In this document: positions 1 through 24,426 of the stretch, piece after piece
Layout of the letters: every line of letters begins with the position of its first letter
How positions within the stretch are numbered: position 1 is the first letter of the stretch
Virus record (IMG/VR): IMGVR_UViG_3300032296_000307
Location: 1 to 24,426 of that record
Source: a virus
Reading direction: 5' to 3' (one strand)
DNA: 24,426 bases
Position numbers and translations under genes: made by a program
Notes under the pieces: generated by a model
What the model was told of the DNA's origin: nothing
The model's input: the letters and a program-made list of their open reading frames with translations, nothing else
Database searches by the model: none

Positions 1-801
1 CAGACGCTGCTGGGCCGTGCCAAGGGTGCGTTCATGCAGCAGTATTTCATCTGCACCAACCGCGACTTCGGCCAGTGGGTGCCGGCAGCCGGCGCGCTGG
101 AGCAAGTCATGCAGCGCATCCGCCCCGCGACGTTCGTGCTGGAGCCGGGCGAGTACAAGGACAAGCTGCCGCCCTGTCATGTTAATGAAGTTCGGGTTTC
201 GCTAACAAATCGTAAACCATATGACGAGATGAAGCGGGAATATGTGACACGTTTCGGCGACGACCAGATCGTAGCGCAGAATGCAGCGTCGGTGACGACC
301 AAGCTGCAACAGATGGCGTCGGGCTTTGTCTACAACCGCGACGCAGGCACACCGTCCATCTGGTTCAGCAGCCACAAGTTTGACCGGCTGGAAGAATTGC
401 TGGCGGAAAACCAGCGGGCCAACACCATCGTCGCGTACACTTATCAGGAAGAGTTGGCGGAACTGAAGCGCCGCTTCCCGCACGCAAAGACGATGGACGA
501 CGACAACGTCATCGAACACTGGAACGCAGGGCAGGTCGAACTGCTGTTGGCCCACCCTAAGTCGGCAGGGCATGGCCTGAACCTACAGCATGGTGGATGC
601 CACATGGTGTTCCTGTCGCTGCCGTGGTCGCTGGAATTGTACGAACAGACAGTCGGGCGCCTGCACCGCAGCGGCCAGACAAAGGATGTCTGGGTCTATG
701 TGATGCTGACCGAAAAGAGTATTGACGAACGCATATGGGCGGCGCTGCACGACAAGCGTGCGGTGTCCGACATAGCCTTAGAGGAATTGAAAAATGAGTA
801 A
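1..801 (+). CDS. SNF2-type DNA helicase, C-terminal part (5' truncated by window edge)
   Basis: The reading frame is open from base 1, so the N-terminal half with the Walker A/B motifs lies outside the window; the ATG at 34 is internal. What is visible is the second RecA-like lobe of an SF2/SNF2 ATPase. Helicase motif V reads SAGHGLNLQ (about 562-588) and motif VI reads QTVGRLHRSGQ (646-678), followed by the typical tail with KSIDERIW. Proteins of this family in phages are ATP-dependent DNA translocases, usually placed in the replication/recombination module; the exact role here is inferred. The gene overlaps the next by 8 bases, and that gene's ribosome binding site (AGAGGAATT) lies inside this one, so the two are probably translated together. 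The family call is firm; the specific function is open. Confidence 0.92.
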   Translation, partial: QTLLGRAKGAFMQQYFICTNRDFGQWVPAAGALEQVMQRIRPATFVLEPGEYKDKLPPCHVNEVRVSLTNRKPYDEMKREYVTRFGDDQIVAQNAASVTTKLQQMASGFVYNRDAGTPSIWFSSHKFDRLEELLAENQRANTIVAYTYQEELAELKRRFPHAKTMDDDNVIEHWNAGQVELLLAHPKSAGHGLNLQHGGCHMVFLSLPWSLELYEQTVGRLHRSGQTKDVWVYVMLTEKSIDERIWAALHDKRAVSDIALEELKNE

Positions 802-985
802 ACTAAACTGGCGGTCGATGATTGCCGTGCTGTCCGACCTTACGGAAAGCGAACTAAAGGAAGCGCTGGACGCGGAACTGAAGACGCACAAGCGCCCGGC
901 CATTGCCCGGCGGTTGCATCAGCGTTACTCTGCGATGCGGACGGCGCGGGAGCGTGACGAGATTATGGTAGGGCTGAAAAAATGA
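794..985 (+). CDS. small basic protein after the helicase, unknown function
   Basis: 63 aa, rich in Arg/Lys/Glu and predicted helical (for example LSDLTESELKEALDAELK and ARRLHQRYSAMRTARER). No catalytic motif or membrane segment. It starts inside the helicase 3' end with a good Shine-Dalgarno (AGAGGAATTGAAAA then ATG) and ends with an ATGA overlap into the next gene, so it belongs to the same early/replication transcript. The helical, charged make-up would suit a helicase accessory or a DNA/protein-binding factor, but that is only inference from context. Confidence 0.8.
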   Translation: MSKLNWRSMIAVLSDLTESELKEALDAELKTHKRPAIARRLHQRYSAMRTARERDEIMVGLKK

Positions 986-1113
986 CAGACCATGCAGAGG
1001 CAACCGCTGAAGCACTGGAAATGGTGATTGCCATGCTAAAGGCAGGGCAATCACCCGAAGACTTAGGCCCGATGGTTATACTGATCGGGCGTATGATGGC
1101 TAGGCGAACCTAA
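982..1113 (+). CDS. 43-aa protein, unknown function
   Basis: Very short gene found by reading on from the preceding stop: its ATG overlaps the TGA of the 63-aa gene (ATGA, bases 982-985). The product begins MTDHAEATAEALEMV and ends IGRMMARRT. It is acidic at the N-terminus, hydrophobic in the middle (PEDLGPMVILIG) and basic at the end; it may be one amphipathic helix pair rather than a membrane segment. The stop TAA overlaps by 4 bases the stop of the convergent - strand gene. Support is the coupled start, intact frame and operon position; no family recognised. Confidence 0.6.
   Translation: MTDHAEATAEALEMVIAMLKAGQSPEDLGPMVILIGRMMARRT
1067..1090. other. inverted repeat just before the convergent gene ends
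   Basis: GCCCGAT at 1067-1073 and ATCGGGC at 1084-1090 can form a 7-bp stem with a 10-base loop. It sits inside the 43-aa gene, about 20 bases before its stop and close to the point where the two transcription directions meet. Neither strand has a U-tract after the stem, so it is not a standard intrinsic terminator. It may be chance. Confidence 0.3.
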
Positions 1114-1277
1114 GATAGATATTGCGACAGCGCCGTAGCCGCCGCGCCGATGATGGCAAGCGCGGCAGCCAGCCGAGCTTTCCAACCAAGCGGCGCTTTC
1201 GGTGCGTCAGCCATAGGCAGGATTTTACCGGCGGCTTCTTTCGCGGCAATCTTCGTAAGGATGTTCTTCAAGTTCAT
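1110..1277 (-). CDS. small single-TM protein, last gene of the lysis cassette
   Basis: 55 aa. An upstream in-frame ATG at 1340 exists, but the start at 1277 is preferred because it alone has a strong ribosome binding site (TAAGGAGACTACC then ATG) and does not run into the endolysin. The N-terminal half is basic and amphipathic (MNLKNILTKIAAKEAAGK). A Pro-rich turn and GWKAR precede one C-terminal hydrophobic helix at about residues 35-53 (LAAALAIIGAAATAL). Basic residues before the helix suggest the N-terminus is cytoplasmic. Its place right after the endolysin gene suggests a lysis role, such as holin or antiholin, but the sequence does not prove it. Its stop overlaps the stop of the + strand early operon. 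Confidence 0.75.
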   Translation of the reverse strand: MNLKNILTKIAAKEAAGKILPMADAPKAPLGWKARLAAALAIIGAAATALSQYLS

Positions 1278-1283
1278 GGTAGT

Positions 1284-1289
1284 CTCCTT
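1284..1289 (-). promoter_or_regulatory. ribosome binding site deciding the start at 1277
   Basis: AAGGAG on the - strand, 6 bases before the ATG at 1277 and overlapping the endolysin stop codon (1288-1290). It gives the 55-aa product and argues against the longer 76-codon reading. Confidence 0.7.
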
Positions 1290-1899
1290 ATAACCAAGCA
1301 GCATACTTCTTGGTTTTCTGTTTGCGGTCGTCGAGGCCATGCGTACCGCCGTTGATCCGCTTCGTCAGCGCAAGGATTGCACTGTCGTTGATGCCTTGGT
1401 CGCAGATGGACCACAGCTTGTTCTTGTCGAAGAACCACAGGGCGCTTTCAAAGGCCAGTTCTGTGGCAACAATGTCAGGGTTCGTCATCACATCGGGGCG
1501 ACCGATGTAATCAGAGAACGCCTTGAAATTAAATTTGCCCGTCAATTGGAGACTGCCTCGACCGCGAAAAAGCCACCCTTCGCCTGACGCTTCGTCGCCA
1601 TTGCCCATGCGGTTGGCGTAGACGCGGTTGGCAATCTTCATCGGCTGGCGTTCGTAAGCGCGGGCCAGTGCATCGGTCGGGAAGTATTTGCCGAAGATGC
1701 CGCGCAGACCTTTTGCGCCGTAGTTCAGGTTCTCGCTGAACGCTTTGAAGCCGCCCGACTCATGCGCCGTTTGAGCAAAGAAATGTGCAGCCCGATCAGG
1801 TGATAATTTATAAAAAGCCGCAGCCGCTTTAAGTGTACCCGGACCGAATGCACCATCTGCCGTCACCCCTATCTTTTGCTGTAGATTTACAAGGCTCAT
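1288..1899 (-). CDS. endolysin, glycoside hydrolase family 19 (chitinase-like)
   Basis: 203 aa, a usual length for a phage GH19 lysin. Enzymes of this family cleave beta-1,4 links in peptidoglycan or chitin; in a phage it degrades the host wall at lysis. Visible family marks: FFAQTAHESGGF with the probable catalytic acid Glu47, ENLNY with the second candidate acid Glu56, and the substrate-groove signature GWLFRGRGSLQLTG (about 108-121). The first about 30 residues (LQQKIGVTADGAFGPGTLKAA) resemble part of a peptidoglycan-binding repeat. There is no signal peptide or SAR segment, so it needs a holin for export. Its ATG overlaps the stop of the upstream membrane gene (ATGA, 1896-1899). Family assignment is firm. 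Confidence 0.93.
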   Translation of the reverse strand: MSLVNLQQKIGVTADGAFGPGTLKAAAAFYKLSPDRAAHFFAQTAHESGGFKAFSENLNYGAKGLRGIFGKYFPTDALARAYERQPMKIANRVYANRMGNGDEASGEGWLFRGRGSLQLTGKFNFKAFSDYIGRPDVMTNPDIVATELAFESALWFFDKNKLWSICDQGINDSAILALTKRINGGTHGLDDRKQKTKKYAAWL

Positions 1900-2063
1900 T
1901 TGTCTTTATCCTTATTCCAAAGTTCAAACAGCGTTTTGATTTTCTCTTCCGCTACGCCAAGGCGCACATCCATTTTAGCAAGGATAATGGTAAGCGAGAT
2001 GAACGCCAGTACGACGGGCCAAAGCTGACCAATCAACTCAACGGTAGAAAGTTCGCCCGCCAT
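1896..2063 (-). CDS. small membrane protein, N-terminal TM plus C-terminal coil (holin or spanin-like candidate)
   Basis: 55 aa. The start at 2063 overlaps the stop of the upstream gene by one base (TAATG), which favours it over an in-frame ATG at 2084. One hydrophobic segment (IGQLWPVVLAFISLTIILA, about residues 12-30) is followed by a charged, probably coiled segment (DVRLGVAEEKIKTLFEL) and a Lys/Asp tail. The acidic N-terminus and Lys/Arg after the helix predict N-out, C-in by the positive-inside rule, which fits a holin-type protein better than an inner-membrane spanin. It ends with an ATGA overlap into the endolysin gene. The lysis role is inferred from position. Confidence 0.8.
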   Translation of the reverse strand: MAGELSTVELIGQLWPVVLAFISLTIILAKMDVRLGVAEEKIKTLFELWNKDKDK

Positions 2064-2527
2064 TACGCTGCCGGGTTGCGCCAATCAGGGAAGTCGTTTG
2101 CGTCAACCACGCCGTCGCCATTAGCATCGTAGCGCAGGTCGTTGCGGTACTTCTCCCATGGGGCCATGTCGTCGTCGTCGTCATCAGGCGTGTCGATAAA
2201 GACTGTGCCTTGCGGGTCGTCGTATGCCTTTGGTGCTTCTGGCTCTGGCGCAGGCGCTTCTGGCTCTTTGTCGCGGGCGTTGGCGTTAAGGCTCAGGCCG
2301 CCCAGCAGACCGACAAACGCGCCGATAATCGTCTGGAACGCAGGGTTTACCATCTCAAGGATGGCCGCGCTGTCTATGACATCGTTCGGCATGAACAGAC
2401 CAGCGACAAGCGCCAGCACAACAACAAGGATAACTGCCGACAGCGTGACGATTGCCACGCGCACGACAAACTCGACGGTGTCGTTGACGCCGTCATGCTT
2501 GCTTTCAAAACTATTCAGGAAGCTCAT
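2063..2527 (-). CDS. two-TM membrane protein with poly-Asp stretch and EF-hand/dockerin-type calcium loop
   Basis: 154 aa from the ATG at 2527, chosen over the in-frame ATG at 2599 because AAGGACAAAGAAG precedes it and it overlaps the upstream gene by only 17 bases. Two hydrophobic segments at about residues 20-45 and 58-82. The second (MVNPAFQTIIGAFVGLLGG) resembles the second TM of the upstream neighbour. A polar tail follows: Pro/Glu-rich (EAPAPEPEAP), then six Asp, then DANGDGVVDAND at 134-145, a canonical calcium-loop pattern with Asp/Asn at positions 1, 3, 5, 9 and 12. The two short TMs and location next to the endolysin suggest a holin-like protein; calcium binding is inferred from the motif only. 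Confidence 0.82.
   Translation of the reverse strand: MSFLNSFESKHDGVNDTVEFVVRVAIVTLSAVILVVVLALVAGLFMPNDVIDSAAILEMVNPAFQTIIGAFVGLLGGLSLNANARDKEPEAPAPEPEAPKAYDDPQGTVFIDTPDDDDDDMAPWEKYRNDLRYDANGDGVVDANDFPDWRNPAA
2093..2128 (-). other. EF-hand/dockerin-type calcium-binding loop, coding segment
   Basis: Codes for DANGDGVVDAND (residues 134-145 of the 154-aa membrane protein). Positions 1, 3, 5, 9 and 12 are Asp, Asn, Asp, Asp, Asp, with Gly at 6 and a hydrophobic residue at 8, as in single calcium loops of dockerin type. Only one loop is present. Confidence 0.6.
2168..2182. repeat. (GTC)5 trinucleotide repeat
   Basis: Five perfect GTC units on the + strand, read as five GAC Asp codons on the - strand; with an adjacent GAT they make the hexa-Asp run of the 154-aa membrane protein. 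Such a tract can change length in units of one codon. Confidence 0.85.
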
Positions 2528-2789
2528 CTTCTTTGTCCTTCTTCTTTTGCATAGCGCCGCTGCCCTGCCCCGCCATAAGTCCTGCCAACGCCCCGACAAT
2601 GAACGTAGCTATCGGGTTAATCAACTTGAAAAACTCAGCGTCGTTAGGGGATTGCCCTTCCATAGGCTGAGACACAAACACCAACGAGTATAGCACGGTC
2701 GCAACGATAAACGTCAACGTCAGCGACAGCACGATGCCGACGATGAACCGCAGCAGTTCTTCTGGCGACCAATCCTTAGTGGGCTTCAT
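2511..2789 (-). CDS. two-TM membrane protein, holin candidate
   Basis: 92 aa. Hydrophobic segments at about residues 13-40 (LLRFIVGIVLSLTLTFIVAT...) and 56-74 (KLINPIATFIVGALAGLMAG), then a strongly charged tail (MQKKKDKEDELPE). Small size, two TM helices and a charged C-terminus are the usual look of class II holins, which would let the endolysin reach the wall. The second helix matches the downstream neighbour's (shared NP, then GA, GL and G at the same spacing), so the two may be paralogues or a holin/antiholin pair. It overlaps the lipoprotein gene upstream by 14 bases and the 154-aa gene downstream by 17. No strong Shine-Dalgarno is visible, so translation may be coupled. Confidence 0.82.
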   Translation of the reverse strand: MKPTKDWSPEELLRFIVGIVLSLTLTFIVATVLYSLVFVSQPMEGQSPNDAEFFKLINPIATFIVGALAGLMAGQGSGAMQKKKDKEDELPE

Positions 2790-2961
2790 GCTTTTCTTCG
2801 CCCGTCTTTATCAGCCATTCGGTGCAGTAACCCATAGCGATGCACTTGGGCTTCTTGCAGATTTCTTCCTGCCAGTTCTCAGGGTCTTGGCAGTCGTAGC
2901 GGTAGCGATCTTGGCAGCCCGCCAGCACCAGCACCGCCAGTAGTAGACTGACTACACGCAT
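2776..2961 (-). CDS. small Cys-rich lipoprotein
   Basis: 61 aa with a classic type II signal: MRVVSLLLAVLVLAGC, lipobox LAGC with Cys16 as the lipidated residue. The mature part has four more cysteines in the pattern YDCQDPENW, EICKKPKC, YCTEW, which may form two disulfides in the periplasm or give a metal site. I recognise this pattern from small proteins in lysis or tail regions of environmental phages, but know of no proven function. In this cassette it is the only candidate for an outer-membrane spanin subunit, although it is not Pro-rich as many are. Start supported by TAAGGT upstream of the ATG; it overlaps the 92-aa gene by 14 bases. Confidence 0.85.
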   Translation of the reverse strand: MRVVSLLLAVLVLAGCQDRYRYDCQDPENWQEEICKKPKCIAMGYCTEWLIKTGEEKHEAH

Positions 2962-2970
2962 GAGGCTACC

Positions 2971-3150
2971 TTAGACGCCCTTTTGCAGCACGTTCAGCAG
3001 GATGCCGACCAGCAACACTATGATCGTGCCAGCCGAAGTCATGCCGACTTTTTCAATCCGCTTCATCCGCGCGCAGATACTCTCGTACCGAAACGCGCAG
3101 ACTTGTTCGTGCGTGTTGAGTTGTGCTTGGGTCTGGTCGATAGAAGTCAT
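2971..3150 (-). CDS. 59-aa single-TM protein, XhlA/holin-like arrangement
   Basis: Found by reading the gap between the 801-aa gene and the lipoprotein gene. It begins MTSIDQTQAQLNTHEQVC and continues as a charged, probably coiled region (RYESICARMKRIEKVG), then one C-terminal hydrophobic helix (TIIVLLVGILLNVL, about residues 42-56). A cytoplasmic coil followed by a single C-terminal TM is the layout of XhlA-type haemolysin enhancers and some small holins. RMKR before the helix predicts N-in. The start is 2 bases after the stop of the 801-aa gene and GAGACGC precedes it. This is the first gene of the lysis block in transcription order. Confidence 0.75.
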   Translation of the reverse strand: MTSIDQTQAQLNTHEQVCAFRYESICARMKRIEKVGMTSAGTIIVLLVGILLNVLQKGV

Positions 3151-3152
3151 TG

Positions 3153-5558
3153 TTAGCGTCTCATACTGTTGCGTGATACTCTGCCGTATATCGGTACTGC
3201 ATAGCCTTCGGAAAAATCAATATCTATCAGCGGTTCGCCGGACTCAGGGTCTATGTCAGGGAAGTTATATTGCGCCCCAAGGGTAGATGGCGCACCAAAC
3301 TGTTGCGCCATGATGTTGCGCGCCGTTGGGCTTAATCGCTGCTGCAATTGTTCCGACATACGCACGGATGTTGGAAGCTCGTTTATGGCGGCCATCATGT
3401 TTGGCCCGCTCTCGTAAGCCTTTGCAATTTCTTTCTGTACCGCGGGCGTTACAAACGCGCTTGTCGCGCCCTGCGTGCCTGCACCCAGAAACGCTAATGG
3501 CGGGTATTTAGCGCGTATAATAGATGAAGCCGCCCTAGATAGTTTTCCGGGTTCCTGTGCGCTTAAGATATTTTGCGCGCGCGTTTGACCCACCGCACCA
3601 AGCTGCGACATCCTGTTCAGCGTTTCTAATTCACCCGCCGACATCTTCATTGCCAAGTACCGCGCAGGGTCGGCCAGCGCCATGCCGCCGATGTCAAACT
3701 GGTTCGTGCCTTTGCCGTAAACATCTTCGACTATTTTTGGGCGTTTACCGCGCATAAGAGCGATAAACTCGTCGGGATTTTCTTCGGCTAGTTGCGCGCC
3801 GCGCGCGGCCAACTCTTGTGTGTTGACGTTTTGCATACCGCGCTGATGCTGAACCAAATAATCTTTAAATGCTGGCCCTAACGCTTCATCAACTGCGTTT
3901 TTAAACCCTATGACTAACCCTGCCGCGCGTTTTTTTGATCCTGTAGACGGTTGCGCTGACGACGCGACATATTTTTCCACGATGTCGCTGGCTTCTTTGC
4001 GAAGCGTATACAAATCGTAAGGGTTAAGCATACCGTTTTGGTCGGCAGCGCCTTCAATTTGGCTTGCTAATTTAAGCAACGCACGGCGGGCGGAACTAGT
4101 GCGGACGCCTTCAGCCCCCGCTTGCTGCCGTAAGGTAGCAACTAGCGGCGCGGCCAACAAAGGTTCACGGTTTTGCGCTGCTAACTCCGCAACAATATCG
4201 TCCATGTCGCGGGCTTGCTGACGCAAACCTATAGCTTGCTGCGCGGCTTGTTCGCCGCGCTGCGTCATGGCACCTGCACGACCGCGAATTACGTTAATTT
4301 TACCGACATCAGTAATTCTTTCGCCTGCAATCCCGTCATCAAGTGCTTGCGCGTAGTCATCAAAACGGTTGCTTGTGTCTAACAATGTGTCTGCGCGGTT
4401 AGCCCCAAAAGCCATACGCCGCGCGAGGCCAGACTGTTCAGCCGCCTGTTGCCGCGCAGCGTTTGCTAGTCGTTCTGCTTCAGAAACGGCGACGTTAGTT
4501 TCTTTTATGGTGCCTAACGCGGCTTCGCGGGCTGGGCCTGTAGCTTCATTTACCGCGCGGCGCTCGACATCCGCAGCGGCTCTCTGCGCGGTGGCGTCGG
4601 CGCCGCCTGAAATGCCCGCCAGACGGGCATTGCGCGCCGCCTCTTGCTGCTCCAATATAATGCGAGTAGCGTCGGGGTCCATTTGTTTACTGGCGATTTT
4701 ACCCAATCCGAAGAAAGGGCTAGGCTCTACACCAGCTTCAATCAGGACTTGTTGCGCTAGGCGCTGATCGCCGGGCGATAGCTGTGCAAAAGCAGCTTTA
4801 GCCGCATCAACATTTTTACCGAGCGCCTCGCGGATAATCTTTCCTGCTTGAACTTTGGACACCCGAAAAATGTCAACGGCGCCGCCGCCGAGTTTCTTTA
4901 ATATCGTACCAACGATAGGCAGCCCAGCGCCGTAAAGACCACCTTCAATCGGGTCTTGCCCCATCAAAGCTGCGGTACTTGCACCGGAAGCGCCGCCGCC
5001 CGCAACCTTCAGCGCGATAGTTTCAGGGATAGATGAACCTTTTACACCGATGCCGCCAGACGCAGTAGACTTTAAAACCTTTGATACAACGTCGCCGACT
5101 ACAGGTATTTTTGGCGCCAAGGGGGCGAGTACGTTGGCTGTGCGCGTGACCGCAGCACCGGGCGCTATTGTGCGCCCAAGTTCGCGGGCAAGCGGGCGCG
5201 GCTTCGTTACTAAATTGCGCGATAAATAATCAGTGGCAGCGCGGCGTTGGCCCTGCGCTTGCTTTACGGCTTCCTTACCGAAAATCATACCTGATATAGG
5301 GTCAGTAACCATAGCTGCGAGATTGTACGCGCCTTCAGGGACGCCAAGTATAATTTCGTTAATGTTGTCCAGCGCCGCATTGACCGCGCCGATACCCGAA
5401 CCGCGTGTGCGCGGCGGGGCGACAGCTTTTTTAGCTGGCCCCCCCGCGTCGGGGTACGCTTCAAGGACCGCTCGTTCAAGCTGCGCGTTGGTAGCGCCGG
5501 CAGGACCAGTGATTTTATAGGTCTTACCGTTTGGCGCGCGGACCGTATATGTAGGCAT
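3153..5558 (-). CDS. large ejection-type internal virion protein (P22 gp16 position)
   Basis: 801 aa. The first about 38 residues (MPTYTVRAPNGKTYKITGPA..., then ATNAQLERAVLEAYPDA) form a small N-terminal module that recurs at the start of phage internal virion proteins. Gly/Ala-rich hydrophobic stretches follow at about 120-225, then a long helical Ala/Glu/Arg/Gln-rich centre at about 290-470 (for example ERLANAARQQAAEQSGLARR). No lysozyme, transglycosylase or protease motif was seen. By order it is the third of three large genes after the head-closure genes, as P22 gp16 (609 aa) follows gp7 and gp20, so it is probably injected with the DNA to help genome delivery. The start overlaps the preceding stop (TGATG). 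Confidence 0.8.
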   Translation of the reverse strand: MPTYTVRAPNGKTYKITGPAGATNAQLERAVLEAYPDAGGPAKKAVAPPRTRGSGIGAVNAALDNINEIILGVPEGAYNLAAMVTDPISGMIFGKEAVKQAQGQRRAATDYLSRNLVTKPRPLARELGRTIAPGAAVTRTANVLAPLAPKIPVVGDVVSKVLKSTASGGIGVKGSSIPETIALKVAGGGASGASTAALMGQDPIEGGLYGAGLPIVGTILKKLGGGAVDIFRVSKVQAGKIIREALGKNVDAAKAAFAQLSPGDQRLAQQVLIEAGVEPSPFFGLGKIASKQMDPDATRIILEQQEAARNARLAGISGGADATAQRAAADVERRAVNEATGPAREAALGTIKETNVAVSEAERLANAARQQAAEQSGLARRMAFGANRADTLLDTSNRFDDYAQALDDGIAGERITDVGKINVIRGRAGAMTQRGEQAAQQAIGLRQQARDMDDIVAELAAQNREPLLAAPLVATLRQQAGAEGVRTSSARRALLKLASQIEGAADQNGMLNPYDLYTLRKEASDIVEKYVASSAQPSTGSKKRAAGLVIGFKNAVDEALGPAFKDYLVQHQRGMQNVNTQELAARGAQLAEENPDEFIALMRGKRPKIVEDVYGKGTNQFDIGGMALADPARYLAMKMSAGELETLNRMSQLGAVGQTRAQNILSAQEPGKLSRAASSIIRAKYPPLAFLGAGTQGATSAFVTPAVQKEIAKAYESGPNMMAAINELPTSVRMSEQLQQRLSPTARNIMAQQFGAPSTLGAQYNFPDIDPESGEPLIDIDFSEGYAVPIYGRVSRNSMRR

Positions 5559-7414
5559 CAGTCTTCAACCCTTACAACCGTAAACCCGCCGCTTGCCTTG
5601 CGCTGCACTGGCGTGCGCGTTTTGGGCAAGTCTTTAGAACTTATATACCGATCTGCGATTGGCCGCACGGTCAGTTTAAACTTAGGGTCTTCGGAAGCTA
5701 AATCACCGTATCTATCACTGTAAAATTCTATGCGGCGTTGGCGCGTGCGGTATGCCTCGCGGCGTAGTTTTTTTAAGTCCTCGTCAAACTTAGGTACACC
5801 GCCCGTTTGGGTTAAAGAGTTAGCACTTTTGGCTATAAGCTGAACATCTAGGTTAGATGCGTTACCGACTGGCGACCCGCCAGTTGGGGTAGCTTGTTTC
5901 GCCTCCACCAACGATCCAAGTGTATCGGCGTTTTTAATCCTATCATACATAGCCTGCAATTCAGCTTGGCGTTCGTTTTGGCCCAAGCTACCAAGGTAAT
6001 GTAGGTTACCTTCAATTCGGCCAACAATAAAACGTCGGTCAGGAGAGCGCAAAAGCGCATCTATTTCTTCAATATATTTATCAAGACTTTGAATTGCTGC
6101 TTTGGTTTCATTTTTTGCTACTAGTGCTTCTGACCTTTTCTCAACAGCGCGTTCCGCCAGCTTAGTCGCCTTTGCAATTTCCGGCGCCATCCGTAAATTT
6201 ACATCGGCGGTAGCTTGCGCCTCTGTTGTTTTTTCCGCGCCGAGGCGCCCCAAAGGTACCTGCGCCGAACCGGGGTACGCGCCCACACTTGGGTTGCGGC
6301 CTTTAACTTGCTGACCAACCTGATATTGCGCCTCCGTGTTCCGCATCATTGGCATATCACCACCTAGATTAGCGGTCCGCGATTGCGGTGTTGGACCGCG
6401 CATAACAGCAAATCCTGCCTGCGGTCTTTGTACAGGGTTAGTCGCCATCTGCTGCTGACCCATTGCGCTGTCAGCCAACGACGGCGCATCAGCTTGCAGC
6501 GTAATGTTAGCCCGACGGAAGGAGTCAACGAGCGCCTGCTTATTCTGCGGCGGCTGGGATGCTAAAAGCTGATCGAAGTCCACCTGCGCCATGACGCCGG
6601 TTTCAAACGCGGAGTCCACAATGCGTGACATTACTTCAGGCGCCATCTGCACAGCGCCTGCGCCGCCCATGTCGCTTTGGTTAAACGACACTGGACGCGA
6701 AGTGGGCATACCCGAAGGGATGTTATTAGGGTTCATCCCTTGATTTATAAGGTCTTGCGGTGTTGTGTTGGCGCCTTGCGTCGCGCGCATATCTGCGGAC
6801 GTACCGGCGCCCGCGGTCGGTGTCGCGCGCGGCGCCGGCGTGGGGCGTGTTGCGGTAGATGGAAGATCGGTTACGACGCCGGGCGTTAATCTTGTAGGGA
6901 ACGCTCCCACTTTGCTCGACTCTTTGAAGAGTAAATTTCCGTCGGCGTCAAATATGTCGCTATGCTCTACGGCAAGCTGGTCCTTGGCGTCCAGAGTGTT
7001 GATAAGCATTTCTTTGCGTTTAGCTTGGAACTGACTTGGATCGCTTACTAAGTCTTTTATTGTTTCGTCTATTTGCGCTTGGAGCGCGGGGACGGGAAAC
7101 ATTGATTTTAGCCGTTCGCCACGGGCAACCGCCTGCTCAGGTGTGCTTGAGTTAAGAAGGCTATCCGCGGACTTTTTGTAGAAATCCATAACAAACGTTA
7201 ATTGCGCGCTATTTGCTTTTGCACTTGCTTCGGCAAGTTTAGGCGCCTGCAATTCCGTTTCGTATTCCATCTCCTGACGTATACGTTGACCCTGAAGCTG
7301 CGACGCGCGCTGTTGCGCTGCTGCGTTCATCATGTTCGCCATCTGCGCGGTTTGACGTGCAGGATCAGGAAGCTGCGGGTTGCGCGCTTGCAGTGCTATC
7401 ATCTGGTTTGGCAT
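5558..7414 (-). CDS. ejection-type internal virion protein (P22 gp20 position)
   Basis: 618 aa, Gln/Ala/Met-rich at the start (NMMNAAAQQRASQLQGQRIR). A Pro/Thr/Ala-rich low-complexity linker at about 180-240 suggests a flexible tether. A coiled-coil-like segment follows at about 400-465 (AKATKLAERAVEKRSEALV), then a conserved-looking C-terminal domain with GRIEGNLHYLGS and a basic helix (DLKKLRREAYRTRQRRIEF). No enzyme motif seen. Middle of the three-gene ejection block; P22 gp20 is 471 aa. It starts one base after the preceding stop (TGA, T, ATG) and ends with a TGATG overlap. Virion role is inferred from synteny and composition. Confidence 0.78.
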   Translation of the reverse strand: MPNQMIALQARNPQLPDPARQTAQMANMMNAAAQQRASQLQGQRIRQEMEYETELQAPKLAEASAKANSAQLTFVMDFYKKSADSLLNSSTPEQAVARGERLKSMFPVPALQAQIDETIKDLVSDPSQFQAKRKEMLINTLDAKDQLAVEHSDIFDADGNLLFKESSKVGAFPTRLTPGVVTDLPSTATRPTPAPRATPTAGAGTSADMRATQGANTTPQDLINQGMNPNNIPSGMPTSRPVSFNQSDMGGAGAVQMAPEVMSRIVDSAFETGVMAQVDFDQLLASQPPQNKQALVDSFRRANITLQADAPSLADSAMGQQQMATNPVQRPQAGFAVMRGPTPQSRTANLGGDMPMMRNTEAQYQVGQQVKGRNPSVGAYPGSAQVPLGRLGAEKTTEAQATADVNLRMAPEIAKATKLAERAVEKRSEALVAKNETKAAIQSLDKYIEEIDALLRSPDRRFIVGRIEGNLHYLGSLGQNERQAELQAMYDRIKNADTLGSLVEAKQATPTGGSPVGNASNLDVQLIAKSANSLTQTGGVPKFDEDLKKLRREAYRTRQRRIEFYSDRYGDLASEDPKFKLTVRPIADRYISSKDLPKTRTPVQRKASGGFTVVRVED

Positions 7415-7415
7415 A

Positions 7416-8204
7416 TCATTGACCTGTTAAGTTGTAGCGCGTCGCGGAGCCAAAGCCGCCGCCCGGCTTAAAAGTGTTGGTGGGGCTTTCAGGCGCGTTT
7501 TCAGTGTAATATTTAATCATTGCGTTCCGCATTGGTGTTTCCGCCGCATAAGAACCTATTTGGCCCAACGCAGTGTTAAGCGCGTTGGCCGACCCGATAT
7601 AGCCAGACGCGCGGGCTTGGCCTGCATTATAGATGTTGGACGCTTCGTTCTGCCCCATCTGACCAGCGGCGCCCGTAAGCACGTTGGTGGCGGACTGACC
7701 GGAACCCATCAGCGATTGCAGCGGGTTAAGGCGCGCCGACCGCTCTACCTGATAACGGTTAAACGCGTTCTGGTATTCTTGGCTCGCCAAGTCCTGACCG
7801 AAACGCTGAATGCCCTTCATGGTGCTGCCCGACATGAGGTTGCCGCGCGCTGCTGCCGACCGCTCTAGCGCCTTCATGCCTTCCGATTGACGGAAGGCGT
7901 AGCCGGGGTCTTGTTGGAATTGATCGGTACCAAAGGCTTTCGCCATGCTGCCGTAGCCAGCGGCGGTCTTGTCGCCGCCGATGCCGAGAAGCTGCATAAT
8001 CTCTTGCTGTGCCGTAAGGCCACCCTGACGAAACGGCTCTTGCAGTTCCGTCTGCCGCTGGAACATACGCTCCTGCGCCGACGTAGCGTCGCGCGCGGCT
8101 TGCTGTTGCGCCGCAGAGGCTTTTTTAGACGCACTTGACGCGATAAGACCGCCGCCTATTGCGCCGGCGGCGCCGATACCTGCTGCGATTACTGCTGGTG
8201 GCAT
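7416..8204 (-). CDS. DNA-transfer/ejection protein (P22 gp7 position)
   Basis: 262 aa. An N-terminal Gly/Ala-rich hydrophobic stretch (IAAGIGAAGAIGGGLIAS, residues 6-23) could insert in a membrane. It is followed by a Gln/Ala-rich helix and the motif QDPGYAFRQSEGMKALER (98-115), RSAAARGNLMSG and EYQNAFNRYQ (143-152). This motif set is widespread in podophage proteins annotated as DNA transfer or tail proteins. It is the first and smallest of the three ejection genes, as P22 gp7 (229 aa) is. Start supported by GGAGTTACCGAA before the ATG; it overlaps the GNAT gene by 16 bases. The role in forming the DNA-delivery conduit is known for P22 and inferred here. Confidence 0.82.
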   Translation of the reverse strand: MPPAVIAAGIGAAGAIGGGLIASSASKKASAAQQQAARDATSAQERMFQRQTELQEPFRQGGLTAQQEIMQLLGIGGDKTAAGYGSMAKAFGTDQFQQDPGYAFRQSEGMKALERSAAARGNLMSGSTMKGIQRFGQDLASQEYQNAFNRYQVERSARLNPLQSLMGSGQSATNVLTGAAGQMGQNEASNIYNAGQARASGYIGSANALNTALGQIGSYAAETPMRNAMIKYYTENAPESPTNTFKPGGGFGSATRYNLTGQ

Positions 8205-8623
8205 TTCGGTAACTCCATCTTATACAGGTCGTAGGCGGACCCAAGGGTGTATATCATTTCACCTGTGGGTTGCATACCCCCCTTGCGCGCGTACATATAC
8301 ACGCTAGGGGCGTTAGGGGCAATCCGCGCCCACAGGGTTTCAGCGCCGTGTTCTACGGCGTAATCAATCGTAAACTGACGAGCCTTAGCTGCCCATTTAC
8401 CGCGGCCTTCTGGCAGTATCATTACGTGTACTTCGTAGACGTTAGGTGATGTCCACGCCAACACATAGCCGCCATGTTCGCCCATCAAAAACCAGTTCTT
8501 ATCAAACTCGACCGCGTCGGTAAAATCTAACTCGCCCACACTTACGGCGCCTATAAATGGGCGAACGTCAGGATGGTTAGCCACCCCGTTTATCCGCTCC
8601 ACATCAAAGCATCGCTTTAGCAT
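8189..8623 (-). CDS. GNAT-fold acetyltransferase-like virion-locus protein (P22 gp14 position)
   Basis: 144 aa. Reads as a GNAT N-acetyltransferase fold: strand EVHVMILPEGRGKWA (64-78) matches motif A with an RG-type acetyl-CoA loop, the helix KARQFTIDYAVEHG follows, and APSVYMYARKGGMQ (104-117) resembles motif B. Small GNAT-like proteins occur in the morphogenesis regions of several podophages, T7 gp13 among those annotated this way. The gene lies where P22 has gp14. It may modify a virion or host protein or act purely structurally; catalysis is unproven. It starts with a TAATG overlap. Confidence 0.7.
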   Translation of the reverse strand: MLKRCFDVERINGVANHPDVRPFIGAVSVGELDFTDAVEFDKNWFLMGEHGGYVLAWTSPNVYEVHVMILPEGRGKWAAKARQFTIDYAVEHGAETLWARIAPNAPSVYMYARKGGMQPTGEMIYTLGSAYDLYKMELPKCHQQ

Positions 8624-8958
8624 TAGCTAACCAGACGGCCTGACGCGCGGATGTTGATGGCCGACGCCGTGCCAGCGATGGTGCTGATGAAGCCATTGTT
8701 GGGCAGCACATGGCCGACCAGTTCAGGAAAGGTGTACGTCTCAGACGGCTGGAGCGTTTTGGTCTTGACGATCAAGTTGTCGTTGCCCGCGCTGCCCGCA
8801 GCCGAAATCAGGTTGACGCTGATCGTCGCAGCCGAGACGCTGTAGTTCGTCGCGGTAAACTTGTCGTTGATCGTCTGCACGCCATTCGACGTGTACTGCG
8901 TCGTCTGGCTGTTCTCCGCTGTCTTGGCGGGGATGATGTTACTAATTGATACGGCCAT
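8623..8958 (-). CDS. 111-aa beta-rich protein, probable virion component
   Basis: Begins MAVSISNIIPAKTAEN; the start at 8958 is chosen over 8976 because a perfect GGAGGT lies 5 bases upstream. Thr/Ser/Asn-rich with alternating hydrophobic residues (NYSVSAATISVNLIS; FISTIAGTASAINIRASG), consistent with a beta-sandwich. No signal peptide. It sits between the needle-position gene and the GNAT gene, so a tail or capsid role is likely, but I do not recognise the family with confidence. The strong ribosome binding site suggests higher expression than its coupled neighbours. Confidence 0.75.
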   Translation of the reverse strand: MAVSISNIIPAKTAENSQTTQYTSNGVQTINDKFTATNYSVSAATISVNLISAAGSAGNDNLIVKTKTLQPSETYTFPELVGHVLPNNGFISTIAGTASAINIRASGRLVS

Positions 8959-8959
8959 G

Positions 8960-9802
8960 TTATACCTCCAAAGCACTTATGTTGTCAGTCACCGTTAGGA
9001 TGACCGAAGGGACTGACGGGTGTACTGCCGACGCCGCTTCAGCCAATATAATAACCGAAGTATCGTCAACTTCCCACATTAATTCTATATAGTCGCCAGC
9101 GTTCAACTGTATAACATAATTCCACGCAGCCAGAATTTCAGCGTTGTTGCCTTGAATGCGGATTTGCCCCGCGCTGTCTGGCACGTTCACCCCATTCTTA
9201 CGCAACCATATCCATACGAGGCCGACGCCACCGGCAGTCTTGTCTAGCTGCGCGGAGAATTGCACGTTGTACACGTTGGGCGTGTCAACATAAATGCGTG
9301 ATGTTGGTGTGCCGCGTGTGACGCCATACGACAAGTCTGAGGTGTTAAACGTCATAGCATAGGCCGTATTGATGGCGGCTGCTGTCTGCGTTGTCGTGTC
9401 GTAGAACGAACCGTAGCGCGGGTTGCGGCTCTGCTTGGGTGGTGGCGACAGCGCCAGCCCGTCAATCTGCGTCTGCAACACAGCCACATCGTCGCTCGAC
9501 GCGCCTTCAGGCGTAGACGCCAAGGCTTGCGTTTCGCTCTGCACGACGGCCAAGTCAGACACCGACGCGCCGTCAGGCTGCGTCTCTGTGGTCTGCGCCA
9601 ACGACTCCAGCATGGCGTCATAGGACGCTATCAGCGACGTAGCGTCAGGCGCTAATTCGACTTCGTCTTGGTTGGATTGCGTTGCGGTCAACAGCGATAG
9701 AAAGAACCGATACCATTCACGGCTGATAGCGCCTGACCGCGGGTCAATCAGATCGACGCGCGGCGGCGTTAACTGTGTAGGGTTAATCGGCGAATACGCC
9801 AT
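8960..9802 (-). CDS. tail needle/fibre-like protein with predicted C1q/TNF-like C-terminal domain (P22 gp26 position)
   Basis: 280 aa. The N-terminus (PRSGAISREWYRFFLSLLTA, 21-40) is a motif common in podophage tail proteins and may be the virion anchor. Residues about 51-120 hold roughly 22-25-residue repeats (APDATSLIASYD..., PDGASVSDLAVVQSETQALA, PEGASSDDVAVLQTQIDGLA), likely a trimeric helical shaft. From about residue 132 the pattern YVDTPNVYNVQFSAQL, VWIWLRKNG, YVIQLNAGDYIELMW resembles a C1q/TNF-type jelly roll. The gene follows the gp10-like gene, where P22 places the tail needle gp26. The Sf6 needle tip is also a TNF-like knob, so needle or side-fibre is the best guess. Start overlaps the preceding stop (TAATG). 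Confidence 0.72.
   Translation of the reverse strand: MAYSPINPTQLTPPRVDLIDPRSGAISREWYRFFLSLLTATQSNQDEVELAPDATSLIASYDAMLESLAQTTETQPDGASVSDLAVVQSETQALASTPEGASSDDVAVLQTQIDGLALSPPPKQSRNPRYGSFYDTTTQTAAAINTAYAMTFNTSDLSYGVTRGTPTSRIYVDTPNVYNVQFSAQLDKTAGGVGLVWIWLRKNGVNVPDSAGQIRIQGNNAEILAAWNYVIQLNAGDYIELMWEVDDTSVIILAEAASAVHPSVPSVILTVTDNISALEV
8964..8969 (-). promoter_or_regulatory. strong Shine-Dalgarno deciding the start at 8958
   Basis: Perfect GGAGGT on the - strand, 5 bases before the ATG at 8958 and inside the last codons of the upstream gene. Confidence 0.75.
9443..9577 (-). repeat. tandem coding repeats of about 22 residues in the needle-position protein
   Basis: Two clear units, PDGASVSDLAVVQSETQALA and PEGASSDDVAVLQTQIDGLA, share P-D/E-GAS, D-L/V-AV-V/L-Q and A/G-LA. 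A weaker unit (APDATSLIAS...) lies just upstream. They probably set the length of a helical shaft. Confidence 0.65.
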
Positions 9803-11232
9803 TAGGCCCGCGTTCCTGACAGCAGCAGTTCAGCGCCCATGATGTAGATGCGGACAGGGTCAGTCCCTGACGCCTCGTAGACGCGGTCGCGTATCTTCAG
9901 CGTCGCACCAAGGCGGCGCCAGATCGTGCGGTAGCCAGACCGGCCAATGCGCCCCATCGACTTCCAGTGTTCGTTCGACCATGTGTGACCGCCATCGTCA
10001 GACCAGCGCAGCATGACCTGTGGGTTCTCGCCTTGGCCATTGTTCAGACCAACGCCTGTCTCGCAGTCAAGCTGCATGGAGTGCTGGATAGTACGGGCCA
10101 GATTGTTAGCGCCTGTCGGGAGCGCCCGCCACGACCGCAGCCATTTCTGCGGGCTGCCGTCGTCGGAATACTCGTTCAGGTCAAACTCGTAAATCTTGCC
10201 GTTCTGGTAGTCGCCGACAACAGTGGTAGCGTTGAAGAACATCTGGCTGCTGGCGCGATGACGGTTAAACTCGCCGTTAACAAACGACGCACGCTCATGC
10301 CATGCGCCGGTGGCGACGTCATACACCCATGTGGTGTTAGCGGTCGGGAAGTTCAGCACGTAGAAGCTGTGGCCGTCCTGCTGGTATGTGTAGCCTGTAG
10401 CGTCCGAGATGTCGGCATACTCTTGCATCTGCCATTCGATAGCGTGCGTTGACACGCGCTGGCCGATGTAGCCAGCAGCGCGGTAAACGATGCCCTGACC
10501 GCGGGCGTCCTTGCCCAGCCAGTAGACTTGGTTGTCCATCTTGGCGACGCTGTACGGCGCCGCGCAGCCCAGTTCGTTGAACGCACCTTGGATACGCGTC
10601 AGCGGGAAGTCGAGCAGCCCAGCGTCGTACCAAACTTCGGTCGAGTTGGTGCCGAACACCCAGACTTCGCGGTGGTCCACAAAGACCGCAACCACATTGT
10701 CTGGATTGCCTTCGGCGCTGGCAAACTCCAGCGGATCGACAGCCGTGCCGTCGAGCAGCGATGTCACCCAAATCTTCTGCGTGCCGGGTTCGTTGAACAC
10801 GAAATAGCCGTCGATGTACCCGACCGTGCCTGCACCGGGGAAGTCAGGGTCAGTGATCTGCTGGAACGCGTCAGTGCCGGCGTTGTAAATGTAACCCTGC
10901 GGGTTAGCCGCAATGAATAGCTGCGTGCCGTTGTCGGCCATGCTGACAGGGCCACTACCGCCTACGGTGCCTTTGGCGACTGCGTTCCAGTTGCTGTCAA
11001 TCTGATACAACGTCGGGCCAGACACGGCGTAGCCGTAATCGCCGAACTGCCACAGCCCGCGGATAGGCCCGATGCCGACCGTAGCCAGACGGGTTAGCCC
11101 CGGCGCGCGCTGAAGAAAGGCAGGCTCTTTGCCGCCTTCCGGTACGATTTCCGGAAAGAGGTTGACCATACGGTTGTCTGCGGCGTTGACGCTTCTTGCG
11201 ACATACGCCGACCCAAGGATCGGCGTCTTCAT
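9802..11232 (-). CDS. P22 gp10-like packaged-DNA stabilisation / tail hub protein
   Basis: 476 aa, almost the length of P22 gp10 (472 aa). It begins MKTPILGSAYVARSVNAADNR and NLFPEIVPEGGKEPAFL, a recognisable start of the phage stabilisation family, and continues as a beta-propeller-like protein with repeated Trp/Gly blades (IRGLWQFGDYGYAVSG; HREVWVFGTNSTEVWYD; GQGIVYRAAGYIGQR). In P22 this protein forms the hub that plugs the portal-gp4 channel after packaging and holds the tailspikes. It directly follows the gp4-like gene (TGATG overlap), as in P22, and precedes the needle-position gene. Confidence 0.9.
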   Translation of the reverse strand: MKTPILGSAYVARSVNAADNRMVNLFPEIVPEGGKEPAFLQRAPGLTRLATVGIGPIRGLWQFGDYGYAVSGPTLYQIDSNWNAVAKGTVGGSGPVSMADNGTQLFIAANPQGYIYNAGTDAFQQITDPDFPGAGTVGYIDGYFVFNEPGTQKIWVTSLLDGTAVDPLEFASAEGNPDNVVAVFVDHREVWVFGTNSTEVWYDAGLLDFPLTRIQGAFNELGCAAPYSVAKMDNQVYWLGKDARGQGIVYRAAGYIGQRVSTHAIEWQMQEYADISDATGYTYQQDGHSFYVLNFPTANTTWVYDVATGAWHERASFVNGEFNRHRASSQMFFNATTVVGDYQNGKIYEFDLNEYSDDGSPQKWLRSWRALPTGANNLARTIQHSMQLDCETGVGLNNGQGENPQVMLRWSDDGGHTWSNEHWKSMGRIGRSGYRTIWRRLGATLKIRDRVYEASGTDPVRIYIMGAELLLSGTRA

Positions 11233-11942
11233 CAGTAGTTGCCCGCGAAGATGTTGAACCGCTGACGCGTCGCCACGATGCTGTATGGCATGGACATGAT
11301 GTCGTCAGGGTTGTTGATGCGCTTCAGGTTACGCTTCGATGCCATAGCCAAACGCGACACTTGCGGTGACGGCTCAACGCCAAACTCAGGTGCCATCTCG
11401 CACGCCAAGTTGTAACGGAACGCACGCAGATAGCCGGGCGGGAAATGCAGTGTGGTCGCCAGCGTTGCTGGTTGGGTGAGTTCTTCAACCGAAATGAAGT
11501 GCCATTCCAGATCGCGCGTAGGGCGCGGATAGACGTACATTTCGATGTCGGGGAACGTCATGTTGACGAAGATAACCTGCGGGTAGGTAGACGTGACGGT
11601 CTTGACCGCGATGCCGTTATACTGTTGCTGGTTAATGAATTTGATGCCGTAGCTGACGCCGGTGCCGGGATCGCGGAAGTATGTCGAGTCCTCAAGCAGC
11701 ACAGGGCGGTTGCCGGAGAAGTCGCCAGAAGGGCCAAGCGTGCGTGACAGTTGGCCTGACGGCCATGTGAATACTTGGTCCTGCGTCGAGAAGACCGCGA
11801 GGCGCTCAGTGTTCCAGCTATCGATCATCTGGTTCATGGCGCGCAGTGCGTCTTGCGACGTTTCAGCCGATGGAACTTCGCCTTCTGCCAGAACGCCTAG
11901 AAGCCTAAGCGAACCGTTAATTATGTCCCCAGCCGTTTCCAT
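11232..11942 (-). CDS. P22 gp4-like head-to-tail adaptor / head completion protein
   Basis: 236 aa (P22 gp4 is 166 aa). The N-terminal half is the marker: GDIINGSLRLLGVLAEGE and SQDALRAMNQMIDSWNTERL, a helical pattern common to gp4-like podophage adaptors. The C-terminal half has HFPPGYLRAFRYNLACEMAP, also typical. In P22 this protein binds under the portal after DNA packaging and is needed for gp10 and the needle to attach. The extra about 70 residues, a beta-rich middle (PQVIFVNMTFPDIEMYVYP), make it longer than P22's. Start supported by AGGAAGACTAACC; it precedes gp10-like as in P22. Confidence 0.85.
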   Translation of the reverse strand: METAGDIINGSLRLLGVLAEGEVPSAETSQDALRAMNQMIDSWNTERLAVFSTQDQVFTWPSGQLSRTLGPSGDFSGNRPVLLEDSTYFRDPGTGVSYGIKFINQQQYNGIAVKTVTSTYPQVIFVNMTFPDIEMYVYPRPTRDLEWHFISVEELTQPATLATTLHFPPGYLRAFRYNLACEMAPEFGVEPSPQVSRLAMASKRNLKRINNPDDIMSMPYSIVATRQRFNIFAGNY

Positions 11943-11945
11943 TGG

Positions 11946-12125
11946 TTAGTCTTCCTGCGTTGCGCGGCGGCGCTTGCTGCCTGCCGACATTTCGTTAACG
12001 GGCGCCACTACAGGGGCGTCAGGGTAAAAGCGTTCCCAACCAAACTCTTCGTCGCTGCGCGCTTCCTCTTCTGAGATAGCAACTTTTGCGCCGTGGACAT
12101 CGTGAACAAGGTAGATAACCGCCAT
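11946..12125 (-). CDS. 59-aa capsid-proximal protein, unknown function
   Basis: Found by reading the gap after the gp4-like gene. It begins MAVIYLVHDVHGAKVAIS and is acidic in the middle (EEEARSDEEFGWERFYPDAP), ending in a basic tail (SKRRRATQED). I recognise the MAVIYLxHxxHGxKVA opening from small proteins beside the head-tail adaptor gene of many environmental podophages; no function is known to me. The start has GGAG at a good distance (TACGGAGTTTTT then ATG). Conserved position next to the adaptor suggests a head-tail junction or assembly role. Confidence 0.78.
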   Translation of the reverse strand: MAVIYLVHDVHGAKVAISEEEARSDEEFGWERFYPDAPVVAPVNEMSAGSKRRRATQED

Positions 12126-12136
12126 AAAAACTCCGT

Positions 12137-12161
12137 AAAATGGACGGCCCGAAAGCCGCCC
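12137..12161 (-). terminator. weak terminator-like hairpin after the 94-aa gene
   Basis: On the - strand GGGCGGC pairs with GCCGTCC (7 bp including one G-U) around a 6-base loop (12142-12161), followed after two bases by TTTT (12137-12140). It lies between the 94-aa and 59-aa genes. The short U-run suggests partial termination or attenuation. Confidence 0.45.
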
Positions 12162-12168
12162 AGATTAA

Positions 12169-12453
12169 TTAACTGATCGCCATGAACTGCCACTTAGTGC
12201 CGTCTGCGTAGAACAGCTTGCCACGGCCAGTTGCATTGGTTGTGATACCAAGCGAACCGACAGGTGCCGAAGTGGTGGTCGAGTTAGCGGTGATTGCAGT
12301 GCTAAGGATATAGACGCCTGCACTTGCGTTGCTGGCTACAGCGCCGCTTGACGCGGTTGAAACGACCGAACCGGCGCTCATCGCACCAGTAACGGAAACG
12401 CTTTCAAACTCAGGGTCGGCGTATGCTACGCCTACTGCTTTAGTATTAGGCAT
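12169..12453 (-). CDS. 94-aa capsid-proximal protein, possible decoration protein
   Basis: Begins MPNTKAVGVAYADPEFES, then is rich in Ala/Ser/Thr/Gly with beta-strand-like alternation (GVYILSTAITANSTTTS), ending GKLFYADGTKWQFMAIS. No membrane segment. A strong AGGAG precedes the ATG, and the gene stands alone between two hairpins. It lies two genes after the coat protein, where small decoration or stabilising proteins are often coded; that role is inferred. Confidence 0.75.
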   Translation of the reverse strand: MPNTKAVGVAYADPEFESVSVTGAMSAGSVVSTASSGAVASNASAGVYILSTAITANSTTTSAPVGSLGITTNATGRGKLFYADGTKWQFMAIS

Positions 12454-12474
12454 GATTGTTCTCCTGAAAAGGAT

Positions 12475-12494
12475 GCCCCGACCGTAGCCGGGGC
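12475..12494 (-). terminator. terminator-like hairpin after the 135-aa gene
   Basis: On the - strand GCCCCG pairs with CGGGGC (6 GC pairs) around the 8-base loop GCTACGGT, followed by ATCCTTTTC. It lies in the 48-base gap between the 135-aa and 94-aa genes. The U-run is short and interrupted, so termination would be partial; it may instead stabilise the 3' end of the upstream message. Confidence 0.5.
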
Positions 12495-12501
12495 AAACCT
12501 A

Positions 12502-12909
12502 TTAGCCAGCGATACGATACAGATTGTATGTTTCAGCGCCAGTTTTAACGGCACGGAACAATACGCTCTTGGACGCAACGCCTGCGCCGGAACCAACCAA
12601 CGTCCAGCCTGTGCCAGCGGTGATTGTAGGTACGCCGGTGCTGGTAGCAATCAAAGAAAACTCAAATGCTGAGTTAACCTTTGCGCTGCTGATGTCAGCG
12701 TTTACGCCGCCAACGCCAGCAACGGCAGGAAGCGCGAGGTCAGCCGTGCTGCTTGACGTGTAAACGACAAGACCGCCAGCCAGATCAGCAGTGGTTAGCG
12801 TAACACCTGCGGTGTACGCAGTAGGGATAGCGGATACGCCCAGCGTGACTTCGCCGAGGTTGCCGTCGCCAACTTGATAACCGCCGGCGCCATTAGGTAG
12901 AATAGCCAT
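12502..12909 (-). CDS. 135-aa protein after the coat gene, possible capsid decoration protein
   Basis: Begins MAILPNGAGGYQVGDGNLGE, an opening I recognise from small proteins next to coat genes in environmental phages. The rest is Ala/Gly/Val/Thr-rich and beta-like (GLVVYTSSSTADLALP; FEFSLIATSTGVPTITAG), ending ETYNLYRIAG. No enzyme or membrane motif. Start supported by AAAGGATTTATATC before the ATG. It sits right after the coat gene and its terminator, with another hairpin behind, which suits a capsid surface protein expressed at its own level. Confidence 0.78.
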   Translation of the reverse strand: MAILPNGAGGYQVGDGNLGEVTLGVSAIPTAYTAGVTLTTADLAGGLVVYTSSSTADLALPAVAGVGGVNADISSAKVNSAFEFSLIATSTGVPTITAGTGWTLVGSGAGVASKSVLFRAVKTGAETYNLYRIAG

Positions 12910-12923
12910 GATATAAATCCTTT

Positions 12924-12954
12924 AAAAAGTTTGGCCTCCGGCGAACCGGAGGCC
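12924..12954 (-). terminator. strong intrinsic terminator after the coat gene
   Basis: On the - strand GGCCTCCGG, loop TTCG, CCGGAGGCC: a perfect 9-bp stem with a UUCG tetraloop (12933-12954), then AAAC and TTTTT (12924-12928). It starts 10 bases past the coat stop codon. This is the clearest terminator in the window; leakiness would set the coat to tail-gene ratio. Confidence 0.85.
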
Positions 12955-12963
12955 GTGATTAAA

Positions 12964-14172
12964 TTAGCCCCACATCCGGACGGCCATTTGCGGACGGATC
13001 GTGCTGTAGCCATACAGAACGTCAATACGGCAAGGCATACGGTCGTTGTTGATGTCGTACTGACGAACAACGCGAAGCGAGATGCCGTTGTGTACCTGAC
13101 GCGAAGCCATGTCTACGCCCTGTGGGAGCAGAAGGTCGGCGGTTGCGAAGGTGATAGCATCCTTGTGGTATACGAGGTTCTGCGCGTACTGCGACGACGC
13201 TGCACCGACGAACACAACAGCCTTGCTGGTAGCAGGCAGAGCGTTGACGGTAGCAAGTGCGTGGTTAGCCGAGTACATCGGTGCAACAGTGATGCTGCCT
13301 GCGCCAGAGCCGTTGAGCAAGACATCAGCCAATGCAACGAACTGGAACAACGAACCTGTGCTTTCACGCGTCTGTGGGTTAACTGCATAGCAGTCAGCTA
13401 CAGTGAACACGTCGCCAGCCTTGACGGTGTCGTTGGCACCAGCGCCGGTGATGGCGATGGTTGTCGCGCCTTCCGACGTGACAGCAGCCGAAGTCGAACC
13501 GCCGGTTGCGTCGCGCGAACCAGTGGTGAACTGCTTGATGGACTGGGACATATTGATTTCGTCGAAACCAAGTACGCCAGTACCCATCATGCCGTTCTTG
13601 AACTGCTTGCTGATGGTGTCGGTTGGGTTGAACAAGCCCTTCATGCCTTCGACCAAGCCAGCGTTTGCGGCTGGGTTGACAGTGGCATAACGTGGCGACA
13701 TTACAGCAGCGTTTTCGTTCAGCTTCTGCTGTGCAGCAAGAAGAACAGCCGAAGTAGCTGGCGTAGTGCCGGGCGTGCCGACCGAGTTACCGATGGTTGC
13801 GTATGCGTTTGCAACGTCAGCGTCGATGCTGGAAGCAAGCTGCGAGATACGTGGCTTGAGAACGCGCTCTGCGAAATCGTCCAACTGCATGGTCAATTCA
13901 GCGGTCGTGAAGTTGACGCCGATGTGCTTCTGGTTGGCAACGGTCAGCGTTGTGAACTGTTCGTTGTCGTCCTGTACCTGAAGGGCTGCACCGTCGGTGA
14001 CAAGCGCACGGTCTGGAAGACGGATACGCAGAGTTGAGCCGATCTTGGCGCCTTCAACAGCAAAGCTGTCGTCGTACTGGCGGTTTACGTTACGTGTAAG
14101 CACGAGGTTGTTCTCAAGGATTTCGAGAGCCTTCCGCGTGATCATATCAATTGTTAAAATGCTATTGGACAT
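12964..14172 (-). CDS. major capsid (coat) protein, P22 coat type
   Basis: 402 aa (P22 coat is 430 aa). The N-terminal third is diagnostic for the P22 coat family: ILTIDMITRKALEILENN, RNVNRQYDDSFAVEGAKIG, LQVQDDNEQFTTLTV and FTTAELTMQLDDFAERVLKP. The C-terminus (VLYGYSTIRPQMAVRMWG) closes the HK97-type core. A Gly/Thr/Ala-rich segment (about 220-250) is likely the inserted beta domain. It builds the icosahedral shell around scaffold and portal. Ribosome binding site AGGGAATACCCC before the ATG, 14 bases after the scaffold stop, and a strong terminator behind it fit a highly expressed gene. Confidence 0.93.
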   Translation of the reverse strand: MSNSILTIDMITRKALEILENNLVLTRNVNRQYDDSFAVEGAKIGSTLRIRLPDRALVTDGAALQVQDDNEQFTTLTVANQKHIGVNFTTAELTMQLDDFAERVLKPRISQLASSIDADVANAYATIGNSVGTPGTTPATSAVLLAAQQKLNENAAVMSPRYATVNPAANAGLVEGMKGLFNPTDTISKQFKNGMMGTGVLGFDEINMSQSIKQFTTGSRDATGGSTSAAVTSEGATTIAITGAGANDTVKAGDVFTVADCYAVNPQTRESTGSLFQFVALADVLLNGSGAGSITVAPMYSANHALATVNALPATSKAVVFVGAASSQYAQNLVYHKDAITFATADLLLPQGVDMASRQVHNGISLRVVRQYDINNDRMPCRIDVLYGYSTIRPQMAVRMWG

Positions 14173-14186
14173 GGGGTATTCCCTAT

Positions 14187-14978
14187 TTAACGGTTACGTT
14201 GTGCCTCGAACTTCTTGATCTGTCTCAGCCGTTCTGCTTCGATCCATTCCGACGTACTCATCGACTTGGTCGAGCGAGGGTCGGTTGTATCGTACTGGCT
14301 GGTGCCAGTAGAACGTGCAGTGACAGGTGCAATCGGTGCCGGGGCGGTTGAAGTTTTCTTAACCGGCGGATTAGAAGCCAATCCGGCCTCAATTTTTCCG
14401 ATTTCCTTTGCTTGCAAGATCGGGTTCAAGCGAGAAATGCGATCAGCTTCTTTGGGGTTGGTGCCTAACCAATAAAGCAGGTCAGGGCCAACGTCCGAAG
14501 ACTGTATGCTTTGTGCCATGTATTCCGTGACAGGCAGGTTAGGATTGTAGGCGACTTGGTCGAAGTCGTCATATCTATCCCGCGCCGTTTCTTCACGGTC
14601 ATGGTACTGCTCAAGCAATGCCTGCTGTTCTTTAGCGGTTGCCCGCCGTTCCAGCAACACTTCCGCTTTATGCTCTGCCAAGGCATCGGCATAATCTTCG
14701 TAAGTGTCAAACTGCTCAGGAGTCAGATCGGTTGGCGCTTGCGCCGGTTGCCGAGACTGTGCTTCTGACAGCTTCTGTGCTTGCTCTCGTTCCCACTTGC
14801 GTTGTTCTCTCGCAAGTCGCTTGCCTACAATCGCGTCCAGTTCTTCTTGTGAGAAGGTCTTAGATGCTTCCTGTTCAGCAGGCGTTTCCGGCGTCGTGTT
14901 TTCTACAGGCTCGATTGCTGCCGTGGCTTCGAGTTCTGGCGCGGAGGCATCCGCTTCAATAGGAACATTATCGTCCAT
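14187..14978 (-). CDS. scaffolding protein
   Basis: 263 aa, hydrophilic and mostly helical. The acidic Ala/Glu/Pro/Thr-rich N-terminus is followed by FSQEELDAIVGKRLAREQRK, a motif typical of scaffold proteins in P22-like and other podophages, then Gln/Glu/Arg-rich coiled coil (AEHKAEVLLERRATAKEQQ) and a basic C-terminal helix (EAERLRQIKKFEAQRNR). A basic helix-turn-helix C-terminus is the coat-binding part of P22 scaffold (303 aa). It directs procapsid assembly and is then released. Lies immediately before the coat gene, as in P22. Its leader (14979-15063) is the longest gap in the array and contains two hairpins. Confidence 0.88.
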   Translation of the reverse strand: MDDNVPIEADASAPELEATAAIEPVENTTPETPAEQEASKTFSQEELDAIVGKRLAREQRKWEREQAQKLSEAQSRQPAQAPTDLTPEQFDTYEDYADALAEHKAEVLLERRATAKEQQALLEQYHDREETARDRYDDFDQVAYNPNLPVTEYMAQSIQSSDVGPDLLYWLGTNPKEADRISRLNPILQAKEIGKIEAGLASNPPVKKTSTAPAPIAPVTARSTGTSQYDTTDPRSTKSMSTSEWIEAERLRQIKKFEAQRNR

Positions 14979-14998
14979 GTTTAACCCTTAAAGAGTTC

Positions 14999-15015
14999 CT
15001 GATGAGCCGCATCAG
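14999..15015 (-). other. small hairpin in the scaffold leader
   Basis: CTGATG (14999-15004) and CATCAG (15010-15015) form a 6-bp stem with a 5-base loop, about 20 bases before the scaffold ATG. The likely Shine-Dalgarno AAGGG lies between the hairpin and the ATG, so folding here could affect translation initiation. Confidence 0.5.
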
Positions 15016-15027
15016 TACGGTTGTAGG

Positions 15028-15055
15028 CCAGACTACATCATTTGATGCAGTCTGG
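15028..15055 (-). other. 12-bp hairpin in the scaffold leader
   Basis: On the - strand CCAGACTGCATC and GATGTAGTCTGG pair over 12 positions, one of them G-U, with an AAAT tetraloop. It starts 8 bases after the stop of the 90-aa gene. No U-run follows (CCTACAACC), so it is not a normal terminator. It could be an RNA processing site, a 3'-end stabiliser or a protein-binding operator. Confidence 0.7.
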
Positions 15056-15063
15056 CAATATCG

Positions 15064-15336
15064 TTAAACTTCTGCTTCTGGCAGTGCTGCCGGCGCGTTC
15101 TTGGCTTGCTCTGCGGCATACGCAGCTACCACTTCGGCAGTGTGCGTTGCGGCGCAGACAGCCTGCACGCGGGCGTCTTCGGCGCTGTAGTCATCGCCGG
15201 GGGCAACAACGTGACGGCTGAAAGTGCCGCTGATTTGTTCTCCGTCTTCAAGGATGGCAGTCTTGACGCGCACTTGCACAACGCCGCTTTCAAGGACTTC
15301 AATCTTATCAACCACTACGTTTTTCTCTAAAGCCAT
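15064..15336 (-). CDS. 90-aa conserved small phage protein, unknown function
   Basis: Begins MALEKNVVVDKIEVLESG and has VQVRVKTAILEDGEQISGTF, then HVVAPGDDYSAEDARVQA and an Ala-rich helix. I recognise this type from many tailed phages, where it commonly lies beside tail fibre genes; its function is not known to me. A beta-rich N-terminal half is followed by an Ala-rich C-terminus (VVAAYAAEQAKNAPAALP). Start supported by AGGAGAAAGAAA before the ATG. It closes the receptor-binding cassette and precedes the scaffold leader. Confidence 0.82.
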   Translation of the reverse strand: MALEKNVVVDKIEVLESGVVQVRVKTAILEDGEQISGTFSRHVVAPGDDYSAEDARVQAVCAATHTAEVVAAYAAEQAKNAPAALPEAEV

Positions 15337-15381
15337 TTTCTTTCTCCTGTTTCCAGCCCAGCTATCCCGCCAGACATTAGG

Positions 15382-17226
15382 TTATTGAATAGTGTGTAAT
15401 CTAAAAATTTCAGTGCCAGCAAAGTTTGTTCCGTTTCCAGAACGCACAATTACGTTAGGCACTGACAGCGTTGTGTAAATGCCATTGGCTGCAAGAAATG
15501 TTGCAGCAGCTTGGTTGGCAGCGGTGACAACAACATAAGCGTTAGACGCTACGTTTAACGTGGCGCTGGGAACAGTATAGGCTGCGGTGGCTGCGCCCAT
15601 CGTTGCGTCTGCTACAATGTCTGTGCCGTTATAGCTGTTGCCTTCACCGAATGACGTGGCGCTAATTGAGCCAATGCCGACAGTGGCTGATCCTTCAATG
15701 CGGTTGTAACGGTATTTGTTGCTGGTTGCGTTAGTCTCAACAATGCCTTGCGCCGTCACAAACAACTGATTGTTGTTGACATTGGAATTTTGCATATATG
15801 AAGATACAATTCCAATTCGCGTATTGGTCACGATATTATTGCTGATAGAGGCTTCTTGAGCCAATATGCCGCCGCCGTCAGCGTCTAGTCGAATAGATGC
15901 CGTTGCCGTGGACACTTGTGCAGCAGTCCATGTTATAGACCCATCAACAACCGTTGCACCTGATGAAGTAGGCCATGCAGGCTCACTCCCGCCAGAAGTC
16001 CCGCCAGAAGACGTGCCATAGTAGAAACCGTTTGGTGTTGTCGGTTTTACCGACGCAACCCCATACGCCGTTCCTGAAGCCCAAGTAGGGATATTGGCAA
16101 TCGGATCAGTCGGAGCAAAACCGTCAAGCACGTTTCCAGTTATCTGGATTTGCTTTGATACGCCGAACGAAGCGTTAACGTAAATGCCGTCAGTAACATA
16201 TATGCCGGCCAAATTACCGCAAAACGCAGTGTTGTTGCGGATGGTGGTTTGGTCAAAGTCGCTGGTAGCACCAAAAACAGCGATGGCTCCCTGACCGCAA
16301 TTCAAAAATGTGTTGCCAGAAATGTCGTTGTAACCACCAAAGCGGCAAGCTGCGCCGCCGCCGTAATTTGAGAAGTTATTGGTGATCTTGTTGTTTGCGC
16401 CATCGCAACGGTAAACAACGCCAACAGTCCCTGTTTGGTTTGTGCCGGGGATTGTAGACGTATTACCGATGACGCTGTTGCCGTTTATTATATTGTTGTT
16501 GCCATTCAAATAGGCCAACTTTTCGTATGGCTTCTCAGCGATGTTTCCTTCGACAATGGAGTCGTTTCCATCACTAAAGAAAATGCACTGGACGTACATA
16601 CCGCCGCCAGCACTAGGAACAAAGTGGTTATTACTAATGATGTGACGGTCGCCATCACTGACACGCACACCGAAATAGGCCGTGTCCGTATATGTCGTAG
16701 GGCCGCCGGTAAAAGTGTTGTTGATGATTTTGCCGTTGTTCGACCCGACTAAATGTACCCCTACTTTAAACGGAGTATCTACAGTCAGGCCATCTAAAAC
16801 AAAATAGTCGCCTGTGACGCGCATGAGACTAGGCAGCGTAGCGTCGGTTCCCGTGTTGACCGAATTGGTTGTGCCATCGCCCTTCAACCCACCATTGCCA
16901 GTAAACTTTACGTTATCAGCAGTGACGTAAAAAATCGTCGGTGGGTTGGCTTGGATTGCTCCAAAAGTAGCCTTTACAAAACCGTCAAGGACGACGGTCA
17001 TGCTTTTGTTAATTTCAATGGCTGTTGACAGGCCGCCGCTAGTGTTGATTTCATAGTCTAACGCGCTGGTTGGCAAATACAACGTACCGCCTTCAGGTGT
17101 AGCTGCAACTGCTGTTTTGAACGCTGCAAGGTTGGCTGCTGCGCTGGCGCTCGACGAAACACCATAGTCGCCTGCGTTCACCGCTGCGTCTTGGATCATC
17201 GAGTAAGTTACTTTGGTCAGCGACAT
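15382..17226 (-). CDS. beta-helix tailspike-like protein with inserted carbohydrate-binding-like domain
   Basis: 614 aa. Repeated Asn/Gly turns such as NNGKIINNTFTGG, IVEGNIAEKP, NNNIINGNSVIGN, NKITNNFSNY and ASISNNIVTNTR show a right-handed parallel beta-helix of the pectate-lyase type. The N-terminal cap resembles pectate lyase 3 proteins (DYGV...AFKTAVAATPEGGTLYLP). At about 379-436 a separate module interrupts the helix (TWASGTAYGVASVKPTTPNG, then SGGSEPAWPTSSGATVVDG and SITWTA). This Trp-rich pattern recurs in phage tail proteins and is probably a small beta carbohydrate-binding unit. No P22-type head-binding domain is present. It likely binds or cleaves host polysaccharide. Ribosome binding site AGGAACCGCC before the ATG. 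Confidence 0.85.
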   Translation of the reverse strand: MSLTKVTYSMIQDAAVNAGDYGVSSSASAAANLAAFKTAVAATPEGGTLYLPTSALDYEINTSGGLSTAIEINKSMTVVLDGFVKATFGAIQANPPTIFYVTADNVKFTGNGGLKGDGTTNSVNTGTDATLPSLMRVTGDYFVLDGLTVDTPFKVGVHLVGSNNGKIINNTFTGGPTTYTDTAYFGVRVSDGDRHIISNNHFVPSAGGGMYVQCIFFSDGNDSIVEGNIAEKPYEKLAYLNGNNNIINGNSVIGNTSTIPGTNQTGTVGVVYRCDGANNKITNNFSNYGGGAACRFGGYNDISGNTFLNCGQGAIAVFGATSDFDQTTIRNNTAFCGNLAGIYVTDGIYVNASFGVSKQIQITGNVLDGFAPTDPIANIPTWASGTAYGVASVKPTTPNGFYYGTSSGGTSGGSEPAWPTSSGATVVDGSITWTAAQVSTATASIRLDADGGGILAQEASISNNIVTNTRIGIVSSYMQNSNVNNNQLFVTAQGIVETNATSNKYRYNRIEGSATVGIGSISATSFGEGNSYNGTDIVADATMGAATAAYTVPSATLNVASNAYVVVTAANQAAATFLAANGIYTTLSVPNVIVRSGNGTNFAGTEIFRLHTIQ

Positions 17227-17235
17227 GGCGGTTCC

Positions 17236-18150
17236 TTAGACTAGGTAAGTCATGGCAAAATATATGGTGGAAACGGCAGGGCTTGTGTTACCGTAAACCG
17301 TCGCACCAGAAATTGCGGTAATTGCCCCCGAAGAATTGAGGCTGCTTGAGTTCATGGAGCCGCAAGCAGGGCCTGCAATTGCGTAGGGAATGTTCGTAAA
17401 TATAATTCCGGGGCCAGCTAGTGCGATTGAACCTGCGCCTGACAAAGTTCCGGTGATAGTTACTTGATTGCCTACGCGGGTATATCTTCCAGTAGAACTG
17501 AAATCGCCGACTACGGTAAGGCCACTACCTTGGTTTGGCGTCCAAGTGCCTTCCTCATAGTCATTCAGCAATTCGCTGGTCATGCCAGCCGCGTGCGTGT
17601 TTGCGCTGAAGTCGATGCCTTTGCCAGCAGTGCCGATTACGAGGTTGCCAGTAGAAACAGTTGCATTACCAGAAACATCTATGACAAATCGAGCAGCGTT
17701 TGCTGTGCCTAGCGCCAGCGTATTATCCGCAGATCGGTATACAAAAGCATCCGCGCTAGGCGCGGAAATATTTGCGCCGGGGATGAACGCACCTGTTATA
17801 GTGACGTTTCCGCGGACAATAGCTGCGCCTTCTACATCAATTTTTGCGCCGGGGTTATTTCGCCCAAAACCAACTTGGTCGGTGCTTGCGTCGCAATAAA
17901 TAAGGTTATCGTCGGTGTCACCACTTACGTTAAAATCCAAATCAGCTTTAGCTGAGTTGAAACGGAACGTGCCGCCATTAAAATTAATATTCCCGGTCGA
18001 TGTTAGTGCGCCAGTGGAAACGGCTTTACCTGTAGTCAAATTATCTACCGACACTTTTACAGTGTTGCCGCCTTGCACAATAGGCAGGACTTCAGTTCCC
18101 GCTAAAGGGGTGGTCGCGCCAGTTAAAGCAGAAATCTTTTTATCAGCCAT
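17236..18150 (-). CDS. tail fibre-like protein
   Basis: 304 aa. The opening MADKKISALTGATTPLAGTE and VLPIVQGGNTVKVSVDNL is a known start of phage tail fibre or tail-associated proteins. The middle is made of beta repeats (GNINFNGGTFRFNSAKADLD; NATVSTGNLVIGTAGKGI). ELLNDYEEGTWTP (193-205) marks the C-terminal domain, a signature seen at the ends of many phage fibres, followed by beta strands likely to form a trimeric tip. Start supported by AAAGGATTAAATT. It lies between two beta-helix proteins and may be a linker or second receptor-binding protein. Attachment to the virion is not evident from sequence. Confidence 0.82.
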   Translation of the reverse strand: MADKKISALTGATTPLAGTEVLPIVQGGNTVKVSVDNLTTGKAVSTGALTSTGNINFNGGTFRFNSAKADLDFNVSGDTDDNLIYCDASTDQVGFGRNNPGAKIDVEGAAIVRGNVTITGAFIPGANISAPSADAFVYRSADNTLALGTANAARFVIDVSGNATVSTGNLVIGTAGKGIDFSANTHAAGMTSELLNDYEEGTWTPNQGSGLTVVGDFSSTGRYTRVGNQVTITGTLSGAGSIALAGPGIIFTNIPYAIAGPACGSMNSSSLNSSGAITAISGATVYGNTSPAVSTIYFAMTYLV

Positions 18151-18161
18151 AATTTAATCCT

Positions 18162-20531
18162 TTATGCTTCAGCAGCGCCAAAACGCTTCCATGTTCCGGG
18201 AGAGCCGCCAGTTATGCAAACAGTGCCTGTATACCCGCCGGCAGCCGTACCAGATGAATAGAATATTCTGTCGTTTGCGACCCAAGTACCGTTCGGGGGT
18301 GTAGTGCCAGCAGAAAGAAAGGCACTTCCGGCCAACCATTGACGAACCAAAATACTATTCACGGGGTCATAAGCGGATGCAAAGGGTACAATTTTCTGGC
18401 CTGTGTAAGCCGTACCCGCAGAACCTGTGTACCGGTTTCCATTAAAAACATTTACGGCGGTGTATACGCCATCCGAAGCCATTACAAAGGCAAAACCGCC
18501 TGTTACAACTTCGCGGCAGACATTATCAATAACAGATACGTTGGTAGCGGCGTTTTCAACATAAATGCCTAGCGTCTGATAATCTTCAGTGCTGCTGCCC
18601 ACAAAGCAGTTTTTCACGATAATGTTTTTGCCGCCTGAAATTCTAATTCCAGTTTTTGTTGACCACGAACTCCAAACGCCGTTTCTTTGCGCTTGTACGC
18701 TGTCAAGGACAATGTCTTGAGTGGTTGCGTTATCTCGAACGCCGACGCCGTCGCGTTGATTATAGTAATAATTTCCACGTAAAATATTTACGTTTTGGCT
18801 GGTTTCGTCGATGTACAACCCATAGTTATGGTTGGTGACGTTCGCGTCCTTAACGGTGACGCCATCGACAAAAAGCAGACGTATGCCGTCCTCATTAGTG
18901 TTTAGGCCTAAACCGTAAGTTGTAAATTGGTCTAAAGTTATGTCGGTTTGCATCAAAACGTCAAACATAGCTACATAGCCGCCAGAAACAGCCGCAGCTA
19001 CGTTATCTGCATATGCGTCAATATATGCCCCAAAAGAAGCAGAGTTAAACGCTTGAATATTTTTCGCGCTGTTTCCGCGGCACGCAAATGGTCGCACCGA
19101 CGTGGGCGCAAATTCAAACCCTACATCGCCGCCAGTATGATTGTACGCCGCATATGTAGTGCCTTGAACAGCTACGTTTTCGACTGTAATTCCGTAACAC
19201 GCGGACAATCTTACTGCGCGTGTACCTATGTCGGGCGCCGCTGATGGGTAAGATAGATTACCAACCGCAAGGTTACGGATGATTATGTTGTGAGGGTGCG
19301 TTGTAAATGCCGTACCAGCAAGATACGCAACTTTTGTAGCGGGTATGTCTGACGAATTTACAACGCCGACATTGCCCCAATCAAAATGTATGCCGCTGCA
19401 ATTAGCAGAACTAGGTATAACCACGTTTTCGATTATACCGTTATATATACCGCCGATACCCTGCAACACAGGGTTGTTGGCCCTAGTGGTGTGCAGCGTC
19501 ATGTTACGTACAAACCAGTTATTTGCGTATTGGTAATAGCCGGGGCTAGAGGGGGTAAACCCACCGTTATTTGGCTCACCGATTGAAATAGCTGCGTGGA
19601 ATATTTTTTGGCTGGATGGGGTCCCTGTTGAAATGGCGTTAAGTGTGCCATTCTCAATACCGGAATTGGTGCCAAGGCGGACGCCATAAACATTCCCGCT
19701 GCCAAGCGTCATGTTCCATGTAGCACCGCACATATCCACTTTTACGTTATCTTTAATAGCGGGCGCGGGGTTCATGGCGTATGTTTTGCCATTAACGCAC
19801 GTTAAATTACCGCCGCCGACTGAAACTAAATAATCTATAGCGTTTTGTATTGCTTGGTAATCGTTTGTTGAACCGTTTCCAATAGCGCCGAAATCTTTAA
19901 CCGAAACGTATTGAGATAATTTGGCCTCTACGTTGGTAATTGCGCCGTTGGTAAACGGCGGATCATAACTAACAATGGATGCGTCCACGGCGCCTGTGGT
20001 GCTTTGCACCGCCGTAGTAAACTTAACTTCCGCGCCGACGTGCAACCCTGACGTAAACGTCACGGTGTCGCTGTCTGTCTCCAGATAGCTGTCGCCAACA
20101 TACTGGTTTACGCCGTCGATGTAGACGGTCAGCGAGTTCGTGCCGGGCGTGTAGTTGATCGTCGAAAGGTTGAACACAGTCTGGCCGGCGGTGGCCGTGA
20201 TGACTTCTTCCTGCACCGTGTAGTTGACGAAGTTCGAGTTGACGCCAGTGATGTTATCGTAAGTGCCAAGCAGGATGCCTGTGGCTGTCTCGATGACAAA
20301 CTTATAGACCAGCCCGTCAGTCAGCCAAATCTCGCCGCCCGGTACGCGTCCTGCGCTATCCAATATGATAGGGTTGCTGTGAGGTGTAACGCCAGACGCG
20401 CTGGTGTACGTCGTCTGCGGCGTAGTCGTGCCGGCTGCGTAGGTGTAAATCTTGCCGCCCGACAGAATAACGCCGTTGTTATCAAAAAACTGCGCTGCAA
20501 AGCCGCCGATGGGTGAAGGGGTTACTGACAT
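18162..20531 (-). CDS. tailspike with P22-like head-binding domain and pectate-lyase beta-helix
   Basis: 789 aa (P22 gp9 is 666 aa). Residues about 10-100 match the P22 tailspike head-binding domain pattern (FFDNNGVILSGGKIYTYAAG, NPIILDSAGRVPGGEIWL). Residues about 105-175 form a second beta module common in phage fibres (TVYIDGVNQYVGDSYLETDS). VSVKDFGAIGNGSTNDYQAI (209-228) begins a pectate-lyase-3-type beta-helix that runs to about 700. The C-terminal about 50 residues (GTWVANDRIFYSSGTAAGG, SPGTWKRFGAAEA) are a small tip domain seen in other tail proteins. It likely attaches to the tail hub and recognises or degrades surface polysaccharide. No catalytic residues could be assigned. Confidence 0.88.
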   Translation of the reverse strand: MSVTPSPIGGFAAQFFDNNGVILSGGKIYTYAAGTTTPQTTYTSASGVTPHSNPIILDSAGRVPGGEIWLTDGLVYKFVIETATGILLGTYDNITGVNSNFVNYTVQEEVITATAGQTVFNLSTINYTPGTNSLTVYIDGVNQYVGDSYLETDSDTVTFTSGLHVGAEVKFTTAVQSTTGAVDASIVSYDPPFTNGAITNVEAKLSQYVSVKDFGAIGNGSTNDYQAIQNAIDYLVSVGGGNLTCVNGKTYAMNPAPAIKDNVKVDMCGATWNMTLGSGNVYGVRLGTNSGIENGTLNAISTGTPSSQKIFHAAISIGEPNNGGFTPSSPGYYQYANNWFVRNMTLHTTRANNPVLQGIGGIYNGIIENVVIPSSANCSGIHFDWGNVGVVNSSDIPATKVAYLAGTAFTTHPHNIIIRNLAVGNLSYPSAAPDIGTRAVRLSACYGITVENVAVQGTTYAAYNHTGGDVGFEFAPTSVRPFACRGNSAKNIQAFNSASFGAYIDAYADNVAAAVSGGYVAMFDVLMQTDITLDQFTTYGLGLNTNEDGIRLLFVDGVTVKDANVTNHNYGLYIDETSQNVNILRGNYYYNQRDGVGVRDNATTQDIVLDSVQAQRNGVWSSWSTKTGIRISGGKNIIVKNCFVGSSTEDYQTLGIYVENAATNVSVIDNVCREVVTGGFAFVMASDGVYTAVNVFNGNRYTGSAGTAYTGQKIVPFASAYDPVNSILVRQWLAGSAFLSAGTTPPNGTWVANDRIFYSSGTAAGGYTGTVCITGGSPGTWKRFGAAEA

Positions 20532-20535
20532 CTAA

Positions 20536-20697
20536 TTACTCCAGCAGCAACAAACCACCGTCCTCTTGGACGAGGTTGTCACCTATTTCAGTTAGCAGAT
20601 TGCCTTGCACGGTCGCGTCAGCGTAGCCAGACAGGAAGCTAATAATGCTTCCCAAGCCTAAAGCGATACCGTTACGGAGCGCGCCGCCAAAACCCAT
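20536..20697 (-). CDS. 53-aa protein before the tailspike gene, unknown function
   Basis: Found in the gap between the tailspike and the 101-aa gene. It begins MGFGGALRNGIALGLGSIIS, a short Gly-rich hydrophobic stretch, and ends NLVQEDGGLLLLE, a C-terminal pattern I associate with small proteins near podophage tail genes. No clear Shine-Dalgarno; the start follows the preceding stop by 3 bases (TGA TAG ATG), so it is probably coupled. Function unknown. Confidence 0.65.
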   Translation of the reverse strand: MGFGGALRNGIALGLGSIISFLSGYADATVQGNLLTEIGDNLVQEDGGLLLLE

Positions 20698-20700
20698 CTA

Positions 20701-21006
20701 TCAGTTCCGGTTGATTGGCTTGGCGTAAACGGTGCCGCCTGTTGACACTTGGATTGCACTTACGCGCCACGGTGCGCCAGTCGTGTTGGTTGGCAACACG
20801 AAAGGGATCGGCGTGAACGGTGGGATTGGCGTGCTGGCAGTCGTAGCGACCGCGCCGACGCCGACTTCGACGTAGCAGGCTTGGTCAGACCAGACGACTA
20901 CTCCCTGCGCTCCGGGCGCCCATGCGGACGTGTTACCAGCGGTGCCAGTGTAGGCTACGCTGTACGCAGGATAATCAGCTTTGCTTAGTGGGTTTAACAG
21001 TTCCAT
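20701..21006 (-). CDS. 101-aa beta-rich phage protein, unknown function
   Basis: Begins MELLNPLSKADYPAYSVAYT; Thr/Ala/Pro/Val-rich with strand patterns (QGVVVWSDQACYVEVGVGA, WRVSAIQVSTGGTVYAKPIN) and a Pro-rich turn (TPIPPFTPIPFVLP). No membrane segment. The pattern is known to me from small beta-sandwich-like phage proteins near portal or tail genes, and a head or tail accessory role is plausible. Ribosome binding site AAGGACGCGCT before the ATG. Confidence 0.75.
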   Translation of the reverse strand: MELLNPLSKADYPAYSVAYTGTAGNTSAWAPGAQGVVVWSDQACYVEVGVGAVATTASTPIPPFTPIPFVLPTNTTGAPWRVSAIQVSTGGTVYAKPINRN

Positions 21007-21015
21007 AGCGCGTCC

Positions 21016-21378
21016 TTATGCGAGAAATTTCAGTTTATACAGCGTGCTGTAATACAGGCCAAAAATCTCGTCGATAATGTTTTGGATTGGGGTGCAATCC
21101 TTATCGACGACTTTATACCGCATTTCCATCAGTTCGTCTACTTGACCTTCAAGAAACTCGACAATGTTGTTGGTTTTCTTAGCTGACATGAGCGAAATAG
21201 GCCCGATTAGGCCATATTTGCCCTGATAGGCTTCCGCAAATTTGTCCGCCAAGTCGATGATTTCGCTGTAAAACTTCCGCAACGCCTTATGCTTTGCGTA
21301 GCTGCGTGTGTTCAGATGCGTCGAGTGAGCCACATCACGCGCCAAAAACAGTGTTCCTACAAAATCAGCGCAACTCAT
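21016..21378 (-). CDS. 120-aa helical protein after the portal, conserved in environmental phages (DUF5856-like)
   Basis: Begins MSCADFVGTLFLARDVAHST and has RSYAKHKALRKFYSEIIDLA, then DKFAEAYQGKYGLIGPI. The spaced acidic and His residues in long helices (RDVAHSTHL; EIIDLADKFAE) recall a ferritin-like four-helix bundle, but metal binding is speculation. I recognise the pattern as a conserved protein of unknown function common in aquatic phages, often near structural genes. It overlaps the portal stop by one base (TAATG), so it is coupled to portal translation. Confidence 0.75.
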   Translation of the reverse strand: MSCADFVGTLFLARDVAHSTHLNTRSYAKHKALRKFYSEIIDLADKFAEAYQGKYGLIGPISLMSAKKTNNIVEFLEGQVDELMEMRYKVVDKDCTPIQNIIDEIFGLYYSTLYKLKFLA

Positions 21379-23672
21379 TACATCATTCCTTCAGGCGATT
21401 GGCCGGGTTCTTCTGGCGGTGCCATAGCTTCTTCTGCTGCCATTTCGGGCATTTGCTGCATCTCAGGCATTTCTTCCATGCCCATCTCAGGCATTGGCTG
21501 CTGGGGCTGCATCATCTCTTCGTCCATCTGAGGCTGCTCACGCATCTCAGGTGCGCCGCCGATCAGGTCGCCTGTGTCCATCGCGGCGGCGATTGTACCC
21601 ATGACGATGTCTTGGATTTGCTCAGGCGACATGCTGTTCTGGACCGCAGAAATGCGCTTCGTTTCGGCGTCGTAGGCGTCTACCTGCGCCTTATACTCCT
21701 TAATGTCCACTTCGCGCTGTGCGACGCTGTCCTGAACGTTCTGGATGATGTCTGTCATCCGGTTCAGTTCTTGCGTCATGGCTTCCATCTGCTGCTGTGC
21801 GGCCATCATCTCAGGCGACTGATCGCCTTCCGACAATACCTTCGGATCAAGGATTTTTTTGAACCGCTCCGCCATTTCTTGCGCGCCGGGCCAATCCATG
21901 TTCTTGATGAACAGATCGCCTGCAACCGACCAAAGTGCAGGGTTGGATTGCAAAATCTGGCTCATGGCGTCGAGGGCTTCTTGGCGCTTCGTCATGTAGC
22001 CGGGGCCAGTTGTGACCATAACGTCGTAAGTACCAACGCCGGGGTTGTAGACCTTTTCGATCAGCGCACCCATTTCGTCGCGGATTTCCTTGACAGGCTC
22101 TTTCTGCGTCGGGTTGAACTTGACCATGTCAACGTCGCCGTCAACGCCGATGATGCGTGCGATGCGCTGCGTGTCGTAAATCTTCGGTATCAGGTCTACG
22201 ATCTGGCGTGTGATGTGCCGGATGGCACGCGCAAGGTTGTCTACGTAGTGATACGTACCGACATCGCCCTGCTTTTCGCGCGCTACGATGGCCTTAGCCG
22301 ACCGTTCGTTGCCCTGTTGACCCAGCGAAGCGTCGTACTGGCCTGTGGTGGCCTTAATATCCTCACCAGCGCCCATTTTAGCCTGTATCAGACCTGTTTG
22401 GGGTAGCGGGGGTGCTGCACGCTGCGGCAACGGCAAAACGGCTCCAGCGCCGTCTGTAACGTCTGGGTTGACTTCCAGATACGGCCAGTTGGTCGTATTG
22501 GCAGTCTTCCACTGCATTTCGTAGCCCTCGAACTGGCCACCGTAACCGATAAACGGTGCTTTTGGCGCCAGCGCCAGCATTTCTGCCTCTTGGCTGGTCC
22601 AGTAGTTGTACATACGCTGCGCGTCCTTGGCGTTACGCACAAGGCCAGAGATGTACAGCTTGCCTTCGACTTCCCATTCGTTGCCAACGACGCGGACGAC
22701 GGGTATCCACTTGCCGGGCCATTCACGTTCGTCGAGGATGTCAAACCCGTTGGTCTTCATCCACATGACCTTCTGGCGGTCTACTTCGCGTGTGCGGATA
22801 GGCGGCCCAAAGTTAATACCTAGCTGTTTGTCGCGGTTTGAACCTTTAAACGCTGTCTCATTGTCAGGATACAGGTTCAGCGTAGCTTTTTCATACGACT
22901 TGTAGAAGTATTCCGCGATCCGGATGGTGTCTTCAGCCAGCCACTGCGCCATGCTCTCGTTGCCAACGCCTTGCGACATGATGGTCGAGACAGGCGAGGC
23001 GTCTGGAAACATACGCTCATAGTCGGAAATCAGGATGTCTTCCGTAACAAAGCACCATTCAGCGTCTGCGCCGCATGGGTCTTGGATCGTAGGGTCCATG
23101 TAGACACTGAATGCGTTGCGGACGCGCGCGATGCGGATGTCTTGGTCGAAACTCTCTTCGTTGCAATACTCAGTCAACAGGCGGATGTAGCCTTCGCCGT
23201 AAGTGACTTGGTTGTCGCAAGCGGTGTCATATGCAACGTCGGCGTCTGACATATATTCGATGTGGCGCACCACACCGTTGAAAATCTCTGCGACCTGCAC
23301 GTCAGCGTTGTCGTCGGCTGGGATGACCTTACCGCTAGGGCGGTTTTGACGCTGTTCGTTCGTGACTTGGCGGACGTGCTGCGGCAATTTGTTAATCGTC
23401 AGGCATGGACGTGCGTTGATTGTCTGCCCTTGGACGCTTCCGCGTGTCGCCAGCACATCAGCAGGCCACTGCCACTGGTTGTCAGGCGAGCCTGCCATAA
23501 ACCGCAGGTCGTCCAGTTCGTCTTCACGGCTGTCAGAGTACGCAGCCTGCGCCATTTGCAGGCGCGACCGCATGGTTGCCATCTTGTCATGGTCGTCGCC
23601 GGTCGTTTTCGGCGGGTTAGAGCCTACGTTGGCGACTTTGCCTGCTGTGTTGATGCCTGTAGGGTCGGCCAT
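21378..23672 (-). CDS. portal protein, P22 type
   Basis: 764 aa (P22 gp1 is 725 aa). Diagnostic blocks: DDLRFMAGSPDNQWQWP, RPCLTINKLPQHVRQVTNEQ, YDTACDNQVTYGEGYIRLL and NAFSVYMDPTIQDPCGADAE near the N-terminus, and AKMGAGEDIKATTGQYDASL and AKAIVAREKQGDVGTYHYVD in the core. It forms the dodecameric ring at one capsid vertex through which DNA enters and leaves, and binds terminase and then gp4. After a helical barrel-like region (about 640-690) the last 60 residues are Met/Pro/Glu/Gln-rich repeats (MPEMGMEEMPEMQQMPEM), unlike an ordered domain. Confidence 0.95.
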   Translation of the reverse strand: MADPTGINTAGKVANVGSNPPKTTGDDHDKMATMRSRLQMAQAAYSDSREDELDDLRFMAGSPDNQWQWPADVLATRGSVQGQTINARPCLTINKLPQHVRQVTNEQRQNRPSGKVIPADDNADVQVAEIFNGVVRHIEYMSDADVAYDTACDNQVTYGEGYIRLLTEYCNEESFDQDIRIARVRNAFSVYMDPTIQDPCGADAEWCFVTEDILISDYERMFPDASPVSTIMSQGVGNESMAQWLAEDTIRIAEYFYKSYEKATLNLYPDNETAFKGSNRDKQLGINFGPPIRTREVDRQKVMWMKTNGFDILDEREWPGKWIPVVRVVGNEWEVEGKLYISGLVRNAKDAQRMYNYWTSQEAEMLALAPKAPFIGYGGQFEGYEMQWKTANTTNWPYLEVNPDVTDGAGAVLPLPQRAAPPLPQTGLIQAKMGAGEDIKATTGQYDASLGQQGNERSAKAIVAREKQGDVGTYHYVDNLARAIRHITRQIVDLIPKIYDTQRIARIIGVDGDVDMVKFNPTQKEPVKEIRDEMGALIEKVYNPGVGTYDVMVTTGPGYMTKRQEALDAMSQILQSNPALWSVAGDLFIKNMDWPGAQEMAERFKKILDPKVLSEGDQSPEMMAAQQQMEAMTQELNRMTDIIQNVQDSVAQREVDIKEYKAQVDAYDAETKRISAVQNSMSPEQIQDIVMGTIAAAMDTGDLIGGAPEMREQPQMDEEMMQPQQPMPEMGMEEMPEMQQMPEMAAEEAMAPPEEPGQSPEGMM
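21381..21550 (-). repeat. Met/Glu/Pro/Gln-rich coding repeats at the portal C-terminus
   Basis: Imperfect repeats of MPEM and related units (QPQMDEEMMQPQQPMPEMG, MEEMPEMQQMPEM) fill the last about 55 codons of the portal gene. On the + strand they appear as repeated CATCTCAGGCAT-like segments. The unit count could vary by slippage or recombination. Confidence 0.7.
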
Positions 23673-23675
23673 GTG

Positions 23676-23816
23676 CTATTTCTTGCCCTTCTTGGCGGCT
23701 TCCCGCTTGACGCTGTAGGCAATAGCTACAGCTTGCTTGACAGGCTTGCCAGCATTTACTTCCGCCTTGATGTTCTTACGAAACGCGGCTTTGCTTGTCG
23801 ATTTGGACAGCGGCAT
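23676..23816 (-). CDS. 46-aa Lys-rich small protein
   Basis: Found between portal and the 97-aa gene. It begins MPLSKSTSKAAFRKNIKAEV and ends KREAAKKGKK, with the core GKPVKQAVAIAYSVKR. I recognise this short basic type from many phages; it has no known function. Strongly basic with no hydrophobic core, it may bind nucleic acid. The start is one base after the preceding stop (TAA, T, ATG) and it has no Shine-Dalgarno of its own, so translation is probably coupled. Confidence 0.78.
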   Translation of the reverse strand: MPLSKSTSKAAFRKNIKAEVNAGKPVKQAVAIAYSVKREAAKKGKK

Positions 23817-23817
23817 A

Positions 23818-24111
23818 TTAGCGTTTCTTGCCCGTTGGCGTTGGCTTCATCATCGTCGTTGTACGAATGACTTGTGGTGCTTTTGGCATTGGTTTAGGCT
23901 TTGGTGCAGCCTTTGGAGCCATCATTTTAGATGCGGCTGCTGGGCGACCGCCGCTAGGATTTGTCGTGCCTTCGCGCATGTCAGGCTTAGGCTTCACATA
24001 CTTGGCAGCAGCAGCGGCGTTTTTCATAGCGCCTATTTCGCCTGCCATATCGCCTGCTTTGTAGAGAGCTTTGCTTTTAACGCCGTAAATATCTTTTTTA
24101 CCTGATGGCAT
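23818..24111 (-). CDS. 97-aa Lys/Pro/Ala-rich small protein
   Basis: Begins MPSGKKDIYGVKSKALYKAG; a short helical part (EIGAMKNAAAAAKYVK) is followed by a low-complexity tail with PKAAPKPKPMPKAPQV and ending TPTGKKR. The K-P-A tail resembles histone-H1-like or AlgP-like tails and is probably disordered and DNA- or RNA-binding; this is composition-based inference. The start abuts the preceding stop (TAAATG) with AAAGG upstream. Second of three consecutive Lys-rich genes between terminase and portal. Confidence 0.75.
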   Translation of the reverse strand: MPSGKKDIYGVKSKALYKAGDMAGEIGAMKNAAAAAKYVKPKPDMREGTTNPSGGRPAAASKMMAPKAAPKPKPMPKAPQVIRTTTMMKPTPTGKKR

Positions 24112-24270
24112 TTACTTACCTTTCTTAGCGGTTTTGGCGCTCTCTTTGAACGCTTTGGCTGTTGGTGCGCCTTTAGCGCCGGGTTTACGCATTTTTTCGC
24201 CTGATCCGGCAGCAATACGCGCCTTTTTGGCGTGAATGTTTGCGTACAGACCTTTTTTAGCGTCCGCCAT
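24112..24270 (-). CDS. 52-aa Lys-rich small protein (DUF6321-like)
   Basis: Begins MADAKKGLYANIHAKKARIA and has GSGEKMRKPGAKGAPTAKAF. The GLYANIHAK...AGSGEKMRKPGxKGAPTxxAF pattern is a conserved small phage protein found near terminase and portal genes in many environmental phages; no proven function known to me. Very basic (Lys/Arg about one quarter). It starts 2 bases after the terminase stop and ends directly before the ATG of the 97-aa gene. Confidence 0.82.
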   Translation of the reverse strand: MADAKKGLYANIHAKKARIAAGSGEKMRKPGAKGAPTAKAFKESAKTAKKGK

Positions 24271-24272
24271 GC

Positions 24273-24426
24273 TCAAGAACCCATCCATGATGTAGATATT
24301 CCCTGTGGAGAATAACTGCTCATGCGTCGCTTGTCAACGCGTGCTTCGCGGTGTGCGATAGGAAATGCAAACGTCACTGCGATGGCGTCCGCAGCGTCTG
24401 GCGAGGCCAGCCCGCGCGACTTCATA
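24273..24426 (-). CDS. terminase large subunit, C-terminal end (5' part beyond window)
   Basis: The - strand frame is open to the window edge and ends at a TGA at 24275-24273. The visible end reads KSRGLASPDAADAIAVTFAF, the typical close of the RNase-H-like nuclease domain of phage large terminases, where an Asp in SPDxADA is the third metal-binding acid. A short polar tail follows (SSYSPQGISTSWMGS). Terminase packages DNA into the procapsid through the portal. Gene order terminase then portal supports the call. Only about 50 residues are visible, so subfamily and packaging mode cannot be judged. Confidence 0.82.
   Translation of the reverse strand, partial: MKSRGLASPDAADAIAVTFAFPIAHREARVDKRRMSSYSPQGISTSWMGS

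Follow-up and report, generated by a model that had tools for sequence, protein, structure and literature searches.

The DNA analysed here, hereafter the window, is a stretch of 24,426 bases which covers the whole of its source record, and its late genes lie on the minus strand. Among them a phage head scaffold gene (14187-14978, minus strand; 263 aa, phrog_8865) stands beside a P22-type coat gene (12964-14172, minus strand; 402 aa, PF11651), and the terminator scan detected a terminator-like hairpin immediately 3' of the coat gene (12933-12954, minus strand); the annotation of P22 has a putative stem-loop at the corresponding place. Upstream of the scaffold gene, a gap of 85 nt (15063-14979, minus strand) separates it from a 90-aa ORF (15064-15336, phrog_6228). 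The initial annotation took this gap for the longest in the late array, which holds only if the small ORFs found inside two gaps of 226 nt and 169 nt (11943-12168 and 20532-20700, minus strand), which fall outside the 60-aa ORF list, are counted as genes. Directly after the portal gene lies a DUF5856/phrog_858 gene (21016-21378, minus strand) described as a 'starvation-inducible transcriptional regulator'; its product is a candidate late-gene regulator, and at the matching position DSL-LC05 encodes a 'DNA binding protein'.

The 85-nt leader folds as a whole at -35 kcal/mol vs -20.2 kcal/mol for its dinucleotide shuffles (z -4.9), and it beats 200 of 200 of them. A 6-bp stem had been noticed in it about 20 bases before the scaffold ATG, and this is correct: the stem, CUGAUG-CGGCU-CAUCAG (15015-15010 with 15004-14999, minus strand), ends exactly 20 nt ahead of the ATG. 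It is however one half of a larger fold. When the leaders of relatives are aligned side by side, the CCG upstream of this stem is seen to pair with the CGG at the start of its loop, which gives an H-type RNA pseudoknot, 5'-CCG-UA-CUGAUG-CGG-CU-CAUCAG-G (15020-14998, minus strand), occurring once in the window. Stem S1 thus consists of the 5' arm CCG (15018-15020) and the 3' arm CGG (15007-15009), the latter abutting the 5' arm of stem S2 (CUGAUG, 15010-15015), which pairs with the S2 3' arm CAUCAG (14999-15004); loop L1 is UA (15016-15017), and a G follows S2 at 14998. The general form of the element is an S1 of 3-5 bp, L1 = UA, an S2 of 6 bp, the S1 3' arm adjoining the S2 5' arm, and then 0-4 nt. 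An outer pairing of 7 bp between the upstream stop codon and GUUAAAC before the ATG was also considered and was rejected as a conserved feature because the upstream letters differ in the nearest relatives.

Relatives of the scaffold and coat proteins were collected from IMG/VR (80, 80, 13, 80 and 26 loci, three of these sets being the best 80) and from annotated phages. Together with loci from DNA-pattern scans, this gave 500 loci with the start codon placed and enough upstream DNA, and hence 311 distinct 70-nt leaders, 173 of which were obtained via protein similarity and are free of DNA-pattern bias. A pseudoknot template with L1 = UA fits 293 of the 311 (94%) vs 11% of 1,555 shuffled leaders, and at a stricter score 78% vs 2%. 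For the protein-derived leaders the template fits 155 of 173, and 18 are without a fit. Several unfitted leaders (L398, L504, L507, L510, L161 and L074) have related pseudoknots with a different linker, while low fits such as those of L404, L515, L445 and L418 may be chance, because 11% of the shuffled leaders reach the same threshold. A free pseudoknot search over all leaders is weak by itself, with 55% above its 5% null, and the template that requires UA separates leaders from shuffles far better. Of the 293 fitted leaders, 271 place the end of S2 18-24 nt before the start codon, and 289 have the G that follows S2, which is nearly invariant. This G and the UA of L1 are the only near-invariant letters outside the stems, with the proviso that the UA is invariant in the fitted set by construction, because the template demands it; exceptions such as CCA, A and GA occur.

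The stems themselves are kept by pairing and not by letters. Among 82 distinct elements (effective number 15), five S2 pairs (ranks 1, 2, 4, 5 and 8) and three S1 pairs (ranks 3, 6 and 7) fill the first eight places when 263 column pairs are ordered by corrected covariation. The remaining S2 pair, the fifth of that stem (U-A or C.A), takes rank 19, and support for a fourth S1 pair is weak (rank 62). In the fifth S2 pair (column 21 with column 11), 78 of 82 elements keep the A in the S2 3' arm; this near-invariance may reflect a tertiary contact or a C.A+ pair. S1 occurs as CCG/CGG, CTG/CAG, TCG/CGA, GCG/CGC, ACG/CGT, AACG/CGTT, AACC/GGTT, AGCT/AGCT, AAGC/GCTT, GGC/GCC and ATC/GAT, and S2 as CUGAUG/CAUCAG, CCAGUG/CACUGG, CCAAUG/CAUUGG, CCUGUG/CACAGG, CCAGUU/AACUGG, CUAGUU/AACUAG, CCCGUA/UACGGG and others. 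Over a tree of 133 scaffold proteins, the ten pairs together have undergone at least 99 Watson-Crick pair-type changes, a count of independent changes which recombination between leader and gene may inflate. Covariation measured on a fitted alignment leans to the fitted fold; a MAFFT alignment made from sequence only, which takes in the 60 distinct elements that are equally long, has pairing in 89% of its 600 cells vs 28-43% after the partners are shifted by 1-3 columns, with 119 cells altered on both sides vs 31.6 in shuffles. The 3' arm of S1 is thereby supported by covariation and by the MAFFT alignment, and that of S2 by the template fit as well. Since S1 and S2 cross each other and G-U pairs are tolerated, the conservation is that of folded RNA, not of a DNA dyad, and we regard the reality of the fold as practically certain. 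The compensating changes in related phages that had been proposed as a check on the leader are thus present in abundance for the smaller stem, and the lack of covariation that would have spoken against the idea was not observed there.

The pseudoknot is carried by Thalassomonas phage BA3, Shewanella phage X14, the Vibrio phages VvAW1, D478, 1.211.A and FGH and others, as well as by several uncultured podoviruses. The scaffolds of BA3, VvAW1 and the isolate cta1H496 are only 26%, 28% and 28% identical to that of the window, and all three have the pseudoknot, written in letters other than the window's. It is absent before the scaffold gene in P22, Xanthomonas phage PBR31, EBPR podovirus 1 and Rhodoferax phage P26218. 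A collection of bacterial genomes yielded one relative, a contig of an Oxalobacteraceae assembly, with both scaffold gene and element. In four Vibrio phages (1.211.A, 1.184.A, 41E34.2 and D478; L530, L532, L534 and L408) the scaffold gene is annotated to start 54 nt upstream of where its homologues do, inside or at the pseudoknot; these starts are probably misannotated.

The element is near-exclusively tied to scaffold genes. Three scans of IMG/VR with DNA patterns, blind to genes, gave at least 236 matches in two scans together and at least 120 in the third, and a scaffold homologue follows 230 of the 236 and 114 of the 120 copies listed (344 of 356 in total). Ten of the 12 listed copies with no scaffold gene downstream lie at contig ends. 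Under a strict definition the element is found in 145 of 271 protein-derived leaders and nowhere else on both strands of 1.30 Mb; one shuffled copy of this DNA, searched on one strand, contains none, which indicates that chance copies are rare at 1.30 Mb. The other two listed copies precede non-scaffold ORFs, in both cases behind tail genes, so that the scaffold gene is no absolute partner. One (L357:2042-2084, minus strand) stands before an 86-aa ORF with the Shine-Dalgarno hairpin described below kept, and the other (L314:7800-7840, minus strand) before lysis-type genes without that hairpin. The contig of the latter may be a prophage edge, because it holds an endolysin gene and an ORF which by eye resembles a chemotaxis receptor. 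These two copies, and the occurrence of the pseudoknot in phages that infect several proteobacterial hosts, speak for a rival reading, by which some protein other than scaffold binds the pseudoknot and governs the timing or the amount of capsid synthesis; it could come from the host (e.g. a ribosomal protein like S15) or from the phage. We hold this reading to be rather improbable; a general host factor would not predict the near-exclusive tie to scaffold genes.

The distribution of neighbouring genes also bears on a different kind of explanation. The block from the DUF5856 gene to the scaffold gene (15064-20700) holds beta-helix and tail-fibre-like genes and differs among relatives. These differences reach the 5' edge of the pseudoknot element, which suggests that host-recognition genes may be swapped at a boundary formed by this edge. 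One may ask whether the element is a boundary of cassette exchange, 25 nt conserved for recombination between the variable tail genes and the scaffold-coat block: similarity between leaders often starts at its 5' edge with the upstream genes differing, and the products of the tail genes in front of the two odd copies are similar to proteins from loci of the scaffold-leader family. However, homologous recombination needs identical letters, not compensatory change, so that such an origin of the conservation is very improbable, and a role as cassette boundary would be at most a side effect.

Downstream of the pseudoknot the window has a second hairpin, P3 (AACUCU-UUA-AGGGUU, 14983-14997, minus strand), which contains the Shine-Dalgarno sequence AAGGG (14985-14989). 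In the window's group 41 of 52 distinct tails have a P3 stem score of at least 4.5 vs 16% of shuffles, and the arms vary and yet pair (AACTC/GAGTT, GAATC/GATTC, GTTCC/GGAAC, GTTTC/GAAAC, GCTCA/TGAGC). P3 is likewise found in all nine tails of the BA3/X14 group vs a null of 32%, and in one of four of a small remainder of relatives. By the same stem-score test it appears in only one of 22 tails of a further group, group B, under the null of 16%, and P3 was therefore rejected as a universal part of the element; small hairpins of a different geometry are visible by eye in group B. The initial annotation had found the two stems of the leader and overlooked both the pseudoknot and P3.

Small H-type pseudoknots near the Shine-Dalgarno sequence are known from riboswitches of the preQ1 type, and a small-molecule riboswitch of similar size, with the Shine-Dalgarno hairpin downstream in part of the relatives, is a conceivable reading of the leader. 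We consider it most improbable. Hardly any unpaired letters besides UA are conserved, the conserved letters of an aptamer were not found, and the controlled gene encodes a structural protein. In this the scaffold-leader pseudoknot is unlike the preQ1-type riboswitches, having neither conserved ligand-pocket letters nor a match in Rfam: at the gathering threshold there was no match in the window or in nine relatives, and at a permissive threshold only weak matches at chance level, none of them meaningful in the leader.

Upstream of the pseudoknot, relatives show a -35-like peak 41 nt (z 7.6) and a -10-like peak 18 nt (z 6.7) upstream of L1, and 53 of 146 distinct upstream regions exceed a 5% promoter null. 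The promoter-like site is clearer in these relatives than in the window, where the corresponding putative hexamers TTGCCA (-35; 15053-15058, minus strand) and TAGTCT (-10; 15030-15035, minus strand), separated by a 17-nt spacer, form a weak match under the threshold of the promoter scan. From these positions we infer a transcription start at about 15024-15021, next to S1, since a start some 7 nt after the -10 hexamer would coincide with the 5' edge of S1; if the promoter is used in this way, the pseudoknot would form the 5' end of the mRNA.

The spacer of this promoter-like site is where the larger of the two noticed stems is centred. It had been described as a stem of 12 bp with an AAAT loop; the stem and the loop are there, though the length is 13 bp with one G-U pair included. 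This stem 1, GCCAGACTGCATC-AAAT-GATGTAGTCTGGC (15027-15056, minus strand; 15056-15044 with 15039-15027), has a folding energy of -22.6 kcal/mol alone and is specific to a subclade. Of 305 distinct upstream regions, counting those derived from the pattern scans, 68 have an inverted repeat above a 5% null. In 30 of these 68 the repeat is centred as in the window, 24 nt before L1, with both arms changing in step; in L388 an inverted repeat of up to 17 bp lies in the promoter spacer or nearby. Such spacer repeats, in the window (15027-15056) as in L388, are possible operators. As a terminator stem 1 was rejected, having no U-run after the stem and being unlisted by the terminator scan, in agreement with the earlier statement that it is no normal terminator, and nothing supports a further suggestion of an RNase III processing site. 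That stem 1 is the functional part of the leader, be it as terminator, processing site or operator, is quite unlikely: its 13-bp repeat and the repeats that share its centre speak for it, but most relatives retain the pseudoknot and lack stem 1, and for this stem covariation cannot separate a DNA dyad from an RNA hairpin. Moreover, since stem 1 overlaps the promoter-like site, it would be mostly missing from a transcript begun there. Any part it plays as operator or read-through hairpin may be confined to its subclade.

The terminator-like hairpin after the coat gene recurs in 107 of 242 distinct relatives vs a null of 7%, and with the promoter-like peaks upstream it makes scaffold and coat look like a separate unit. 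Taken with the free choice of stem letters and with promoter peaks that put the start no more than a few nt away from S1, this unit could also be read in another way, namely that the pseudoknot is a stabiliser at the mRNA 5' terminus, whose knotted end fends off decay of the RNase E/RppH type and secures a high output of capsid proteins with no ligand involved. We judge this unlikely, because any hairpin would suffice for it, yet the geometry, the UA, the A of the S2 3' arm and the G after S2 are kept across distant phages, and the distance from the pseudoknot to the start codon is tight.

We therefore come to the reading that we prefer, by which the scaffold mRNA has in its leader a cis-acting element made of the pseudoknot and, in most of the window's group, the Shine-Dalgarno hairpin. 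In many relatives a sigma70-like promoter just upstream would place the pseudoknot at the 5' end of a scaffold-coat mRNA, which would end at its own terminator-like hairpin. The element would most likely set the rate of scaffold translation: a protein bound to the unit of pseudoknot and hairpin would block ribosome entry, the likeliest such protein being free scaffold, so that scaffold synthesis would halt when scaffold stays unused in procapsids and would restart once assembly consumes it. Four features together point to a translational operator recognised by its shape, namely the near-exclusive link to scaffold genes, the position at the ribosome site, the presence of a Shine-Dalgarno hairpin and stems whose letters are free to vary. 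Judged from these features, the element probably controls scaffold translation. By analogy with P22, scaffold itself is a reasonable but tentative ligand, for which we would put the chance somewhat below even, and the full scheme, in which the pseudoknot is a translational operator, free scaffold shuts off its own synthesis and assembly gates translation, is to be held slightly more tentatively still. As the best explanation of the whole, a cis RNA element controlling scaffold translation with free scaffold as the likeliest ligand would be given an even chance.

The P22 scaffold limits its own synthesis, an autoregulation reportedly described by Wyckoff and Casjens in 1985, and it is for this reason that scaffold is a natural candidate for the ligand. 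The two cases concern the same gene in the same capsid family and share the expected logic by which scaffold supply is matched to assembly. The analogy with P22, already drawn in the initial annotation, is thus apt with respect to function and not to structure: in P22 the gap between portal and scaffold genes is 13 nt and has no pseudoknot, so that the autoregulatory site of P22 must lie elsewhere. Our search of the accessible literature found nothing on the mechanism of the P22 autoregulation. A structural likeness is found in gene 32 of phage T4: according to PMC3014915 and PMC535899, gp32 binds a pseudoknot in its own leader and represses its own translation, and in T4, T2 and RB69 this is an H-type leader pseudoknot upstream of the ribosome site with letters varying among relatives, as in the scaffold leaders. 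The products, gp32 and scaffold, are unrelated. The T4 pseudoknot lies 67 nt upstream; in the scaffold leaders the end of S2 is 18-24 nt from the start codon. T4 gene 32 needs A+U-rich UUAAA repeats downstream, in place of which the window's group has the Shine-Dalgarno hairpin; unstructured UUAAA repeats are absent there, and tails such as GGAATCTTAGGATTC..ATG form a hairpin instead. In addition, PMC3014915 mentions a pseudoknot in the autogenous translational operator of rpsO (ribosomal protein S15), a cellular gene, which is likened to the scaffold leader by this feature and not by sequence.

No description of such an element came out of literature searches that covered the regulation of the P22 scaffold, pseudoknots of phages and RNA motifs in phages, nor was one noted in passages of PMC8040213 and PMC2864571; most subscription papers were outside this search, so that this is no proof of absence. 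As to the structured regulatory leader envisaged from the start, its direction was right, and its emphasis was misplaced on the large subclade stem, whereas it is the small stem that matters. The idea of a regulatory, possibly scaffold-binding RNA is well founded, since stem 2 covaries, is linked to scaffold genes and lies beside the ribosome site.

How tailed phages match the supply of scaffold to capsid assembly has been a question ever since the autoregulation of P22 scaffold was described, and a compact leader RNA of about 45 nt together with one protein makes it directly testable. Even if scaffold is not the ligand, the element is an RNA family missing from Rfam 15. If the proposed scheme is true, the element would be a second viral pseudoknot in autogenous translational control, spread across hundreds of P22-like phages, and scaffold would recognise the shape of an RNA and not its letters.
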